Positions 1-64,000 of a DNA stretch of 64,000 nt are shown here, piece after piece. Position numbers and translations under genes: made by a program. The stretch is from Acidimicrobiaceae bacterium. GTDB lineage: Bacteria > Actinomycetota > Acidimicrobiia > Acidimicrobiales > RAAP-2. Position 1 is the stretch's first letter. Each line of letters starts with the position of its first letter. A model generated the notes under the pieces. The model saw nothing but the letters and a program-made list of their open reading frames with translations. It did not search any database and had not been told where the DNA came from. The stretch is taken from positions 118,006 to 182,005 of the forward strand of contig PMTF01000015.1 in the NCBI GenBank assembly GCA_003167415.1, written 5' to 3'.

Positions 1-172
1 GTGGTTCACGGCAGTGAAGTGACCTTATTTCTATTTGGGATAACCGCTCTCTTGCTGACTCGTCACGCCACAACTCCCAACACCTACGTCGCCCGAACCC
101 TTCGGCGCGTATCCACCCCCGTAAGCGCGGCGCACTGCGCCCCCCTACCTAAGAACTCAAGGAGTACCCGTC
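1..172. other. Upstream region of rne/rng, no gene seen
   Basis: The first 172 bases hold no convincing gene. An ORF running from base 1 to 213 has no family resemblance and overlaps the rne/rng start in another frame. The stretch is probably the 5' untranslated region and promoter of the RNase gene. I see no clear -35/-10 pair. The only firm element is the AAGGAG ribosome-binding site at 159-164. Confidence 0.4.
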
Positions 173-1801
173 GTGAGCGACGAAACCAACACTCAACCCG
201 CATCATCGTCTAGCCCTCGGATAGGCGACACTCGACCGGCACCACAGATTGGCGATACCCGACCAGGGTCCGCCGCCACGTCACCAAACGGTCAAACCCC
301 GGCCCGTCAGGGTCAGGGCCAAGGTCAAGGGGGACAAGGTCAAGGTCAAGGCGGCGGCAATCGACGCCGCCGCGGCGGTCGTGGTCGAGGCGGCCAAGGC
401 GGCCCGCCTCGCAACCCGAATCATTCCTTCGACTCTCCGGTCGAGGCCTCAGCCCCGGAAGCAGCCGGTGACGAAAGCGCGGCCGGTCGGGGCAAGAACA
501 AGCGACGTCGCGGTGGGGAACGTCGTACGCGCGCCCAGGGTCGCTACCTCATGTGCGTCCATACCTCGAAAGAGGCCACGCACATCGCGACCCTCGAAGG
601 TCGCACCATGGTCGAGTACACCGTCGCCAAGGCGGCCGATGAGACCAACCAGATCGACGGCAACATCTACGTCGGACGGATCCAGAACGTCTTACCGGGC
701 ATGGAATTGGCTTTCGTCGACATCGGCATTCCGAAGAACGCGGTGCTCTATCGCGGCGACATCTCCTTTGATATGGACGACGTCGAAGGCACGTCTTCGA
801 ACGACAAGCGCATCGAACAGATGATCAAGTCCGGACAGACGATCATCTGTCAGGTCACCAAGAACGCCATCGGCGCCAAGGGCGCGCGCCTCACCCAGGA
901 GGTCTCGCTACCGGGTCGCTTCGCGGTGCTGGTGCCCAACTCGAGCACCATCGGCATCTCGAAGCGACTGCCCGACGGCGAGCGTCGTCGACTTCGCAAG
1001 ATCATCGACGAAGTGAAGCCCGAGCGCCACGGCATCATCATCCGCACCGCGGCCGAGGGCGTCACCGCCGACGACCTCGCTCGTGACGTGAGTTCGCTGG
1101 TGGAGAAGTGGGCCGCCATCGAGGCCGAGGTCGCGAAATCGAATCAACCGCGCCTCGTCTATCGCGACCTCGACCTCGCTGTTCGCGTACTGCGCGAAGA
1201 GCTCAACGATGACTACCGCGGTGTACTCATTGACGATCAGCTGCTCTACGAGAAGGTTCGCGAGTACGTCCTCGCGGTCAACCCGGAGTTGGCCGACCGC
1301 ATCGAGTACTACGACCGCGCCACCGAAGAACTTCCTCTCTTCGAGCGCTACTTCGTCCACGAACAGCTCCACCGGGCCCTCGATCGCAAGGTCTTCCTGC
1401 CTTCCGGGGGATCGCTGATCATTGAGCGCACCGAGGCCCTCACCGTGGTCGACGTCAACACCGGAAAGAACGTCGGTACTACCAATCTCGAAGAGACCGT
1501 CTTTCGCAACAACCTCGAAGCGGCCGAAGAAGTGGCCCGTCAACTGCGGCTGCGCGACATTGGGGGCATCATCGTGATCGACTTCATCGACATGGAGTCC
1601 AAGGTCAATCGCGAGGCCGTCGCCTCGGCGTTGCGCCAGGCCCTCTCTCGCGATAAGACCCGCACCCAGGTCTTCGACATCTCCGAACTCGGCCTGGTGG
1701 AAATGACGCGAAAGCGCGTCAACGAGGGACTCTTGGAGTCCGTGTCGAAAATCTGTACGGTCTGTGACGGGCGCGGTTTCGTCGTCGAGACCGGTCTGTA
1801 G
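173..1801 (+). CDS. rng: Ribonuclease E/G family endoribonuclease
   Basis: Endoribonuclease that cleaves single-stranded RNA in mRNA decay and rRNA/tRNA maturation in the cytoplasm. The GTG start is fixed by AAGGAG at 159-164. Residues 1-120 form a low-complexity tail rich in Gln, Gly and Arg. An S1-like RNA-binding segment follows at about 163-235 (GNIYVGRIQNVLPGMELAFVDIG). The catalytic metal-binding aspartates are D427 in VVDVNTG and D470 in IVIDFIDM. A C-terminal Cys pair, C528-x2-C531, matches the zinc-link that joins subunits in RNase E. At 542 residues it is close to RNase G length plus an N-terminal extension, and it lacks the long C-terminal degradosome scaffold of E. coli RNase E. 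It lies directly upstream of rplU-rpmA, a common bacterial order. The family call is firm; whether to call it rne or rng is a matter of convention. Confidence 0.93.
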   Translation: MSDETNTQPASSSSPRIGDTRPAPQIGDTRPGSAATSPNGQTPARQGQGQGQGGQGQGQGGGNRRRRGGRGRGGQGGPPRNPNHSFDSPVEASAPEAAGDESAAGRGKNKRRRGGERRTRAQGRYLMCVHTSKEATHIATLEGRTMVEYTVAKAADETNQIDGNIYVGRIQNVLPGMELAFVDIGIPKNAVLYRGDISFDMDDVEGTSSNDKRIEQMIKSGQTIICQVTKNAIGAKGARLTQEVSLPGRFAVLVPNSSTIGISKRLPDGERRRLRKIIDEVKPERHGIIIRTAAEGVTADDLARDVSSLVEKWAAIEAEVAKSNQPRLVYRDLDLAVRVLREELNDDYRGVLIDDQLLYEKVREYVLAVNPELADRIEYYDRATEELPLFERYFVHEQLHRALDRKVFLPSGGSLIIERTEALTVVDVNTGKNVGTTNLEETVFRNNLEAAEEVARQLRLRDIGGIIVIDFIDMESKVNREAVASALRQALSRDKTRTQVFDISELGLVEMTRKRVNEGLLESVSKICTVCDGRGFVVETGL

Positions 1802-1826
1802 AGATCGAGCGGATCACTTCATCGGC

Positions 1827-1832
1827 TACTAT
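1827..1832 (+). promoter_or_regulatory. -10 hexamer TACTAT before rplU
   Basis: TACTAT ends 9 nt before the rplU ATG and no ribosome-binding site lies between them. This suggests a leaderless or nearly leaderless transcript. The gap is longer than the 6-7 nt seen at other starts in this window, so the call is weaker. Confidence 0.4.
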
Positions 1833-1841
1833 TGAATCCCT

Positions 1842-2153
1842 ATGTACGCCGTTATCCGTGTAGGCACATCTCAAGAGCGCGTCACCGAGGGCCAAGTCGT
1901 CCGCGTTGATCTGCGCCCGGAAGAGAATGGTGCCGAAATCCAGTTCGAGCCCGTCTTGTTGGTCGACGGCGACTCCGTCGTGGCCGGACCGGCCCTGAAG
2001 GGCGCGTCGGTGACCGGCACGATCCTCGGCGAGGAGAAGGGCCCGAAGATCCGCGCCCTCACCTACAAGGCGAAGTCGATCCAGCGCAAGCGTTGGGGTC
2101 ACCGCCAGCACTACACGAGCGTCGAGATCACCAAGATCTCGCCCAAGGCCTAG
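1842..2153 (+). CDS. rplU: 50S ribosomal protein L21
   Basis: Structural protein of the large ribosomal subunit that binds 23S rRNA. The 103-residue length is normal for L21. The C-terminal third carries the family signature of alternating Lys/Arg around KSIQRKRWGHRQHYTSVEI at about 77-96. It starts 40 bp after rne/rng and is followed after 9 bp by rpmA, the usual rplU-rpmA pair. There is no Shine-Dalgarno; a TACTAT hexamer lies just upstream, so a separate short-leader promoter is possible. Confidence 0.97.
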   Translation: MYAVIRVGTSQERVTEGQVVRVDLRPEENGAEIQFEPVLLVDGDSVVAGPALKGASVTGTILGEEKGPKIRALTYKAKSIQRKRWGHRQHYTSVEITKISPKA

Positions 2154-2162
2154 GAGAGCCCA

Positions 2163-2414
2163 ATGTCCAAGACCAAAGGTGGCGGCTCCACCAGGAACGG
2201 CCGCGATTCCAACGCCCAGCGACTGGGTGTGAAGACCTTCGACGGAACTGCTGTAAAGCCAGGAAGCATCATCATGCGCCAACGAGGAACGCAGTTCCAC
2301 CCCGGTCGCAATGTCGGCATCGGCAAAGATGACACCCTGTTCGCGCTCGCTGAAGGAACCGTGAAATTCGGCTACCGAGGCGGCAGAAAACTGGTTGACG
2401 TTCTCGTCGGCTGA
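2163..2414 (+). CDS. rpmA: 50S ribosomal protein L27
   Basis: Large-subunit protein whose N-terminus reaches the peptidyl-transferase centre. The 83-residue sequence contains the typical [19 protein letters not shown] and [16 protein letters not shown] segments. It starts with MSKTKGGGS and shows no cleavable N-terminal extension of the Firmicutes type. AGGAG at about 2151-2156 serves the ATG. It is the last gene of the rng-rplU-rpmA run and is followed 13 bp later by a strong bidirectional terminator. Confidence 0.97.
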
Positions 2415-2427
2415 GTTTTCCTCCTAA

Positions 2428-2466
2428 AACAAGAAACCCCCGGGCCTCGCCCGGGGGTTTCTTGTT
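2428..2466. terminator. Bidirectional intrinsic terminator between rpmA and hup
   Basis: A perfect 18-bp stem (2428-2445 with 2449-2466) closes a CTC loop. The stem has a GC-rich core flanked by an A-rich left arm and a T-rich right arm, so it can terminate rpmA transcripts on the plus strand and hup transcripts on the minus strand. Confidence 0.93.
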
Positions 2467-2477
2467 GAGATCGAGAA

Positions 2478-2756
2478 CTACGCGCTTTTGACTGCCTTTT
2501 TGAAGGTGGAGCCAATGGAGACCTTCGGAGCATTGGAAGCCTTCACCTGAATGGCTTCGCCAGTCTGGGGATTACGTGCCGTGCGGGCCTTGCGGGCAAC
2601 ACGCTCGAATGAAAGGAAGCCCGACAGAACAATCTTCTCACCCTTTGAAACATTCGATACCACAACATCTTCAAGGGCCTTGAGGACCTCAGCTACCGTG
2701 TTCTTGTTTGCGCCGCTTTCGGCAACAATCGCATCTACCAACTCGGCCTTGTTCAC
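2478..2756 (-). CDS. hup: HU-family DNA-binding protein
   Basis: Small histone-like protein that bends and compacts DNA as a dimer. The start chosen is the GTG at 2756, giving 92 residues beginning VNKAELVDAIVAESGA. An AAGGAG lies 7 nt upstream. The frame stays open further upstream, but that part looks like untranslated leader. The HU signature is present: GFLSFERVARKARTARNPQTG around residues 46-66, including the DNA-binding arm. There is no Lys/Ala-rich C-terminal tail of the mycobacterial HupB type. It converges on rpmA and shares its terminator. The 313-bp region upstream contains several palindromes. Confidence 0.95.
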   Translation of the reverse strand: MNKAELVDAIVAESGANKNTVAEVLKALEDVVVSNVSKGEKIVLSGFLSFERVARKARTARNPQTGEAIQVKASNAPKVSIGSTFKKAVKSA

Positions 2757-2787
2757 CGGTCGACTCCTTACTCTTCGTTGAAACGGA

Positions 2788-2803
2788 CTGGGAGTGTTCC
2801 CAG
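2788..2803. repeat. Inverted repeat in the hup 5' region
   Basis: CTGGGA and TCCCAG arms (6 bp) flank GTGT. The element lies 31-47 bp upstream of the hup GTG. It could be an mRNA hairpin or a protein-binding site. Confidence 0.45.
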
Positions 2804-2874
2804 CAACCGGAGCCATCTTTACGCAAAACGAGGTAAATATGGGGATTTCCCGTAAGATTTCGCCGTCGCGGGCC

Positions 2875-2892
2875 ATTTTGAAAATTCAAAAT
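2875..2892. repeat. A+T-rich inverted repeat upstream of hup
   Basis: ATTTTGAA and TTCAAAAT arms (8 bp, perfect) are separated by AA. It lies about 120 bp upstream of hup and looks more like an operator than a hairpin, because the spacer is only 2 nt. Confidence 0.45.
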
Positions 2893-2953
2893 CGCTGGTC
2901 AACCGAGGTTTCCAAAACTTATGTGTTAAGGAATCGTAACGTTCTGGTCTCGA

Positions 2954-2965
2954 TTGAGATCTCAA
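2954..2965. repeat. 12-bp perfect palindrome TTGAGATCTCAA
   Basis: Uninterrupted palindrome about 100 bp upstream of the zinc-ribbon/NTF2-like gene and about 200 bp upstream of hup. A role as an operator is inference only. Confidence 0.35.
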
Positions 2966-3057
2966 AAGTCGCTGAATCGCTGGAAATCATGGGGATTTTG
3001 GCCGCCGGGGACCCTCATTGATCCCGCACGTTTCTGGGGTCGTGATGGCTCGAACTC

Positions 3058-3063
3058 TAGATT
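3058..3063 (+). promoter_or_regulatory. Leaderless-type -10 (TAGATT) of the 3070 gene
   Basis: TAGATT ends exactly 6 nt before the GTG at 3070 and there is no Shine-Dalgarno. This is the layout expected when transcription begins at the start codon. Confidence 0.55.
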
Positions 3064-3069
3064 GAGCAC

Positions 3070-3564
3070 GTGATGATCGAGTGTGCGGAGTGTGGCTGCA
3101 TCGTGGACCGAGGACTTCGTCTTCGCGCCTGTGCCAACGACCATTGTTGCGGTGCCGAGTTGCCGATGCAGACGATGGACACGCTCGCGACGCAGGTCCG
3201 CCACGCATTGGAATCGGCCGATCTCACGGTGATGGGTGAACTCCTCGCTGCGGATGCGCGCTGGGGGGCGCCCGAACAAAAGGTTCCGACCTGTCGAAAC
3301 TCGCAACAAATCCTTAAGTGGTACGAAGCGGGCAAGAATAAGGGCGTGCGCGCTGACGTCACGGAAATGCTCATCATTGACACCAACATCGTGGTCGGAC
3401 TGCAAATGCGCGCCAGTCCCGAGGTCCCGTCGAACAACGCGGACGACGTGCGTTGGCAAGTGCTTTCCGTGGAAGACGGTCGAATCGCCGAGATTCGCGG
3501 ATACGAGACACGTCGCGAGGCGACGGAGTTTGCGACCACTGGCGTCTCGAACTGGCGCAAGTAG
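3070..3564 (+). CDS. Zinc-ribbon-like N-terminus fused to an NTF2/SnoaL-like fold, function unknown
   Basis: I do not recognise a named gene. The 164-residue product starts with a Cys-rich segment (C5-x2-C8, C10, C21, then C26-C27) that could bind zinc. A region from about residue 35 to 155 has the character of NTF2/SnoaL-like small domains: alternating helices and strands, a WGAPEQ turn, and a RWQVLSVEDGRIAEIRGYE strand pair typical of the final sheet. Many such domains are enzymes or ligand-binding folds, so no function can be assigned. An alternative internal ATG at 3166 would remove the Cys-rich part, but the hexamer TAGATT placed 6 nt before the GTG at 3070 supports the longer form. The gene stands alone between hup and obg. 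Confidence 0.65.
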   Translation: MMIECAECGCIVDRGLRLRACANDHCCGAELPMQTMDTLATQVRHALESADLTVMGELLAADARWGAPEQKVPTCRNSQQILKWYEAGKNKGVRADVTEMLIIDTNIVVGLQMRASPEVPSNNADDVRWQVLSVEDGRIAEIRGYETRREATEFATTGVSNWRK

Positions 3565-3649
3565 CGACAACACAGTGAGGCAGTCATTCGCACAACCGAC
3601 GGACGTCGCACTAGTGGTTCGTGGCAAAAGGTCCGTAAAGAGTGGGCCG

Positions 3650-3655
3650 TAGAAT
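3650..3655 (+). promoter_or_regulatory. Leaderless-type -10 (TAGAAT) of obg
   Basis: TAGAAT ends 6 nt before the obg GTG at 3662, with no ribosome-binding site between them. Confidence 0.6.
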
Positions 3656-3661
3656 GATGGC

Positions 3662-5029
3662 GTGTCCACCTTCGTCGATTTCGCTCAATTGCACGCCAAA
3701 GCGGGCGACGGCGGGGCCGGCTGCGTCAGTTTTCGCCGAGAGGCCCACGTCGCCAAGGGCGGTCCCGACGGGGGCGACGGCGGAAAGGGCGGCGACGTCT
3801 GGATCGTGGCCAACCATAATCAGGCCTCGCTCTTGGGATTTCGCGATCACCCATTTCGACGAGCGACCGACGGCCAACACGGCACCTCCAAGCGTCAACA
3901 CGGATCGCGGGGCAAGGATTCCGTGGTCATCGTGCCGGTCGGCACCATGGTTTACAGCCGTGAGGGCGAACTCCTCGTTGACCTGAACGGGCCGGGCGAT
4001 CGCTGGCTGGCCGCCGAAGGCGGACTCGGTGGTCAAGGCAACAATCGATTTCTCTCCAATAACCGGCGGGCTCCGGCCTTCGCCGAGCAGGGCGAACGGG
4101 GGCAGGAGAACTGGTTCAACCTCGAGTTGAAGTTGCAGGCTGACGTCGCTCTGATCGGCTTTCCGAACGTCGGCAAGTCCACCTTGATCGCGCGCGTGTC
4201 GGCCGCGCGGCCGAAGATCGCGGACTATCCCTTCACCACGCTGGTGCCGAACCTCGGCGTCGTTCGAGTCGGCGAACGAACCGGCCGTCCGAGCGACGCC
4301 ACCGAGTTCGTGATGGCGGACATCCCCGGATTGATTGAAGGCGCGGCCGAGGGCCGCGGACTGGGACACGACTTCCTCCGTCACGTCGAACGCGCGCGGG
4401 TCCTTTGCGTGCTGCTCGACCTCTCGGAGATGGCGCCCATGTCACCGCAGGATCAATTGGAGATCTTGTTACGCGAGCTCGGCGACTACCAGGCGGACCT
4501 CTTGGACCGTCCGAGGGTGATCGTGGGATCCAAGGGTGACGCCGCGGCCTACGAAATACCCGACGCCCTCACGATCTCTTCGATCACCGGAGAGGGGATC
4601 GATCGACTGGTCGCGCAACTGGCCGGCCTGGTGGTGCAGGTTCGTCGCGAGGAATTGGAACGCATCGAGCACGAAGTGGTCGTCCATCGACCGCTCCCCG
4701 ATGAGATCACCGTCGAGCGCAGTGGACCTAATGCCTGGGTGGTCGAGGGACGACCGGCGATTCGCGCCGTGCGTTTCCAAGATCTCACCGATGACGAGGC
4801 GCTGGCCGAGATCGTGCGACGCCTGCGCACCTTAGGCGTCGACCGGATGCTGACGCGAGCGGGCGTCCTCGACGGTGACGTCGTCAACATCGGACCACTG
4901 TCCTTCGAATGGTGGCGCGACGAAGTGAGCGCCGGGCTCGACCGCGGCGACCACCACCGCGCGTCGCGTCGCGAACGCCTGGCGCGACACGGCCGCCTGG
5001 ACTTGGGCGAGGGCGATGGCGACTCGTAG
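3662..5029 (+). CDS. obg: GTPase Obg/CgtA
   Basis: Essential GTPase that binds the 50S subunit and links ribosome assembly to nucleotide status. The three usual parts are visible. Residues 1-158 form the glycine-rich Obg fold (AGDGGAGC and GGPDGGDGGKGGDVW near the start). The G domain has the P-loop GFPNVGKST at 166-174 and the DIPGLIEGA switch II. A C-terminal OCT domain follows from about residue 335. The 455-residue length is typical for Actinobacteria. The GTG start coincides with a leaderless-type promoter. The 3' end overlaps proB by 14 bp, so the two genes are co-transcribed; obg-proB-proA is a frequent order. Confidence 0.97.
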   Translation: MSTFVDFAQLHAKAGDGGAGCVSFRREAHVAKGGPDGGDGGKGGDVWIVANHNQASLLGFRDHPFRRATDGQHGTSKRQHGSRGKDSVVIVPVGTMVYSREGELLVDLNGPGDRWLAAEGGLGGQGNNRFLSNNRRAPAFAEQGERGQENWFNLELKLQADVALIGFPNVGKSTLIARVSAARPKIADYPFTTLVPNLGVVRVGERTGRPSDATEFVMADIPGLIEGAAEGRGLGHDFLRHVERARVLCVLLDLSEMAPMSPQDQLEILLRELGDYQADLLDRPRVIVGSKGDAAAYEIPDALTISSITGEGIDRLVAQLAGLVVQVRREELERIEHEVVVHRPLPDEITVERSGPNAWVVEGRPAIRAVRFQDLTDDEALAEIVRRLRTLGVDRMLTRAGVLDGDVVNIGPLSFEWWRDEVSAGLDRGDHHRASRRERLARHGRLDLGEGDGDS

Positions 5030-6086
5030 CCTCGTCGTAAAAATCGGCACCACGTCCGTGACTGACGCCGCGGGTGGCGTAGCCTTCGAGGCCCTCGCCA
5101 GCGTGGCGCGCGACGTCGTCGATCTGCGAGCTGCGGGCTGGACGGTGGTCGTGGTGACCTCCGGTGCCATCACCGCGGGCTGGTCCGAGGTGGGCCACGG
5201 TCGACCGCGCCCGTCGGACAGCGTCGCCCTGCAGGCGGTCTCGGCCGTGGGCCAACCGCTCTTGATGCACGCGTGGCGTGACGCGTTCGGCGCCGTGGGT
5301 GCCAGCGTCGGCCAGGTCCTGCTCGCGCCGCTCGACTTCAGTCATCGCGGTCAGTACCTGCACGCGCGCGGCACCCTCGCGGCGCTGCACTCACTGAACG
5401 TCGTACCCATCGTGAACGAGAACGACGCCGTCGCCGACGAGGAGATCCGCTTCGGTGACAACGATCGGTTGGCGGCGTTAGTGGCCAACCTGGTCGGTGC
5501 CACGCACCTGGTGCTCTTGACCGACACCGCGGGACTCTTGACCGCCGACCCTCGACTCGACCCGACGGCGACGCTCATCGAAGAAGTGACCGCCTTCGAC
5601 ACCGAACTGGTCCACCTCGCCGGGGTCAGTCGCTCCGGGGTCGGGAGCGGCGGCATGGCCTCGAAGCTCGCGGCGGCGCGCATGGCGTCGTGGTCCGGTA
5701 TCACGACCGTGATCGCGCCGGCCCACGCGCCGAACGCATTGGTACACGCGATCAATGACGCGCCGGGATTCGGCACGACGTTCCATCCTCGACCGGAGCG
5801 TCTCTCGGCGCGTAAATCGTGGATCGCCTTCGCCGTGGCCAGTCGTGGCGCGTTGCACATCAATCAAGGCGCGTTGCAGGCATTGGAACACCACGGTCGA
5901 AGCCTGCTACGCGTCGGCGTGGAGTCGCACGTCGGAAACTTCGTCGAAGGTGACGCGGTTGAGATCAAAGGACCGGAGGGACAGGTGGTGGCGAAGGGAC
6001 TCGTGCGCGTGAGTGCCGAGTCCTTTCACGACAGCGACGATGTCGTGGTGCACCGCGATGATCTAGTCCTCCTTCGTCGCTCTTGA
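5016..6086 (+). CDS. proB: Glutamate 5-kinase
   Basis: Phosphorylates glutamate to gamma-glutamyl phosphate, the first step of proline synthesis. The amino-acid kinase domain begins with VVKIGTTSVTDAAGG (residues 7-21), includes the VNENDAV substrate loop and runs to about 255. The C-terminal 75 residues form a PUA domain (VESHVGNFVEGDAVEI). At 356 residues it is the full-length bacterial form. The ATG lies inside the obg reading frame (14-bp overlap), indicating translational coupling. proA follows 22 bp downstream but also has its own promoter-like hexamer. Confidence 0.96.
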   Translation: MATRSLVVKIGTTSVTDAAGGVAFEALASVARDVVDLRAAGWTVVVVTSGAITAGWSEVGHGRPRPSDSVALQAVSAVGQPLLMHAWRDAFGAVGASVGQVLLAPLDFSHRGQYLHARGTLAALHSLNVVPIVNENDAVADEEIRFGDNDRLAALVANLVGATHLVLLTDTAGLLTADPRLDPTATLIEEVTAFDTELVHLAGVSRSGVGSGGMASKLAAARMASWSGITTVIAPAHAPNALVHAINDAPGFGTTFHPRPERLSARKSWIAFAVASRGALHINQGALQALEHHGRSLLRVGVESHVGNFVEGDAVEIKGPEGQVVAKGLVRVSAESFHDSDDVVVHRDDLVLLRRS

Positions 6087-6096
6087 CGCCACCCGT

Positions 6097-6102
6097 TACG
6101 AT
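6097..6102 (+). promoter_or_regulatory. Leaderless-type -10 (TACGAT) of proA
   Basis: TACGAT ends 6 nt before the proA ATG in the 22-bp proB-proA gap. No Shine-Dalgarno is present. Confidence 0.6.
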
Positions 6103-6108
6103 TGCTTC

Positions 6109-7344
6109 ATGTCAATAGGTGCGCTAGAAGCGCAGGGCCGCGAGGTCCGCGAGGCCGCCACGGCCCTCGGTCAGGCCTCAGACGAGGCACGTCGCGCCGT
6201 GCTTTTGCACGTCGCCGACCGTCTCGAAGAGTCCAGCGACGAGCTGTTGGCGATCAACGCGGATGACGTCGTGGCCTATGACGAGCCCGGCGCCGGCGTC
6301 GATCGACTCACGCTCACGAGCGCGCGCGTCAACGCCATGGCCGACGCCTTGCGCGAGATCGCGAATCATCCCGATCCGCTGTTCGAGGTCGTCGATCAGA
6401 GCGTGCGACCGAACGGGCTTCGCATCGAACGGCTTCGCGTGCCGCTCGGTGTCATCGGCGTGGTCTACGAGAATCGGCCGAACGTCACCAGTGACGTGGC
6501 GGGGCTCTGCGTGCGAAGCGGCAACGCCGCCTACCTTCGCGGTTCGTCCACGGCGTTCGCCACCAATCAGTTCATCGTCTCGCTCTGGCACGAGGCCCTC
6601 GAGAAAGAGGGCCTGCCCGCGGCCGGGGTGTCGCTCGTGCAGGACTCCTCCCACGAGACCGCCGCCGCGTTCATGCAGCTGACCGACGTACTGGACTGTC
6701 TCATTCCGCGCGGCGGACCGAGTCTGATCGCGGCCATGCGCGAGCACGCCCGCGTGCCCTACGTGCTCGACGGCGACGGTAACTGCCACGTCTTCGTCGA
6801 TGCATCGGCCGACCTGGACAACGCGGTCGCCATCGTGCGAAACGCGAAGACCTCGCGACCCGGCGTGTGCAACGCCGCCGAGACGGTCCTGGTTCACCGG
6901 ATGATCGCGGCCGACTTCTTGCCGGCGTTGTCTGCGGCCATGCCCGAGGTGGAGCTGCGCGGCGACGACGCGACGCGCCAGTACCTGCCGAACGCGACTC
7001 CGGCGAGCGAAGAGGACTACCAACGCGAGTTCCTCGATCTGATCCTCGCGGTCAAGGTGGTCGATTCGCTCGATGAGGCGATCGCGCACGTCGCGCGCTA
7101 CGGCACCGGCCATAGTGAGGCCATCCTCACCACCGATCAGGCGAACGCCGAGGCGTGGGTGAAGCGCGTCGACGCCGCGGCGGTGGTCGTGAACGCCTCG
7201 ACGAGGTTCGTCGACGGCGGTGAGTTGGGACTGGGCGGTGAGGTCGGCATCTCGACCCAGAAGTTGCACGCCCGGGGTCCGATGGGGCTACGGGAACTGA
7301 CCTGTCTCAAGTGGGTCGTACGAGGAGAAGGACAGATTCGATGA
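6109..7344 (+). CDS. proA: Gamma-glutamyl phosphate reductase
   Basis: NADPH-dependent reduction of gamma-glutamyl phosphate to glutamate semialdehyde, the second step of proline synthesis. The 411-residue protein has the aldehyde-dehydrogenase fold. The catalytic cysteine is C254 in RPGVCNAAETVLVH. The N-terminal cofactor region includes VPLGVIGVVYENRPNV, and the C-terminal segment ends with ARGPMGLRELTCLKWVVRGEGQIR. It overlaps the following MoxR gene by 4 bp (ATGA). A TACGAT hexamer 6 nt before its ATG suggests a leaderless transcript of its own in addition to readthrough from obg-proB. Confidence 0.97.
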   Translation: MSIGALEAQGREVREAATALGQASDEARRAVLLHVADRLEESSDELLAINADDVVAYDEPGAGVDRLTLTSARVNAMADALREIANHPDPLFEVVDQSVRPNGLRIERLRVPLGVIGVVYENRPNVTSDVAGLCVRSGNAAYLRGSSTAFATNQFIVSLWHEALEKEGLPAAGVSLVQDSSHETAAAFMQLTDVLDCLIPRGGPSLIAAMREHARVPYVLDGDGNCHVFVDASADLDNAVAIVRNAKTSRPGVCNAAETVLVHRMIAADFLPALSAAMPEVELRGDDATRQYLPNATPASEEDYQREFLDLILAVKVVDSLDEAIAHVARYGTGHSEAILTTDQANAEAWVKRVDAAAVVVNASTRFVDGGELGLGGEVGISTQKLHARGPMGLRELTCLKWVVRGEGQIR

Positions 7345-8288
7345 CCGCACTGGACCCGCGCGAGGAACTCGCCAAACGCCTCGGGCTCGACGAGATTCCG
7401 CCGGTGCGATTCGACTCGGCCAAGGACGTCTTGAAGCGTCTGGCCGACAACGACTATCTCAGCGATGACGCCATCGCCTCGGTCTGCTTTCTCGCCGACC
7501 GACTGGCCAAGCCGGTCCTCATCGAGGGTCCGGCCGGTACCGGCAAGACCGCGCTCGCGCGAGCGGTCGCCGACGCCATCGGGGCGCGCCTGATTCGGCT
7601 GCAGTGCTACGAAGGCCTGGACGACTCCAAAGCGCTCTATGAATGGAACTACCGCAAACAACTCCTGCGCATCCAGGCCGGTCGACCGGAGGGCGAGGGG
7701 ACCGAAGACTGGGACCGACTCGAAGAGGACATCTTCGGCGAAGAGTTCCTGTTGACCCGGCCCCTGCTCGAAGCGATCTCGGCCACCGACCCGGTCGTAT
7801 TACTCATCGACGAAGTCGACCGCGTCGAACTCGAGACCGAGGCGTTGCTCCTGGAGATCCTCTCGGAGTATCAGGTGTCGATTCCCGAACTGGGTACCGT
7901 GCGGGCCAAGCAGATTCCGATGGTCTTTCTCACCTCGAACAACACCCGCGAGCTGTCCGAAGCGCTCAAGCGACGCTGCCTGTATCTCTACATCGGGTAC
8001 CCGAGCGTGGAGCGCGAGCGCGACATCATCGTGTCGCGCGTGCCGGGCATCACGAGCACCCTGGCCGAACAGATCGCCCAGGTCGTGCGGTCGCTACGCA
8101 CGTTGGATCTCAAGAAGGCGCCCTCGGTCGCCGAGACCCTCGACTGGGCGCGCACGCTCGTGGTTCTCGGACGTTCCGAGATCGGCGACGCGGACGTCGC
8201 CGAGACGCTGCACATCTTGTTGAAGTACCAGACCGACATCGAGCGCGCCACGAAAGAACTCCTCGGTCGGCCCAAGACCGGTGCTTAA
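7341..8288 (+). CDS. MoxR-type AAA+ ATPase
   Basis: AAA+ ATPase of the MoxR group, which usually acts as a chaperone or metal-insertion factor together with a VWA-domain partner. Walker A is GPAGTGKT (63-70) and Walker B is VVLLIDEVDRV, followed by a sensor with FLTSNNTRELSEALKRRCLYLYIGYP. The ATG at 7341 overlaps the proA stop and is preceded by AGGAGAAGGA. Length is 315 residues. The next gene, overlapping by 8 bp, encodes the VWA partner, which supports the MoxR/VWA pairing. No metalloenzyme gene stands beside the pair, so its client is unknown. Confidence 0.9.
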   Translation: MTALDPREELAKRLGLDEIPPVRFDSAKDVLKRLADNDYLSDDAIASVCFLADRLAKPVLIEGPAGTGKTALARAVADAIGARLIRLQCYEGLDDSKALYEWNYRKQLLRIQAGRPEGEGTEDWDRLEEDIFGEEFLLTRPLLEAISATDPVVLLIDEVDRVELETEALLLEILSEYQVSIPELGTVRAKQIPMVFLTSNNTRELSEALKRRCLYLYIGYPSVERERDIIVSRVPGITSTLAEQIAQVVRSLRTLDLKKAPSVAETLDWARTLVVLGRSEIGDADVAETLHILLKYQTDIERATKELLGRPKTGA

Positions 8289-9708
8289 TCTTCTCGGGGA
8301 CTTCATCGGCGAACTGCGCGCCGCGGGCATTCCGATCTCCATGAGCGAGCACATCGACTCGGCGAAGGCCATGGAGGTCATCGACCTGTCCGATCGCTCG
8401 CTGGTGAAGAACTCGTTGGCCGCCACGCTCGTGAAGGACGGCGATCATCTGGCGGTCTTCAACACCGCGTTCGAAGTCTTCTTCTCCACGCGTTCGTGGA
8501 ACAGCGCGTCGGAGATGATGGACGAGGTCGACACCGACGAAATTCAACGAGAGGGCGCGGCCGGGGCGACCGGCCCGGGACAGTCCCGCGGCGAGGGCGG
8601 TGGCGCGTCGAGTTCACTCAGCGCCCAGGAACTGGCCGAGTTGCTCTTTCGCGCGCTGCGTGACGGCGACCGCGAGGCCCTTCGTCTGGCGGCCGGCGAG
8701 TCGGTTACCCGCTACGCCGGCATGGAGCCGGGCCGCCCGGTTGGCGGGACGTACTACTTGTATCGGACGCTACGGAATCTCGATCTGAAGAACTTGGAAC
8801 AGCGCCTCACGCACGGATCGGGTGAGAACGACCAGCTGGCGCAGCGTCTCGCTCGCGAAGAGGCTCGATCGCGCATCGAGATGCTCAAGGCCGAGATTGA
8901 ACGCGTGATCCGCGAGCGACTCGTCGAGGACCGGGGATCCGAAGCGCTGGCCAAATCGGTGCGCAAGCCCCTGCCCGAGGACCTGGACGTCATGCACGCC
9001 AATCGCGACGAGATGGCCCAGCTGGAGCGCGCGCTTCGCCCACTGAGTCGCAAACTCGCCGTTCGCCTCGCGCGTCGTCGCCGGCGCCGCCGTCGCGGGC
9101 CGGTCGACCTTCGCCACACCGTTCGCCGCAGCCTGTCGACCGGCGGCGTGCCGATCGACCTTCGCTTCAAGCCGCCGCACCCCGCCAAGCCCGAGATCTT
9201 CGTCATCGCCGACATTTCGGGATCGGTGGCCTCCTTCGCCCGATTCACGCTGCACCTGGTGCACGCGATCAGCTCGCAGTTCTCCAAGGTTCGCAGCTTC
9301 GTCTTCGTGGACGGTCTCGACGAGGTGACGCAGTTGTTCGAAGGCGTGGACGACCCGGCCGAGACGGTCGCCAAGATCAACGCCGAGGCCGACGTCATCG
9401 CCTTCGACGGCCACTCCGATTACGGCCGCGCGCTATTGAGTTTTCACGACCGCTTCGCGAAGGACATCACCCGGCGCTCGACGATTCTGATCCTGGGCGA
9501 CGCGCGCAACAACTACCACCAGGCCCACGCCGAAGTGATCGCCGATCTCAAGTACCGCGCCAAGGCGGTCTACTGGCTCAATCCCGAACCGACGGCCTAC
9601 TGGAACAGTGGCGACTCGATCGTCAGTCAGTACGCGCCGTACTGCGAACGGGTCATCGAGTGCCGCACCCTGCGCCAACTCGAGCGCTTCGTGGGCGAGC
9701 TCGCGTGA
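8281..9708 (+). CDS. VWA domain-containing protein, CoxE-like
   Basis: Predicted partner of the preceding MoxR ATPase. The 475-residue protein has an N-terminal helical part, a low-complexity Gly/Ser linker near residues 95-115, an Arg-rich stretch around 260-275, and a C-terminal von Willebrand factor A domain. The metal-ion-dependent adhesion site DISGS lies at 311-315. Sequence around FVDGLDEVTQLFEG and LILGDARNNYHQAHAEV agrees with the CoxE/YehP-type VWA group. It starts with GTG inside the MoxR gene and ends with a 4-bp overlap into the phosphatase gene, so the three are one operon. No signal peptide is present, indicating a cytoplasmic location. Confidence 0.88.
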   Translation: MLNLLGDFIGELRAAGIPISMSEHIDSAKAMEVIDLSDRSLVKNSLAATLVKDGDHLAVFNTAFEVFFSTRSWNSASEMMDEVDTDEIQREGAAGATGPGQSRGEGGGASSSLSAQELAELLFRALRDGDREALRLAAGESVTRYAGMEPGRPVGGTYYLYRTLRNLDLKNLEQRLTHGSGENDQLAQRLAREEARSRIEMLKAEIERVIRERLVEDRGSEALAKSVRKPLPEDLDVMHANRDEMAQLERALRPLSRKLAVRLARRRRRRRRGPVDLRHTVRRSLSTGGVPIDLRFKPPHPAKPEIFVIADISGSVASFARFTLHLVHAISSQFSKVRSFVFVDGLDEVTQLFEGVDDPAETVAKINAEADVIAFDGHSDYGRALLSFHDRFAKDITRRSTILILGDARNNYHQAHAEVIADLKYRAKAVYWLNPEPTAYWNSGDSIVSQYAPYCERVIECRTLRQLERFVGELA

Positions 9709-10397
9709 GTGATTCCGAAGACCGACGACTTCCGCCGGCCGGCTTTCGTCAACGCGGACCGAAGCCCTCGGGCACGCGACTGTTGATGATCCGTCACGGC
9801 GAGAGCTACGCCAACGCCGACGGACTGGCCGGGGGACCGCTCGGCGACGGGGGACTGACGCCACTCGGGCGCCGTCAGGCCGAGACCCTGGTGGCGCGGC
9901 TGGTCATGAGTGCCGAACTGTCGAAGGCCTTGGCGTTCTACACCTCGGCGCTGCCGCGCGCTATCGAGACCGGCGAAATTCTGCGCGCGGGACTGCCGAA
10001 CGGCCTTAAGCCGGTCGTGGACGCCGCGCTGAACGAGATCAGCGTCGGGGAGGGCGACGGACTGCCGTGGGCCGAGTACGTCGAGCGCTACGGCACCCCG
10101 GACTGGGACCTGGAACCGAACGCGCTCACCGCCCCCGGCGGCGAGTCGCTCCTCGGCTTCCACGAACGTTGTCGCGAAGCGATTGAACGTCTCGTCGCGC
10201 GCCACCCGCATGAGCAGGTCGTGCTCGTGAGCCACGGGGGCTTCATCGAGCAGGCCATGAAGATCCAGCAGGGCGTGGGACCCGAAGTCCGGCTGCGCCC
10301 GCGCATCGAGAACTGCTCGATGACCGAGATTGAGTTTCGCGAGGACTGGCGACGACTCTTGCGCTACAACGACCTCGCGCCGTTGCCGGCGGAGTAG
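9705..10397 (+). CDS. Histidine phosphatase superfamily protein
   Basis: Member of the phosphoglycerate-mutase-like phosphatases, which use a phospho-histidine intermediate. The nucleophile motif RHGE is at residues 30-33. Further conserved elements are LTPLGRRQAETL, YTSALPRAIETGEIL, and the second catalytic histidine in VVLVSHGGFIEQ. The GTG at 9705 overlaps the VWA stop (GTGA). Length is 230 residues. The substrate cannot be read from sequence; candidates include phosphosugars or a cofactor-biosynthesis phosphate. The 3' end overlaps the convergent aroG gene by 34 bp. Confidence 0.88.
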   Translation: MSDSEDRRLPPAGFRQRGPKPSGTRLLMIRHGESYANADGLAGGPLGDGGLTPLGRRQAETLVARLVMSAELSKALAFYTSALPRAIETGEILRAGLPNGLKPVVDAALNEISVGEGDGLPWAEYVERYGTPDWDLEPNALTAPGGESLLGFHERCREAIERLVARHPHEQVVLVSHGGFIEQAMKIQQGVGPEVRLRPRIENCSMTEIEFREDWRRLLRYNDLAPLPAE

Positions 10398-11746
10398 CGC
10401 TGCAAGAACTCCGCGACGTGGAATGCCATGTCGAGGCTCTGGGTCGCGTTGAGTCGGGGGTCACAGATTGACGTGTAATTCAGTTCCAGGTCGCCCTCGT
10501 TGAGGCGTGATCCGCCACCGAGACACTCGGTGACGTTGTCGCCGGTCAACTCGACGTGGAGTCCGCCGGGCCAGGTGCCCATGCTCGAGAGCAGTTCGAA
10601 GAACTTCGAGGTCTCGGAGAGCACGTCGTCGAACCGGCGGGTTTTCTGTCCGCCCGAGGCGACGAAGGTGTTGCCGTGCATCGGATCACAGGCCCACACG
10701 ACCTCGCGGCCCGCGGCGCGCAGGGACTCGACGAGCGGTGGAAGCTTCTCTTCGACCAGGTGGTCGCCCATGCGCGCGATCAACGTCAGACGTCCCGCCC
10801 GGTTCTCGGGGTTCAGCACGTCGACGAGTCGCAACAGTTCATCCACGCCCATGGTCGGACCGACCTTCAGGCCGAGCGGGTTAGAGACGCCGCGCAAGAA
10901 CTCGACGTGGGCGCCGTCGAGCTGACGCGTGCGGTCGCCGATCCAGAGCATGTGGGCCGAGCAGTCGTACCAGTCACCGGTGAGTGAGTCGCGGCGCGTC
11001 AGGGCCTGTTCGTAGGGGAGTATCAACGCTTCATGGCTGGTATAGAAGTCGACGCCCTGTAAGGCGCCGTCGTCGTGGAGGTCGATGCCGCAGGCCTTCA
11101 TGAACTGCAGGGCCCGTTCGATCTCGTCGGCCACGACTTCGTAGCGTTTGCCCTCGAGGGAGTTCGCGACGAACTCCTGATTCCAGGCGTGCACGCGCGA
11201 GAGCGCGGCGAAGCCACCGGTCGTGAAGGCCCGGAGCAGGTTGAGCGTCGCCACGCTCTGGTGATAGGCGGCCAGGAGGCGTTCGGGATCGGGCCGGCGC
11301 GCTGACTCCTCGAACTCCTCGCCGTTGACGATGTGACCGCGAAAGGCCAGCAATCGCTGGCCGTCGCGCTCTTCGTACTCGTCGCTGCGGGGCTTGGCGA
11401 ACTGTCCGGCGATGCGTCCGACCTTGATGACCGGCACCCCGGCCGCGTAGGTGAGCGCCACGGCCATCTGCAAGATGACCTTTAGTTTGTCGCGGATCGA
11501 ATCGGCCGAGCCCTCGTCGAAGGACTCCGCACAGTCCCCGGCCTGCAGCAGGAACGACTTGCCGTGAGCGACCAGTTCGAGGTGGTCGAGGAGCCGACGG
11601 GCCTCCCCGGCGAAGACCAACGGCGGCTTCAGCGCGAGGTCCGATTCGACGCGCGCCAAGTGCGCCTCGTCGGGCCAGGTCACACTCTGCGCGGCGTCGC
11701 GCGTTCGCCAGGTGCTCGGGCTCCAGTCGTGCGTGGACTTCTCCAT
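10364..11746 (-). CDS. aroG: Class II 3-deoxy-7-phosphoheptulonate synthase
   Basis: Condenses phosphoenolpyruvate and erythrose 4-phosphate to DAHP, the first step of aromatic amino-acid synthesis. The 460-residue protein is the plant/actinobacterial type II enzyme. It opens with W(S)PSTWR, then shows FLLQAGDCAESF, VIKVGRIAGQFAKPRS, GVDFYTSHEALILPYE and VVWACDPMHGNTF. Type I enzymes are shorter and lack these blocks. It is transcribed divergently from nadD. The hexamer TAGCAT on the minus strand ends 6 nt before the ATG, with TTGTTC 18 nt further upstream, so a leaderless mRNA is likely. Its 3' end runs 34 bp into the histidine phosphatase gene. Confidence 0.96.
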   Translation of the reverse strand: MEKSTHDWSPSTWRTRDAAQSVTWPDEAHLARVESDLALKPPLVFAGEARRLLDHLELVAHGKSFLLQAGDCAESFDEGSADSIRDKLKVILQMAVALTYAAGVPVIKVGRIAGQFAKPRSDEYEERDGQRLLAFRGHIVNGEEFEESARRPDPERLLAAYHQSVATLNLLRAFTTGGFAALSRVHAWNQEFVANSLEGKRYEVVADEIERALQFMKACGIDLHDDGALQGVDFYTSHEALILPYEQALTRRDSLTGDWYDCSAHMLWIGDRTRQLDGAHVEFLRGVSNPLGLKVGPTMGVDELLRLVDVLNPENRAGRLTLIARMGDHLVEEKLPPLVESLRAAGREVVWACDPMHGNTFVASGGQKTRRFDDVLSETSKFFELLSSMGTWPGGLHVELTGDNVTECLGGGSRLNEGDLELNYTSICDPRLNATQSLDMAFHVAEFLQRYSAGNGARSL

Positions 11747-11752
11747 CCGTAA

Positions 11753-11758
11753 ATGCTA
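11753..11758 (-). promoter_or_regulatory. Leaderless-type -10 (TAGCAT) of aroG
   Basis: On the minus strand TAGCAT ends 6 nt before the aroG ATG (11746). TTGTTC lies 18 nt further upstream as a possible -35. Confidence 0.6.
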
Positions 11759-11790
11759 GAGGTTCGCTGAACGAAGGAACAATCGCCTTC

Positions 11791-11796
11791 TAGTGT
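11791..11796 (+). promoter_or_regulatory. Leaderless-type -10 (TAGTGT) of nadD
   Basis: TAGTGT ends 6 nt before the nadD GTG at 11803. Together with the aroG hexamer it makes a compact back-to-back promoter pair within 56 bp. Confidence 0.58.
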
Positions 11797-11802
11797 GTCG
11801 GC

Positions 11803-12372
11803 GTGAACGTTCGGCGAATTGGTCTCTTCGGGGGGACCTTCGATCCGCCCCATTTCGGTCACGTCGCCGCGCTTCGCGCCGCGGCTGCGAGCGGTCGCTA
11901 CGACCTCATCGAAGTCACCGTCGCCGGCGATCCCTATCTGAAGCGACTGGAGGGCAACGTGCGCGACGCGACGGTTCGTCTGGCCATGGCGACGGCAGCC
12001 TTCGGCGACCTCGATCTGGTCGAAGTGTCGGACCGCGAGATTCGACGCGACGGTCCGAGCTACACGATTGACACGGTGCGCGAACTCTTGACCGACTGCG
12101 ACGCCGTCGATCTCATCGTCGGCGCCGATCTGTCCGAACAACTGAATCGTTGGCACGGGGCCGACGAACTACGGACGTTGGTTCGCGTGGGCGTGGTGCC
12201 GCGACCGGGCGCCAAGAGTGTTGTGCCTGATGGTTGGGGGAGCTACGAGATCCCCATGGACCCCGTCGATCTCTCGAGTTCCTACGTGCGCGGGCTCGAG
12301 CCGACCTCGACGAACCTTCGCCAATTCCTCCCGGCGTCAGTGATTCCGCTCTACCAGAGCGCTCGAGGCTAA
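11803..12372 (+). CDS. nadD: Nicotinate-nucleotide adenylyltransferase
   Basis: Adenylates nicotinate mononucleotide to deamido-NAD in NAD synthesis. The nucleotidyltransferase motif GGTFDPPHFGH spans residues 10-20, and the second motif SSSYVRG lies near residue 165. Length is 189 residues, normal for NadD. The GTG start matches a leaderless-type TAGTGT hexamer. It is followed by a small membrane ORF and rsfS; nadD-rsfS clustering is widespread. The TAA stop forms the first three bases of the hexamer that precedes the small ORF. Confidence 0.95.
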   Translation: MNVRRIGLFGGTFDPPHFGHVAALRAAAASGRYDLIEVTVAGDPYLKRLEGNVRDATVRLAMATAAFGDLDLVEVSDREIRRDGPSYTIDTVRELLTDCDAVDLIVGADLSEQLNRWHGADELRTLVRVGVVPRPGAKSVVPDGWGSYEIPMDPVDLSSSYVRGLEPTSTNLRQFLPASVIPLYQSARG

Positions 12373-12375
12373 AGT
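12370..12375 (+). promoter_or_regulatory. -10 hexamer (TAAAGT) overlapping the nadD stop
   Basis: TAAAGT begins with the nadD TAA stop codon and ends 7 nt before the ATG of the small membrane ORF. Confidence 0.45.
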
Positions 12376-12382
12376 CCAAGGG

Positions 12383-12562
12383 ATGGCAGTTCGACTCTTT
12401 GACGCGACCGAGCCCCAGCCCACGAGGCTGCGGGGCCTGGAAGCGGCGCCGAAGAGTCGAAGAGAGATCCGTCGCTTGAAGCACCGATACGCAGTCATTG
12501 GAGTGGCCTCACTCACCGTCCCCTTTGTCGCCGCGCTGGTCGTGCTCGGGGTGTCCCGCTGA
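12383..12562 (+). CDS. Small single-pass membrane protein, unknown
   Basis: A 59-codon ORF fills the gap between nadD and rsfS. Residues 1-36 are charged (Arg/Lys-rich around APKSRREIRRLKHRY). Residues 37-57 form one hydrophobic segment (AVIGVASLTVPFVAALVVLG). The predicted topology is a basic cytoplasmic tail followed by one helix. No ribosome-binding site is well placed (AAGGG touches the ATG), but TAAAGT ends 7 nt upstream, as at other leaderless starts here. I do not recognise a family. Support comes from frame continuity, the helix, and the fact that it fills the space between two coding genes. Confidence 0.6.
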   Translation: MAVRLFDATEPQPTRLRGLEAAPKSRREIRRLKHRYAVIGVASLTVPFVAALVVLGVSR

Positions 12563-12567
12563 GTGAC

Positions 12568-12960
12568 TTGGTAACGAGCGGCGAGATCTCTCGCGGCCCA
12601 CACTCGGATTACGTTGCCGCCCTGGTGAACGCCGCGGTGATGGCCGCCGAAGACAAGCTCGGTCGCGACACCGTCGTGCTCGACCTGCGTGAACTCGTCG
12701 ACTCCTTCGACGCCCTCGTCGTCGCCTCGGGGCGAAACGACCGTCAGGTGCGCGCCATCGCTGAAGAGGTCGAACGACTCGTCGAGATCGCCCTCGACGT
12801 GAAGCCGTTACGCGTCGAAGGTTGGACCAACGCCGAGTGGATCGCGCTCGATTACGGCGACGTCATCGTGCACGTCTTCGACGAGGCCGCGCGCGAGTAC
12901 TACGACCTCGAGCACCTGTGGAACGCCGCGCCGGCCCATCGTTCGGCGACCATCGTTTAA
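12568..12960 (+). CDS. rsfS: Ribosomal silencing factor RsfS
   Basis: Binds L14 on the 50S subunit and blocks subunit joining when nutrients are scarce. The 130-residue frame contains the family core: VLDLRELVDSFDALVVASGRNDRQVRAIAEEVE, VEGWTNAEWIALDYGDVIVHVF and YYDLEHLW. The start is uncertain. TTG at 12568 is the first in-frame initiator; an internal GTG at codon 19 would give a length closer to the family average. Its TAA stop overlaps the stop of the convergent lipoprotein gene in a shared TTAA. Confidence 0.93.
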   Translation: MVTSGEISRGPHSDYVAALVNAAVMAAEDKLGRDTVVLDLRELVDSFDALVVASGRNDRQVRAIAEEVERLVEIALDVKPLRVEGWTNAEWIALDYGDVIVHVFDEAAREYYDLEHLWNAAPAHRSATIV

Positions 12961-13550
12961 GAGTTCAAGAGGCGCTGAAAGTCCTGGGTCGTCACGAGGT
13001 TCGCTTCGTGGTCGCCCGGCAGCGGCGAGTTCTGCACCACGCCGGCGACGGTGATCTCGATGCCCTTCACCTCAATACCGAGCGTGAGGCCCACGACGTG
13101 GGCCGTCAGGACCAGCTGACCGATGGCGAGGACCTCTTGGCTACGGGGCAATTTGGAGAGCGTGGTGCCCAGGTCGATGTAGCCGATGCCACCGCGAAAG
13201 CTGGCCGACAGGATGATCAGGTTCTTCGGTAGCGCCGAGGTGTAGCCGCCGCCCGATTCGATCTTGGTGGGTCCAATGATGAGTTGGCGCAGCACCGACT
13301 CGAGGACCGGGGGCGAGGGCACGATGCGACTCGTCGACGAGAGGTGTCCGGTGGCGTCCACGATGTACACCGGTTGGGTAATGAAGCGGACCCGTCCGTG
13401 GTTCGTGCCGGGGATCGTCTTGCCGAGCAGACCGAAGGGGACGTGCTTGGGACCGATCAACTGCGGAGAGGACGCCGTTGGGACCAGCGAGCATCCGGCG
13501 AGAGCGAGCGCGCCCACCATGAGTCCCAGAAGAACGCGGGCCTTTCTCAC
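12957..13550 (-). CDS. GerMN-domain lipoprotein, short LpqB-like
   Basis: Lipoprotein encoded right after a sensor kinase. The N-terminus is a lipoprotein signal with lipobox LALAGC and the acylated cysteine at C20. The remainder is one GerMN (spore/sporulation-like) domain: ESVLRQLIIGPTK, PKNLIILSASFRGGIGYIDLG and a late GIEVKGIEITVAGV. In other Actinobacteria the mtrA-mtrB operon ends with lpqB, a roughly 580-residue lipoprotein with GerMN plus a beta-propeller. Here only the GerMN part exists (197 residues). The GTG start overlaps the kinase stop (GTGA). Its TAA stop overlaps that of rsfS by 4 bp. Confidence 0.85.
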   Translation of the reverse strand: MRKARVLLGLMVGALALAGCSLVPTASSPQLIGPKHVPFGLLGKTIPGTNHGRVRFITQPVYIVDATGHLSSTSRIVPSPPVLESVLRQLIIGPTKIESGGGYTSALPKNLIILSASFRGGIGYIDLGTTLSKLPRSQEVLAIGQLVLTAHVVGLTLGIEVKGIEITVAGVVQNSPLPGDHEANLVTTQDFQRLLNS

Positions 13551-14938
13551 GACGGTTCGCTCTTGACGATCGGCAGCAGAATCTGGAAGCGCGCGCCACC
13601 GTCGGGACTCTCGGTGACCGTGATCGTCCCGCCGAAGGCGCTCACGTGGTCGCGCACCAGGGCCAGGCCGAGCCCGGTCCCACGGGCGATGCCGCGGTCG
13701 TGGGCCGCGCGACCGCGGAAGAACCGCTCGAAGACCTGTTCGTGTTCGTCACGCGGAACACCCGATCCGGCGTCGTCGACGTTGACCGCGAGCTGGGTTC
13801 CCAGAACGTCGACGCGCAACGCCACCGCGCCTTCGGCGTAGCGGTGCGCGTTGTCGAGCAGGTTGGTGATGACGCGCTCGAAACGTCGACGGTCCACCAG
13901 CACCAGAGGGTCACCGACGCCCTCGGCGATCTCGACCGGCGGCTCTTCGATTCCGTGGCGGCGAGCGGCTGAGCGCACGGACTGGCGGACGAGTTCAATG
14001 GCCGACAGGCTCTCCATGACGAGCGGCACGGCGCCGGCGTCGCTGCGCGACATCTCCAGGAGGTCCTCGACCAGCGACTGGAAGATCGAGAGGTCCGCGA
14101 CTAAGAGGTCCAGGCTCTCGCGGCCGGCCGCGGTGAGGTCCTCGCGGTGCTGTTGCAGTACCGACGCCGTGGTGGCCAACGTCGTCAGCGGCGAACGAAG
14201 TTCGTGGCTCACGTCGCTCGCGAACCGCGCGTCACGCTCGAGGCGCAACACGAGTTGACTCACCATTTGATTGAACGACTCGGTCAACTGCTGGACTTCG
14301 CGGTCGGACCGATTGACTTGTAGACGCGTCGTGAGCGCGCCTTCGGCGATCAGCGCTGCCGCGTAAGAGACCTCCTCGAGCGGTCGCACGGTTCGGCGAG
14401 TGACCCAGATCCCGCCGCTCATACCGACGATCGACGTGAAGAGCGCGCCGAGCGCCAGCACGAGCGCCAGCACGCGCAAGGTGTGTTCCAGGTTGTCGAG
14501 TTGGAAGACCTCGAAGACCTGCGTCTCGACCGAAGGAATCGGCACGCCGACCACGAAGATGATGTGCCCCCCAGCGTTCCTCGTCTGTTCGGTGGCGTGG
14601 CCGGCGCCTACGGTCTTGATGGTGGCTGACGACACGTCGATGGTCGAGGCGCGGTTCGATCGCGCCAGCCATTCGTTGTGCGTTTGGACCAACACGTTCG
14701 AGGCGGTGGCCTTTTGGATCGAATTGAGAAGGTCGAACAGTTCGGTCGGCGACGAGTACAAGGTGCTGCGCACCAGTGCGGCGTTCACGTAGCTCTGTCG
14801 AAGGTCGGTCTGTTGCTGATTCGAGATCAGCAGGTGCTTGACGCCGATGTAGGTGAGCGACGCGAAGAGCGAACTGATCACGAAGGCGCCCAGTCCAAAG
14901 GTCACGAGCAGGCGAAGTCGAAGACTCCGTCGGCGCAT
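13547..14938 (-). CDS. mtrB: Sensor histidine kinase, MtrB-like
   Basis: Membrane histidine kinase that would phosphorylate the adjacent MtrA-like regulator. Transmembrane helix 1 covers about residues 10-32 and helix 2 about 155-178, enclosing an extracytoplasmic sensor of roughly 120 residues. A HAMP segment (RRTVRPLEEVSYAAALIAEG) follows. The dimerisation/phosphoacceptor box is FASDVSHELRSPLTT with H245. The ATPase part shows LVDRRRFERVITNLLDNAHRY and a glycine-rich GTGLGLALV. The 463-residue length is a little shorter than mycobacterial MtrB. It overlaps mtrA by 1 bp (TAATG) and the lipoprotein gene by 4 bp. Confidence 0.92.
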   Translation of the reverse strand: MRRRSLRLRLLVTFGLGAFVISSLFASLTYIGVKHLLISNQQQTDLRQSYVNAALVRSTLYSSPTELFDLLNSIQKATASNVLVQTHNEWLARSNRASTIDVSSATIKTVGAGHATEQTRNAGGHIIFVVGVPIPSVETQVFEVFQLDNLEHTLRVLALVLALGALFTSIVGMSGGIWVTRRTVRPLEEVSYAAALIAEGALTTRLQVNRSDREVQQLTESFNQMVSQLVLRLERDARFASDVSHELRSPLTTLATTASVLQQHREDLTAAGRESLDLLVADLSIFQSLVEDLLEMSRSDAGAVPLVMESLSAIELVRQSVRSAARRHGIEEPPVEIAEGVGDPLVLVDRRRFERVITNLLDNAHRYAEGAVALRVDVLGTQLAVNVDDAGSGVPRDEHEQVFERFFRGRAAHDRGIARGTGLGLALVRDHVSAFGGTITVTESPDGGARFQILLPIVKSEPS

Positions 14939-15612
14939 TAGATGACCAGCTTGTACCCGGTGCCGCGTACCGTCACGAGAAACATCGGGTTCGCCGGATC
15001 GGGCTCAATCTTCATGCGGAGCCGTCGGATGTGCACGTCCACGAGTCGACTGTCACCGAAGTAGTCGTAGCCCCACACCCGCTCGAGCAGGTCCTCGCGC
15101 GTCAGGGCCTTGCCGTTGTTGGAGGCGAGGTCGGTCAAGAGGCGAAACTCCGTCGACGTGAGGTGCAACTCGGTGCCGTCGGGTTGGCGCACGACACCCT
15201 CGTCGGGAATCACGTGCAGCGTTCCGAGCTGGAAGGCGCCCGTGCTCTTCTCCGGTCGACGCCGAAGGTGCGCGCGCACGCGCGCGAGCAACTCTTCGGG
15301 TACGAAGGGCTTGGTGACGTAGTCGTCGGCGCCCGACTCGAGACCGAGCACGACGTCGGCGGTGTCGTCGCGCGCCGAGACGATGACGATCGGCAAGTCG
15401 CTCGCGCTGCGCAGCGCCAGACAGGTCGCGAAGCCCGACATGCCCGGCAACATGATGTCGACGATCGCCACGTCCGAAGCCATGCGATTGAAGAGGGCGA
15501 TTCCGACTTCGCCCGTCGGGGCGTCGTCCACCACGAAGCCCTCGCCCTCGAACATCAAACGAAGTGCGGTGCGGATGTGGTCGTCGTCTTCGACGATCAA
15601 GATTCGCGACAC
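14938..15612 (-). CDS. mtrA: Response regulator, MtrA-like (OmpR/PhoB family)
   Basis: DNA-binding response regulator. The receiver domain has the acidic pocket at EDDD and the phospho-acceptor D52 in VDIMLPGMSG. The segment DVVLGLESGADDYVTKPFVPEELLARVRAHLRR and the winged-helix end SRLVDVHIRRLRMKIEPDPANP...VRGTGYK strongly resemble MtrA. I place the start at GTG 15612 (224 residues), because GAGGGGG lies just upstream and the protein then begins MSRILIVEDDD. The frame also extends to a GTG at 15639, adding nine residues. In Actinobacteria MtrAB controls cell-wall and division genes; the target set here is unknown. Confidence 0.9.
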   Translation of the reverse strand: MSRILIVEDDDHIRTALRLMFEGEGFVVDDAPTGEVGIALFNRMASDVAIVDIMLPGMSGFATCLALRSASDLPIVIVSARDDTADVVLGLESGADDYVTKPFVPEELLARVRAHLRRRPEKSTGAFQLGTLHVIPDEGVVRQPDGTELHLTSTEFRLLTDLASNNGKALTREDLLERVWGYDYFGDSRLVDVHIRRLRMKIEPDPANPMFLVTVRGTGYKLVI

Positions 15613-15674
15613 GTGTTCCCCCTCAGATTCCTCATTCACCTTACGAGGTCACAAGACGTCCCCGAAGTCGTAAG

Positions 15675-15680
15675 TAGCCT
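15675..15680 (+). promoter_or_regulatory. Leaderless-type -10 (TAGCCT) of xerD
   Basis: TAGCCT ends 6 nt before the GTG of xerD (15687). The intervening GGGGGC is too close to the start to act as a Shine-Dalgarno. Confidence 0.55.
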
Positions 15681-15686
15681 GGGGGC

Positions 15687-16595
15687 GTGTCGCCGCAACG
15701 CCACGCAGCTCGGGCCACGGGGCAGTGGTACCTGAAGGACTACGCCATCACGCTTCGCGCCACCGACCGAGCCGAAGCGACCCAGACGGCGTATCTGAGC
15801 GACGTCGGCGCCTTCATCGATTGGGCCGACGAGCGTGACTCCCATCGACCGATCGAAGTGACGGTGCGAACACTGCGGGACTACCTCGCGTTCATGACCG
15901 AACGCGGCGACGAACGAACGTCGATCATCCGACGGCGCGCCTCGCTGCGGGGCTACTTCTCCTGGATGGTCCAGCGCGGGCACTTAGAGGAGAGTCCGGC
16001 CGCCCGGCTCTCGGCCCCGCGGCCGAATCATCGCCTGCCCAAGATCGTTGTTCGCGAACAGCTCGACACGTTGCTCGATGACGACTGGGGCGATGGCGCG
16101 TGGGCGACGTTGGACCGGGCGGTCTGTGAGGTCCTCTACGGCGCCGGGCTGCGCGTCAGTGAACTGTGCGGGTTGAACGTCGGATCCGTCGACTTTCGCC
16201 AGGGACTGCTTCGCGTGCTCGGCAAGGGGCGAAAAGAACGCATCGTGCCACTGCATCGCCGAGGACTGGAGAGCGTGCAGCTGTGGATCGAGGACGCGCG
16301 CGCGGACGTCATGCGCTCGGACTCACCCTCGGAGGCTCTTTTCTTCAACCGGCGCGGCAATCGACTCGGCCCGCGCGACGTCCGTCGAATTCTCGATAAC
16401 CGCGTCTCGCGGGGCCACGTCTACCCCCACGCCCTACGCCACACCTACGCCACGCATCTCTTGGAAGGTGGCGCGGACCTGCGCGTGGTGCAAGAACTCC
16501 TCGGCCACGAGAGTCTCACGACCACGCAGATCTACACCCACGTCTCCAAATCACGCCTGCAGAAGGTGCACCACGACACCCACCCGAGGGGCTAG
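15687..16595 (+). CDS. xerD: Tyrosine recombinase XerC/XerD
   Basis: Site-specific recombinase that resolves chromosome dimers at dif, working with FtsK. The 302-residue protein has an N-terminal SAM-like core-binding domain and a C-terminal catalytic domain. The catalytic set is visible: R156 in [12 protein letters not shown]248 and R251 in [13 protein letters not shown]274 in [12 protein letters not shown], and the nucleophile Y283. The Lys in [12 protein letters not shown] is also present. It is chromosomal in context (mtrA on one side, rpsB on the other), with no sign of an integrase module. Whether it is the XerC or XerD paralogue cannot be settled from this window. ftsK lies 30 kb downstream. 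Confidence 0.93.
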
Positions 16596-16610
16596 CTCAT
16601 CGTCAGCGAG

Positions 16611-16725
16611 TAAGATATATGGGCTCTCTCACAGTGGGGGAGTTGACGATATGTCGCCGTGGTTTCGTACGGTCGCCTTCGGGTGCACCACGGTGATCGA
16701 GCAACCGAACGGAAGGAAAAATAAC
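16611..16725 (+). promoter_or_regulatory. rpsB leader: -10 plus two predicted hairpins
   Basis: TAAGAT at 16611-16616 is a -10 candidate with a predicted start near 16623. The transcript would open with hairpin I: 16624-16631 pairs with 16635-16642 (8 bp, two G-U) around CAG. Hairpin II follows: 16653-16663 pairs with 16687-16697 (11 bp, two G-U). It encloses a short CGCC/GGTG stem capped by a TTCG tetraloop at 16678-16681. GGAAGG at 16711-16716 is the ribosome-binding site. The layout fits an autoregulated ribosomal-protein leader. A competing promoter reading (TTGACG at 16643, TACGGT at 16668, 19-bp spacer) would cut hairpin II. Confidence 0.5.
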
Positions 16726-17721
16726 GTGGCATTAGTCACACTGCAAGAACTGCTGGACTCCGGAGTGCACTTCGGGCACCAGACCCGCCGTTGGAATCCC
16801 AAAATGCGCCGGTTCATCCTCGGCGAGCGCAACGGCATTTACCTCATTGACCTGCGAAAGACGCTGCTCGGCATCGAGACGAGCTACGCCTACGTGCGCG
16901 ACCTGGTCGCCGACGGAGGCGTCATCCTGTTCGTGGGCACCAAGAAGCAGACCCAGGGTCCGATCGAGGACTACGCCAAGGCCTGCGGCATGCCTTTCGT
17001 GAACCAGCGTTGGCTGGGTGGCATGCTCACCAACTTCGCCACCGTCGCCGGACGAGTGAAGCGTATGGTGGAACTGCGTTCGATGCAGCGCGCCGGTGAC
17101 TTCGAGAACATGCCCAAGCGCGAGGCGCTGCGCCACAGCCGTGAACTCGAGAAGCTCGACCGCAACCTCTCGGGCATCGCCAACCTGGAGCACGTCCCCG
17201 ACGCCATCTTCGTGATCGACACGAAGAAGGAGCACATTGCCGTGACTGAGGCTCGCAAGCTCGGCCTGCCGGTCGTCGCGGTCGTCGACACCAACTGTGA
17301 CCCCGACGTCATCGACTACGTCATCCCCGGCAACGACGACGCGATCCGTTCCGGAGCCCTGCTCTGTCGCTTGATGGCCGACGCCGTCACCGAAGGTCGC
17401 TACATCCGTCAGAACCGTCCGGTCATCTCGAAGCAGTCCTCGGCCCCGGCCAACCGGGCCGCGCTGATTGACGAGGTCACGGTCACCGACGCGGCGCCCG
17501 AGGCGCCCGACGCCGTCCTGTCCGACGCAACCGAGACGCCGGATGACGAAGTGTTGTCCGACGTGGCACCCGCAGTATCACCGGACGACGCCCCCGAGCT
17601 CGTCATCGAGAGCACGAACGAGCCCGAGGCGGGAGTACCGGAGGCTCCGCAGGCCACGAGCGACGAGGCCGTTGACGCCGAGGCGGCGACGGAGTCCGAC
17701 GAAACCACGACCAACGCCTAA
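16726..17721 (+). CDS. rpsB: 30S ribosomal protein S2
   Basis: Small-subunit protein that binds late in 30S assembly. The start is GTG 16726 with GGAAGG 9 nt upstream; upstream extension of the frame runs through xerD and is spurious. The family core spans about residues 1-235: [19 protein letters not shown] at the N-terminus, [24 protein letters not shown] and the [21 protein letters not shown] loop. About 80 extra C-terminal residues are acidic and Ala/Pro/Thr-rich with no expected fold, bringing the protein to 331 residues. It heads the conserved rpsB-tsf-pyrH-frr cluster and is preceded by a structured leader. Confidence 0.97.
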
Positions 17722-17755
17722 ATTTCTTTAGCAGAGAATCAAAGAGGAGAACAAG

Positions 17756-18547
17756 GTGGCCATCACCGCGAAAGACGTACAAGCGCTGCGCCAAGCGACC
17801 GGTGTCGGGATCCTCGACGCCAAGAAGGCGCTCGAAGCCAACGACGGCAACATGGAAGAAGCGACGAAGTGGCTGCGCGTGCACGGCAAGGCCTCGGCCG
17901 CCAAACGCGCCGACCGCGAAGCCGGAGATGGCGCCGTCGCCGGGGTGCGCAACGGCAACGTCGCGGCAATGGTGGAGATGCGCTGTGAGACCGACTTCGT
18001 CGCCAAATCCGAGGAGTTCGTCTCGCTGGTGGATGAGATCGCGGCGCGGGTCTGCGCCGAGGGCACCGACGTGGTGTCGCAGTTCAATGAGCAGCTCGAG
18101 AAAATGCTGACGACCCTGAAAGAGAACATCTCGATCGGTCGGGTCTATCGACTCGAAGCCGGTGACGGCGAGGTCGTGGACACCTACGTGCACCAACAGT
18201 CCGGCCGGGGCAATAACGGCGTCATCATCGTGGTGAAGGGCGCCTCGGAAGAGGTGGCTCACGAGATCGCGGTACACGCGGCCTTCACCAAGCCGCTCTA
18301 CTTGAATCGCGAGGACGTGCCGCAGTCCGAGATCGACGCCGAGCGTGCCACCGTCGAGGAGATCTCTCGCAACGAGGGCAAGCCTGATGCGGCGTTGCCC
18401 AAGATCATCGAAGGCCGGATGAACGGGTGGTTCAAGGACCGCGTGCTGGTCGAACAGAGCTACGTGAAGGACGAGAAGCAGACCATCGCCCAGTTCTTGG
18501 GTAGCGCGTCGATCACGGCGTTCGCTCAAGTGGTCATCGGAGGATAG
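17756..18547 (+). CDS. tsf: Elongation factor Ts
   Basis: Nucleotide-exchange factor that releases GDP from EF-Tu. The N-terminal UBA-like domain reads VQALRQATGVGILDAKKALEANDGN. The exchange core contains the signature ETDFVAKSEEF. The 263-residue length is typical of Actinobacteria. GAGGAG upstream of the GTG at 17756 is a good ribosome-binding site. It follows rpsB by 34 bp and precedes pyrH by 9 bp. Confidence 0.97.
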   Translation: MAITAKDVQALRQATGVGILDAKKALEANDGNMEEATKWLRVHGKASAAKRADREAGDGAVAGVRNGNVAAMVEMRCETDFVAKSEEFVSLVDEIAARVCAEGTDVVSQFNEQLEKMLTTLKENISIGRVYRLEAGDGEVVDTYVHQQSGRGNNGVIIVVKGASEEVAHEIAVHAAFTKPLYLNREDVPQSEIDAERATVEEISRNEGKPDAALPKIIEGRMNGWFKDRVLVEQSYVKDEKQTIAQFLGSASITAFAQVVIGG

Positions 18548-18556
18548 GTCATCACC

Positions 18557-19267
18557 GTGCGCCGCGTGGTCCTGAAGCTGTCCGGTGAGGCCCTGGCCTC
18601 GGCCGCGAGCGACGAGACCATCGACGCGTCGACCGTTGACTTCCTCGCCTCGGAGATCGCCAACGCGATGGAGCGCGGCGATCTGGAACTGGCCGTGGTG
18701 GTCGGCGGCGGCAACATCTGGCGCGGCGCCACCGGCGCCATGGCCGGCATGAACCGAGCCAACTCCGACCTCATGGGCATGCTCGGGACGGTGATCAACG
18801 CCCTGGCCCTCCAAGACGCCATTGAGTCCCACGGACGTCCGACGCGCGTGCTCTCGGCCATCGGCATGGACCAGGTCGCCGAGCCCTACATTCGTCGCCG
18901 CGCCGTGCGTCACCTGGAAAAGGGCCGCGTGGTCATCTTCGCCGCCGGCATGGGCAATCCCTATTTCACGACCGACACGCCGGCCGCCCAGCGGGCGGCC
19001 GAGATCGAAGCCGACATTGTCTTGAAAGGAACGCACGGCGGGGTGGACGGTGTCTACAGTGAGGACCCGCGCGTCAATCCCGCGGCGACCAAGTTCGAAG
19101 AGTTGTCCTTCGACGAGGTCATCGCGAGGGACCTTCGCGTCATGGACATGACCGCCATTACCTTCTGCAAGGACAATCACTTGCCCATTCGCGTCTTTGA
19201 CCTGATGGCTGATGGAAACCTGGGTCGCGCGCTCGACGGTCAGGCCGTCGGTACGCTGGTGAGGTAA
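18557..19267 (+). CDS. pyrH: UMP kinase
   Basis: Converts UMP to UDP with ATP in pyrimidine nucleotide synthesis. The amino-acid-kinase-type fold starts VVLKLSGEALA, with GGGNIWRG for nucleotide binding and the GTHGGVDGVYSEDPR loop near residue 155. Length 236 is standard for bacterial UMP kinases. The GTG at 18557 is 9 bp after tsf. The TAA stop overlaps the frr ATG by one base, so expression is coupled to ribosome recycling factor. Confidence 0.96.
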   Translation: MRRVVLKLSGEALASAASDETIDASTVDFLASEIANAMERGDLELAVVVGGGNIWRGATGAMAGMNRANSDLMGMLGTVINALALQDAIESHGRPTRVLSAIGMDQVAEPYIRRRAVRHLEKGRVVIFAAGMGNPYFTTDTPAAQRAAEIEADIVLKGTHGGVDGVYSEDPRVNPAATKFEELSFDEVIARDLRVMDMTAITFCKDNHLPIRVFDLMADGNLGRALDGQAVGTLVR

Positions 19268-19836
19268 TGGAAAACGAACTCGTCGAGCTGGTGATGCAGG
19301 ACACTCGTGAACGTATGGCGAAAGTAATCGAGCACGCCAAGTCCGAGTTCTCCACCGTTCGCACCGGACGGGCGTCGCCGTCACTGGTCGAGAACCTGAT
19401 GGTCGACTACTACGGCGCCGAGACGTCGCTCAAGCAGCTCGCCAACTTCTCGGTGCCCGAACCGCGCCTCCTCGTCGTCTCGCCCTTCGACAAGGGCGCC
19501 ATGGCGGCGATCGAAAAGGCGATCTCCAACGCCGACCTGGGACTCAATCCCTCGAACGACGGCGTGGTGATTCGCCTCACCTTCCCGTCCCTCACCGAAG
19601 AGCGCCGTAAGAGCTTCGTCAAAATCGTCCACGTCAAGGCCGAAGAGGGCCGCGTGGCCCTGCGCGGTTGTCGACGCCACGCCCGCCAGGAACTCGAGGC
19701 CCTGGAGAAGGACAAGAGCATCTCCAGTGACGACCTCGAGCACTACGAGAAGATTCTTGACAAGATGACCCAAGAAGAAGTAGCGGTCGTGGACGCGCTA
19801 CTCGCTCACAAGGAGCAGGAACTACTTGAAGTCTGA
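19267..19836 (+). CDS. frr: Ribosome recycling factor
   Basis: With EF-G it splits post-termination ribosomes. The 189-residue, mostly helical protein carries VRTGRASPSLVENLMVDYYG near residue 40, PLKQL-like SLKQLANFSVPEPRLLVVSPFD, IRLTFPSLTEERRKSFVK and the helical end. A slight departure from the usual sequence is RGCRRHARQELEALEKDK, where many homologues read RNIRR(D/E)A. The start overlaps the pyrH stop and the end overlaps cdsA by 11 bp. Confidence 0.96.
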   Translation: MENELVELVMQDTRERMAKVIEHAKSEFSTVRTGRASPSLVENLMVDYYGAETSLKQLANFSVPEPRLLVVSPFDKGAMAAIEKAISNADLGLNPSNDGVVIRLTFPSLTEERRKSFVKIVHVKAEEGRVALRGCRRHARQELEALEKDKSISSDDLEHYEKILDKMTQEEVAVVDALLAHKEQELLEV

Positions 19837-21130
19837 CGACGACGACGGCACGCTCTTCAACGAGCCCACGGGCGAGACGCCCGTCGTGAGCTCGACCGAC
19901 TCTCGAGTGACGATCACCGGCGCCGAGATCGCCGCCGACGCCGACGAGACGATGATCATCGACCCGACGACCTTGCTGCCGCACTGGACCGACGCCCCGA
20001 CCGGGCAGGTGCCGATCGTCGTCGCGCGCGAAGCCGCCGACAGCGACGACCCCTGGTCGGCGATTCCCGCGCCCGCCTGGCGCGAGGGCGAAGCCGACTG
20101 GGTGGCCCACGAGGACCAGTTCGACTCCGCGATCCTCGCCGGCGAACAGAGAGAAGATACCGCGCGACCGTGGGAGTTCGCCGAGCCCGAAGAGCTTCCG
20201 GTACCCGACGAGTTGGTGACCGATGCACCGCGCCCCGAGCCGGATCGCATCCAGCGCACCCGTCGTTCCATCTCGACCAACCGGCTGGCCGGCCGGGCCG
20301 TTCGCCAGAGCAATGATCGCAACTTCGCTCGGGCGCTCGTGACCGGCGTCGTGCTCGCGGCGGTCGTCTCGTTGGTCTTCAAACTGGGCGCGCTGCCCGT
20401 GGCGATCATGGTGCTGGTCGTGCTCGGCCTGGCCGGGGCCGAGGCCTACGCCGGGTTCCGCTCGGCCGGGGCCCATCCGGCCACCGTGCTCGGCATCGTG
20501 GCGATCCTGACGCTCGGTGTCGCCGTCTACAACAAGGGACTGACTTCGGTCGGCGCGGTCAGCGTCCTGCTGATCATCTTCGGCTTCGTGTGGTACCTGA
20601 ACGCCGGGCGAGAAGTTGACGTGCTCGACGGTCTGGGTGCGACGGTCTTCGTCTACGTCTGGATCGGCGTCATCGGTTCCTACGCCCTGCTCTTCGTGGC
20701 CCCGCGCTCGTTCGTGGACGGTCACGGACTCTCGTACCTCTTCGGGGCGATGGTGCTCACGGTGGCCAATGACTCGGGCGCCTTCATCGTCGGACGACAG
20801 TTCGGCAAACGAACATTGAACAAGGTGCTGTCGCCGAACAAGACCCTGGAGGGTACGGCCGGGGGGACCATCGTGACGCTGGCGGCGGGCTTATTGCTCT
20901 TGCCGCTGATGAGCGTGTGGACGCGAAAGGCCGGCCTCGAGGCGGCCGTCGCGATCTCGATCGTGGTGCCGCTCGGCGATCTCTTCGAGTCGATGGTGAA
21001 GCGAACGATCGGCGTGAAGGACCTCGGCCGACTGTTGCCGGGACACGGCGGACTGTTGGACCGCATCGACGGCCTGTTGTTCGCGCTGCCCACCATGTAC
21101 TACCTCTGCCACGTTCTCAAACTGGGCTGA
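19826..21130 (+). CDS. cdsA: Phosphatidate cytidylyltransferase with long acidic N-terminus
   Basis: Integral membrane enzyme making CDP-diacylglycerol from phosphatidate and CTP. The family signature lies near the C-terminus: SMVKRTIGVKDLGRLLPGHG, followed by GLLDRID. The membrane part begins at about residue 170 and contains about seven helices. The first 160 residues are acidic, proline-rich and probably disordered, then a basic stretch (RTRRSISTNRLAGRAVRQ) precedes helix 1. The product is therefore 434 residues instead of the usual 265-300. TTG 19826 is the first in-frame start and lies inside frr; a later start would remove part of the tail. dxr follows after 2 bp. Confidence 0.93.
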   Translation: MKSDDDDGTLFNEPTGETPVVSSTDSRVTITGAEIAADADETMIIDPTTLLPHWTDAPTGQVPIVVAREAADSDDPWSAIPAPAWREGEADWVAHEDQFDSAILAGEQREDTARPWEFAEPEELPVPDELVTDAPRPEPDRIQRTRRSISTNRLAGRAVRQSNDRNFARALVTGVVLAAVVSLVFKLGALPVAIMVLVVLGLAGAEAYAGFRSAGAHPATVLGIVAILTLGVAVYNKGLTSVGAVSVLLIIFGFVWYLNAGREVDVLDGLGATVFVYVWIGVIGSYALLFVAPRSFVDGHGLSYLFGAMVLTVANDSGAFIVGRQFGKRTLNKVLSPNKTLEGTAGGTIVTLAAGLLLLPLMSVWTRKAGLEAAVAISIVVPLGDLFESMVKRTIGVKDLGRLLPGHGGLLDRIDGLLFALPTMYYLCHVLKLG

Positions 21131-21132
21131 CG

Positions 21133-22299
21133 ATGCCGACGGTGCGGCGCAGCGTCGCGCTCTTGGGCGCCACCGGATCGATCGGCACCCAGACCCTTGA
21201 CGTCTTGCGTCGCGAGCCCGAGATGTTCGAACTGGTGGCGCTCTCCGGCGGGGAACAACTCAACGAACTGGCCACCATCGTGAAGGAGTTTCGCGTGACG
21301 CGCGTCGGCGTGATCAGCGACGGCCATCGCGACACCCTGGCCGCGCTGGTGGGCGCGGACGTCGACGTCGTGGTCGGCGCCGAAGGACTGTCCTCACTTG
21401 CCGCCAGCGCCGACATCGTGGTGAACGCGGTGCTCGGTTTCGCCGGTCTCCCGGTGACGCTGTCGGCGCTCAAGGCCGGCAAACGACTGGCCCTGGCCAA
21501 CAAGGAGTCGCTCATCGCCGCGGCGCCGTTGGTGGCCAAGGTCCGCTCGACGCCGGGCGCGATGATGCTGCCGGTCGACTCCGAACACTGCGCGATTCAT
21601 CAGTGCCTCGCCAGTTCACCGGGCGAGCCGGGCTACCCCGACGTGCGACGACTGCTGCTCACCGCCTCGGGCGGACCGTTCCGCGGTTGGTCGCGGGACC
21701 AACTGCGCGGTGCGACCAGAGCCGACGCGCTCAATCACCCGACCTGGTCGATGGGCGCGAAGATCACCATCGACTCGTCGACACTGATGAACAAGGGTCT
21801 CGAGGTGCTCGAGGCGTCGGCGCTCTTCGACATCAACGTCGAACGCGTCGAAGTGGTCGTGCATCCCCAGTCGATCGTGCACTCGATGGTGGAGTACGTG
21901 GACGGATCGGTCCTCGCCCAACTCTCGCGCCCCGATATGCGACTGCCGATCGCCTACTGCCTCGGGTTGCCCGTTCGCTTGGATCACGGATGGGGCGCGA
22001 TCGACTTCACTAAGGACTTGGAGTTGACCTTCGAGGCGCCCGATCACAAGGCCTTCCCGGCGATAGGCCTCGCCTACGAAGCCTCGCGCCTCGGGGGGGC
22101 GGCGCCGGCGTGGCTGAGTGCCGCCAACGAAGTCGCGGTCGCGGCGTTCTTGGCCGACGAAATCAACTGGTGCGACATCATTGACGTCGTGGCGCGAGTG
22201 ATGGACGGGTACGTGGCCGATCCGCTGGATTCCTTGCCGGACCTGGTCGCCAATGATGCGACCGCGCGAGCGCGAGCCCACGGTATTCTCAATCAATAG
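21133..22299 (+). CDS. dxr: 1-deoxy-D-xylulose 5-phosphate reductoisomerase
   Basis: Second enzyme of the MEP isoprenoid pathway; converts DXP to MEP with NADPH. The ATG at 21133 gives 388 residues starting MPTVRRSVALLGATGSIGTQ, the NADPH-binding motif. LALANKESLIAA, the metal/substrate region PVDSEHCAIHQCL, SSTLMNKGLEVLEA and VVHPQSIVHSMVEYVDGS are all present. The frame stays open upstream inside cdsA, but that is a shadow. rseP begins 2 bp after the stop and ispG, another MEP gene, comes next, so dxr-rseP-ispG form one unit. Confidence 0.97.
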   Translation: MPTVRRSVALLGATGSIGTQTLDVLRREPEMFELVALSGGEQLNELATIVKEFRVTRVGVISDGHRDTLAALVGADVDVVVGAEGLSSLAASADIVVNAVLGFAGLPVTLSALKAGKRLALANKESLIAAAPLVAKVRSTPGAMMLPVDSEHCAIHQCLASSPGEPGYPDVRRLLLTASGGPFRGWSRDQLRGATRADALNHPTWSMGAKITIDSSTLMNKGLEVLEASALFDINVERVEVVVHPQSIVHSMVEYVDGSVLAQLSRPDMRLPIAYCLGLPVRLDHGWGAIDFTKDLELTFEAPDHKAFPAIGLAYEASRLGGAAPAWLSAANEVAVAAFLADEINWCDIIDVVARVMDGYVADPLDSLPDLVANDATARARAHGILNQ

Positions 22300-22301
22300 T
22301 C

Positions 22302-23549
22302 ATGGATCCGAACCCCGACACCCGTCGGTCCCTGACGTTCCTTCTCGCGGGCGTAGTCGTCTTCGTGGCGCTGCTCACCTGGATCGTCGGCTGGGCCCTA
22401 CCGCTCGTGATCTTCGCGATCGTCTTCATCGTGATGGCCCACGAGTTCGGTCACTTCATCACGGCCAAGCGCGCCGGAATGAAGGTGACCGACTTCTTCG
22501 TGGGCTTCGGTCCCGTCCTCTGGTCCACCACGATCGGTGAAACCCGCTACGGCGTACGAGCGATTCTCGCCGGCGGATACGTGAAGGTGCCGGGCATGAC
22601 GTGGACCGAGACGATTCCCGAGGAAGAGGAGTCCCGGACCTACCGCTCGGCGTCGTACCCGAGGAAGGTCCTCTTCGCCTCGGCCGGGTCACTGATGCAC
22701 GTCGTCATGGCCTTGCTCCTGGCCTGGGCGGCACTCACCTTCGTCGGACTGCCGTCGACCAGTCACGTCGGGGTCTATGACTTCACGAAGTGGCAGGGTC
22801 ATAAGGAGAACTCCGCGCAACTGGCCGGCCTGAAAGTCGGCGACCAAATCGTCGCCATCAACGGCGTTTCAATCTCGAGCGATAGTCAGTTGCAAAAAAT
22901 CGTGGGTCACGATTCGGGAAAGAACCTCACGATTCTGATCCAGCGGGCCGGTCATGATCTCACGCTGCACGCCACTCCCGTCTACGGTCCGACGCTCACC
23001 GTCAACAACAAGCCCTTAGCGGCGCGCGGTTACCTCGGCGTCAGCCTCGAGAGTCTCGCCGTGCGCGACTCCTGGTACGCCTCGATCCCCGGGTCCTTCA
23101 CCGAAGTCGGCTCACTACTGGGAACGGCCGTGCACGCGATCGTGCACGTCTTCTCGCCGGGGGAGTTCTCCAGCCTCTTCCACCAGGTCGCCTCACCGGC
23201 CGCGGCCACCAATCCGAAGAACCAGCTGACCCGGCCGGAATCAATCGTCGGTGTCGTGCGCATCGCGGTCCAGAGTACGCAGACCGGACCGGGCGACCTG
23301 CTGCTTATTTTGATGGCGGTGAACATCTTCGTGGGCGTGCTCAATATGTTGCCGATGCTGCCATTGGACGGGGGCTACGTCGCGATCGCCACCTACGAGC
23401 GGCTGCGCTCGCGCCGAGGGCTTCGCTACCACGCCGACGTCAACAAGATGGCGCCCGTTATCTACGCCTTCATGGGCGTGCTGCTGGTCCTGTTCGCCAC
23501 CACGCTCTTTCTCGACATCGCCCACCCGATCGCCAATCCCTTCCACTAA
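22302..23549 (+). CDS. rseP: Site-2 protease RseP (M50 zinc metalloprotease)
   Basis: Intramembrane protease that cleaves anti-sigma factors or other membrane substrates. The zinc-binding HEFGH is at residues 47-51 within a helix, and the third ligand motif LPLDGG has D356. A PDZ domain lies between them (AGLKVGDQIVAINGVSI and downstream). About four membrane helices are visible, including one at 15-45 and one at the C-terminus (LLVLFATTLFLDIAH). Length 415. In Actinobacteria this dxr-rseP-ispG context is conserved (Rip1 in mycobacteria). The start is the ATG two bases after dxr. Confidence 0.95.
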   Translation: MDPNPDTRRSLTFLLAGVVVFVALLTWIVGWALPLVIFAIVFIVMAHEFGHFITAKRAGMKVTDFFVGFGPVLWSTTIGETRYGVRAILAGGYVKVPGMTWTETIPEEEESRTYRSASYPRKVLFASAGSLMHVVMALLLAWAALTFVGLPSTSHVGVYDFTKWQGHKENSAQLAGLKVGDQIVAINGVSISSDSQLQKIVGHDSGKNLTILIQRAGHDLTLHATPVYGPTLTVNNKPLAARGYLGVSLESLAVRDSWYASIPGSFTEVGSLLGTAVHAIVHVFSPGEFSSLFHQVASPAAATNPKNQLTRPESIVGVVRIAVQSTQTGPGDLLLILMAVNIFVGVLNMLPMLPLDGGYVAIATYERLRSRRGLRYHADVNKMAPVIYAFMGVLLVLFATTLFLDIAHPIANPFH

Positions 23550-23586
23550 CTGCATCGCTTCGCGATCGAACGGGCAGACTGGATGA

Positions 23587-24816
23587 GTGGACGTCACCGC
23601 CAGCCCCCTCAGCCCCCGCCGAAAGACCCGCCAGATTGCCGTCGGTTCCGTAAAGGTCGGCGGCGACGCGCCCATATCCGTCCAGTCGATGACGACCACG
23701 AAAACGGCCGACGTGGAAGGCACGCTCCAACAGATCTACGCACTGGCGGCCGAAGGCGCCGACATCGTGCGCTGCACCTGCAACGAAGTGGCGGCCGCCG
23801 AAGGTCTGGCTCAGATCGTGCCGCGTTCGCCGGTGCCCATCGTCGCCGACATCCACTTCCACGTCGAGATGGCCCTCGCCGCCCTCGAGGCCGGCGTCCA
23901 GGGGTTGCGCCTCAATCCCGGCAACCTGCGCAAGCCCGAAGAGATCAAGCTGGTGGCCGCGGAGGCGCGTGACCGCGGCGTACCGATACGCATCGGCGTG
24001 AACGCCGGCAGTCTGCACCCCGACATCTACGAACGCTTCGGCGGCGCCACCCCCGAAGCCCTCGTCGAGTCGGCGCGTCTGGAACTCGCGTACTTCGATG
24101 AAGTCGATTTCCACGACGTCAAGATCTCGGTGAAGGCCTCGTCGGTCGCGACCATGATCGCCGCGTACCGTCTCGCCTCGGAGACCTTCGACCACCCGCT
24201 GCACCTGGGCGTGACCGAAGCGGGGCCGTTGCCGGGAGGACTGTTAAAGGGCACCGCCGGCATCGCGACGCTGCTGGCCGAAGGCATCGGCGACACCCTT
24301 CGCTACTCGCTCACCGCCGATCCGGTCGAAGAGGCGCGCGCCGGTCGCACGCTGCTCGAAGTCCTCGGACTGCGTGAACGAAAGGGACTGGACTTGATCG
24401 CCTGTCCCAGTTGCGGCCGCGCCGAAGTCGACGTCATCAAGATCGCCAACGAGGCCCAGGAGGCGTTGCAAGCGTTGAACCTACCGATCCAGGTCGCGGT
24501 CATGGGCTGTGTCGTCAACGGTCCGGGCGAAGCGCGACACGCCGACTTGGGAATCGCCGCCGGCAAGAAGCGCGGTCACCTCTTCATCAAGGGACAGATC
24601 GTGCGCGTCGTGAAAGAGGACGAGATGGTGGAAGCCTTGGTCGACGAGGCGAGGAAGATCGTCGCCGAAGGCGTCGAAGCGCGACTGGCCGCGCGCGATC
24701 ACAGCGCCGAAGCCGAAGCCGAAGCTGACCGCGCGATGCTGCTCGACGACCAAGGTGCAGACGTGAATCACGCGAGTGAGCGCATCGAAAAGATCCGTCG
24801 ACGCGCCGAAGGCTAA
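23587..24816 (+). CDS. ispG: 4-hydroxy-3-methylbut-2-enyl diphosphate synthase
   Basis: [4Fe-4S] enzyme of the MEP pathway that makes HMBPP from MEcPP. The N-terminal TIM barrel starts RKTRQIAVGSVKVGGDAPISVQSMTTT. The cluster ligands are C273 and C276 (CPSC) and C308 (MGCVVNGPGE), with E315 of PGE as the usual fourth ligand. Total 409 residues; the last about 40 are an acidic/charged tail beyond the core. The GTG start at 23587 has no Shine-Dalgarno. The hexamer CAGACT ends 6 nt upstream, an imperfect match to the leaderless pattern. It sits 37 bp after rseP. Confidence 0.96.
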   Translation: MDVTASPLSPRRKTRQIAVGSVKVGGDAPISVQSMTTTKTADVEGTLQQIYALAAEGADIVRCTCNEVAAAEGLAQIVPRSPVPIVADIHFHVEMALAALEAGVQGLRLNPGNLRKPEEIKLVAAEARDRGVPIRIGVNAGSLHPDIYERFGGATPEALVESARLELAYFDEVDFHDVKISVKASSVATMIAAYRLASETFDHPLHLGVTEAGPLPGGLLKGTAGIATLLAEGIGDTLRYSLTADPVEEARAGRTLLEVLGLRERKGLDLIACPSCGRAEVDVIKIANEAQEALQALNLPIQVAVMGCVVNGPGEARHADLGIAAGKKRGHLFIKGQIVRVVKEDEMVEALVDEARKIVAEGVEARLAARDHSAEAEAEADRAMLLDDQGADVNHASERIEKIRRRAEG

Positions 24817-24829
24817 AAAGCCGTTTGAC

Positions 24830-24835
24830 TAGGCT
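24830..24835 (+). promoter_or_regulatory. -10 candidate (TAGGCT) for proS
   Basis: TAGGCT lies 24 nt upstream of the proS GTG, leaving room for a short leader that contains the AAAGGAG ribosome-binding site. No clear -35 is visible. Confidence 0.4.
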
Positions 24836-24859
24836 GTCGCCACGAATCAAAGGAGAATC

Positions 24860-26266
24860 GTGGCCCAGAGTGTTCTGACCCCCCAGAGCGAAGACTTCCC
24901 CCGTTGGTATCAAGACGTCGTGGCCAAGGGCGAAATGGCCGACAACGGGCCGGTGCGCGGCACGATGGTGATCCGTCCTTACGGGTGGTCGATCTGGGAA
25001 CGGATGCAGGCCGAGATGGACGCGCGCATCAAAGCAACCGGAGCGCAGAACGCCTACTTCCCGCTCTTCATCCCGCTCAGTTACTTCCAGCGCGAGGCCG
25101 AGCACGTTGAGGGCTTCAGCCCCGAACTGGCCGTGGTCACCCACGCCGGCGGCGAAGAACTGGCCGAGCCGATCGTGGTGCGTCCGACGTCCGAGACGGT
25201 GATCGGTGAGTTCATGGCCAAGTGGATTCAGAGCTATCGGGATTTGCCGTTGCTCCTCAATCAGTGGAGCAACGTCGTTCGGTGGGAACTTCGTCCGCGA
25301 CTTTTCCTGCGCTCCTCGGAGTTCCTCTGGCAAGAGGGCCACACGGCGCACGCGAGTTATGAGGACGCCAACGCCTTCGCCACCAAGATCCACCTCGAGG
25401 TCTACAACGACTTCTTGGAGAACGTGCTGGCCGCACCGTCGCACCTCGGCATCAAACCGGCCAGCGAACGTTTCCCGGGCGCAATCAATTCGATGACCGC
25501 CGAGACCATGATGCGCGACGGCAAGGCGCTGCAGATGGCGACGACCCACGAGCTCGGACAGAACTTCGCGCGGGCCTTCGACATCTACTACCAGAGTGAA
25601 GCGGGACAGGCCGAACTGTGCTTCACCAGCTCATGGGGTGCGTCGACGCGCATGGTGGGCGGACTCATCATGCTCCACGGTGACGACGACGGACTGGTCG
25701 TCCCCCCGAGACTCGCACCGATTCAAGCGGTCGTCATCGCCGTGCGCGACGAGCCGCAAGTGAATGCCGCGTGCGATCGTGTCGCCGCGACGCTGAAGGC
25801 GGCCGGTGTTCGAGTTCAGATCGACCGTGGTCGTGGCAGCTTCGGACGCCGCGTCACCGATTGGGAGATTAAGGGAGTGCCCTTGCGTATTGAAGTCGGC
25901 CCCCGCGATCTGAAAGAAGGACTCGTGACGGTCGTGCGACGTGACAACGGCGCGAAGCAGGCTCTCACTCTGGACGGCGTCGCCACAACGGCGCTGACAC
26001 TCCTCGAGGAGATCCAGCACGACATGTTCGATGGCGCGAAGTCTCGTTTGGCCGCAGCGACGCATGACGTGGCGAACATCGCCGAAGCGATGGAAGCGGC
26101 CGAGACCGGATTCGCCCGACTCGACTGGTCGAAAGTGGGTGCGGCCGGTGAAGCGGAATTGAAAGTGGAGGCCGTCACGGTGCGCTGTCTGCAGCGCCGC
26201 GACGGATCGATGCCGCTCAACGACACCGAGGACGACCTCGTGTGCATCGTCTCCAAGTCGTACTGA
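24860..26266 (+). CDS. proS: Prolyl-tRNA synthetase, short form without editing domain
   Basis: Class II synthetase that charges tRNA-Pro. The protein begins SEDFPRWYQDVVAKGEMADN, the hallmark of the archaeal/eukaryote-like short ProS, and proceeds to motif 2 (VVRWELRPRLFLRSSEFLWQEGHTAH). There is no roughly 180-residue insertion editing domain of the bacterial long type. The anticodon-binding domain follows (APIQAVVIAVRD...VRVQIDRGRGSFGRRVTDWEIKGVPLRIEVGPRDL), and the protein ends in VCIVSKSY. Length 468. GTG 24860 has AAAGGAG 7 nt upstream. Mischarged Ala-tRNA-Pro would need a separate trans-editing protein, not seen here. Confidence 0.96.
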   Translation: MAQSVLTPQSEDFPRWYQDVVAKGEMADNGPVRGTMVIRPYGWSIWERMQAEMDARIKATGAQNAYFPLFIPLSYFQREAEHVEGFSPELAVVTHAGGEELAEPIVVRPTSETVIGEFMAKWIQSYRDLPLLLNQWSNVVRWELRPRLFLRSSEFLWQEGHTAHASYEDANAFATKIHLEVYNDFLENVLAAPSHLGIKPASERFPGAINSMTAETMMRDGKALQMATTHELGQNFARAFDIYYQSEAGQAELCFTSSWGASTRMVGGLIMLHGDDDGLVVPPRLAPIQAVVIAVRDEPQVNAACDRVAATLKAAGVRVQIDRGRGSFGRRVTDWEIKGVPLRIEVGPRDLKEGLVTVVRRDNGAKQALTLDGVATTALTLLEEIQHDMFDGAKSRLAAATHDVANIAEAMEAAETGFARLDWSKVGAAGEAELKVEAVTVRCLQRRDGSMPLNDTEDDLVCIVSKSY

Positions 26267-26392
26267 TCGACTCAGCTGAACAGCTGAACCCTCGCGGCAA
26301 CGATCGCGGTGATGCCGAGCGTTTGTCCCGGTCCCCGTGATGAACGCTTGCAGTAATCCATGACGCCCGCGCCGGCGCCGATGCCGTCACCG

Positions 26393-26494
26393 TTAGCGTG
26401 TTCGACCGACGGTCGGACCGAGAAGTGTCGCCACGAACGCGAGGGTGGCTAGGGCGATTGGCACACCCCGCGCTCGGGGTTTGTTCGGCGACAC
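26393..26494 (-). CDS. Possible 33-residue single-helix micro-protein
   Basis: On the minus strand a GTG at 26494 opens 33 codons ending at TAA 26393. The N-terminus is basic (MSPNKPRARG). Residues 11-27 are hydrophobic (VPIALATLAFVATLLGP), followed by a short basic end. The only reason to take it seriously is its context: TACATT, preceded by TGT as in an extended -10, ends exactly 6 nt before the GTG, as at proven genes in the window. No homologue is recognised and chance occurrence cannot be excluded. Confidence 0.3.
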   Translation of the reverse strand: MSPNKPRARGVPIALATLAFVATLLGPTVGRTR

Positions 26495-26500
26495 GGGATG

Positions 26501-26506
26501 AATGTA
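26501..26506 (-). promoter_or_regulatory. Extended -10 (TACATT) before the micro-ORF
   Basis: On the minus strand TGTTACATT ends 6 nt before the GTG at 26494. No convincing -35 is seen. Confidence 0.35.
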
Positions 26507-26587
26507 ACACTGGTTCTCCCGAAGTAATCGGCGCCATCTAATTAAGAATTTATGATGAATCTTGCCGACGCGCGAAGCGGATTTCGA

Positions 26588-26616
26588 TTGTCATCAGGGG
26601 CGAGAAATGCTACAAT
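26588..26616 (+). promoter_or_regulatory. Consensus sigma-70 type promoter upstream of rimP
   Basis: TTGTCA (26588-26593) and TACAAT (26611-26616) are separated by exactly 17 bp. This is the best -35/-10 match in the window. Predicted start is near 26623. It faces a terminator 33 nt downstream and then the rimP-nusA-infB operon. Confidence 0.8.
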
Positions 26617-26622
26617 TGCTGG

Positions 26623-26690
26623 CTACAGTCCGCTCAGGACGTATGGACTCGTTTAAGCGCGGGCCTCGGGCCCGCGCTTTTTCTTTGTCT
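26623..26690 (+). ncRNA. Short terminated leader transcript, candidate attenuator of rimP-nusA
   Basis: The predicted transcript of about 65 nt begins after the consensus promoter and ends at the intrinsic terminator. Before the terminator, AGTCC at 26627-26631 can pair either with GGAC at 26637-26640 or with GGACT at 26645-26649, so two alternative small stems exist. A 29-codon ORF (26643-26732) starts in this RNA, passes through the terminator stem and overlaps the rimP start by 10 nt. It could be a free-standing small RNA, but its position suggests premature-termination control of the operon. No family assignment is possible by eye. Confidence 0.5.
26656..26686 (+). terminator. Intrinsic terminator 36 bp upstream of rimP
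   Basis: A 10-bp GC-rich stem (26656-26665 with 26669-26678) closes a 3-nt TCG loop and is followed by TTTTCTTT. It would stop most transcripts from the promoter at 26588 before rimP unless antitermination occurs. Confidence 0.9.
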
Positions 26691-26722
26691 GAACGTCCGA
26701 ACGGCAGAGAGAGGAGACGGTC

Positions 26723-27220
26723 GTGGACTTAGAGACACCACTGCGCTCCCTCCTATCCGAACTCGGACTGGACCTCTACGACCTGGAAATGGTCAAGGGG
26801 ACCCTCAACGTCGTCGTGACCAAGCCCGGCGGCGTCGACTTAGAGGCCCTCACCAAGGCCAACCGCCAGATCTCGGAGTGGCTGGACGTGAACGACCCGA
26901 TTCCCGGGCGCTTCACCCTGGACGTCTCGAGCCCGGGACTAGAGCGCAAACTCCGGACGCCGGCGCATTTCGTCTCGACCATCGGTGAGGTCGTCACATT
27001 ACGCGAGCTGCGAGGTGAGGCACCAACCCGTCGACTCGAAGGAACCGTGGTCGCGGCCGACGAAACATCGGTGACGCTCGATGACGCCGAGCACGGCCGC
27101 GTCGTCGTGGCGCTCGACGCGATCGAACGCGCGCGCACTGTCTTTGAGTGGGGCGCCGAAGCGAAGCCTTCGCCCTCACGCGCGAAGTCAGCTGCTTCAT
27201 CGACGAGGAAGGGAGGGTAG
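26723..27220 (+). CDS. rimP: Ribosome maturation factor RimP
   Basis: Assists 30S assembly. The 165-residue protein shows the N-terminal alpha/beta domain (LGLDLYDLEMVKGTLNVVVTKPGGVDLEALTKANRQISEWLD) and the signature FTLDVSSPGLERKLRTPAHF, then an SH3-like C-terminal part. The GTG at 26723 has GAGGAG upstream. It is the first gene of the rimP-nusA-ylxR-infB-rbfA-truB-ribF set and sits behind a promoter-terminator arrangement. nusA starts 2 bp after its stop. Confidence 0.95.
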   Translation: MDLETPLRSLLSELGLDLYDLEMVKGTLNVVVTKPGGVDLEALTKANRQISEWLDVNDPIPGRFTLDVSSPGLERKLRTPAHFVSTIGEVVTLRELRGEAPTRRLEGTVVAADETSVTLDDAEHGRVVVALDAIERARTVFEWGAEAKPSPSRAKSAASSTRKGG

Positions 27221-27222
27221 GC

Positions 27223-28428
27223 ATGGCGAACTTTGAATTCCTAGAAGCGTTGGGACAGATTGCTCGTGACCAGAACATCGACGAGGGGGAGTTGCTCATC
27301 GCCCTCGCCAACGCGCTCCTCGCCGCCTACAAGCGCCGTCCCGACTCGGCCGAAGACGCCGAAGTGGAGATCAATCCCGAGACCGGCGAGATCAAGGTCT
27401 GGGGACTGGAACTCGACATCGAGGGCAACGTCACGCGCGAGTGGGACGCCACGCCCGAGGACTTCGGACGCATCGCGGCCCAAACCGCCAAGCAGGTCTT
27501 GATGCAGCTCATTCGAGACATCCAGCGACGTCAGATGTACGAAGAGTTCGCGAATCGCGAGGGCGACATCGTCTCGGGCACGGTGCAGCAGAACGACAAC
27601 CGTTACACGCTGCTCGACCTCGGTCGGGTGGAAGCACTGCTACCCCAGGCCGAGCAGATCGCTTTCGAACGCTACGAGCACGGCGCGCGCATCAAGGTCT
27701 ACATCGTCGAAGTGCGCAAGACCAACAAGGGTCCCCAGATCGTGGTGAGCCGCACCCACCCGGCGCTGGTGGCCAAGCTCTTCGAAATCGAAGTGCCCGA
27801 GATCGCCAACGGCATCGTGGAGATCAAGGCCTTGGCGCGCGAACCCGGTCACCGCAGCAAGATCGCGGTGGCGTCGAACGATCACATGATCGACCCCGTC
27901 GGCGCCTGCGTCGGCGCGCGCGGTAGTCGTGTTCGCAACATCACGAACGAGCTGCGCAGTGAGCGCATCGACGTGGTGCCGTACAGCGACGACCCCATCG
28001 AGTTCATCCAGGCGGCTCTGCAGCCGGCGCGGGTGCGCGAGGTTCGACTGGACGAGACCGAGGGCATCGCGACGGTGATCGTGCACGATCAGCAACTCTC
28101 GCTCGCCATCGGCAAAGAAGGGCAGAACGCCCGGCTGGCCGCGCGACTGACGGGCTGGCGCATTGACATTCGTTCGGAGAACGAAGTCGCCGAAGAAGAA
28201 GTGGTCGAAGAGGTATGGACCGACGGTGACGTGGTCGTGGACGAGACTATCGCGGTGGTGGCCGGCGAAGACGGTGCGAGCGCGGCGATCGTGATCGACG
28301 AAATCGTCACCGACGCCGAAGGTCACGTCGAAGAGGTCCTCGTGGTCGAAGAGATCGAACTCGAGGACGTGACAGCGCCCGCCACCGAGGAGACGGACGC
28401 CGAACCGGTCGTGGAGGACGAGGCATAG
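27223..28428 (+). CDS. nusA: Transcription termination/antitermination factor NusA
   Basis: RNA polymerase-associated factor that controls pausing, termination and rRNA antitermination. The start is ATG 27223 (MANFEFLEALGQIARDQNID) with AAGGGAGGG upstream. Domains in order: the N-terminal RNAP-binding domain to about 105, S1 (EGDIVSGTVQQNDNRYTLLDLG), KH1 and KH2 (PVGACVGARGSRVRNITNELRSERIDVV; LAIGKEGQNARLAARLTGW), then a long acidic tail. Length 401; it lacks the E. coli C-terminal AR repeats. Because NusA influences termination, its placement behind an intrinsic terminator raises the possibility of autocontrol (inference). Confidence 0.97.
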   Translation: MANFEFLEALGQIARDQNIDEGELLIALANALLAAYKRRPDSAEDAEVEINPETGEIKVWGLELDIEGNVTREWDATPEDFGRIAAQTAKQVLMQLIRDIQRRQMYEEFANREGDIVSGTVQQNDNRYTLLDLGRVEALLPQAEQIAFERYEHGARIKVYIVEVRKTNKGPQIVVSRTHPALVAKLFEIEVPEIANGIVEIKALAREPGHRSKIAVASNDHMIDPVGACVGARGSRVRNITNELRSERIDVVPYSDDPIEFIQAALQPARVREVRLDETEGIATVIVHDQQLSLAIGKEGQNARLAARLTGWRIDIRSENEVAEEEVVEEVWTDGDVVVDETIAVVAGEDGASAAIVIDEIVTDAEGHVEEVLVVEEIELEDVTAPATEETDAEPVVEDEA

Positions 28429-28445
28429 CGTCGTCTCGCACGTGC

Positions 28446-28670
28446 GTGGTCTGTCGAAAGGTCCGTCACGACTCCGAGATGATCCGTGCCGGGCGATCCG
28501 ACGGTACGTGGTATCTCGGTCGGGGGCCCGGTCGGGGACTCTGGTGGTGCGACGACGAGTGTTCGAAGGGACTGCGCGTGGGACATCTCGCTCGGGCCCT
28601 CAAGTCGAGCGCGAACGAGAGCGACCTAGAGGCCCTGCGCGCTTTGAAAACGGGTCGCGGTCGGCATTAG
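28446..28670 (+). CDS. ylxR: YlxR-family RNA-binding protein
   Basis: Small protein normally found between nusA and infB, thought to bind RNA. The visible core is VCRKVRHDSEMIRAGRSDGTWYLGRGPGRGLWWCDDECSKGLRVGHL, split here only by reading order; GRG and the later WCDDEC match the family. The usual opening is RTCVxCR. In this frame the codons for R-T-C lie just upstream of the GTG at 28446, and no ATG, GTG or TTG precedes them after the nusA stop. Either the protein lacks the first cysteine of the CxxC pair, or translation begins at an unusual codon. Length as drawn is 74 residues. Confidence 0.85.
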   Translation: MVCRKVRHDSEMIRAGRSDGTWYLGRGPGRGLWWCDDECSKGLRVGHLARALKSSANESDLEALRALKTGRGRH

Positions 28671-28699
28671 CGGTGGTTGTGGAAGAATAGATAACTGTG

Positions 28700-28713
28700 C
28701 TCGCGAAAGCGGG
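28700..28713 (+). other. GNRA-capped hairpin in the infB leader
   Basis: CTCGC and GCGGG (5 bp, one G-U) enclose a GAAA tetraloop, 22 nt upstream of the infB TTG and before its ribosome-binding site. It may shape infB translation or be an RNA-processing site. Confidence 0.35.
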
Positions 28714-28734
28714 TACGAGAAGCAAGGGAAGGTT

Positions 28735-31470
28735 TTGGCCCAGAAGAAGATCCGTGTGCACGAGCTCTCAAAGGAACTCGGTCTCACGAGCAAAGAGCTA
28801 CTCACGCTCGCCCAAAAACTTGGCATAGGTGCCTCGAGCCCCTCTGCGTCGATCGAGGACGCCCAGGCCGACCGGATTCGACGTCGGGCCGACGCTGACG
28901 GTCTACGTCGTGCAGTCCAACCCGAAGAGGCCGCCAAAGCGGCCAAGGCCACGAAGGTCACCAAGGCCACCAAGGTGACGGGCACGAAGAAGGCGACCGC
29001 CGTCGCGACCGCGCCCGAGATCGTCGAAGCCCCACCCGCGCGCGTCAGTCGGGTGACCAAGCCCGTCGAATCGAGTGAAACGACCGCTGCCGCACCGGCT
29101 GTCGAATCGGCGCCCGTCCCGGCGGCGATAGAGCCCAAAGTGGTGCGCAGTCGCGCTCCCATCGTGAAGCCGGCCCCTACGCGCATCGCCTCACCAAGTG
29201 GACCGACGACCATTCGTCCCACTCAGCGCTCGGTCTCGGGCGAAGCGGGCGAGGGTGGTTCACCATCGACGCGGCCGCCGCTCAGTTCCACCGGCCGACC
29301 GATTCCGCCGCCGCCCGGACGTCCCATGAGTGCCACGGGCCGACCGATCCCCCCACCGCCCGGAGCGCGCCGTCCGATGTCCGCACCGGGGGCCCGACCG
29401 TCCGGTCCGGGTGGACCGCGGCCGATGAGTCCGCGTCCCAATCCAGCCTCGCGTCCCGGCGGCCCGACCTCGCGTCCCGGAGGCGCCGGCGGTGGTTTCC
29501 CCGGTCAACGTCCGAGTTCTCCGACCGGCGGCGCGCCCGGTGGGCCTAACCGTGGAGGACCGCCGAGTCGCGGCACCGGCGGACCTCGCGGTTCACAACG
29601 CAAGGCCACGCGCCGCCGCCGCCGCAACGTCGAAGAGCTGGAGCCGACGCAGATGACCACGTGGCAGCCGAGCAACCTGCCCGTTCCCGACGGCGAAGTC
29701 ATCATCGAGCGCGGTTCGACGGCCAAGGACGTCGGACCGAAGCTCAATCGCAGTGCCGCGGACATTATCCGCTTCTTGTTCTTGCAGGGCGAGATTGTCA
29801 CGGCCGTGCAGAGCCTGAGCGATGACATGATCGAGCTCTACGCCGCCGAAGTCGGCGCCAGCGTACACATGGTCGATCCCGGCGAGCAGCAAGAGGCCGC
29901 GCTCCTCGCGAAGTTCTTTGACGAAGACGACCAGGACGACGAGATTCCCGCCGCGCCGCGACCGCCCGTCGTGACGGTGATGGGACACGTCGACCACGGC
30001 AAGACGCTGCTGCTCGACAAGATCCGCCAGACCGACGTGGTCGCCGGCGAAGCCGGTGGCATCACCCAACACATCGGCGCCTACCGCGTGCAGTGGAAGG
30101 GCAAGGCGATCGCTTTCATCGACACCCCCGGTCACGAAGCCTTTACCGCGATGCGCGCTCGCGGCGCCAAGGTAACCGACATCATCATTCTCGTGGTCGC
30201 CGCGGACGACGGCGTGATGCCCCAGACGGTCGAGGCGATCAATCACGCCAAGGCCGCCGACGTACCACTCATCGTGGCCATCAACAAAATGGACAAGGCC
30301 GACGCCAATCCCGACCGCGTGCTCCAACAGATCAGCGAATACGGACTCGTCCCGGAAAAGTGGGGCGGCGACACGATCTGCGTCGAGATCTCGGCCCTGC
30401 AGGGCACGGGCATCGACGAACTGCTCGAACAGGTCCTTCTCGTCGCCGAAGTGGCGGAACTCTCGGCGCGCCCGAGCGGTCGCGCCGTCGGTACGGTGCT
30501 CGAAGCGAACCTCGAAGTCGGTCGCGGCCCGGTCGCCACCGTCATGGTCCAAAAGGGTCTGCTCGCGGTCGGCGACCCCGTCGTGGCCGGCGCCGCCTTC
30601 GGCAAGGTGAAGGCCCTCATCAACGATCAGGGCAAGCAGATCAAGTCGGCCGGACCGTCGATGCCGGTGCAGATCCTCGGTTTCAGCGAGCCCCCGTTCG
30701 CCGGTGACGAGATGCGCGTCGCTCACGACCTCGCCCACGCGAAGTCACTGGCCGAGGCCCGCGCCCAACGCGCCCGTCTCATCGGACACCAGCCCGTCGC
30801 CTCGACCAGCGGCGCCCGTCTGGAAGATCTCTTCGAACAGATCCAGCGCGGCGAGACCGCGACGCTCAACATCGTCTTGAAGGCCGACGTCCAGGGATCG
30901 CTCGAAGCGTGCACCGAGTCGTTGCGCAAGCTCGAACGCGATGACGTGAAACTCGTCATCGTCCATCGCGGGGTCGGCGGCATCACCGAAAACGACGTGC
31001 AGCTCGCGAAGGCGTCCAACGCCACCATCATCGGGTTCAACGTGCGACCGGACAAGCGCAGTCGCGATCTTTCCGAGAGCGAAGGCGTGCAGATTCGCAC
31101 CTACGAGATCATCTACAAGTTGATCGAGGAGATCGAGGCCGCCATGCTCGGGTTGCTCTCTCCGGTGTACGAGGAGATCGTCACGGGCGAGGCCGAGGTG
31201 CGCGAGGTCTTTCGCGTGCCCAGGATCGGTGCGATCGCCGGTTGCTTCGTTCGCGACGGCGTCATCACCCGTGGATCGAAGGTTCGCTTCCTTCGCGAGG
31301 GGACGATCATCTGGAAAGGCTCGATTACGTCGCTGCGTCGCTTCAAGGACGACGCGCGCGAAGTGGCGTCCGGCTTCGAGTGCGGTATCGGTCTCTCCGA
31401 CTACCAAGACCTCAAGGCCGGCGACATCATCGAGACCTTCGAAGAGCGCGAGATTCCCAGAACGGCCTAA
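28735..31470 (+). CDS. infB: Translation initiation factor IF-2
   Basis: GTPase that brings initiator tRNA to the 30S subunit and joins the subunits. The start is TTG 28735 ([17 protein letters not shown]) with AAGGGAAGG upstream. The N-terminal IF2_N helix pair is followed by a long low-complexity linker (about residues 60-300), Ala/Lys-rich and then Pro/Gly/Arg-rich, including two copies of [11 protein letters not shown] second IF2_N-like unit lies at about 310-390. The G domain has GHVDHGKT at 417-424 and DTPGHEAF. Domains II-IV complete a 911-residue protein, long but normal for Actinobacteria. Confidence 0.97.
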
Positions 31471-31473
31471 CGC

Positions 31474-31836
31474 ATGGCCCGTTCATTTGGATCACATCAT
31501 CCCTATCCTCGCTCGGCGCGCATCAATCAGATCCTGCGCGAAGTAATCTCGGATGAACTGACGAGGATCTCGGACATCGACGACCGCATCGGAATCGTCA
31601 CTGTGACCGGTGTCGAGACGACCCGGGACCTGCGCCAAGCCATGGTCTTCTTCCATTCCCTGACGCCCGAGACGAGGGTCGCGCTCGAAGAGCGGCGGGC
31701 ACAGATTCAGTCGGCCGTCAACGCTCAGACCCGCTTCAAGCGCACGCCGAAGCTGTCGTTCATGGCCGATCCGGCCGTGGCCAGTGGTGAGGCCGTGGAA
31801 GAGATCATCCGTCGCCAGAATCATGACGACGAGTAA
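31474..31836 (+). CDS. rbfA: Ribosome-binding factor A
   Basis: KH-like 30S maturation factor needed for 16S rRNA 5' end processing. The 120-residue protein shows SARINQILREVISDELTRI near the start, VTVTGVETTRDLRQAMVFF in the middle and RFKRTPKLSFMADPAV before the acidic end. The ATG is 3 bp after infB. Its 3' end overlaps truB by 14 bp. Confidence 0.95.
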   Translation: MARSFGSHHPYPRSARINQILREVISDELTRISDIDDRIGIVTVTGVETTRDLRQAMVFFHSLTPETRVALEERRAQIQSAVNAQTRFKRTPKLSFMADPAVASGEAVEEIIRRQNHDDE

Positions 31837-32725
31837 CGGCCTCCTGCTCGTCGACAAGCCGCAAGGACTCACGAGTCACGACGTCGTCGCTCGCGTACGC
31901 CGGATCCTCCACGAGAAGAAGGTCGGCCACGCGGGCACCCTCGATCCAATGGCCACCGGGCTCTTGGTGCTCGCCGTCGGACCCTCGACGCGCCTGTTGC
32001 GTTTCGCCCAGTCCGAGACCAAGCGCTACGTCGGCGCCGTGAAGTTCGGCGTCGCGACCGATTCACTCGACGTCGACGGTGTCGTGGTCGACGAACGGCC
32101 GGTACCGCCCCTGACGACCGAGACCGTCGACGCCGCGACGAACGCGATGCTCGGTCCGCAAGCGCAGACGCCGCCGATGGTGTCGGCCATCAAGGTCGAC
32201 GGTCAGCGCCTCCACCAACTCGCGCGTCGGGGTATCGAAATAGAGCGCTCCGCTCGTGAGATCAACGTCTCGATCTTCGCGCTCGCCCCGACTGACGTCG
32301 ATTCGGTGTGGCGTTTCGACGTTGAGTGTTCGGTCGGAACCTACGTGCGCGTGCTCTTGAGCGACCTCGCTCGGAGCCTCGGGACGCTCGGGCACCTCAT
32401 CGAACTGCGTCGACTGGCCAGCGGTTCGCACGTTGTCGAGAACGCCATGACGCTCGACGCGCTCGCCGACGTCGTGGAACACGGCGGCCAGGTGCTGGCT
32501 CCGCCGGCTACGTTCGTGACCGGTCTCGAACACGTGACCCTGAGCGACGATCAAGCGTGCGCGATGCGAATGGGCCAGCGCGTCTCGCTCGCCGAGACCT
32601 TCCGCGGCGACGAGATCGCTGCCATGGATGCCGCGGGTGAACTCATTGGCGTTCTTTCGCGGCGCAACGAATCGTGGAAGCCCGAGTTGGTGTTGGCGAT
32701 ACCCAATGATTCGACGCGCGGATAG
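31823..32725 (+). CDS. truB: tRNA pseudouridine(55) synthase
   Basis: Makes the conserved pseudouridine 55 in the tRNA T-loop. The start chosen is ATG 31823, giving MTTSNGLLLVDKPQGLTSHD. The catalytic aspartate is D41 in GHAGTLDPMATGLLVLAVG. Further signatures are SAIKVDGQRLHQLARRG and CSVGTYVRVLLSDLARSLGTLGHL. The 300-residue length includes a C-terminal PUA-like part. The frame is open further upstream inside rbfA, but the extra residues do not fit the family. The TAG stop merges with a TAGTTG hexamer before ribF. Confidence 0.95.
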   Translation: MTTSNGLLLVDKPQGLTSHDVVARVRRILHEKKVGHAGTLDPMATGLLVLAVGPSTRLLRFAQSETKRYVGAVKFGVATDSLDVDGVVVDERPVPPLTTETVDAATNAMLGPQAQTPPMVSAIKVDGQRLHQLARRGIEIERSAREINVSIFALAPTDVDSVWRFDVECSVGTYVRVLLSDLARSLGTLGHLIELRRLASGSHVVENAMTLDALADVVEHGGQVLAPPATFVTGLEHVTLSDDQACAMRMGQRVSLAETFRGDEIAAMDAAGELIGVLSRRNESWKPELVLAIPNDSTRG

Positions 32726-32734
32726 TTGGCGCCC

Positions 32735-33697
32735 ATGATTGTCGTACGCGATGGAGAGACGTCGAAACTTTCGAACCGTGATTCGGTGATCGCTATCGGG
32801 GTTTTCGATGGATTGCACTTGGGCCACCAAGCCGTCATTGACATGCTGTTGCACCTGGACGGTCAGCGCGCCAAGGACGCCGTGCCGACCATCGTCACGT
32901 TCGATCCTCACCCGGCGTTGGTCCTCGCCCCCGAGCGCGAACTACGGCTCATCGGCACGCTCGACCAGCGCCTCGAAGGATTCGCAGCGCTGGGAATCGA
33001 ACAGGTCCGCGTGGTGACGTTTGATCAAGATCTCGCTAATGAGTCGGCCTCGGACTTCATTGGTCGCGTCTTGGCCAGTGAGTTGCACGCCTGGGAGATC
33101 GTGGTCGGTGAGGACTTCCGATTCGGTCACGATCGAGAGGGCGACGTCGCCTTGCTGAGCGCCGAGGGACAACGCTACGGATTCGGCGTGTACGAAGCGC
33201 CCACCTTCGGTGAGCCGCGCTGGAGTTCAACCGCGGTGCGCGAAGCTCTGGAAGCGGGGGACATCGATACAGCGAACGCGACGCTCGGGCGTCCGTTCGT
33301 CCTGCGCGGACGCGTGGTGCACGGGGACGCGCGCGGGGGAGAGCTCGGCTTCGCCACCGCCAACGTCGCCACCGAAGCGTTGCAGCTGGTGCCCCTCCAA
33401 GGTATTTACGCCGGCGCCGCGCGGATGCCCGATCGCACCTGGCGGCCCGCGGCGATCTCGATTGGGACCCGTCCGCAGTTCTACGAAGACGGACCACTCC
33501 TGGTCGAAGTCCACCTGCCGGGCTACGAGGGCGACCTCTACGATGCCTCGCTCGACGTCGCCTTTCGGCAGCGTCTTCGCGAAGAAGCGGTCTTCTCGGA
33601 CGTCGATGCGTTGGTCGTCCAGATCGGCCGCGACGTCGAACAAACCCTTGAGATATTCAAGAAGTTCTCGACTCTCGGCTCGGCGCTGCTAGAATAG
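32735..33697 (+). CDS. ribF: Bifunctional riboflavin kinase/FAD synthetase
   Basis: Converts riboflavin to FMN and FMN to FAD. The N-terminal nucleotidyltransferase domain contains [14 protein letters not shown] and [24 protein letters not shown] marks its end. The C-terminal riboflavin kinase domain begins about residue 185 with [21 protein letters not shown]. Length is 320 from ATG 32735; a TTG at 32726 is an alternative. No ribosome-binding site is seen. TAGTTG, which includes the truB stop, ends 6 nt before the ATG, so a leaderless start is possible although the last base is not T. Confidence 0.94.
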
Positions 33698-33782
33698 ATA
33701 TTCGGTCAGCGACGCTGACTATGTGGGTCGTCACGTTGGCGACTTGCGACGAGACATCCGACTCATAAGGCAAAAAAACGTT
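33690..33782 (+). promoter_or_regulatory. rpsO promoter and leader
   Basis: TAGAAT at 33690-33695 overlaps the ribF stop and is a -10 candidate. The roughly 80-nt leader that follows begins with a 6-bp hairpin (GTCAGC at 33705-33710, GCTGAC at 33714-33719) and ends with a weak AAGG before the ATG. S15 in other bacteria represses its own mRNA through a structured leader; this region is the candidate site. Confidence 0.5.
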
Positions 33783-34040
33783 ATGGCTGAGAAGCAGCAG
33801 ATCATCAAGGACTATCAGGCTCACGCGACGGACACGGGTTCCCCCGAAGTCCAGGTGGCGATCCTGACGGACCGGATCGCTCACCTCACCGAGCACCTCA
33901 AGGTTCACAAGGGCGATCATCACACCCGTCGTGGACTCATGAAGCTCATCGGCCAACGTCGCCGTCTGCTCGATTACGTGCAGCGCGGAAATGTCGAGCG
34001 CTACCGCGCTTTGATCGGCCGTCTCGGCATTCGTCGCTAG
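33783..34040 (+). CDS. rpsO: 30S ribosomal protein S15
   Basis: Primary 16S rRNA-binding protein of the small subunit. The ATG at 33783 gives 85 residues beginning [32 protein letters not shown], with [25 protein letters not shown] and the end [12 protein letters not shown], all standard S15. The frame runs open upstream through the leader but that part is not conserved. pnp follows after 136 bp of structured intergenic sequence, the classical rpsO-pnp order. Confidence 0.97.
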
Positions 34041-34047
34041 CCGTACG

Positions 34048-34070
34048 GCACGTTGACGCCGTCAACGTGC
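34048..34070 (+). other. Strong hairpin directly after rpsO
   Basis: A perfect 10-bp stem (GCACGTTGAC with GTCAACGTGC) closes a GCC loop, 7 nt after the rpsO stop. No T-run follows, so it is more likely an mRNA end-protecting or processing structure than a terminator. Confidence 0.6.
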
Positions 34071-34094
34071 TCAACACATCCGATTCCTCGGAGG

Positions 34095-34135
34095 CCAGTG
34101 GAGAACAGTCGCGATTCGCGAAGGTTGCCCACTGG
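34095..34135 (+). other. Two-tier hairpin in the pnp leader
   Basis: CCAGTGG (34095-34101) pairs with CCACTGG (34129-34135). Inside lies a second stem, TCGCG/CGCGA with an ATT loop (34109-34121). In E. coli the pnp mRNA carries an RNase III-processed stem used for PNPase autoregulation; this is the analogous position. Confidence 0.5.
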
Positions 34136-34176
34136 GATCCGGGCGGAGTGTTGCTAACCAAATAGGAGCAATACCA

Positions 34177-36633
34177 ATGACTGACGCAATTAGCGTAAGT
34201 AGCCCGGTTACGGGCACCGAAAAGACTTTGAGTTTTGAAGCGGGCCGACTGGCCCAACTGGCCGACGGGGCCGTCGTGGCTCGCCTCGGCGACACCATAT
34301 TGTTGGCGACCGTCGCGGCCGCCAAGAGCGTTCGAGAAGGCATCGACTTCTTCCCGCTCACCGTCGACATCGAAGAGCGCGCCTACGCCGCGGGCAAAAT
34401 CCCCGGGGCCTTCTTCCGTCGCGAGGGCAAGCCCTCGGACCAAGCGGTCCTCACCTGTCGACTCATCGACCGACCCCTGCGACCTTCGTTCCCGAAGGGT
34501 TTCCGCAACGAGGTCCAAGTGGTTGGCACGATCTTCAGCGCCGACCAGGAGAACCCGTACGACGTCTTGGCCATCAACGCCGCCTCGGCCGCGCTGATGA
34601 TCTCGGGCATCCCCTTCGAGGGACCGATCGGCGCCGTGCGCATGGCCTACACCACCGACGGTGAGTGGGCCCCGCACCCGACGTACCAAGAGGGCGACGC
34701 CGCGACCTTCGAACTGGTCGTCGCCGGACGCGCCCTCAGTGACTCGGCCGACGCCGACGTGGCGATCATGATGGTCGAGGCCGGTGGCACCGAAGGATCG
34801 TTCGAGAAGTACGCCGACGGCGCGCCCAAGGTGTCCGAAGAGGTGCTCTCGGCCGGACTCGAAGCCTCCAAGCTGTGGATCCGTGAGTCGATCAACCTGC
34901 AGCGTGAACTGGTGAAGAACTTCGTCGCCGTGCGCGGACCGCTGGCCACCATGGAGTACCAGACCGTCGCCGACTACCAGGACGACGTCTACGAGAGCGT
35001 CGAAGCCATGGGCGCCACGTCGCTGACCGAAGCCAACAAGTTGACGACCAAGACCGCTCGCAACGAGGCCCTCGACGCCGCGACCGCGTCGATCATCGAG
35101 CACCTGAAGGACGAGTTCCCGAACCGCCTGGGTGAGATCAAGGCGGCCGTGCGATCGGTCACCAAGAAGATCGTGCGAAAGCGCATCGTCGACGAGGGTG
35201 TTCGCATCGACGGGCGATCGATCACGGACATTCGTCCGCTCTCGGCCGAGATCGACCTCTTCCCGATGACCCACGGCTCGGCCCTGTTCCAGCGCGGCGA
35301 GACCCAGGTCGTCAACGTGACGACCCTCGGGATGCCCCGCATGCGCCAGCAGCTCGACACCATCGGACCGGACGAGTTCCGTCGCTACATGCACCACTAC
35401 AACTTCCCGCCGTACTCAGTCGGTGAGACCGGTCGCGTCGGCATGCCCAAGCGCCGCGAGATCGGCCACGGCATGTTGGCCGAGCGCGCGTTGATCCCCG
35501 TACTGCCCAGCGAAGAGGACTTCGCCTACACGCTGCGCGTGGTCTCGGACGTTCTCCAGTCCAACGGCTCGACGTCCATGGCGTCGGTCTGCGGCTCGAC
35601 GCTGTCGCTCATGGCGGCCGGCGTGCCGATCAAGGCGCCCGTGGCCGGTATCGCGATGGGTCTCGTTTACGACGACGGCAAGTACGTCACGTTGACCGAC
35701 ATCCTCGGCGCCGAAGACGCGTTCGGCGACATGGACTTCAAGGTCGCCGGCACCGCTGACGCGGTCACGGCGTTGCAACTCGACACGAAGATCGACGGCC
35801 TTCCGGCCGAGGTCCTGTCGAACGCCCTGGACCAGGCCAAGACGGCCCGGTTGCTGATCCTCAACGTGCTCACCAACACGATCGCCGAGCCCCGCTCGCA
35901 CGTCGCCGAAGTGGCCCCGAAGATCGTCTCTTTGCAGATTCCGATCGACAAGATCGGCGAGGTCATCGGTCCCAAGGGCAAGGTCATCAACACCTTGCAG
36001 CAAGAGACCGGAGCGGACATCGCGGTCGACGACGACGGTGTCGTCGGCACGGTCACCATCGGCGCCAAGGATGGTCGCGCCGTGGAAGAGGCCCGTCGAC
36101 GCATCGCCATGATCCTCGACCCGCCCACGCCCGAAGTCGGGGCGACCTATCAGGGCCGCGTCGTCAACATCGCCAAGTTCGGCGCGTTCGTGAGCATCAT
36201 GCCCGGACGTGACGGCCTCTTGCACATCTCGAAGATGGCGCCGCTCAACGGTGGCAAGCGCATCGGACAGGTGGAGGACGTGCTCGAACTCGGTCAGGCG
36301 ATCGAGGTCAAGGTGGACGACATCGACCCGCAGGGCAAGGTCTCGCTCTCGCTCGTCGGCGACTTCCCGGAATCGGAAGAGGACGCTCGACCCCCACGTG
36401 CCCGCGACGGCGAACGAGGCAGTCGCGACCGTGACCGTGACCGTGACCGCGGTCCGCGCGAACGCACGCCCCGCGAGAACGTCAACGCGTCTCGCCCCAC
36501 CGCGCCGTCATCGGCCTTCGAAGCGGCCTTCGAGGCCGAGCTGGCCGACGAGATTGGCGACTTGGGCCCCGGTGGTCCGGCCTTCGTTGATGGCGACGGC
36601 GCACGTCGCAGTCCTCGACCGCGTCGCCGATAG
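34177..36633 (+). CDS. pnp: Polyribonucleotide nucleotidyltransferase (PNPase)
   Basis: Phosphorolytic 3'-5' exoribonuclease. Two RNase PH domains are present (LADGAVVARLGDTILLATV near residue 27; second core near 330-560 with FRRYMHHYNFPPYSVGE and the SNGSTSMASVCG active-site region). The KH domain starts near 589 (PIDKIGEVIGPKGKVINTL) and S1 near 656 (YQGRVVNIAKFGAFVSIMPG). The tail is unusual: about 60 residues rich in Arg/Asp/Glu with RD repeats (DRDRDRDRGPRERTPRE). ATG 34177 has AGGAG upstream. Length 818. A branched terminator follows the stop. Confidence 0.97.
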   Translation: MTDAISVSSPVTGTEKTLSFEAGRLAQLADGAVVARLGDTILLATVAAAKSVREGIDFFPLTVDIEERAYAAGKIPGAFFRREGKPSDQAVLTCRLIDRPLRPSFPKGFRNEVQVVGTIFSADQENPYDVLAINAASAALMISGIPFEGPIGAVRMAYTTDGEWAPHPTYQEGDAATFELVVAGRALSDSADADVAIMMVEAGGTEGSFEKYADGAPKVSEEVLSAGLEASKLWIRESINLQRELVKNFVAVRGPLATMEYQTVADYQDDVYESVEAMGATSLTEANKLTTKTARNEALDAATASIIEHLKDEFPNRLGEIKAAVRSVTKKIVRKRIVDEGVRIDGRSITDIRPLSAEIDLFPMTHGSALFQRGETQVVNVTTLGMPRMRQQLDTIGPDEFRRYMHHYNFPPYSVGETGRVGMPKRREIGHGMLAERALIPVLPSEEDFAYTLRVVSDVLQSNGSTSMASVCGSTLSLMAAGVPIKAPVAGIAMGLVYDDGKYVTLTDILGAEDAFGDMDFKVAGTADAVTALQLDTKIDGLPAEVLSNALDQAKTARLLILNVLTNTIAEPRSHVAEVAPKIVSLQIPIDKIGEVIGPKGKVINTLQQETGADIAVDDDGVVGTVTIGAKDGRAVEEARRRIAMILDPPTPEVGATYQGRVVNIAKFGAFVSIMPGRDGLLHISKMAPLNGGKRIGQVEDVLELGQAIEVKVDDIDPQGKVSLSLVGDFPESEEDARPPRARDGERGSRDRDRDRDRGPRERTPRENVNASRPTAPSSAFEAAFEAELADEIGDLGPGGPAFVDGDGARRSPRPRRR

Positions 36634-36638
36634 TCCTT

Positions 36639-36693
36639 CGACGCCCGTGTTGTACGGTCCGCGTGACCGTGCGGCACGGGCGTCGTGCTTTTT
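36639..36693 (+). terminator. Branched intrinsic terminator after pnp
   Basis: An outer 11-bp stem (36639-36649 with 36675-36685) encloses an inner 6-bp stem (ACGGTC 36654-36659, GACCGT 36665-36670), followed by TGCTTTTTC. It begins 6 nt after the pnp stop and ends 2 nt before the -10 of the next gene. Confidence 0.85.
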
Positions 36694-36695
36694 CG

Positions 36696-36701
36696 TAGCG
36701 T
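36696..36701 (+). promoter_or_regulatory. -10 hexamer (TAGCGT) of the YfhO-type gene
   Basis: TAGCGT ends 7 nt before the ATG at 36709, immediately after the pnp terminator T-run. A leaderless transcript is likely; GGGG lies too close to the ATG to be a normal ribosome-binding site. Confidence 0.55.
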
Positions 36702-36708
36702 GGGGCCA

Positions 36709-39408
36709 ATGAGTCTCGTCACCCCCACGCATCAGAAGCGATGGTGGCGGCCTCTTACCAGCGGAGATCGACGCGCCCTGTTCGCGATGCTCGTGGTGCC
36801 GACGTTGCTCTTCGTCATCCCGGCCCTCTTGGGCCATCCGGCGATTGACGGCGACAATCTGATTCAGAACTTTCCGCTGCGCGTCTTGAGCGGCCAACAG
36901 ATCGCGTCGGGCCATCTGCCGCTGTTCAATCTTCTCGCGAATTCCGGCACGCCACTGCTCGGGGGACTCAACGCCGGGGCGCTGTACCCGCTCACGGTGA
37001 TCTTCGCCTTCGTGCCCCCGATCGCCGCGTGGATCATCAACTGCATCGCGGTCTACGTGATCGCCGCTTGCGGAATGTTCGCCCTGCTGCGTTGGCACGG
37101 CCTGCGCACGTTGTCGTCCTTCGCCGCGGCGATGAGCTTCGCTTACTCGGGCGCGATGATCGGACAACTGGTCCACCTAGGCGTCGTCCAGGGCTTCGCC
37201 TTCATTCCTTGGGCCGCACTGATCTTGGTCTCGCTCTCGCGTCGACTCTCGCTCGAGCCGGCGACGAGCACGTGGCGTCAGCTCGCGAGGATTTCCAAGC
37301 CCTGGATTTGGGGCTATGCATTATTGTGGGGCTTGACCTTTCTGACGGGCGAACCGCGTGGCATCGCCGAGATCGAACTCTTGACCTTGACGCTCGGTCC
37401 GTCGATCTTGCTGATTCGAAGCTCGTACTGGATTCAGTCGTGGCGCGCTCGCGTCACCTACGTCGCCGCCCTCGTGGCGGGCCTAGCGTGGGGATGCGCC
37501 ATCGGTCTGGTGCAACTCCTGCCCGGGTGGTCGTTCATCGGCTTCTCACAACGTTCGACCATCAGTTACGGCTACTTCGGGGCCGGCTCGTTGGTGGTGC
37601 GCTGGACGTCGCTGCTCTTCGTGCCGGACATCTTCGGGGGCAATGGTTCGGGTGGACAGCCCAACTTCTTCGCCCACTACAACCTGCCCGAAGTGACCGG
37701 CTACGTCGGCGTGTTGGCGCTGATCGCGACCTTCGCCTTCATCGCCAAGTTGACCCGCCGGGGATGGAAGGGCGAGGACCGCGACTTCATCCTCTACTTC
37801 GTGGTGCTGGTGGTCGGACTGTTCGCGACGTGGGGCTCGTACACGCCGCTCGGTCACCTGTTCCGCCAGATTCCCCTGTACGGCAGCACGCGACTGCAGA
37901 GTCGCAACATCATCCTCGCGGACTTCGCGATGACCGCCCTGCTGGGCTGGTGGCTCCATCGACTCGAGACGCGTCGCACGGCCGAGGCCGGACTCGAAGG
38001 TCGAAGGAAGTGGGTGTCACTCGCGCCGGCCCTCGGTGTCGTGGCTCTGTGCGTCGGACTGTTTCTCTGGGGGGCCCGGATCGTCTCGTACCTCGGGGTC
38101 TTCCCCCAGCAAGAGGGCCTCGCCCGGGACATGCATCTTTCCTATGGGCTGCACCTCGCCGTTGCGGGAGTCGTGGTTTTGGCGCTTCTGCGCTGGCGAT
38201 CGTCGAAGCACCTGATGAAGATTTTGATGGGCGTACTGGTGAGCGACGTACTGGTTTTCTTGATCCTGAGTGCCACGGCCGTCATCGGCGGCGCTGGTCC
38301 GACCGAACCTTCCTCGGTGAACGCCATGGCGCTCTTCGGCAATAACGGCCGTACCGCGTTGGTCGATCAGGGCGGCGCCCATCAGCACCAGTTCCAAGCC
38401 CTTGGGGTGCCGAACATGAACGTCTTCACCAAAGTGCCGAGCGTGCAAGGCTACGGCTCGCTCATCTCGAGCATCTACGACGACTCGACCGGTACGCACC
38501 CCCAGTCGGCCATCGATCCCTGTCGCCTCGCCGACGGGACCTTCGTGCAACTGCGACTCTCGGCGATCGCGGTCTCGTACGCGCAGTTAAGCCACAGCAC
38601 CAAGGTTCCGGTCACGCCGGCACCGAACTGTCGCCAGGCACCATCGTCACCAGTCGCCGACCGCTACTTCGGACAGATCCTGCGCGTGCACACGGTGACC
38701 GTGCACGGACGGGGAGGTCGTCCGGTCGCCACCGGAACGGTGTACTTCACCCTGCTCGACTGGAACGGACGTGGCGTGGGTCCCGTACTGCACCTCACCG
38801 GAGCGAACGACATGACGTTCACGATTCCGGGGCGTACGCCCAAGGCTGCCGGTTTCGAACTGACCGCCCAGAACGGCACCTCGATCGGAGACGCGCTGGT
38901 CGCGCAACTCGAACCGGTCAAGGTCACCTACCAATTGAACTCGCCGATGCAAGAGGCGCTGGACAGTCACCGCTGGCACCTCACCGACACCGTCGGAACG
39001 TTTTCGGTCTTTAGGGCCGAGAGCGTGAAGCCGACCGTGTGGTTGGCGCCGTCGTCCCACGGCTCGTTATCCCACGTGGAGAACGTCGCCTACGGCGACA
39101 CCTGGGTCGACGTGCACGCCAACAGTTCGGTGACACTCGTTCGATCGATGGCCTACCTGCCGGGTTGGCGCGCGACCGCCCTCAACACCACGACCGGAAA
39201 GAGCGAGACGCTCAAGGTCTCACGCAACGGACTTATTCAACAGGTGACCGTGCCGAGTGGCCAGTGGCGCGTGCACTTCCACTATCACGCGCCGTACATC
39301 GAGTTGAGTCTCGCCGCGTCGGTCGTGGGCGTGGTGTTGATCATCGGGGTGGGTGCGTACCTCCTCGTCGACGAACGTCGAAGGCGCGCGGTTAAGGTGC
39401 GGTCGTGA
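36709..39408 (+). CDS. Large YfhO-type multi-pass membrane protein
   Basis: Predicted polytopic membrane protein of the YfhO family, distantly like GT-C glycosyltransferases. The start is ATG 36709 (MSLVTPTHQKRWWRPLTSGD), chosen from the TAGCGT hexamer 7 nt upstream. About a dozen helices span residues 25-545. Between helices 1 and 2 lies the family-typical loop GDNLIQNFPLRVLSGQQ followed by HLPLFNLLANSGTPLLGG. A large extracytoplasmic part (about 560-860) is followed by one last helix (LSLAASVVGVVLIIGVGAYLLV) and a basic tail. Total 899 residues. Homologues have been linked to cell-surface polymer glycosylation, but the substrate here is unknown. It overlaps dapB by 4 bp. Confidence 0.82.
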   Translation: MSLVTPTHQKRWWRPLTSGDRRALFAMLVVPTLLFVIPALLGHPAIDGDNLIQNFPLRVLSGQQIASGHLPLFNLLANSGTPLLGGLNAGALYPLTVIFAFVPPIAAWIINCIAVYVIAACGMFALLRWHGLRTLSSFAAAMSFAYSGAMIGQLVHLGVVQGFAFIPWAALILVSLSRRLSLEPATSTWRQLARISKPWIWGYALLWGLTFLTGEPRGIAEIELLTLTLGPSILLIRSSYWIQSWRARVTYVAALVAGLAWGCAIGLVQLLPGWSFIGFSQRSTISYGYFGAGSLVVRWTSLLFVPDIFGGNGSGGQPNFFAHYNLPEVTGYVGVLALIATFAFIAKLTRRGWKGEDRDFILYFVVLVVGLFATWGSYTPLGHLFRQIPLYGSTRLQSRNIILADFAMTALLGWWLHRLETRRTAEAGLEGRRKWVSLAPALGVVALCVGLFLWGARIVSYLGVFPQQEGLARDMHLSYGLHLAVAGVVVLALLRWRSSKHLMKILMGVLVSDVLVFLILSATAVIGGAGPTEPSSVNAMALFGNNGRTALVDQGGAHQHQFQALGVPNMNVFTKVPSVQGYGSLISSIYDDSTGTHPQSAIDPCRLADGTFVQLRLSAIAVSYAQLSHSTKVPVTPAPNCRQAPSSPVADRYFGQILRVHTVTVHGRGGRPVATGTVYFTLLDWNGRGVGPVLHLTGANDMTFTIPGRTPKAAGFELTAQNGTSIGDALVAQLEPVKVTYQLNSPMQEALDSHRWHLTDTVGTFSVFRAESVKPTVWLAPSSHGSLSHVENVAYGDTWVDVHANSSVTLVRSMAYLPGWRATALNTTTGKSETLKVSRNGLIQQVTVPSGQWRVHFHYHAPYIELSLAASVVGVVLIIGVGAYLLVDERRRRAVKVRS
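39393..39398 (+). promoter_or_regulatory. Leaderless-type -10 (TAAGGT) of dapB
   Basis: TAAGGT ends 6 nt before the dapB GTG, within the last codons of the YfhO-type gene. The 4-bp gene overlap also allows translational coupling, so both modes are possible. Confidence 0.5.
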
Positions 39409-40172
39409 AAGCTCTCGCGATCAACGGTGGCGCCGGACGAATGGGTCAGATCCTCGCCGGCGGACTGAGCGCCACCGGTCGTTTCTCCATTGGTGCGCTC
39501 GTGGACACGCAAGCGCCGCACGAACTCTTTGGCGCCACTTACGCCCCGTCCTGGGACGTTGTTGACGCCACCACCATCGACGTGGTGGTCGACTTCTCCT
39601 CACCCGAAGGTGTCGTCGCTTCGGCGACGTGGTGCGCCGCCCACGGCAAAGGCCTCGTGATCGGCACGACCGGACTTTCGGACGATCAACGACGCGCCGT
39701 GGAAGAGGCGGCGACCAAGGTGGGAGTCGTCATCGCGGCGAACTACGCACTCGGGGCCGTGCTCTCCGAGCGATTTGCCGCCATGGCCGCTCCGTACTTC
39801 GATCGGGTGGAAATAATCGAATTGCATCACGACAAGAAAGTTGACGCCCCTTCGGGAACGTCGATCGCCGCGGCCAAGGGCATCGCCGCGGCTCGCAACG
39901 CGGCGGGCTTACCCGAGATGACCGATCCGACCGTCCGTCACACCGTGTCCGGCGCGCGCGGGGCCGACACGATCGGCGGCATCAAGATTCACTCGGTGCG
40001 ACTGCCCGGACTGGTGGCGCACCAAGAGATCCTCTTCGGCGGACCGGGCGAAGGATTGACGATTCGCCACGACTCCTTTGATCGACTGAGTTTCGTTCAA
40101 GGCGTGGCGCTCGCCGCCGACGCCGTCGACGCGTCACCTCGGCTGATTGACGGGATCCAATCACTGATCTGA
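39405..40172 (+). CDS. dapB: 4-hydroxy-tetrahydrodipicolinate reductase
   Basis: Reduces HTPA to tetrahydrodipicolinate in lysine/diaminopimelate synthesis. The nucleotide-binding motif is GGAGRMGQIL near the N-terminus, then VVDFSSPEGV and GTTGLS. The catalytic region is EIIELHHDKKVDAPSGTS. Length 255. GTG 39405 overlaps the preceding stop (GTGA). dapA follows after 120 bp with a separate promoter-like hexamer. Confidence 0.96.
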   Translation: MKALAINGGAGRMGQILAGGLSATGRFSIGALVDTQAPHELFGATYAPSWDVVDATTIDVVVDFSSPEGVVASATWCAAHGKGLVIGTTGLSDDQRRAVEEAATKVGVVIAANYALGAVLSERFAAMAAPYFDRVEIIELHHDKKVDAPSGTSIAAAKGIAAARNAAGLPEMTDPTVRHTVSGARGADTIGGIKIHSVRLPGLVAHQEILFGGPGEGLTIRHDSFDRLSFVQGVALAADAVDASPRLIDGIQSLI

Positions 40173-40280
40173 AGGTCACCCTGATTCGGTGGAATCGGCG
40201 AGCGAGTTCGAATGGATCCTTTGACACTTGTAGGCGATTTCACGAAGGTGCACGTTTGTGGATTCGCGGACAATGACTGG

Positions 40281-40286
40281 TAACTT
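40281..40286 (+). promoter_or_regulatory. Leaderless-type -10 (TAACTT) of dapA
   Basis: TAACTT ends 6 nt before the dapA ATG. TTGTGG lies 19 bp upstream as a weak -35. A perfect TTGACA occurs at 40221-40226 in the same 120-bp gap but has no matching -10. Confidence 0.55.
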
Positions 40287-40292
40287 CGAGGT

Positions 40293-41189
40293 ATGACCAC
40301 TCCTCGATTCGGTCGCGTTCTCACCGCCATGGTGACGCCCTTTCGAGCGGACGGATCAATCGATTTTGACGTGGCGATTGAACTGGCAACGTACATAGTG
40401 GGTGAGGGAAGTGACGGCTTGGTCATCGCCGGGTCGACCGGGGAAGGCTCGTCGCTGTCGGACAAAGAGAAGCTGGAACTCTTCGCCTGCGTTGCGGGCG
40501 CGGTCGAAGTGCCCGTACTGGCCGGATCGACCTCGGCCGACACGGCGCAGTCAGTGGAACTCACGCGTCAGGTCCTCGACACCGGCGTGACCGGCGTACT
40601 CGCGACCACGCCGAACTACGCGCGGCCGAGTCAAAAGGGCATCGCCGCGCACTTCGCCGCCATCGCCAAGTCCACGGAACTGCCCATCATGCTCTACGAC
40701 ATACCCTCGCGCACCGGACGGAAGATCGCGGCCGCAACGACCATCGACCTCGTCGCGGCGCACTCGAACATCGTCGCGATGAAAGACGCGTCGGGTGACC
40801 TCGTGGGCGCCGCGCACTACAAGGCCGTCCTCGGTGACGACATCGACCTCTATAGCGGCGACGACTCGGTGCTGCTGCCCTTGATGGCCGTGGGCGCGGT
40901 CGGCATCGTGTCGGTGGCCGCGCACTGGGCCGCGCGAGAGTTCGTGCAGTTGGTGGAGAGCGTGGAACGAGGCGATCTCGTCACGGCGAGAGCGGTCAAC
41001 GAGCGACTCGCTCCCAGCTACGCCTTCGAATCCAGCGACATCTATCCGAACCCCATGCCGTCCAAGGCGGCCATGCGCTACCTCGGATTCTCCGTCGGCC
41101 AGTGCCGACTCCCGCATTCGGAGAGTGACGACGCTCTTGACGCGGACGCGGCCAAGATCGTGGCCGCCCTCCAGGCATCGCGTGGCTAA
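40293..41189 (+). CDS. dapA: 4-hydroxy-tetrahydrodipicolinate synthase
   Basis: Aldolase that condenses pyruvate with aspartate semialdehyde, the committed step to lysine and diaminopimelate. The TIM-barrel protein has the STGEGSSLSDKEK signature, the YDIPSRTGRKI segment and the Schiff-base lysine K164 in VAMKDASGD. Length 298. The ATG at 40293 is preceded by a leaderless-type hexamer. Its 3' end overlaps rnj by 8 bp, an arrangement of dapA with RNase J also seen in other Actinobacteria. Confidence 0.96.
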   Translation: MTTPRFGRVLTAMVTPFRADGSIDFDVAIELATYIVGEGSDGLVIAGSTGEGSSLSDKEKLELFACVAGAVEVPVLAGSTSADTAQSVELTRQVLDTGVTGVLATTPNYARPSQKGIAAHFAAIAKSTELPIMLYDIPSRTGRKIAAATTIDLVAAHSNIVAMKDASGDLVGAAHYKAVLGDDIDLYSGDDSVLLPLMAVGAVGIVSVAAHWAAREFVQLVESVERGDLVTARAVNERLAPSYAFESSDIYPNPMPSKAAMRYLGFSVGQCRLPHSESDDALDADAAKIVAALQASRG

Positions 41190-42843
41190 AGACACCGTTC
41201 GCGTCACCTTCCTCGGCGGTCTGGGTGAGATTGGGCGAAACTGCGCGGCGATCGAACAGGACGGTCGCATCGTGATCGTCGACGCCGGACTGATGTTCCC
41301 GGAACCCACGATGTACGGGGTCGACCTGATTCTGCCGGACTTTCGCTGGCTGATCGAACGGCGCGATCGGGTCGACGCCATCGTGTTGACGCACGGACAC
41401 GAAGATCACACGGGCGCGCTGCGCTACCTGGTGAAGGACATCAACGTCCCGATCTACGGCTCGGCGTTGACGCTGGGCTTCGCGCGTCATCGCCTCACCG
41501 AGGCCAAGGTCGCCAAGGCCCTCACCTTCATCGAGGTGAGCGACGGCGAGAAGCGAAAGATCGGACCTTTCGAAGTCGAGTTCATCCCCGTCACGCACTC
41601 GGTGCCGAGCGCCCACGCGCTGGCCTTTCGCACCAACGCCGGCATCGTCGTGCACTCGGGCGACTTCAAACTCGATCTCACGCCGATCGACGGACGACGC
41701 ACCGACATCTCTCGCCTGGCGGCCCTCGGTGACGAAGGCGTCGCGCTGTTGCTGGCCGACTCCACCAACGCCGAGGAGCCGGGCTTCACGGCCTCCGAGC
41801 GATCGGTCGGGGGAGCGCTGCGTCGACTCTTCCTCGAGCGACCGGAACGGCGCATGGTGGTCGCCTGTTTCGCCAGTCACATCCACCGCGTCCAGCAGAT
41901 CATCGACGTCGCGTTGGAACAGCACCGCAAGATCGTGCTCATGGGCCGCTCGATGGAGGCCAACGCCAAACTGGCGCGCAAGCTGAACCTCTTGCACGTG
42001 GACGCCGCCGATCTGATCGACATCGAGAACATCGATCGTTACGCGCCGGGCGAAGTCTGCGTCATCTGCACCGGCAGCCAGGGCGAGCCGCTCGCCGCGC
42101 TGGCCAAGCTCTCGCGCGGCGACGCCCGGTTCTTGAAGGTCGGCGCCGACGACACGGTGATCCTCAGTTCCCATCCGATTCCCGGCAACGAGTGGACGGT
42201 GGGTCGCGTCATCGACGACCTGCACCGGGCCGCGGCCGAAGTGATTCACTCGGGTCACGAACCGGTCCACGCCTCGGGCCACGCGCGCCAGGGCGAACTG
42301 CGGACATTCCACCAACTCCTGCGACCAAAGAACTTCGTCCCGGTTCACGGGGAGTACCGACACATGGTCCATCACGCCGAACTCGCCCACTCCATGGGTC
42401 TGAATCCCAAGCACGTCTTGATCTGTGAAGACGGTGACCAGATCGAAATCCACAAGACCGGCATCAAACGCGCCGGTCAGGTTCCGGCCGGATTTCACTA
42501 CATCGACGGCAGTGCCGGCGATTTGGACGAACGACCGCTGGAAGAGCGCCGAATGCTGGCGGAGTTCGGGGTCGTGCAGGTCTCGGCCGGCGTCGATAAA
42601 AAAGGCGGCACGATAATCCAGCCGGTGCGTTTGACGGCGCGCGGATGGTTCGAGGGCGACCAAGACAAATCTGTCCTCGACGACGTGACCAACGAAGTTC
42701 GTTCGGCTCTGGAAGTAGCGCTGCGCGAGGGCACGCGCGATGAAGAGGCCCTCAGTAAGGTCGCCCAGCGCGCGGCGGGCCGCCTGCTCGGTCAGAAATA
42801 CCGCCGCCAGCCCGTCCTGCTCGCGGCCGTGGTGGTCCTCTAG
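41182..42843 (+). CDS. rnj: Ribonuclease J
   Basis: Metallo-beta-lactamase ribonuclease with endo- and 5'-3' exonuclease activity in RNA maturation. The GTG at 41182 gives VAKDTVRVTFLGGLGEIGRN and 553 residues, the family norm. The metal-binding HGHEDH occupies residues 71-76. The beta-CASP part includes ASHIHRVQQIIDVA and the later SGHA motif (HASGHARQGEL). It coexists here with an RNase E/G, as in mycobacteria. The stop overlaps that of the convergent flavoprotein gene in a shared CTAG. Confidence 0.96.
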   Translation: MAKDTVRVTFLGGLGEIGRNCAAIEQDGRIVIVDAGLMFPEPTMYGVDLILPDFRWLIERRDRVDAIVLTHGHEDHTGALRYLVKDINVPIYGSALTLGFARHRLTEAKVAKALTFIEVSDGEKRKIGPFEVEFIPVTHSVPSAHALAFRTNAGIVVHSGDFKLDLTPIDGRRTDISRLAALGDEGVALLLADSTNAEEPGFTASERSVGGALRRLFLERPERRMVVACFASHIHRVQQIIDVALEQHRKIVLMGRSMEANAKLARKLNLLHVDAADLIDIENIDRYAPGEVCVICTGSQGEPLAALAKLSRGDARFLKVGADDTVILSSHPIPGNEWTVGRVIDDLHRAAAEVIHSGHEPVHASGHARQGELRTFHQLLRPKNFVPVHGEYRHMVHHAELAHSMGLNPKHVLICEDGDQIEIHKTGIKRAGQVPAGFHYIDGSAGDLDERPLEERRMLAEFGVVQVSAGVDKKGGTIIQPVRLTARGWFEGDQDKSVLDDVTNEVRSALEVALREGTRDEEALSKVAQRAAGRLLGQKYRRQPVLLAAVVVL

Positions 42844-43610
42844 TCGCCTTTTTCGGGCTCGCCGTGATCGGCGTTGTTGCGTCCGACGCGCCAGAACGCC
42901 TTCATACTGATCGAATCGTCGTCGAGGCCTCGGTCCAGCAGCGCCTCGCGCACTGCTTTCATCACGTGAAACTCTCCGAAGAGATAGGCGTGGCCGCGGT
43001 CGGGCGGAAAGGCGAACGCCGAGAGTCCGCTGAATAGCCCGGCGGGATCGTCCTTGGCGCGTCCCATACGGTCCACGAAGATGCCGGTCACGGCGATACC
43101 GTCGTCGAACGTGGTGGTCAGGGCGTCATCGGCGTGGTCGGTCTCGATGATGAAGATCACTTTGCCGGGCACTGGGACGCTGTGGGCCATTCGATAAGCC
43201 GAGCCGAGGCACGTGATGTCACCCATGAAGAGGTGCCAGTCGGCCTCGGGATCGAGCACGATCTGGCCGCGGGGCCCCACGATGTCGACTTCGTCGCCCG
43301 GCTGGGCACGGCGCGCCCACACGCTGCCGGGCCCTTCGTGGGCGGTCGTGATCCATAAGGTGAACTGATCGAGCTCTTCGTCGACGGCGTGCACGCTGTA
43401 GCGACGTCGCACCAGTTTGTCGGCGGGAGTGGTGAGTTGCACCATGACGTCGTTGCCGGGAACGCCGCACAAGAGGGCGGCCTGACCTGCGAGAACGACT
43501 TCATTGATCGACGAACTGAGCGGCGTCGATGAGACGAAGTGACAGACGCGCGCGTTCGAGTCGAGTCGCGCCGCGAGCTCGAGTGAGGAGTCGTGGGGAG
43601 TAGTCGGCAC
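42840..43610 (-). CDS. Siderophore-interacting FAD-binding protein
   Basis: Cytoplasmic flavoprotein of the SIP/ViuB family, which reduces ferric siderophores to release iron. The N-terminal FAD-binding barrel contains RRYSVHAVDEELDQFTLWI, then HEGPGSVWARRAQPGDEVDIVGPRG, the family's FAD/NADPH elements. The C-terminal SIP domain shows YLFGEFHVMKAVREALLDRG and KAFWRVGRNN. Length 256 from GTG 43610. No siderophore biosynthesis or uptake genes are nearby. The minus-strand hexamer TAGGCT ends 6 nt before the GTG. A TnpB element sits directly upstream. Confidence 0.9.
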   Translation of the reverse strand: MPTTPHDSSLELAARLDSNARVCHFVSSTPLSSSINEVVLAGQAALLCGVPGNDVMVQLTTPADKLVRRRYSVHAVDEELDQFTLWITTAHEGPGSVWARRAQPGDEVDIVGPRGQIVLDPEADWHLFMGDITCLGSAYRMAHSVPVPGKVIFIIETDHADDALTTTFDDGIAVTGIFVDRMGRAKDDPAGLFSGLSAFAFPPDRGHAYLFGEFHVMKAVREALLDRGLDDDSISMKAFWRVGRNNADHGEPEKGD

Positions 43611-43616
43611 CGGTTC

Positions 43617-43622
43617 AGCCTA
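43617..43622 (-). promoter_or_regulatory. Leaderless-type -10 (TAGGCT) of the SIP gene
   Basis: On the minus strand TAGGCT ends 6 nt before the GTG at 43610. The left limit of the TnpB element therefore probably lies beyond 43622. Confidence 0.55.
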
Positions 43623-43652
43623 CGGGGATTGGCACCGAGTACAAAAGAATGT

Positions 43653-43686
43653 TCGGTTGGGGAAGTGACACCATACGAACAACCGA
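43653..43686 (+). repeat. Left-end hairpin candidate of the TnpB element
   Basis: TCGGTTG (43653-43659) is the exact complement of CAACCGA (43680-43686), with a 20-nt loop, 50 bp upstream of the tnpB ATG. Confidence 0.45.
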
Positions 43687-43735
43687 CATGTAACACCAGT
43701 TAAGTACCGTTTATTACATCGATCAGACTTATCGA

Positions 43736-45166
43736 ATGCGAGCCGTGCTGGTGCCGCTTGACCCCACGCCCGCCCAAGAGCAATTGTTGCGTAGTTACTG
43801 CGGCGCGGCGCGCTTCGCCTACAACTGGACAGTGGCAATTGTCAAGGAGAACCTTGACAAGCGGGACGAGGAGCGCCGGGCGGGCATCGTGGAGTCTCAT
43901 CTCACGAAGTCCCTCTCCTGGTCGGCATGGTCGATGACTCCGTTGTGGAACTCGGTGAAAGATGAGGTTGCACCGTGGCACTGCGACGTCACGAAGCACG
44001 CCTTCATCAGCGGGGTCACTAACGCCGCGACCGCACTGAAGAACTTCGACGAGTCGAGAAAGGGCGTGCGCAAAGGGCAACCCGTCGAATTCCCCGCGTT
44101 CAAAGATCGCCACTCGAAGCTGTCCTTCACAATGATCGAATTCAAACCCCAGTATTGGTTGTCCGAGGACTCTCGCCACGTGCGCCTCGTTCTGCCTCGT
44201 GCCTCGACAGACCCTCGGATCTCGCGGCGGCGCAAGCAACTCCAGTGGCTGCACACGACCGAGTCATTCCGTCGCCTCAAGAAGAAGGTCATTTCCGGAG
44301 AGTGGACTATACAGGCGGTAACTATCTCCTTCGTCGGTGGTCGTTGGCGGGCCTCGTTCTCAGTTCGTCAGTACGTCGTCCACGCCCGGAGCGCAATACG
44401 GCTACGCGGATCACTGGTGGGTGTCGATCTCGGCGTGAAGTACCTGGCCACCCTGACGGTGTCAGTCAACGGGCTCAGCGACGAGAATGGTCACGTTGAA
44501 AATCCGCGATACCTAGACGCGCACTTCGAACGGCTCGCCAAACTCGATCGTCAACTGTCACGCTGCATGAAGGGATCGAAGAACCGCGCGAAGCTCCTGC
44601 TGCGCCGCCAACGCCTTCACGGGAGGATCTCCCGAACGAGATACCTCTACTTGCACCGACTCACAACGACATTGACCGGAGGCTTTGAAACAGTGGTGAT
44701 CGAGAACCTCGACGTGGCGGGCATGGTGAGGAGGAAAAAGAAGAACACCGCGAAGGCATTAAGGCGTTCAATCCACGACGCCGGTTGGAGTGAACTGCGA
44801 CGCCAACTCACATATAAGACCGACGACTGCGGACACCGCGTCATCGTCGTGAACCAGTTCTACCCCTCATCGAAGAAGTGCTCTCACTGTGGCGAGACGA
44901 AAGCCAAGCTCGCCCTCAGTGATCGCGTCTTCGAGTGCAGTAACTGCGGCATCAGTCTCGACCGGGACGTGAACGCTGCACGCAATATCCGTGATGAAGG
45001 AATTCGTCTTCTCACTAACGAAGCATCAACCGTCGCGGGGCACCAACCCGGGACGTTAAACGCTGACTCGAGGGACCGTGAGACGAAACCGCCCAGGCGG
45101 GGACGCGGGGACCGTTACCAGAGCAGAACCACGCAGCCAGCGCGAGAGTTGTCACCGTTGGCGTAG
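43736..45166 (+). CDS. tnpB: TnpB RNA-guided nuclease (IS605 OrfB)
   Basis: TnpB proteins are RNA-guided DNA nucleases, ancestral to Cas12. This 476-residue copy looks intact. The N-terminal helix-turn-helix-like part (LDPTPAQEQLLRSYCGAARFAYNW) is followed by a split RuvC domain with D231 (VGVDLGVKYLATL), E323 (VVIENLDVAGM) and D411 (DRDVNAARNI). The zinc ribbon is C382-x2-C385 and C401-x2-C404. After about residue 425 the sequence becomes a charged, poorly conserved tail whose DNA probably also encodes the guide RNA scaffold. It sits between the SIP gene and ftsK with no tnpA. Codon use and base composition appear slightly less GC-rich than the neighbours, consistent with transfer. Confidence 0.93.
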   Translation: MRAVLVPLDPTPAQEQLLRSYCGAARFAYNWTVAIVKENLDKRDEERRAGIVESHLTKSLSWSAWSMTPLWNSVKDEVAPWHCDVTKHAFISGVTNAATALKNFDESRKGVRKGQPVEFPAFKDRHSKLSFTMIEFKPQYWLSEDSRHVRLVLPRASTDPRISRRRKQLQWLHTTESFRRLKKKVISGEWTIQAVTISFVGGRWRASFSVRQYVVHARSAIRLRGSLVGVDLGVKYLATLTVSVNGLSDENGHVENPRYLDAHFERLAKLDRQLSRCMKGSKNRAKLLLRRQRLHGRISRTRYLYLHRLTTTLTGGFETVVIENLDVAGMVRRKKKNTAKALRRSIHDAGWSELRRQLTYKTDDCGHRVIVVNQFYPSSKKCSHCGETKAKLALSDRVFECSNCGISLDRDVNAARNIRDEGIRLLTNEASTVAGHQPGTLNADSRDRETKPPRRGRGDRYQSRTTQPARELSPLA

Positions 45167-45200
45167 GTAGTGGAAAGGGTGGTGGCAACGCCGCTCGGGG
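45000..45200 (+). ncRNA. Candidate omega-RNA region overlapping the tnpB 3' end
   Basis: In characterised IS605 elements the guide RNA overlaps the end of tnpB and extends to the right end, with the guide lying beyond it. Here the end of the frame contains a CCGC/GCGG stem near 45089-45100 and the 9-bp terminal stem 45148-45189. Limits and expression are inferred, not seen. Confidence 0.4.
45148..45189 (+). repeat. Right-end hairpin candidate of the TnpB element
   Basis: GTTGTCACC (45148-45156) pairs with GGTGGCAAC (45181-45189) over 9 bp with one G-U, spanning the tnpB stop codon. Confidence 0.5.
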
Positions 45201-45234
45201 TTGGTCGGTGGTTCGTGCGCTGAATAGCCTTGTG

Positions 45235-45240
45235 TAAGTT
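45235..45240 (+). promoter_or_regulatory. -10 candidate (TAAGTT) of ftsK
   Basis: TAAGTT ends 8 nt before GTG 45249; TTCGTG lies 17 bp further upstream. The gap is slightly longer than at other leaderless starts. Confidence 0.4.
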
Positions 45241-45248
45241 TGATGGTT

Positions 45249-47549
45249 GTGGCACAAGCGCGACACAAGAAAAAGCCGGTGAAGAAGACGGCTCGAGGAT
45301 CCGCGGCGAGCGCCAGCGTCTGGGAACGCCACACCCGCGACCTCTGGATTCTCCTGCTCGTGGTGATTGGTGCGTTCTGCGTCCTGGCCGAGGCTGGGGC
45401 GCTCGGGCCCGTCGGGCGCGGCATCTCGAAGGGCCTGGCCATCGCGTTCGGCGTCGGACGATTCGCCCTGCCCATCATGTTGATCGCGTTGGGCGCGGCG
45501 CTGGTCGCGGGGAAGATCGAAGTCGAGCGAACTCGAGTCGCCTGGGCCATTGCGCTCGGGGTGATCAGCATCTGTGGCATCGGGCACCTCGCCGGAGGGC
45601 GACCGTCGCTGCACGCGACCACGAAGGAGTTCGCGCACGCGGGCGGTTGGCTCGGTGCACTGATCGGCGGCGGCCTCGACAAGGCCATCGGGATCGCCGG
45701 AGCACTAGTGGTGCTGCTGGCGTTACTGATCATCGCCATCATGATCGGCACCGGGATCGGACTGCGCGCGCTCTACGGCGGCACCGCGACGTTCTTTCGC
45801 GCGGTGGGCTCGTGGCTCGCACGGTGGTGGTCGAGTCGCGAACGCCCCGAGATCGTGGACGAAGAGACCGAGGAGCCGGCCCCGAAGCGCGTTCGCGCGG
45901 TGCCGGAACCACTCGACGTCTTTGTCGCTCCGGAGGAGTACGAGGAAGAGTACGGAGAAGACGAGTACGAAGAGGAGTACGGGGAGGACGAGGAATCCGA
46001 ATCGGAGTACGACGACGTTCCCGAGATGGAGAGCGATTGGGAGTTGCCGTCGCCGTCGCTGCTCATGCGCACCAAGGACGTGAAGCAAGACCGCGCGGCG
46101 ATCGAAGACATGGGTGGGGAACTGGTCGAAGCGCTCGCGGCCCACGGCGTGGACACCACGCTCGTCGGATTCACGGTCGGTCCGACCGTGACGCGCTACG
46201 AACTCGAACTCGGTCCGGGCGTCAAGGTTTCGAGCGTGACGTCACTCCATAAGGACATCGCCTACGCCATGGCCTCGCCCGACGTGCGCATTCTCGCCCC
46301 GATACCGGGACGCTCCGCCATCGGCGTCGAGGTGCCCAATCGACAGCGAACGCTCGTCGCGTTGGGTGACCTGCTGGCTTCGGAAGAGGCCGCCAACTCC
46401 ACGCACCCCTTGGACGTGCCGTTTGGCCGGGACATCTCGGGCAAGACCCTCATCGCCAATCTGGGTGAGATGCCCCACGTCCTCATCTCCGGGGCGACCG
46501 GAGCCGGAAAGAGTTCACTGATCAACTCCATCGTGACGGCGCTCGTGATGCGAGCGACTCCGGAGCGACTCCGACTCATTTTGGTCGACCCCAAGCGCGT
46601 GGAGATGGGCCAGTACAACGACCTACCTCATCTCCTCGCGCCGGTCGTGGTCGATCCGAAGAAGGCCGCCGGGATGCTCGCGTGGGCCGTCAAGGAGATG
46701 GAGCGACGCTACGACATCCTCGCCGAGAGCGGCGCGCGCGACATCACCAGTTACCAGCAAATGATCGCGCGCGGCGAGTTGGAACCCGAGACCAGCGACG
46801 ACGAGCGCGTGGCCGAGATCTTCGAACGTACGACCGGCCTGGAGTCCGACGTCGAAGCTCCGCCCGGTCCCGAGGACCTGCCTTACATCGTGATCGTGGT
46901 CGATGAGTTGAACGACCTCATGTTGGTGGCGGCGCGCGACGTGGAGGAATCAGTGGTGCGCATCGCCCAGATGGCCCGCGCCGTCGGTATCCACCTCGTG
47001 CTCGCGACGCAACGACCGAGCGTCGACGTCATCACCGGCGTCATCAAGGCCAACATTCCCAGTCGCATCGCCTTCGCGGTCTCGTCACTGGCGGACAGTC
47101 GCGTCATCCTCGACCAAGCGGGCGCGGAGCGTCTCATCGGCAAGGGCGACATGTTGTTGGTGACGGCCTCGTCGAACGTCGCGCGGCGCCTCCAAGCGCC
47201 ATGGGTCTCGGAGAGTGAAGTGGCGCGGGTCGTCGAGGCGTGGCGCGCGCAGGGCGGTCGCCGTGAGAACGTGGTCGCGCTCGACGTACCCCGCGGCCGC
47301 GGTGGCTCGATGGGCGGAGGATCGAGCGACGACGACGATGAAGTGCTCGCCCAGGCGCGCGAGTTGATCATTCGAACGCAGTCCGGTTCGACGTCGATGC
47401 TGCAGCGCAAACTGCGCGTCGGCTTCGCACGGGCCGGTCGCATAATGGACCAGCTCGAGCAAGAAGGCGTGGTGGCCGCGGGCGATGGGTCGAAGGCCCG
47501 CAAAGTGCTCATGACGCCCGAAGAGTACGACGAACAGACCTCGCTGTAG
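45249..47549 (+). CDS. ftsK: DNA translocase FtsK/SpoIIIE
   Basis: Septum-located motor that pumps DNA during division and activates XerCD at dif. Four N-terminal membrane helices lie between about residues 35 and 175. An acidic linker (about 215-260) contains repeated EEYGEDE-like units. The motor has Walker A GATGAGKSS (about 415-423) and Walker B YIVIVVDELNDLM. The C-terminal gamma winged helix (LQRKLRVGFARAGRIMDQLEQEGVV) reads KOPS sites. GTG 45249 was chosen from the TAAGTT position; ATG 45243 and TTG 45240 are in frame and possible. Length 766 from the chosen start. The next gene starts 3 bp after the stop. Confidence 0.95.
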   Translation: MAQARHKKKPVKKTARGSAASASVWERHTRDLWILLLVVIGAFCVLAEAGALGPVGRGISKGLAIAFGVGRFALPIMLIALGAALVAGKIEVERTRVAWAIALGVISICGIGHLAGGRPSLHATTKEFAHAGGWLGALIGGGLDKAIGIAGALVVLLALLIIAIMIGTGIGLRALYGGTATFFRAVGSWLARWWSSRERPEIVDEETEEPAPKRVRAVPEPLDVFVAPEEYEEEYGEDEYEEEYGEDEESESEYDDVPEMESDWELPSPSLLMRTKDVKQDRAAIEDMGGELVEALAAHGVDTTLVGFTVGPTVTRYELELGPGVKVSSVTSLHKDIAYAMASPDVRILAPIPGRSAIGVEVPNRQRTLVALGDLLASEEAANSTHPLDVPFGRDISGKTLIANLGEMPHVLISGATGAGKSSLINSIVTALVMRATPERLRLILVDPKRVEMGQYNDLPHLLAPVVVDPKKAAGMLAWAVKEMERRYDILAESGARDITSYQQMIARGELEPETSDDERVAEIFERTTGLESDVEAPPGPEDLPYIVIVVDELNDLMLVAARDVEESVVRIAQMARAVGIHLVLATQRPSVDVITGVIKANIPSRIAFAVSSLADSRVILDQAGAERLIGKGDMLLVTASSNVARRLQAPWVSESEVARVVEAWRAQGGRRENVVALDVPRGRGGSMGGGSSDDDDEVLAQARELIIRTQSGSTSMLQRKLRVGFARAGRIMDQLEQEGVVAAGDGSKARKVLMTPEEYDEQTSL

Positions 47550-47552
47550 TTC

Positions 47553-48773
47553 GTGACCAGGAGATCGTCTCGTCGTCCCGCCCTGCGTGGGCTCTTCACT
47601 CGATTCTTTTCGATCGTCCTCGGCGCCGTCGTGGCGAGCGCAGTGATCGTCTCGATGCAGTTGCCGTTCTTGCACGAACGGCCCACGGTGCATCTCCACC
47701 TGAGTTCCTACGAGAGCTTCGACTACACGCCCCCACCCTTGGCGTGGCCGAGCCAGGGCAGCGCCGCGCTCGACGTACCGGCCCTCGGTATCACGCGCGC
47801 CTGGCACAACCGCGTGGTGCCGATCGCGAGCCTCACCAAGATGATGACGGTCTACGTGGCCCTCAAGCACTTTCCTCTGTCCATCGGTGAAACCGGTCCG
47901 TGCTTGGTGGTGACCGATGGCGACGTGCTCAATTTTCAGGCCGATAAATCTGAACACGACTCCGCGGTCATCGTCGAAGCCGGGGAGCAGCTCTGTGAGA
48001 GTGATCTGCTCAACGGCATGTTGGTGCACTCGGCCGCCAACTACGCCGACATCCTCGCGGCCATGGTCTCGCCGACGCCCACGGCGTTCGTTGCCCGGAT
48101 GAACGCGACCGCCAGGTCCCTCGGTCTGCGTAACACGCACTACGCCGATGACACGGGCGTGTCGGACCAGTCGGTGTCGACGGCGCTCGACCAAGCGAAG
48201 CTCGCCGCGCTATTGATGCGCTCACCGCTCGTGCGCTCCATCGTCGATCAGACCATGGTGGACCTTCCGGTCGCCGGTTTCGTCAACTCCTTTACGCCCT
48301 TGGTCGGAGCCAACGACGTCGTGGGAGTCAAGTCCGGACAAACCGCCGCGGCCGGCGGTTGTGACGTGATGGCCGTGGCCTATCGCCTGAACGGTCGACG
48401 TCATCTCGTCTACGCCGTGGTGCTCGGTCAACGAGGTGGCAACGTGCTCGCCGATGCCGGCAACGCCGCATTCGCCTTGGCCACATCGGCCGAGAACAGT
48501 CAGGTCGACGTCGCCTTCAAGAAGGGGGCGGTACTCGGCACGATTGGATTTGGCCACGACGTAGCGCCGTTCGGCCTCGCGCACCAGAGTCACGTGTACT
48601 GGTGGGACCAGCACAACGACCATCCTTTGCAGCTCCGACTTCGGCATCTGGGTTACACGATTCATCGCGGCGAAGTGGTCGGATGGATCGAGGTGCACAG
48701 CGCTGAGCGGCCGATACCGCTGGTCGCGCTTCGTACGGTCGCCGCGCCCACGCTCTGGCAACGCATACTGTAA
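47553..48773 (+). CDS. D-alanyl-D-alanine carboxypeptidase (penicillin-binding protein)
   Basis: Serine peptidase of family S11 that trims peptidoglycan pentapeptides outside the membrane. An N-terminal anchor helix spans about residues 15-36. The catalytic SxxK is S93-LT-K96 (IASLTKMMTVY). The second motif reads S160-A-A-N163 (VHSAANYAD), with Asn one position later than the textbook SxN; similar SADN-type motifs occur in actinobacterial relatives. The KSG triad is K260-S-G (GVKSGQTAAAG). Length 406. GTG 47553 is 3 bp downstream of ftsK, linking division and wall remodelling. The end overlaps the thrB promoter hexamer. Confidence 0.9.
   Translation: MTRRSSRRPALRGLFTRFFSIVLGAVVASAVIVSMQLPFLHERPTVHLHLSSYESFDYTPPPLAWPSQGSAALDVPALGITRAWHNRVVPIASLTKMMTVYVALKHFPLSIGETGPCLVVTDGDVLNFQADKSEHDSAVIVEAGEQLCESDLLNGMLVHSAANYADILAAMVSPTPTAFVARMNATARSLGLRNTHYADDTGVSDQSVSTALDQAKLAALLMRSPLVRSIVDQTMVDLPVAGFVNSFTPLVGANDVVGVKSGQTAAAGGCDVMAVAYRLNGRRHLVYAVVLGQRGGNVLADAGNAAFALATSAENSQVDVAFKKGAVLGTIGFGHDVAPFGLAHQSHVYWWDQHNDHPLQLRLRHLGYTIHRGEVVGWIEVHSAERPIPLVALRTVAAPTLWQRIL
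48766..48771 (+). promoter_or_regulatory. Leaderless-type -10 (TACTGT) of thrB
   Basis: TACTGT ends 6 nt before the thrB ATG; its last T is the first base of the upstream TAA stop. Confidence 0.55.
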
Positions 48774-48777
48774 AGCC

Positions 48778-49623
48778 ATGCTCGCGCGCGTACCCGCCAG
48801 TTCGGCCAACCTCGGACCGGGTTTCGACGCCTTGGCGGTCGCCTTGACGCTCTATCTCGAAGTCACGATCGAGGTGGCCGACGCCTTCGCCATCACCAGC
48901 GAGGGCTTCGGTGCCGGCCAGTTTGACGACGAACGCAATCTCGGCGCGCGCGTCGCCGCCGAGGTCCTCGGACATTCGAATTTCGTCATGCACGTGAAGT
49001 CCGAGATCCCTTTGTCGCGGGGGCTGGGATCATCGGCCGCGTTAGCCGTGGCCGCCGCCGTCGCGGCCGGGGCCACCGACCCGCTGGCGATTGGCACTCG
49101 AATCGATGGTCACGCGGAGAACGCGGCGGCGTCGCTGCTCGGTGGTCTGGTGGTCGCTCGTTCGAACGACGACGGCGTCGTGGCGCGCTCGCTCGCCCTC
49201 GATGACGAGTGGCGTTTCGTCGTCGTGATACCGGACGATGAACTCTCCACCGACGACGCGCGTGACGTGTTGCCCGACCTAGTGCCCTTCGGTGACGCCA
49301 TACAAAACTTGAGCTCGATGGGCCTCTTGCTGGCCGGTCTGGCCGATCACGACGCGTGGGTGGCGGGCGCGATGGACGACGTCCTACACCAGCCGTACCG
49401 GATGAGTCTCTTGTCCTTCGCCCAACCGCTGCTCACGACGCTTCGCGACAGCGGCGCCTCGGGATCGTGTTGGTCCGGCGCCGGTTCGACGATGCTCGGG
49501 CTCGCCACGAGCGAGCGCGCCGAGGACGTCGCTCGGGCCGCGCGATCGTTCCTTCATGACCAGGGCGTCGCCGGCGTCGTGCAGGTCCTCGAGGCCGACC
49601 GCACCGGCCTGGTGACGAATTGA
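48778..49623 (+). CDS. thrB: Homoserine kinase
   Basis: GHMP kinase that phosphorylates homoserine for threonine synthesis. Residues 1-20 (MLARVPASSANLGPGFDALA) and the ATP loop PLSRGLGSSAALAVAAA are characteristic. A C-terminal GHMP motif (GASGSCWSGAGSTMLGLA) is present. Length 281. Other aspartate-family threonine genes (hom, thrC) are not in the window, so the assignment rests on sequence. The ATG is preceded by a leaderless-type hexamer. The 3' end overlaps the next gene by 4 bp (TTGA). Confidence 0.9.
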   Translation: MLARVPASSANLGPGFDALAVALTLYLEVTIEVADAFAITSEGFGAGQFDDERNLGARVAAEVLGHSNFVMHVKSEIPLSRGLGSSAALAVAAAVAAGATDPLAIGTRIDGHAENAAASLLGGLVVARSNDDGVVARSLALDDEWRFVVVIPDDELSTDDARDVLPDLVPFGDAIQNLSSMGLLLAGLADHDAWVAGAMDDVLHQPYRMSLLSFAQPLLTTLRDSGASGSCWSGAGSTMLGLATSERAEDVARAARSFLHDQGVAGVVQVLEADRTGLVTN

Positions 49624-50498
49624 GTCGGGAGAAAACGCACTCGAAGTCCCAAGTAGTGCGCGGTGCCGGGTACATGTTGTTAGGCGCGTCGTTGATCCAG
49701 TGGTCGGCCGCGATCGTGACGCATGTCTTTGGCCAGATCGGACCGTCGGCGACGAGCGCGTGGCGCTTCTTCCTGGGCGCCGTCGTCCTGATGGCCTTCA
49801 CCCGACCACGCCTTCGCACCTGGACCAAGCAACAGTGGCTCGGAGCGTTGGCGCTGGGCGTCTCGGTCGCGTTTATGAACCAATGCTTCTACCAGGCGAT
49901 CTCGAGGATCCCCCTCGGTTCGGCCGTCGCCATCGAGTACCTCGGTCCGTTCATGGTGTCGGCGCTCGGGAAGCGTTCGACGCGTCACTTCGCCTTCGTG
50001 ATCTTGGCCGGGCTCGGCGTCCTCGCCATCGCGCGTCCCGGGGCGGGGCTGAACTACGAGGGAGTTCTCCTCGCCGCCGGGTCCGGTGTCGGTTGGGCCG
50101 CCTACGTGTTCGCCTCGCACCGCGTCGGGGCACAGGCCGAGGGCTTCGGTGGTCTCGCGGTCTCCATGTCGATCGCGGCCCTGGTCACCCTGCCGTGGAC
50201 CATTGGCTCGTCGCACTTCGTGCTGGCGCATCCGGCGACGCTCGCGCGACTGGCGCTGGTGGCGTTGATGGCGATCGTGCTCGGCTTCGGTTGCGAGCTC
50301 CAGGCGCTTCGACGACTGAAGCCGTCGACCGCCGGCGTGCTCTTCGCGCTCGATCCGGCGGTGGCCTTCGCCATCGGACTGATCGTGCTGAGCCAAAGCA
50401 TTCATCCCTGGGACCTTGTGGGAATGGTCTGCGTGGTGATCGCCGGTGCCGGGGTCACTTACGACGCCGCCAATTCGAAACCGACCCTCGTTCAGTAG
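49620..50498 (+). CDS. EamA/RhtA-type drug/metabolite transporter
   Basis: Ten-helix exporter of the DMT superfamily. Two EamA repeats are visible, the second starting near residue 145 (YEGVLLAAGSGVGWAAYVFASHRVG). The end has the typical LKPSTAGVLFALDPAVAFAIGLIVLSQ and VGMVCVVIAGAGV. The pattern is closest to RhtA, which exports threonine and homoserine in E. coli. Its overlap with homoserine kinase fits a role in export of the same amino acids (inference). TTG 49620 starts inside the thrB stop. Length 292. Its TAG stop opens the TAGGCT hexamer of miaB. Confidence 0.85.
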   Translation: MSREKTHSKSQVVRGAGYMLLGASLIQWSAAIVTHVFGQIGPSATSAWRFFLGAVVLMAFTRPRLRTWTKQQWLGALALGVSVAFMNQCFYQAISRIPLGSAVAIEYLGPFMVSALGKRSTRHFAFVILAGLGVLAIARPGAGLNYEGVLLAAGSGVGWAAYVFASHRVGAQAEGFGGLAVSMSIAALVTLPWTIGSSHFVLAHPATLARLALVALMAIVLGFGCELQALRRLKPSTAGVLFALDPAVAFAIGLIVLSQSIHPWDLVGMVCVVIAGAGVTYDAANSKPTLVQ

Positions 50499-50501
50499 GC
50501 T
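50496..50501 (+). promoter_or_regulatory. -10 hexamer (TAGGCT) of miaB overlapping a stop codon
   Basis: TAGGCT begins with the TAG stop of the EamA gene and ends 7 nt before the miaB GTG. Confidence 0.55.
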
Positions 50502-50508
50502 TGGGCGC

Positions 50509-51900
50509 GTGGGAACGGCCAAAAAATTCGCCATTCGGACCTTCGGGTGCCAGATGAACGAGCACGACTCCGAGCGCCTGGCCGGGCTGATGGTCGCCGA
50601 GGGCATGGTCGCGGTCGCCGACGAATCCGAGGCCGACGTGGTGATCTTCAATACCTGCACGATTCGCGCAAACGCCGACCTGAAGCTCTACAGCGCGCTC
50701 GGTCAGATGAAGGCGCTCAAGGAGAGGCGTCCGCAGATGCAGATCGCGGTCGGCGGATGCATGGCCCAAAAGGACCGCGGTCAGATCCTCGAACGGGCCA
50801 GTTGGGTCGACGTGGTCTTCGGCACCCACAACCTGGCCGCGGCGCCGCGACTCCTCGAGCGATCACGGACCGAGGGCCCGATCGTCGAGGTCCTGGACGC
50901 TCCGGACCCCGAGGCCAATCGCGACATGGCGCCGGCGCTCTACGCGATTCGCGAACTTCCTTTCGCCGCGTGGATCACCATCCAGACCGGTTGTGACAAT
51001 ACGTGCGCCTACTGCATCGTCCCGGCGGTACGCGGCGCCGAGATCAGTCGACCGTTCGCCGACCTCGTGACGGAAGCCGAGATGCTCGCCGCGACCGGAG
51101 TGACCGAGATCACCGTGCTCGGCCAGAACGTCAACTCCTACGGTCGTGACATCACCCGTCGAAGCCCCCTCTTCGCGGACCTGCTGCGCGCCCTCGCCCG
51201 GGTGGAGGGCATTGAGCGAATCCGCTTCACCAGTCCGCACCCCAAGGACCTGCGGCCCGAGACGATCGCGGCGATGGCCGAATCGGCGACCGTCTGTCCG
51301 CAGCTGCACCTGCCGCTGCAGTCCGGCTCGAACCGGGTCTTGAAGGCGATGCGTCGCGGGTACAAGGTCGAGCGCTACATGGAGCGGCTGGGCCAGGCGC
51401 GCGCGGCGATTCAAGACCTGGCGGTCACAACCGATTTGATCGTGGGCTTTCCCGGTGAGAGTGACGCCGATTTTGACGAGACGCTCGACGTCGTGGCGGC
51501 CTGTGAGTTTGACTCGGCGTACACGTTCATCTTCTCGCCCCGTGAAGGAACCCGAGGCGCGCTAATGACGTCACAGTTCATTCCCGAGGAGGTGATCAAA
51601 TCTCGCTTCGAGCGTTTGAAGCAAGTCCTCGATCGTTCCGCGTTGCGCAAGCACGAGGCCCGCGTGGGACGGCGTGAGGAGGTCCTCGTCGAGGGACCGT
51701 CGCGGCGTAATGAACTGATGCTCTCGGGCCGTACCCGTCAAGGCAAACTCATCCACTTCCCTCAGGTCGACGAGTCGCTTCGCCCCGGTGCACTCGTGAT
51801 GGTTGACGTGACGCACGGAGCGCCGTATCACCTGCTCGGGGAGTACGCGTCAACGGTGCGAGCCCCTCGCCACAAGGTTCGCATTCCCCTCAACTTGTGA
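50509..51900 (+). CDS. miaB: tRNA-2-methylthio-N6-dimethylallyladenosine synthase
   Basis: Radical-SAM methylthiotransferase that modifies i6A37 of tRNA. The start is GTG 50509 (MGTAKKFAIRTFGCQMNEHD). The N-terminal cluster uses C14, C50 and C84. The radical-SAM cluster is C162-x3-C166-x2-C169 (CDNTCAYCIV). A C-terminal TRAM domain follows (RVGRREEVLVEG). Length 463. It overlaps miaA by 4 bp; MiaA makes the substrate for MiaB, so the pair is functional. The frame is open further upstream in the EamA gene but that is not conserved. Confidence 0.96.
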   Translation: MGTAKKFAIRTFGCQMNEHDSERLAGLMVAEGMVAVADESEADVVIFNTCTIRANADLKLYSALGQMKALKERRPQMQIAVGGCMAQKDRGQILERASWVDVVFGTHNLAAAPRLLERSRTEGPIVEVLDAPDPEANRDMAPALYAIRELPFAAWITIQTGCDNTCAYCIVPAVRGAEISRPFADLVTEAEMLAATGVTEITVLGQNVNSYGRDITRRSPLFADLLRALARVEGIERIRFTSPHPKDLRPETIAAMAESATVCPQLHLPLQSGSNRVLKAMRRGYKVERYMERLGQARAAIQDLAVTTDLIVGFPGESDADFDETLDVVAACEFDSAYTFIFSPREGTRGALMTSQFIPEEVIKSRFERLKQVLDRSALRKHEARVGRREEVLVEGPSRRNELMLSGRTRQGKLIHFPQVDESLRPGALVMVDVTHGAPYHLLGEYASTVRAPRHKVRIPLNL

Positions 51901-52832
51901 GTACCCGCGACGTCGCGGTGGCGCTGGTCGGACCGACGGCGTCGGGCAAATCGGCGCTCGCGCACTCCTTGGCCTTCGAACAGCTCGATCACGTAGAGAT
52001 CCTGGCCGTCGACGCCATGACCGTCTATCGCGGCATGGACCTCGCGACGGCGAAGCCGACGCGCACCGAACGCAGTGACGTGAGCTACCACTTGCTCGAC
52101 CTCGTCGAACCGAGCGACGAGTTCACGGTCGCGCAGTTTCAGCGAGCGGCGCACGCCGCCGCCGCGGACGTCTGGGGCGCGGGTCACAAGGTCCTCTACG
52201 TCGGGGGCACCGGACTCTACGGCCGCGCGGTGCTGGACGACCTGGCGTTGCCCGGTCAATACCCCCACGTTCGAACGCTGCTCGACGAGCGAGCGCACGA
52301 CGAGTTGCCAGCGCTCTACGCCGAACTGGAGGCGCTCGATCCGCTCGCGGCGAGTCGCATGGAAGCGACCAACGCGCGCCGCATCGTGCGCGCGCTCGAG
52401 GTCACCCTCGGCGCGGGCCGGCCGTTCTCCTCCTACGGCGAGGGTCTCACGACCTACGGCCCCGCGCGCGTCGTCCAGGTGGCGTTGCAGAGCGACTTCG
52501 AGCAGCTGGACCTGCGCATCGCCGCTCGCTTTCGCTCGTGGATGGACCAGGGACTGCTCGAAGAGGTGACGGCGTTGGCCGGTACGCCCGGCGGCCTGAG
52601 CCGCACCGCTCGCCAGGCCGTGGGGTACCGAGAGCTGTTGCGCCACGTGGAAGAGGGCGCCGAGTTAGAAGCGTGCGTCGAAGACGCGATTATTCAGAGC
52701 CGGCGACTCGCCCGGCGACAGCGTTCGTGGTTCTTGCGGGACCCGCGCATCGAGTGGTTCGACGAACCCGAACTGGCGCGCGCACGACTGCTCGCCGTGC
52801 TGAATGGTCCCGACGGGTTCGTGCGAGACTAG
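51897..52832 (+). CDS. miaA: tRNA dimethylallyltransferase
   Basis: Transfers dimethylallyl from DMAPP to A37 of tRNAs reading UNN codons. The P-loop is GPTASGKS at about 12-19. The substrate segment DAMTVYRGMDLATAKPT follows, where most homologues read DS(M/R)Q. The DVLYVGGTGLY-type motif and EATNARRIVRALEV are present. Length 311. GTG 51897 lies in the miaB stop. The prenyl donor comes from the MEP route, two genes of which (dxr, ispG) are also in the window. dapF follows after 5 bp. Confidence 0.95.
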   Translation: MSTRDVAVALVGPTASGKSALAHSLAFEQLDHVEILAVDAMTVYRGMDLATAKPTRTERSDVSYHLLDLVEPSDEFTVAQFQRAAHAAAADVWGAGHKVLYVGGTGLYGRAVLDDLALPGQYPHVRTLLDERAHDELPALYAELEALDPLAASRMEATNARRIVRALEVTLGAGRPFSSYGEGLTTYGPARVVQVALQSDFEQLDLRIAARFRSWMDQGLLEEVTALAGTPGGLSRTARQAVGYRELLRHVEEGAELEACVEDAIIQSRRLARRQRSWFLRDPRIEWFDEPELARARLLAVLNGPDGFVRD

Positions 52833-52837
52833 AAGAA

Positions 52838-53605
52838 ATGGCATTGCGATCCCTCCAGAAGTGGCACGGTGCGGGGAACGACTTCCTCGTCGAAGTGAGC
52901 GAACACGGCACGGCGCCGTGGTGGAACGCCGAACGTGCCGAAGCGATCTGTGATCGCACCACGGGCGTCGGCGCCGACGGACTGTTGCTGGCGACCCTGG
53001 GTTCGGCGGTCACCATGACGCTCTACAACGCCGACGGCTCCACGGCCGAGATGTCCGGCAACGGCATTCGATGCCTGGCCGCCGCCGTGCGTCGGGCGAC
53101 CAACGGCAACTGGGACACCCTGGACGTGGAAACGGTCACCGGCACGCGTACGGTGACCCTGAAACTGGTGGACACCACCGGTGACGGCAGTGTCGCCATG
53201 GGCGAAGTGACGTTCGGAGAGACGCTGCCCGGCACGCTCGGGGTGGCCTACGTAGGCAATCCGCACGTCGTCGTGCGCGACGACCCGAAGTGGACCGACG
53301 CGATGCGAGAAGAGTTGGCGGAGAAACTGTCAGTTGACATGGACGGCGCGAACGTCGAATTCCTGACGGTGGACGATGAGCAGCACCTGTCGATCAAGGT
53401 GATCGAGCGTGGCGTCGGCTGGACCAGAGCCTGCGGGACAGGATCGTGCGCGGTGGCGGCAATCGCCCATCGCGAGCAGATGTGCGGCCCGGACGTCATC
53501 GTCGATAATCCCGGTGGCGCGCTGCACGTAACGCTGGACGGCGCCGCGGCCACGCTGGGCGGTCCGGTGCAGTTCATCGCGAACGTCGAGTGGCTCGAAG
53601 CGTGA
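52838..53605 (+). CDS. dapF: Diaminopimelate epimerase
   Basis: PLP-independent epimerase giving meso-diaminopimelate for peptidoglycan and lysine. The two catalytic cysteines are visible: C79 in GNGIRCLA and C199 in ACGTGSCAV. The N-terminus is MALRSLQKWHGAGNDFLVEV, typical of the family. The ATG at 52838 gives 255 residues. Upstream extension of the frame belongs to miaA territory. It overlaps hflX by 4 bp (GTGA). Confidence 0.96.
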   Translation: MALRSLQKWHGAGNDFLVEVSEHGTAPWWNAERAEAICDRTTGVGADGLLLATLGSAVTMTLYNADGSTAEMSGNGIRCLAAAVRRATNGNWDTLDVETVTGTRTVTLKLVDTTGDGSVAMGEVTFGETLPGTLGVAYVGNPHVVVRDDPKWTDAMREELAEKLSVDMDGANVEFLTVDDEQHLSIKVIERGVGWTRACGTGSCAVAAIAHREQMCGPDVIVDNPGGALHVTLDGAAATLGGPVQFIANVEWLEA

Positions 53606-54882
53606 CCTATATACCCACTACCCTCATCGATCGCAGTTTTCGCGAGAAGATCGTCCTCGTCGGGGTGCAGTTTCCCGGCGCGTCCGAAGACGAACTCGAC
53701 TACCAACTCGACGAACTGGCTTTGCTCGTCGACACGGCCGGCGCCGACGTCGTCGCGCGAGTGGTCCAGCGTCGGGACTCGCCGGATCCGGCCACGTTTC
53801 TCGGCTCGGGCAAGGTTCAAGAGTTGCGAGAGATCTGTCTCGCGCTCGACTCCGACACGGTGGTGTTCGAACACAACCTCTCGCCGGCGCAACAACGCAA
53901 CTTGGAAAAGATCCTCGGACGAACGGCGATCGACCGCACCGCGGTGATTCTGGACATCTTCGCGCAGAACGCGCGCACCCCGGAAGGTAAAGCCCAGGTG
54001 GAGCTGGCGCTCTTGCAGTATCGCCTGCCCCGACTGCGTCGAGCCGGGGGATCGCTCTCCCAACAGGCCGGTGGCATCGGCACGCGAGGACCGGGCGAGA
54101 CCCAGCTCGAGACGGATCGCCGACGCCTCGTGAATCGCATTCACGCCATCCGTCGCGAACTCAAAGAGATCGACCGTACCCGCACCGTGCAGCGCCAGGG
54201 TCGCGCGCGAGGACGTCACCGCGAAGTGACGCTGGTTGGCTACACCAACGCCGGCAAGTCCTCGATGCTCAACGCGATCACCGACGCCGGGGTGGACGCC
54301 GAGGATCGGCTCTTCGTCACGCTCGATCCGCGCACCCGCCAGCGCCAACTGTCCGGTGGTGAGACCGTCCTCTTCACCGACACCGTCGGCTTCATCTCGA
54401 ACCTGCCGCACGACCTCGTCGAAGCCTTCATGTCCACGTTGAAGTCGGTCCAGTTGGCCGACCTCTTGGTCCACGTGGTCGACGGCGCCAACGATCACGC
54501 CGAAGAACAGATTGCCGCGGTGCGCGAAGTATTGCGCGAGATCGACGCCGACCACGTGCCGGAGCTGCTGGTCTTCAACAAGGCCGACCTCCCGGGATCG
54601 CGGGCCCGCGAGCTGGCCAAGATGCACGAGGGCAGCGTCTGGGTCTCGGCCGTGACGCACGAGAATCTCGAAGCGGCCATCGCCACGATTGGCGATCGAC
54701 TGCGCGTCAACGACCGGGTGGTGACGCTCCATCTGCCACTCGACCGTGGCGACCTCTTGGCGCGCGCGCACCGCGAAGGCGAGGTCGTCGACACCTCGAT
54801 CACCGAGGACAGCGTGGTGGTCCGGGTGTTGCTGGACACGGTGAGCGTCGCGCACTTTGACGAATGGCGAGTACCGGCGTGA
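53602..54882 (+). CDS. hflX: GTPase HflX
   Basis: Ribosome-associated GTPase that rescues stalled or heat-damaged ribosomes. GTG 53602 gives VTYIPTTLIDRSFREKIVLVGVQF. The N-terminal HflX domain includes FLGSGKVQEL and the basic linker LRRAGGSLSQQAGGIGTRGPGETQLE. The G domain follows with GYTNAGKSSMLNAI and FTDTVGFISNLPHDLVEAF. Length 426. It lies between dapF and dapC with 4-bp overlaps on both sides; in many Actinobacteria miaB-miaA-dapF-hflX is a conserved string. Confidence 0.95.
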   Translation: MTYIPTTLIDRSFREKIVLVGVQFPGASEDELDYQLDELALLVDTAGADVVARVVQRRDSPDPATFLGSGKVQELREICLALDSDTVVFEHNLSPAQQRNLEKILGRTAIDRTAVILDIFAQNARTPEGKAQVELALLQYRLPRLRRAGGSLSQQAGGIGTRGPGETQLETDRRRLVNRIHAIRRELKEIDRTRTVQRQGRARGRHREVTLVGYTNAGKSSMLNAITDAGVDAEDRLFVTLDPRTRQRQLSGGETVLFTDTVGFISNLPHDLVEAFMSTLKSVQLADLLVHVVDGANDHAEEQIAAVREVLREIDADHVPELLVFNKADLPGSRARELAKMHEGSVWVSAVTHENLEAAIATIGDRLRVNDRVVTLHLPLDRGDLLARAHREGEVVDTSITEDSVVVRVLLDTVSVAHFDEWRVPA

Positions 54883-55982
54883 GCTTCACGCCGCCGCCCT
54901 ATCCCTACGAGCGCCTGGACGTACTCAAGAAGCTCGCGGCGGTGCACGACGGCGGTCCGATCGACTGTTCGATCGGCACGCCGATTGACGCGCCACCGCA
55001 GGCCGTGCTGGAGGAGTTGGCGAAGGGCACCGGCGCCCGGGGCTATCCCACGTCGCAGGGTTCGCCGGACTTTCGAACCGCGGCCGCCTCGTGGATGCAA
55101 CGGCGATTTGGCGTGACCGTCTCGATCAATGACGTCGCGGCCTGTATCGGGACCAAGGAGTTCGTCGGCACCCTCGCCGGCTACCTGCATCTGCGTTCGC
55201 CCGAGCGCGACACCGTCTTGTATCCGGCGATCAGTTATCCGACCTACGCCATGGGCGCCACGCTCGCCGGGCTTCGACCGGTGCCGGTCACCGTGCGCGA
55301 TGGTCGTCTGGACCTGGAGTCGATCGACCGCGACGACGTCGACCGCGCGCTCGTCTTGTGGGCCAACTCGCCCTCGAATCCGACCGGGTACCTCGATGAC
55401 CTCGAGCACGTCGCCGCGTGGGGTCGTCGTCACGGCGTGCCGGTCGCGAGTGACGAGTGCTACGCGGAGTTCACCTGGGCCGGCCCTCCGCGGTCGATCC
55501 TCGAGCACGGCAGCGACGGCGTGCTCGCGTTGCACTCGAGCTCCAAGCGATCGAACCTGGCCGGCATACGCGCCGGCTTTTACGCCGGCGACGAAGAGTT
55601 GGTGAACTTCCTCAAGTCGGTGCGCCAGCACGCCGGATTCATGGTCCCCGCGCCGGTGCAGGCGGCCGTCGCGGTCGCGTACAACGATGACGAACACGTC
55701 GCGCGCCAACGCGAGCGCTACTGGTCGCGGTTGTCGTTGATGTCCGAGGCCCTTGGCGAATTCGGCGTGCACGCGCCGTTGCCCGAAGGTGCGTTCTACC
55801 TTTGGTGTTCGAAAGAGGGGCTCGACGGTTGGGCCCTGGCCGGTGAGATCGCCGAGCGCTCGGCGTTGGTGGTCAGCCCCGGCGAACTCTACGGCGAGGA
55901 CGGCCGAAACTTCGTGCGACTGGCGGTGGTCCAGAGCGACGAACGTCTCGCTTTAGCCGCCGCTCGGCTCCGAGGAGAATGA
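54879..55982 (+). CDS. dapC: Succinyldiaminopimelate aminotransferase
   Basis: PLP-dependent fold-type I aminotransferase expected to make N-succinyl-L,L-DAP. The protein begins VSFTPPPYPYERLDVLKKLAA, has ARGYPTSQGSPDFRTAAASWMQRRFGV, NSPSNPTGYLDD, SDECYAEF and the PLP-lysine segment LHSSSKRSNLAGIRAGF. The actinobacterial DapC proteins start this way, and dapD and dapE follow, which fixes the function. GTG 54879 overlaps the hflX stop; ATG 54864 is an alternative start. Length 367. Confidence 0.9.
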   Translation: MSFTPPPYPYERLDVLKKLAAVHDGGPIDCSIGTPIDAPPQAVLEELAKGTGARGYPTSQGSPDFRTAAASWMQRRFGVTVSINDVAACIGTKEFVGTLAGYLHLRSPERDTVLYPAISYPTYAMGATLAGLRPVPVTVRDGRLDLESIDRDDVDRALVLWANSPSNPTGYLDDLEHVAAWGRRHGVPVASDECYAEFTWAGPPRSILEHGSDGVLALHSSSKRSNLAGIRAGFYAGDEELVNFLKSVRQHAGFMVPAPVQAAVAVAYNDDEHVARQRERYWSRLSLMSEALGEFGVHAPLPEGAFYLWCSKEGLDGWALAGEIAERSALVVSPGELYGEDGRNFVRLAVVQSDERLALAAARLRGE

Positions 55983-55992
55983 TCGTCGCCAG

Positions 55993-55998
55993 TACGAT
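55993..55998 (+). promoter_or_regulatory. Leaderless-type -10 (TACGAT) of dapD
   Basis: TACGAT ends 6 nt before the dapD ATG in the 22-bp dapC-dapD gap. The same hexamer and spacing precede proA. Confidence 0.6.
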
Positions 55999-56004
55999 GG
56001 CGAC

Positions 56005-56829
56005 ATGAGCGATCTCGAGACGCGCATCAATCAGTGGTACGACAACATCGCGGAGATGACGCCGGAGAACGTCGAGGCCCGCCGTGACGTGGAACTCGTC
56101 ATCACCAAACTGGACGACGGACAGCTGCGCGTGGCCGAGATCGGCTACCAGGGCGACGTCATCGTGCACGAATGGGTCCGGAAGGCGATCCTGTTGCTCT
56201 TTCGTCTGCGCGGACTGGAGAGGTCCGAGGTAGGTCCTTTCGAATACCTCGACCGGTTGGAACTGAAGCGCGACTACGAACGGCGCGGCGTTCGGGTGGT
56301 ACCCGGGGCCTCGGCCCGGCGGGGCAGCTTCCTCAGTCGCGGGGTCATCTTGATGCCGAGTTACGTCAACATCGGCGCCTGGGTCGGACCGAACACCATG
56401 GTCGACACGTGGGCGACGGTCGGCAGTTGCGCCCAAATCGGGGCCAACGTGCACCTCTCCGGTGGCGTGGGCATCGGCGGGGTCCTCGAGCCGGCCAACG
56501 CCGTCCCGGTGGTGATCGAAGATGACGCGTTCATCGGCAGTCGTTGCATGGTCGTGGAGGGCGCGCGCGTCGGGCGGGGTTCGGTCCTGGGCGTCGGAAC
56601 GGCGCTCAGTCCGTCGATCCCGGTCATCGACGCCGCTACCGGCGAAGAGGTGTCGCGCGGTCACGTCCCGGACTACTGCGTGGCCGTGTCGGCCAATCGC
56701 AAGCGCGAATTCGCCGGCGGGGAGTTCTTCTTGCCCTGCGTCCTCATCATTCGACGCATGAGTGAGGGCGAACGCCATAACAAGGTCGCTCTCAACGACA
56801 TCTTGCGCGAGCACGGCGTCGCCACGTGA
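56005..56829 (+). CDS. dapD: Tetrahydrodipicolinate N-succinyltransferase
   Basis: Succinylates tetrahydrodipicolinate using succinyl-CoA. The 274-residue protein resembles the proteobacterial form. A helical N-domain is followed by left-handed beta-helix hexapeptide repeats (SYVNIGAWVGPNTMVDTWATVGSC, NVHLSGGVGIGGVLEP, IEDDAFIGSRCMVVEGARVG). Many Actinobacteria carry a longer, divergent DapD of about 315-330 residues, so the compact E. coli-like type is notable. It overlaps dapE by 4 bp. Confidence 0.95.
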   Translation: MSDLETRINQWYDNIAEMTPENVEARRDVELVITKLDDGQLRVAEIGYQGDVIVHEWVRKAILLLFRLRGLERSEVGPFEYLDRLELKRDYERRGVRVVPGASARRGSFLSRGVILMPSYVNIGAWVGPNTMVDTWATVGSCAQIGANVHLSGGVGIGGVLEPANAVPVVIEDDAFIGSRCMVVEGARVGRGSVLGVGTALSPSIPVIDAATGEEVSRGHVPDYCVAVSANRKREFAGGEFFLPCVLIIRRMSEGERHNKVALNDILREHGVAT

Positions 56830-57875
56830 GTCGATTGGACGACGCGCTGGCGCTGGTCGCCATTGACTCGGTGAGTCGTGGCGAGGCGGCCATTGCCCAT
56901 CACGTCGCGATCGTGTTGGCTCACAACCCCGATCTCGACGTCGAGCGCATCGGCGACAACGTCGTGGCGCGAACGATCGGTCATCACGCGACTCGCCTGT
57001 TGGTCGCGGGACACCTGGACACGGTGCCCGGCGACGCGAGTGCGGCCTCGATCGTGGGCGACGAACTTCGCGGCGTTGGCGCCTGCGACATGAAGGGCTC
57101 GTTGGCCGTGATGCTCGAGTTGGCGTCAAAGCCGACACCGCGCTCCGTCGAAGTGACTTGGGTCTTTTACGCACGCGAGGAGATTTCGCGAAGTGACTCG
57201 GGACTCTCAGAGATCGTCGAACTCCGGCCGGAGCTGTTGGACGCGGACGCCGCGATACTGGCCGAACCAACGGACGGCCACGTCGAGGCGGGCTGTCAGG
57301 GGACGCTACGAGTATCGGTCGAGATGATCGGTGCTCGAGCGCACACGGCACGTCCCTTCGTCGGGCGAAACGCCATCCACCGTTTGGGGGACGTGGTCAC
57401 CAAGGTCGCGAGCTACGAGCCGCGCACCGCGGTGATCGATGGGATCGAGTTCGTCGAACAACTGCAGGTCGTCGACATCGTCGGGGGAGTGGCGCCGAAC
57501 GTGGTGCCCGATCGAGCGAGTTGCACATTGAACCACCGTGTCGCCCCCGATCGAACGAAAGATGAAGCGGTCGCCTGGCTCGTCGAGTTTCTTGGCGAGG
57601 TCACCGGCGAGGGTGACACGGTCAGCGTGGTGGATTGGGCCCCGTCCGCGGTGCCTTCGATGACCAACGAGCGTCTGACTGCCTTAGTGGCGCTCACGGG
57701 CGTGCCGGCGAAGGGAAAGGTCGGCTGGACGGACGTCGCGACGTTCGCCGAATTGAAGATTCCCGCCACCAACTTCGGCGCCGGGGACCCCCTGTTAGCC
57801 CACCGGAGCGACGAGTTCGTGACGCTCGCGCAGTTGGATCAATTCGCCACGGTCCTGTCGGCCTGGTTGCACTGA
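56826..57875 (+). CDS. dapE: Succinyl-diaminopimelate desuccinylase
   Basis: M20 zinc peptidase that removes succinate from N-succinyl-L,L-DAP. Zinc-site segments are VAGHLDTVPG (metal-binding His and the catalytic Asp) and GACDMKGSLAVML. The dimerisation lid follows GCQGTLRVSVEMIGARAHTARPFVGRNAIHRLG. Length 349; GTG 56826 lies in the dapD stop. The convergent lexA gene ends only 4 bp beyond, leaving no room for a terminator. Confidence 0.93.
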   Translation: MSRLDDALALVAIDSVSRGEAAIAHHVAIVLAHNPDLDVERIGDNVVARTIGHHATRLLVAGHLDTVPGDASAASIVGDELRGVGACDMKGSLAVMLELASKPTPRSVEVTWVFYAREEISRSDSGLSEIVELRPELLDADAAILAEPTDGHVEAGCQGTLRVSVEMIGARAHTARPFVGRNAIHRLGDVVTKVASYEPRTAVIDGIEFVEQLQVVDIVGGVAPNVVPDRASCTLNHRVAPDRTKDEAVAWLVEFLGEVTGEGDTVSVVDWAPSAVPSMTNERLTALVALTGVPAKGKVGWTDVATFAELKIPATNFGAGDPLLAHRSDEFVTLAQLDQFATVLSAWLH

Positions 57876-57879
57876 GTCC

Positions 57880-58503
57880 TTAGTAACTCCGCAGGACCGA
57901 AATGACTTTGCCGAAGAGGAAGACTTCGCGAGCGTCGAACTCCATGGGCTCCATCGTCGAATTCTCCGGCTTCAGGACCACCCGATTTCCCTGGGGGAAG
58001 TAGCGCTTCACCGTCGCCTCACCGCCGGGGATCTCGGCGACGACGATCTCTCCCTTGTTGGCCGCCGTCTGACGCTGCACGACCACGAAGTCGCCCGGAA
58101 GGATGCCGGCTTCGATCATGGACTCTCCTCGGACTTCTAACACGAAGCTGTCGCCGCGGCCGGCGAACTGCTCGGGAATCGACATGAGTTCGTGCGCAAT
58201 CTCCTGGGCGAGGACACCCGTGCCGGCCGCGACGTCACCCACGAAGGGGATGTAGCGGATGCGCTGATCCGGCGCCGGGTTCTCGACGTCGAGCCGAACG
58301 GTCAAGGTGCGGGGCTGCTGCGGATTCTTTTCGATGAAGCCGGCTCGTTTCAGTACTTCAATGTGGTTGGCGACGGTCGCCGGTGATTTCAGCCCGACGT
58401 GATCACCGATCTCTCGAATAGTCGGAGGGAAATTACGCTCTCGCTGACAAGAGATGATGAATTCAAGGATCTGGCGACGCATGGGAGTCAGTACTTCGGC
58501 CAT
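57880..58503 (-). CDS. lexA: LexA repressor
   Basis: SOS regulator that self-cleaves when bound to RecA filaments. The winged-helix DNA-binding part covers residues 1-68 (PPTIREIGDHVGLKSPATVANHIEVLKRAG). The cleavage site is A93-G94 (VAAGTG). The catalytic dyad is S128 (GESMIEAG) and K166 (ATVKRYFP). Length 207. The ATG has AAAGGAAG upstream. Its promoter carries two LexA boxes, so it is autoregulated. No SOS partner gene is adjacent. Confidence 0.97.
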   Translation of the reverse strand: MAEVLTPMRRQILEFIISCQRERNFPPTIREIGDHVGLKSPATVANHIEVLKRAGFIEKNPQQPRTLTVRLDVENPAPDQRIRYIPFVGDVAAGTGVLAQEIAHELMSIPEQFAGRGDSFVLEVRGESMIEAGILPGDFVVVQRQTAANKGEIVVAEIPGGEATVKRYFPQGNRVVLKPENSTMEPMEFDAREVFLFGKVISVLRSY

Positions 58504-58518
58504 GAGCTTCCTTTCAGG

Positions 58519-58536
58519 TACGAACAGTTGTTCGTA
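58519..58536. promoter_or_regulatory. LexA (SOS) box 1
   Basis: A palindrome with 7-bp arms, TACGAAC and GTTCGTA around AGTT, matches the actinobacterial consensus CGAACnnnnGTTCG perfectly. It touches the lexA -10 (TATCCT) and covers the expected transcription start. Confidence 0.92.
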
Positions 58537-58564
58537 GGATACCCCAGAAGCGGACCAAAATCAA
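58536..58564 (-). promoter_or_regulatory. lexA promoter
   Basis: On the minus strand TTGATT (58559-58564) and TATCCT (58536-58541) are separated by exactly 17 bp. LexA box 1 overlaps the -10 side and box 2 overlaps the -35. Confidence 0.78.
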
Positions 58565-58575
58565 ACACCTGTTCG
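58562..58575. promoter_or_regulatory. LexA (SOS) box 2
   Basis: CAAACACCTGTTCG differs from CGAACnnnnGTTCG at one base. It lies 41 bp from box 1, about four helical turns, and overlaps the lexA -35. Confidence 0.7.
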
Positions 58576-58810
58576 TAAAGGAGATGAGGCGTTGCCGCCG
58601 AGGGCGAAGACCCCGACGATGATCACCGGCGAAGTTCGAATGTCGTTTGCGGTCGAGCATCGCGTTCATCGAATCGAAAAAAGAGTCAATGAATATCGCG
58701 TAAACGCAGCGTTACGGCATCACCAAGGATTTACCCCGACCTTACATTTCGTTCACCCAATGATAAGTTCTCGTGATGGCGAATGCCGAATTGTTCCGAG
58801 AGGGGAATGA
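58576..58810. other. Intergenic region upstream of the ABC transporter
   Basis: This 235-bp stretch (307 bp counting back to lexA) is less GC-rich than its surroundings. An AAAGGAG at 58576-58582 is followed by a TTG-started 72-codon frame up to 58810. It shows no family features and I do not call it. Near the right end, TTACAT (58742-58747) and TAAGTT (58764-58769) with a 16-bp spacer form a plausible promoter for the binding-protein gene, and GAGAGGGG before 58811 is its ribosome-binding site. Confidence 0.5.
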
Positions 58811-60040
58811 ATGAAATTAGGGATAAAGAGAATTGGCGTGGTCGTCGCGACCGCGTCCCTGGCCTTGTCGGGAGTGGCAACAATCGCCGCGACTGGTGCG
58901 TCAGCGGCGAAAAAGCCGGTTCACCACGTGAAGCTGAAGACGTACGAGATTGGCTACCAGGGACCGCTTTCGGGTGGAAACGCTGCTACCGGACTGTACG
59001 AGAAGTATGGCGCGCAGTTGGCGGTCAAGCAGTGGGACGCCAACAAGAAACGTAAGTTCAACATCAAGCTCGTTCCCGGCGACGACCAGGGTGACCCCAC
59101 AATCGCCCCGACCGTTGCTACCGGATTCGTTCTGAACCAGAACATCTACGCGATCGTCGGACCGGCGTTCTCCGGAGCCACTGTGGCCTCGTTGCCCATT
59201 TACGGCGCGAACCACGTGGCCATGGTGAGCCCATCGGCGACCCGCGTCTCAATCACGACGAAGGACCCCACGGCGAGCCCCGAAGGTCCGCTGAACACGT
59301 TCCACAACTTCTTCCGAGTGGTGGCGAATGACGGTGTTCAGGGTCCGGCTGACGGCACGTACCTTCAAAAGAAGTTCGGAACGGGCAAGATCCTCGTGAT
59401 CTCTGACACCAGCACCTACGGTGCCGGTCTCGCGAGCCAGGTCGCTGCCGCAGTCACCGCCGCTGGTGGATCACTCGCCAATGGTGGCGCGACCCTCAGC
59501 CTCCCGTACTCGAACGCCTGCACCGCGGGTGGTACCGGTACGAGCGACGCGGTCACGGCCAGCCTCACGGGCGTGTCGGCGGTTTTCTACTCCGGTTACT
59601 ACTGTGACTTCGCTCAAGTTGTTGACAACCTCGTTGGTACCCAGCACTTCGCGGGCGCCATCATGAGTGGTGACGGATCGGACGAGCCGCAGTTCATTAC
59701 GACGCTTTCGAACCCGGCCGACGGTAACGGTGTGTTGCTCACCTGCGCGTGCTCGAACTCTCAGAGTGCCACGTGGACTACCCAGTACACGGCCGTTGCT
59801 CACGAGGCACCTGGTCCATACTCGGCTGAGTCCTTTGACGCAGCGAACCTCGTCATGGCCGCTATGGCCAAGGTGAAGGGGACGATGACCCGCACCAAGG
59901 TACTCGCGCAAATTAAGACAATCACCTACAAGGGAATCACCAAGACAATCAAGTTCACGGCGTCCGGTGACGTAAAGGGAACCGCGATTTTCGTCAACAA
60001 GGTTGAAAGTGGCAAGATCGTTCAGCTGGGGCTTGAGTAA
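58811..60040 (+). CDS. Branched-chain amino-acid type ABC transporter substrate-binding protein
   Basis: Extracellular solute-binding protein of the LivK/Peripla_BP_6 type. A Sec signal peptide spans about residues 1-33 (basic start MKLGIKRIG, hydrophobic core, ASA before KKPVHH). There is no lipobox cysteine, unlike most Gram-positive binding proteins. The fold shows EIGYQGPLSGGNAATGLYEKYGAQLAVKQWDA, DDQGDPTIAPTVA and VGPAFSGATVASLPIYG. Several cysteines in the second lobe (near 237, 256, 311-313) may form disulfides. Length 409. A large hairpin follows before livH. The true substrate may be an amino acid or another small compound. Confidence 0.88.
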   Translation: MKLGIKRIGVVVATASLALSGVATIAATGASAAKKPVHHVKLKTYEIGYQGPLSGGNAATGLYEKYGAQLAVKQWDANKKRKFNIKLVPGDDQGDPTIAPTVATGFVLNQNIYAIVGPAFSGATVASLPIYGANHVAMVSPSATRVSITTKDPTASPEGPLNTFHNFFRVVANDGVQGPADGTYLQKKFGTGKILVISDTSTYGAGLASQVAAAVTAAGGSLANGGATLSLPYSNACTAGGTGTSDAVTASLTGVSAVFYSGYYCDFAQVVDNLVGTQHFAGAIMSGDGSDEPQFITTLSNPADGNGVLLTCACSNSQSATWTTQYTAVAHEAPGPYSAESFDAANLVMAAMAKVKGTMTRTKVLAQIKTITYKGITKTIKFTASGDVKGTAIFVNKVESGKIVQLGLE

Positions 60041-60061
60041 GTCTTAGTTGTTCAGCCTTTC

Positions 60062-60097
60062 CAGAGGGCCGGCTGCTTTCGAGCAGCCGGCCCTCTG
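60062..60097 (+). other. Strong stem-loop between binding-protein gene and livH
   Basis: A perfect 15-bp GC-rich stem (60062-60076 with 60083-60097) closes a TTTCGA loop. No T-run follows. In ABC operons such structures often protect the upstream part of the mRNA, giving more binding protein than permease. It could also be a partial terminator. Confidence 0.75.
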
Positions 60098-60164
60098 CAA
60101 TGCGCCGTGTGGCTCATCGAAACTCAGATAGTTTGTCAAGAGTGCATTTTCGTTGGGGGTCTTG

Positions 60165-61076
60165 ATGGCTAGTTTTGTGGCGCTGGGAATCTTCACCGGC
60201 CTCATTTACTCCTTGGTCGCCATTGGCTACACCCTCGTCTACGGGGTCCTTCGCCTCATTAACTTCGCGCATAGTGAGGTGCTCATGAGCGGCGGTTTCG
60301 CTGGCTACTACTTCTTGCACTACACGATGAAGACCACGAACGTCTCGACGACGCTGCGCGTGCTGATTCTCATCGGCGCCGTTGTGGCCAGCGGCGCGGT
60401 CGGCGCCATCGTCGCAATCGGCATCGAGCGATTCGCCTACCGCCCCCTTCGCCGACGCAACGCGCCGAAACTGACGTATTTGATATCGGCCATTGGCGCG
60501 TCGTTCTTTCTCTCGAACTTTGCCGGTAAGGCGTTCGGTCACAATCCCTCCGCCACCCCTCAACCCATCACCTCGAACTTCTCTTGGAACGTGTTCGGTG
60601 CCCAGATTTCAGCTTTTGACGTGGTATTGCTGGCGGTGACCGCGGTACTATTTCTCGCTGTCAACACGCTCGTCACGAAGAGCAAAGTGGGTCGAAGCAT
60701 TCGCGCCGTCGCCCAGGACGCCGAAACCGCGAGTCTCATGGGCGTCAATGTCAACTCCACGATCGCTTCGACGTTCGCAATCGGTGGCTTCATGGGTGGC
60801 GTCGCCGGTCTGTTCATCGCGATGAGCACCACCGTCGACTACAACATGGGCTTCACCCCGGCACTGCTCGCCTTCACCGCCGCCGTACTGGGCGGCATTG
60901 GCAATATCCGGGGTGCGATGGCCGGCGGCGTATTACTGGGAATCTTCATGTACGTACCGATCTACTGGATTCATCAGCCGTTCTACGAGCCGGTGATCGG
61001 ATTCACGATCCTCGTGCTGGTTCTGATGGTCCGACCGACCGGCCTGTTCGGTGAGAGTCTGGGGAGGACAGCGTGA
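60165..61076 (+). CDS. livH: Branched-chain amino-acid ABC transporter permease LivH
   Basis: Membrane subunit of a LIV-type importer. ATG 60165 is preceded by GGGGG at 60155-60159; TTG 60153 is a less likely start. The 303-residue protein has about eight helices. It contains the family segments GLIYSLVAIGYTLVYGVLRLINFAHSEVLMSGGF, and later VAQDAETASLMGVNVN (the coupling loop) with TAAVLGGIGNIRGAMAGGVLLG. It overlaps livM by 4 bp (GTGA). Confidence 0.93.
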   Translation: MASFVALGIFTGLIYSLVAIGYTLVYGVLRLINFAHSEVLMSGGFAGYYFLHYTMKTTNVSTTLRVLILIGAVVASGAVGAIVAIGIERFAYRPLRRRNAPKLTYLISAIGASFFLSNFAGKAFGHNPSATPQPITSNFSWNVFGAQISAFDVVLLAVTAVLFLAVNTLVTKSKVGRSIRAVAQDAETASLMGVNVNSTIASTFAIGGFMGGVAGLFIAMSTTVDYNMGFTPALLAFTAAVLGGIGNIRGAMAGGVLLGIFMYVPIYWIHQPFYEPVIGFTILVLVLMVRPTGLFGESLGRTA

Positions 61077-62932
61077 AGACTCCTCAACGGATTATGCCCA
61101 GATGGAGGTTGGACCAGGAGGACGCCCGTCTGTTCTCCACGTGCTTGGCGAGTGGTTTACTGCTTGCCGTCATGACCGGGCCCGAAGGCGACCTGAACAC
61201 ACCGCTCTACACAGTCGGACACGCGCTCTTCTCGACGCACGTGATCGGGTTCATCATCTTCGGCGTTGCGCTCGGCGCGTTCATGGTCTACAACAAAAAA
61301 GTCCGAATGGGCATCCTGAACGCCACGTGGCGCAATTGGATTAGGGCCATTCCGGTCAACGTGAAGTCGTTCATCTCGAACTCTGGATTGGTCCAACGGG
61401 CGATCCTCGCGGTGATTGCGCTCGTTGCCGCGTTACTCATCGCGGACTTCACGGGACCGTACGTGCGAAACAAGATGTCGTGGAATCAGCTGGTGGGTCA
61501 GCTGCTCCACACTCGAACGTACGGCTACATCGCCATCATCTTCTGGTTGCTCAATACCGTACGCGTCCGTGCCCGATTAAAAAATGAGGCATCGAAGGCC
61601 CCGAGCTTCTTCGACGCCAACTGGGTGAAAATTGTCGGGGGAGTGCTCGCCGGTCTCTTTTTCGCGGCCTGTGCCGACCCGTGGCTCCCCGTGCGCTTCA
61701 GCATCTCGTACTTCAAGTGGAGCGGTTCGAGCGACAACGACTTCTTTCACCACTGGACGACGTATCTGTGGACGTTCTGCGGTCTGCTCATAGGGATACG
61801 GGCGGCGTTACAGGACACGATGCAACGGCGCGCCGTTGTCCAGAGTCGTTGGAAGGCGCGGCACGTCAAGGTGAGCGCGAACACGCGTTTCGCGCTCTAT
61901 GCCGGAGCCCTCTTCGTTGCCGTCGAGTTTCCGAAGTTCATTTCTCCATTCTGGCAGGAGACCATATTTCAACAGATCGGTATCTTCTGTTTGTTGGCGG
62001 TAGGACTCAACGTCGTTATCGGCTTCGCCGGACTGTTAGACCTCGGCTACGTGGCGTTCTACGCGCTCGGTGCGTACACGAACGGTTATTTCAGCGGCGC
62101 TTTGCCGATTCACCCGCCCTTTACCATCAACACTTTCTTTGTGATTCCCCTTGCGATTCTCGTCGCGATGTTGGCCGGCGTCCTTCTGGGACTACCGACG
62201 CTGCGCCTCAGTGGCGACTATTTGGCCATCGTCACGCTGGGCTTCGGTGAGATTATCTACGTCTTGGCCAGCAACTTGACCAATTTGACCGACGGCGCCG
62301 GCGGAACCGGCGTAGCCGGAAGCTTCTCCATGAACCTGCCGGGCATTCACTTTGCCCTGAGCGGATTCGCCATTCAAGACGATCTTAATTTTTATTATCT
62401 GTTGTTGGCGTTCATCATTCCGATCCTCTTCTTCTTCAACTCGTTGAACCATTCGAAGGTCGGGCGCTCGTGGGCCGCCATTCGAGAGGACGAGCACGCG
62501 GCCAGGTCGCTCGGCATCAACAGCCTGAAGTACAAGGTCATGGCCTTTGCCATTGGCGCGAGTACATCCGGGGTCGCCGGAGTCCTCTCGTCAGCGAAAC
62601 TCGGTTCGATCTTCCCGTCGGACTTCGCTCTGCAGGTCTCCATCACCGTCGTGGTACTGGTCATCTTCGGTGGTATGGGGTCGATCACGGGCGTACTGAT
62701 GGGCGCTGCGTTCATCAACTGGATACTCCAGTACCTGATCTTTCACTCGTTCATCGACTACAACCCAGCGGACAAGTTCATGTACCTCGGCGCGATATTG
62801 ATCCTCACGATGATCTTCCGTCCGCAGGGAATGATTCCTTCGAAACGAAGGATGCGTGAGTTCAAGGACGCCGAAGCCGGTCTCGGGACTTCTGACGCGG
62901 TGGGACCCGCCGTGGGGGGAGGTTTGACGTGA
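61073..62932 (+). CDS. livM: ABC transporter permease LivM with long N-terminal membrane extension
   Basis: Second membrane subunit. The conserved LivM core begins at about residue 300 (IGIFCLLAVGLNVVIGFAGLLDLGYVAFYALGAYTNGYF) and includes LPTLRLSGDYLAIVTLGFGEI and the coupling loop AIREDEHAARSLGINSLKYK. The protein is 619 residues, whereas LivM proteins are usually 300-430. The first 300 residues add about six hydrophobic segments (near 18-36, 56-74, 109-127, 150-165, 185-203, 228-245) separated by charged loops. I do not recognise a domain there. GTG 61073 overlaps the livH stop and livG overlaps the end. Confidence 0.9.
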   Translation: MKTPQRIMPRWRLDQEDARLFSTCLASGLLLAVMTGPEGDLNTPLYTVGHALFSTHVIGFIIFGVALGAFMVYNKKVRMGILNATWRNWIRAIPVNVKSFISNSGLVQRAILAVIALVAALLIADFTGPYVRNKMSWNQLVGQLLHTRTYGYIAIIFWLLNTVRVRARLKNEASKAPSFFDANWVKIVGGVLAGLFFAACADPWLPVRFSISYFKWSGSSDNDFFHHWTTYLWTFCGLLIGIRAALQDTMQRRAVVQSRWKARHVKVSANTRFALYAGALFVAVEFPKFISPFWQETIFQQIGIFCLLAVGLNVVIGFAGLLDLGYVAFYALGAYTNGYFSGALPIHPPFTINTFFVIPLAILVAMLAGVLLGLPTLRLSGDYLAIVTLGFGEIIYVLASNLTNLTDGAGGTGVAGSFSMNLPGIHFALSGFAIQDDLNFYYLLLAFIIPILFFFNSLNHSKVGRSWAAIREDEHAARSLGINSLKYKVMAFAIGASTSGVAGVLSSAKLGSIFPSDFALQVSITVVVLVIFGGMGSITGVLMGAAFINWILQYLIFHSFIDYNPADKFMYLGAILILTMIFRPQGMIPSKRRMREFKDAEAGLGTSDAVGPAVGGGLT

Positions 62933-63762
62933 GCGACGCGACCGGCACCACGGCCAGTGTGGCGACGGACAACATCTTCGATGTGCAGAACGTCACGATG
63001 CGTTTCGGTGGCGTGACGAGTCTGAACAACGTTTCGCTGCAACAACGTCGAGGAGAGATTCTGGCGGTGATCGGACCGAACGGAGCGGGCAAGACGTCAC
63101 TCTTCAACTGCCTCACCGGCGTCTATCACCCGCAGGAGGGCATCATCAATTTTCACGCCGCCAAGCACGGCACCGTGAACCTGGTCGGCAAGCCCCCGCA
63201 CCGCGTGAATCACATGGGGGTCGCGCGCACGTTCCAGACGAGCCGGATGTTCAACGCCCTCACGACCTTTGAGAACATCAAGATCGGAGTGGAGTCCGGT
63301 CAAAAGACTGGTCCTATCGGCGCGATGCTCCACTCGCCGCGTATGCGTCGCGAAGAGCGAGAGTCCGACCATCGCACGCTTGACCTGCTCGAATTGGTCG
63401 GGTTGACCCACCGGCTCAATACGATGGCCGACTCTCTGCCCTATGGTGATCGCCGCCGCCTGGAGATCGCTCGCGCACTCGGAACGAATCCCGAAGTGTT
63501 GCTGCTCGACGAGCCCGCCGCCGGCACGAACCCGTCGGAGAAGCTCGCACTCGCCGAACTGATTCGTACCATCAACAAAGAGACCGGCACCTCGATCCTT
63601 TTGATTGAGCACGACATGCGACTCGTGATGTCGCTGGCGGAGCGAATCTACGTCCTCAACTTTGGCGAGGTCATCGCCTCGGGCGCACCGGCTGAAATTC
63701 AACAGAACCCCGAAGTGGTCGCGGCCTATCTGGGCGTGACCGAAGATGAGGGTGACGTCTGA
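62929..63762 (+). CDS. livG: ABC transporter ATP-binding protein LivG
   Basis: Cytoplasmic ATPase of the LIV-type importer. Walker A is GPNGAGKTS near residue 49. The signature region reads SLPYGDRRRLEIARALGTNPEVLLLDEP, the LivG variant of LSGGQ plus Walker B. The C-terminus VVAAYLGVTEDEGDV is typical. Length 277. GTG 62929 lies in the livM stop, and the TGA overlaps the livF ATG by one base. Confidence 0.94.
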   Translation: MSDATGTTASVATDNIFDVQNVTMRFGGVTSLNNVSLQQRRGEILAVIGPNGAGKTSLFNCLTGVYHPQEGIINFHAAKHGTVNLVGKPPHRVNHMGVARTFQTSRMFNALTTFENIKIGVESGQKTGPIGAMLHSPRMRREERESDHRTLDLLELVGLTHRLNTMADSLPYGDRRRLEIARALGTNPEVLLLDEPAAGTNPSEKLALAELIRTINKETGTSILLIEHDMRLVMSLAERIYVLNFGEVIASGAPAEIQQNPEVVAAYLGVTEDEGDV

Positions 63763-64000
63763 TGGGTGACGTGATGCTGAGCGTCGATCACGTGGAGGTT
63801 CGCTACGGGGCTGTGCCGGCGATTCGCGATCTTTCGATCTCCGTGGACCGTGGCGAAATCGTGACACTGCTCGGAGCGAACGGCGCGGGCAAGACGACGA
63901 CGCTGCGTATGATCTCGGGACTGCACCGACCGTTCTCCGGTACGGTCACGCTCGAGGGCCAGGACATCACGGCGACTCCAGCCCACCACCTCGTGGAAAT
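63762..64000 (+). CDS. livF: ABC transporter ATP-binding protein LivF (partial, runs off the window)
   Basis: The second ATPase gene of the importer starts at ATG 63762 (MGDVMLSVDHVEVRYGAVPA) and continues past the window end. Walker A LLGANGAGKTTTLRMISGL is present within the 79 visible codons. The gene is cut by the sequence edge, not broken. Confidence 0.92.
   Translation, partial: MGDVMLSVDHVEVRYGAVPAIRDLSISVDRGEIVTLLGANGAGKTTTLRMISGLHRPFSGTVTLEGQDITATPAHHLVE

What the first reader, a model, noticed from the sequence alone, without database searches (positions are those of the whole stretch)
43640..45200. Intact, tnpA-less TnpB element with candidate ends and guide RNA
Seen: all three RuvC acidic residues (D231, E323, D411) and both zinc CxxC pairs are intact. 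There is no tnpA. Inverted repeats flank the gene, and the right-end 9-bp stem spans the stop codon. The final 50 codons look like RNA-constrained rather than protein-constrained sequence. Known: TnpB is an RNA-guided nuclease whose omega-RNA overlaps its 3' end. Inference: this copy may be an active nuclease, possibly retained beside ftsK for another role.
Basis: partly seen in the sequence, partly recalled or inferred. Interest (0 to 1): 0.6.

Follow-up and report, generated by a model that had tools for sequence, protein, structure and literature searches.

The report
TnpB transposons inserted in promoter boxes
A small mobile element carrying an apparently intact RNA-guided DNA-cutting enzyme sits inside the core promoter box of a cell-division gene, and its relatives in sister species mostly sit at the same position of other genes' promoters, which suggests a mobile-DNA family that targets promoters with near single-base precision.

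Summary
The element is real: window 43658-45235, an IS200/IS605-type, tnpB-only element. Its RuvC triad (D231/E323/D411) and zinc-finger cysteines are invariant in an alignment of 11 copies, and an omega-RNA-like right end overlaps its last ~46 codons. No Y1 or serine transposase was found in this genome, and no Y1 in any of the 8 carrier genomes. Six mutually diverged copies (74-82% DNA identity) lie in this genome.

The unexpected part is position. Relatives without the element carry ..GTTCGGT|AAGTTGG.. before ftsK: the insertion split the ftsK promoter -10 box after its first T (T|ANNNT), and the element's last T rebuilds it. In the genus 13 of 16 independent sites read T|ANNNT (background 39 of 205; P about 1e-7; 8 of 10 sites outside the discovery set). 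In 10 of these 13 a start codon follows within 10 nt, as in leaderless genes. A sister clade shows 0 of 12. Empty ftsK, rpiB and ruvC loci keep the box.

Best reading: a TnpB element lineage targeted to promoter -10 boxes, kept and probably spread by RNA-guided homing on conserved gene starts. Targeting, homing and nuclease activity are inferred, not shown. At ftsK the insertion also separated a LexA (SOS) box from the promoter.

The parts
43642..43655 (+). degenerate SOS (LexA) box CAAAAGAATGTTCG, left half decayed; relatives have CGAAC-N4-GTTCG here
   Evidence: 9 of 22 ftsK loci of relatives carry the perfect palindrome; the same motif stands upstream of lexA in this window
43651..43657 (+). 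left flank / target GTTCGGT (candidate TAM side, family pattern CNGT)
   Evidence: empty-site comparison; 15 left flanks: -1 T 15/15, -2 G 13/15, -4 C 11/15
43658..45235 (+). whole TnpB element (1578 bp; the last T could equally be host)
   Evidence: ends set by six in-genome copies and by empty sites of relatives
43658..43735 (+). left end; a hairpin folds in some relatives, not in this copy
43736..45166 (+). tnpB, RNA-guided nuclease, 476 aa, RuvC D231/E323/D411, zinc finger C382/C385/C401/C404
45026..45235 (+). omega-RNA scaffold region overlapping the tnpB 3' end and the right end
   Evidence: loss of codon-position signal from about codon 431; consensus fold of 45116-45235 with two-sided changes at 7 of 29 pairs
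45177..45196 (+). conserved omega-RNA hairpin GGGTGGTG-GCAA-CGCCGCTC
   Evidence: alignment A2 columns 63-82, including GC to CG in 2 of 15 sequences
45197..45235 (+). terminal right-end hairpin region plus linker ending TTGTGT
45235..45240 (+). ftsK promoter -10 box TAAGTT, split by the insertion and rebuilt with the element's last T
   Evidence: box present at this point in 21 of 22 ftsK loci of relatives
45236..45255 (+). predicted 20-nt guide = ftsK -10 box and gene start
   Evidence: sequence just past the right end; one mismatch to the empty locus in six relatives
45249..47549 (+). ftsK; probable leaderless start GTG 45249 (ORF open from 45240)
   Evidence: GTGGC kept in several relatives in which the upstream ATG is lost

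Best explanation
This is one copy of a tnpB-only IS200/IS605-type element family, found here in one genus of Acidimicrobiaceae, several of them from peat. At most sites (13 of 16) the element lies precisely inside a promoter -10 box: the junction falls after the first T of TANNNT (position -12/-11 on the non-template strand), downstream of a short CNGT-like target. The element's terminal T rebuilds the box, so the downstream gene keeps its -10 while its upstream control region is pushed 1.6 kb away. Shown by sequence: the ends, the empty sites, the T|ANNNT position, the absence of Y1 and serine transposases in this genome, purifying selection on TnpB, and the RNA-like tail. Inferred: that the boxes are working promoters; (i) that the insertion step is targeted to the -10 box, plausibly because a single-strand (Y1-type) transposase supplied in trans uses the DNA melted at promoters; (ii) that TnpB with its omega-RNA cuts empty alleles (guide = -10 box plus gene start) so that recombination copies the element in, which is homing rather than transposition and would explain six diverged copies in a genome without a transposase.
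For: Empty sites: ftsK TANNNT at the insertion point in 21 of 22 relatives; TANNNT within 16 nt before the start at rpiB in 27 of 27 scored loci (2 of 29 skipped by the script's anchor) and at ruvC in 29 of 29 (sequences). Junctions: 15 of 18 right ends and 13 of 16 independent sites read T|ANNNT; +5 is the only position of +2..+40 with such a majority. Background intergenic GTA with T at +5: 39 of 205; P = 1.3e-7, and 5.3e-5 for the 8 of 10 sites outside the six discovery copies. All 13 have a co-directional ORF start within 53 nt, 10 of them within 10 nt; of the 3 exceptions two have no ORF of 80 aa or more starting within 250 nt and one starts at 97 nt. Sister clade 0 of 12 (Fisher P 1.5e-5). 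No Y1 in any of the 8 tnpB carriers, while 7 other genomes of 99 have it. Core dN/dS 0.11-0.23 in 45 pairs. Homing: no recent duplicates (74-82% identity); six own copies as one clade weakly rejected (p-AU 0.025); G050, 94.6% identical at the ruvC locus, gave no element match and has an empty rpiB site; right-flank identity at rpiB is 89-91% in the first 300 nt against 95-99% further out; at the shared GDH site the elements differ more (79.3%, core dS 0.89) than the flanks (88.7% right, 86.4% left; GDH dS 0.52).
Against: No RNA or protein data; -10 boxes are inferred from motif and spacing. Six discovery copies gave the pattern, so only 10 sites are out of sample, and 3 of 16 sites do not fit. 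Selection could leave only promoter-preserving insertions. At the second shared site (WYL gene, L068/L242) the right ends differ less (87.7%) than the flank (84.2%), which does not repeat the GDH result, and the two GDH copies are not rejected as a clade (p-AU 0.199). Guides are well conserved at ftsK and ruvC but not at rpiB (one relative with 1 mismatch, the other 26 with 3-11). Many empty ruvC loci have GTT, GAT or CT rather than GT before the A, so the target pattern is loose there. Left-flank identity at rpiB is uneven (79-97%). Loss in G050 instead of gain here is possible; its sites other than rpiB and ruvC were not inspected. Window end hairpins are weak, and so are those of two of four relatives' left ends, so this copy may be immobile. 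dS near 1 is close to saturation.
Confidence: 0.65

Rival explanations
1. Untargeted insertion plus selection: the family inserts after any CNGT-like sequence, and only insertions that keep a working promoter (the element end supplies the T of the -10 box) in front of useful genes survive.
For: The rebuilt -10 box makes such insertions tolerable; 13 of 16 sites lie close to gene starts.
Against: Selection should also spare sites further upstream or between convergent genes, yet the junction falls on one base step; intergenic GTA sites have T at +5 in only 39 of 205 cases; the sister clade does not show it (0 of 12).
Confidence: 0.25
2. Ordinary decaying tnpB copies with no present activity, inherited vertically and lost at random.
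For: Weak end hairpins here, frameshifted copy in G015, an interrupted copy in G073 (L071), solo right ends and an internal deletion (L051, L244, L242).
Against: Core dN/dS 0.11-0.23 in all 45 pairs, invariant catalytic residues, two-sided changes in the omega-RNA fold, patchy distribution (8 of 99 genomes).
Confidence: 0.2
3. Exapted regulator: TnpB with its guide binds its own gene-start targets and regulates the downstream gene, as nuclease-dead TldR proteins do.
For: The guides cover the -10 box and gene start at 13 of 16 sites.
Against: The RuvC triad is intact, unlike TldR as recalled; at the occupied ftsK locus the target is preceded by TTGTGT, not CNGT, so self-binding is not expected.
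Confidence: 0.06

Closest known systems
ISDra2 TnpB (IS200/IS605 family; PMC8612924, passages seen)
   Same: RuvC and zinc-finger TnpB, right-end RNA overlapping the tnpB 3' end, guide from DNA past the right end, insertion 3' of a short target without duplication
   Different: No tnpA here; target looks like CNGT followed by ANNNT of a -10 box, not TTGAT; the solved TnpB chains 8bf8/8h1j match mainly over profile positions 202-422
tnpB-only IS200/IS605-type elements (IS1341 is named in the abstract of PMC9956272; that it lacks a transposase is recalled; PMC8612924 passages mention isolated tnpB genes)
   Same: tnpB only, no transposase gene
   Different: Placement in promoter -10 boxes
TnpB gene drive on plasmids (PMC11870625, abstract seen)
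   Same: TnpB cuts element-free copies and so spreads the element
   Different: Proposed here between chromosomes of sister species, without transposase
TldR RNA-guided transcription factors (PMC13418256, start of abstract in the listing; rest recalled)
   Same: RNA-guided TnpB relatives that act on gene expression
   Different: TldR are nuclease-dead (recalled); this protein keeps all catalytic residues

Membership tests
IS200/IS605-type TnpB element | TnpB with HTH, RuvC D-E-D and zinc finger | tested here: met
IS200/IS605-type TnpB element | omega-RNA (reRNA) overlapping the tnpB 3' end | tested here: met
   by sequence only: codon-position signal and two-sided changes in a consensus fold; the RNA itself was not seen
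IS200/IS605-type TnpB element | insertion 3' of a short target without target duplication | tested here: met
   empty sites; left-flank pattern CNGT
IS200/IS605-type TnpB element | subterminal hairpins at both ends | tested here: inconclusive
   8 ends folded: left ends of L076 (z -2.55) and L002 (z -1.45) and the right end of L051 (z -2.26) fold; left ends of L005 (+1.01), L006 (+0.02) and the window (+1.26), and right ends of L002 (-0.65) and the window (+0.46) do not stand out
IS200/IS605-type TnpB element | Y1 (HUH) transposase gene tnpA | tested here: not met
   none in the genome nor in any of 8 tnpB carriers; so filed only as tnpB-only, non-autonomous
IS607-type TnpB element | serine recombinase tnpA | tested here: not met
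   no PF00239 match in the genome
TldR (nuclease-dead TnpB regulator) | loss of RuvC catalytic residues (recalled) | tested here: not met
   triad invariant
RNA-guided nuclease in action | guide- and TAM-dependent DNA cleavage | not testable with these tools
   needs biochemistry

The most novel reading that the evidence does not exclude
A transposon lineage uses the promoter itself as its address: insertion occurs at the upstream edge of the transcription bubble (between -12 and -11 of the -10 box), and its RNA-guided nuclease, now guided to a conserved box plus gene start, spreads and keeps the element between strains as a transposase-free homing element of housekeeping promoters.
Probability: 0.3. 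Interest if true: 0.82.

Novelty: new variant of a known kind. Interest (0 to 1): 0.63.

Why it matters
Eight library searches on this question gave listings in which no title or abstract start describes a mobile element that inserts at a fixed base step of the -10 box, or transposase-free chromosomal homing by TnpB; I read listings, two abstracts and passages of one paper, and most subscription papers are outside the library. If true, it gives a natural promoter-finding element, an explanation for the persistence of tnpB-only elements, and a route by which core genes lose their upstream control. Here ftsK would have lost its SOS box.

Tried and rejected
Serine-recombinase (IS607) origin: rejected, no resolvase in the genome. 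A Y1 transposase elsewhere in the genome: none; the 8 Y1 loci fetched from seven sister genomes carry no matching right end. A relative with the same right end outside the genus: none seen; 1 of 397 genomes of the order matched, this one, with strict filters that can lose weak matches. Rfam: no match in the window at gathering scores. Chance T at +5: rejected. Special link to ftsK: rejected, five other loci in the same genome. The clade test for the two GDH-site copies is inconclusive (p-AU 0.199); the six own-genome copies as one clade gave p-AU 0.025 on a weakly resolved tree. A first count of ftsK boxes and guide mismatches used a poor anchor (17 of 22, four loci misplaced) and was replaced for the boxes. 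A first dN/dS script failed on one mis-framed copy and was repeated. A first end alignment used three loci on the wrong strand and was repeated. No structure prediction was made.

Full report
WHAT IS THERE. The ORF at 43736-45166 is a TnpB (PF12323, PF01385, PF07282). Its RuvC triad and zinc-finger cysteines are invariant in an alignment of 11 sequences, itself included, and a profile of them matches solved TnpB structures. The assembly holding the window (2.66 Mb, 96.6% complete) gives 17 TnpB matches: six close copies (76-100% protein identity), the window's included, and eleven weaker ones. It has no Y1 transposase and no serine recombinase. Aligning the six copies with flanks gives sharp ends.

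THE ENDS AND THE EMPTY SITE. In relatives the gene next door (a siderophore-interacting-type protein) and ftsK are separated by about 55 bp, with ..GTTCGGTAAGTTGGATGG.. where the window has ..GTTCGGT, then 1578 bp, then AAGTTTGATGG. The element is therefore 43658-45235, with no target duplication beyond an ambiguous single T.

RNA-LIKE TAIL. Over 45 pairs of ten copies the protein core shows the expected third-position excess (0.170/0.110/0.426); codons 431-450 do not, codons 451-476 only a little. Tail dN is still below dS (0.078/0.181), so the tail is not free of coding-like signal. One own-genome copy carries an in-frame TGA there. The right end folds into conserved hairpins with two-sided changes at 7 of 29 pairs; the covariation term is small, -1.3 kcal/mol. 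This is the layout of the ISDra2 reRNA, whose last ~16 nt are flanking DNA (PMC8612924, passages).

THE POSITION. The right junctions of the six own copies suggested T|ANNNT, the actinobacterial -10 box (5 of 6; written down). I then collected right ends in the genus with a covariance model: 18 in 9 of 99 genomes. Fifteen belong to tnpB copies; of these L073 is frameshifted, L071 appears interrupted and L072 lacks its start at the end of the sequence held. Three have no tnpB gene: a solo end before ruvC (L051), a solo end before an alpha/beta-hydrolase-like gene (L244), and an internally deleted copy (L242). Two sites are occupied in two species each, leaving 16 independent sites; 13 read TANNNT. 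The others are L076, L004 and L070. Intergenic GTA in the window and nine further stretches has T at the same place in 39 of 205 cases (crude gene calls), giving P = 1.3e-7 for all 16 and 5.3e-5 for the ten sites outside the discovery set, of which 8 match. All 13 matching sites have a co-directional ORF start within 53 nt, ten of them within 10 nt as for leaderless genes; of the exceptions, two have no ORF of 80 aa or more starting within 250 nt and one starts at 97 nt. Genes by Pfam: ftsK, a JAB peptidase, ammonium transporter (L004, an exception), Glu/Leu dehydrogenase, UvrD-type helicase, aminotransferase, SRP54 (ffh), beta-eliminating lyase, IMP dehydrogenase-like, a hexapeptide transferase; by reading only: rpiB, ruvC, the hydrolase, and a WYL-type protein (no Pfam match at 1e-10).

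EMPTY SITES SHOW THE BOX WAS THERE FIRST. ftsK: TANNNT at the insertion point in 21 of 22 loci (the 22nd could not be aligned there). rpiB: TANNNT within 16 nt before the start in 27 of 27 scored loci, two of 29 skipped by the anchor. ruvC: the same in 29 of 29. A sister clade (46-54% identical proteins) has a different right end, and none of the 12 ends I could place (of 14 loci looked at) has TANNNT, taking its conserved final TA as the junction (read by eye; Fisher P 1.5e-5). So the habit belongs to this lineage, not to TnpB elements in general.

HOW IT MAY SPREAD. No two copies in this genome exceed 82% DNA identity, so they are not recent duplicates; one clade of the six own copies is weakly rejected (p-AU 0.025). 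G050, 94.6% identical at the ruvC locus, gave no element match and has an empty rpiB site. Right-flank identity at rpiB is 89-91% within 300 nt of the insertion and 95-99% further out; the left side is uneven (79-97%). At the GDH site shared with G067 the elements differ more (79.3%) than the flanks (88.7% and 86.4%), with tnpB core dS 0.89 against 0.52 for the host gene, though a common origin is not rejected (p-AU 0.199). Against this, at the WYL site shared by G121 and G073 the right ends (87.7%) are not more diverged than the flank (84.2%). Guide targets are well conserved at ftsK (1 mismatch in 20 nt in six of 22 relatives, four loci misplaced by that script) and ruvC (0 mismatches in 8 of 29, 1 in 12 of 29), but not at rpiB (1 mismatch in one of 27, 3-11 in the rest). 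TnpB acts as a gene drive on plasmids (PMC11870625, abstract). I infer transposase-free homing. Y1 transposases occur in 7 of 99 genomes of the genus, none of them carriers.

TARGET PATTERN. Fifteen left flanks read T at -1 in 15, G at -2 in 13, C at -4 in 11 (the register of L006 is uncertain by one base). Many empty ruvC loci differ (GTT, GAT or CT before the A). The element's own right end reads TTGTGT before the guide, without the C at -4, which would spare the occupied locus.

CONSEQUENCE FOR FTSK. Nine of 22 relatives have a perfect CGAAC-N4-GTTCG before the ftsK box. The same motif, exact, stands upstream of lexA in this window (58521-58534; LexA by Pfam), with a one-mismatch copy nearby, so it is very likely the SOS box. 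In the window it is decayed in its left half and lies 1.6 kb from the promoter. Loss of SOS control of ftsK is a prediction.

CARRIERS. RNA-model scores link the unnamed carrier genomes to named MAGs of Acidimicrobiaceae, most of them labelled palsa or bog, i.e. peat (scores coincide for nine ends). Among 397 genomes of the order only this one matched (strict filters).

LIMITS. All is sequence inference; MAGs are incomplete; -10 boxes are recognised by motif and spacing; the TAM is a flank pattern; activity of this copy is unknown and its end hairpins are weak. The actinobacterial TANNNT -10 consensus, leaderless spacing and the -12/-11 edge of the transcription bubble are recalled knowledge.

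Noticed in passing
window 57880-58503 (-) with 58521-58534 and 58562-58575: lexA with an exact and a one-mismatch SOS box in its upstream region; the exact box lies 18 nt before the start.
   Followed up: yes
L051:1500-1590 (G005), L192: A solo right end of about 77 nt directly upstream of ruvC, whose start codon overlaps an SOS-box-like palindrome; may be a remnant or a domesticated promoter part.
   Followed up: partly
L242 (G073) and L244 (G067), reverse strand: An internally deleted element (left and right ends kept) at the same WYL-gene site as L068 of G121, and a second solo right end before an alpha/beta-hydrolase-like gene, by reading on the other side of the intergenic region that carries the uvrD copy in this genome.
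   Followed up: partly
L007, L008, L016, L017: Four more distant TnpB genes (33-36% identity) in the same genome; their ends were not determined.
   Followed up: no
L002 about 2975-2990 (G000:C17): A 12-base insertion with two N in the right end of one copy, probably an assembly artefact.
   Followed up: no
L088-L100, L156: The sister clade of TnpB elements ends in TGCCGAAC[CT]TA; some ends seem by eye to lie at gene 3' ends rather than promoters.
   Followed up: partly
L198/L199 versus L051: ruvC is empty in the window's genome and in its close relative G050 but carries the solo end in G005.
   Followed up: yes
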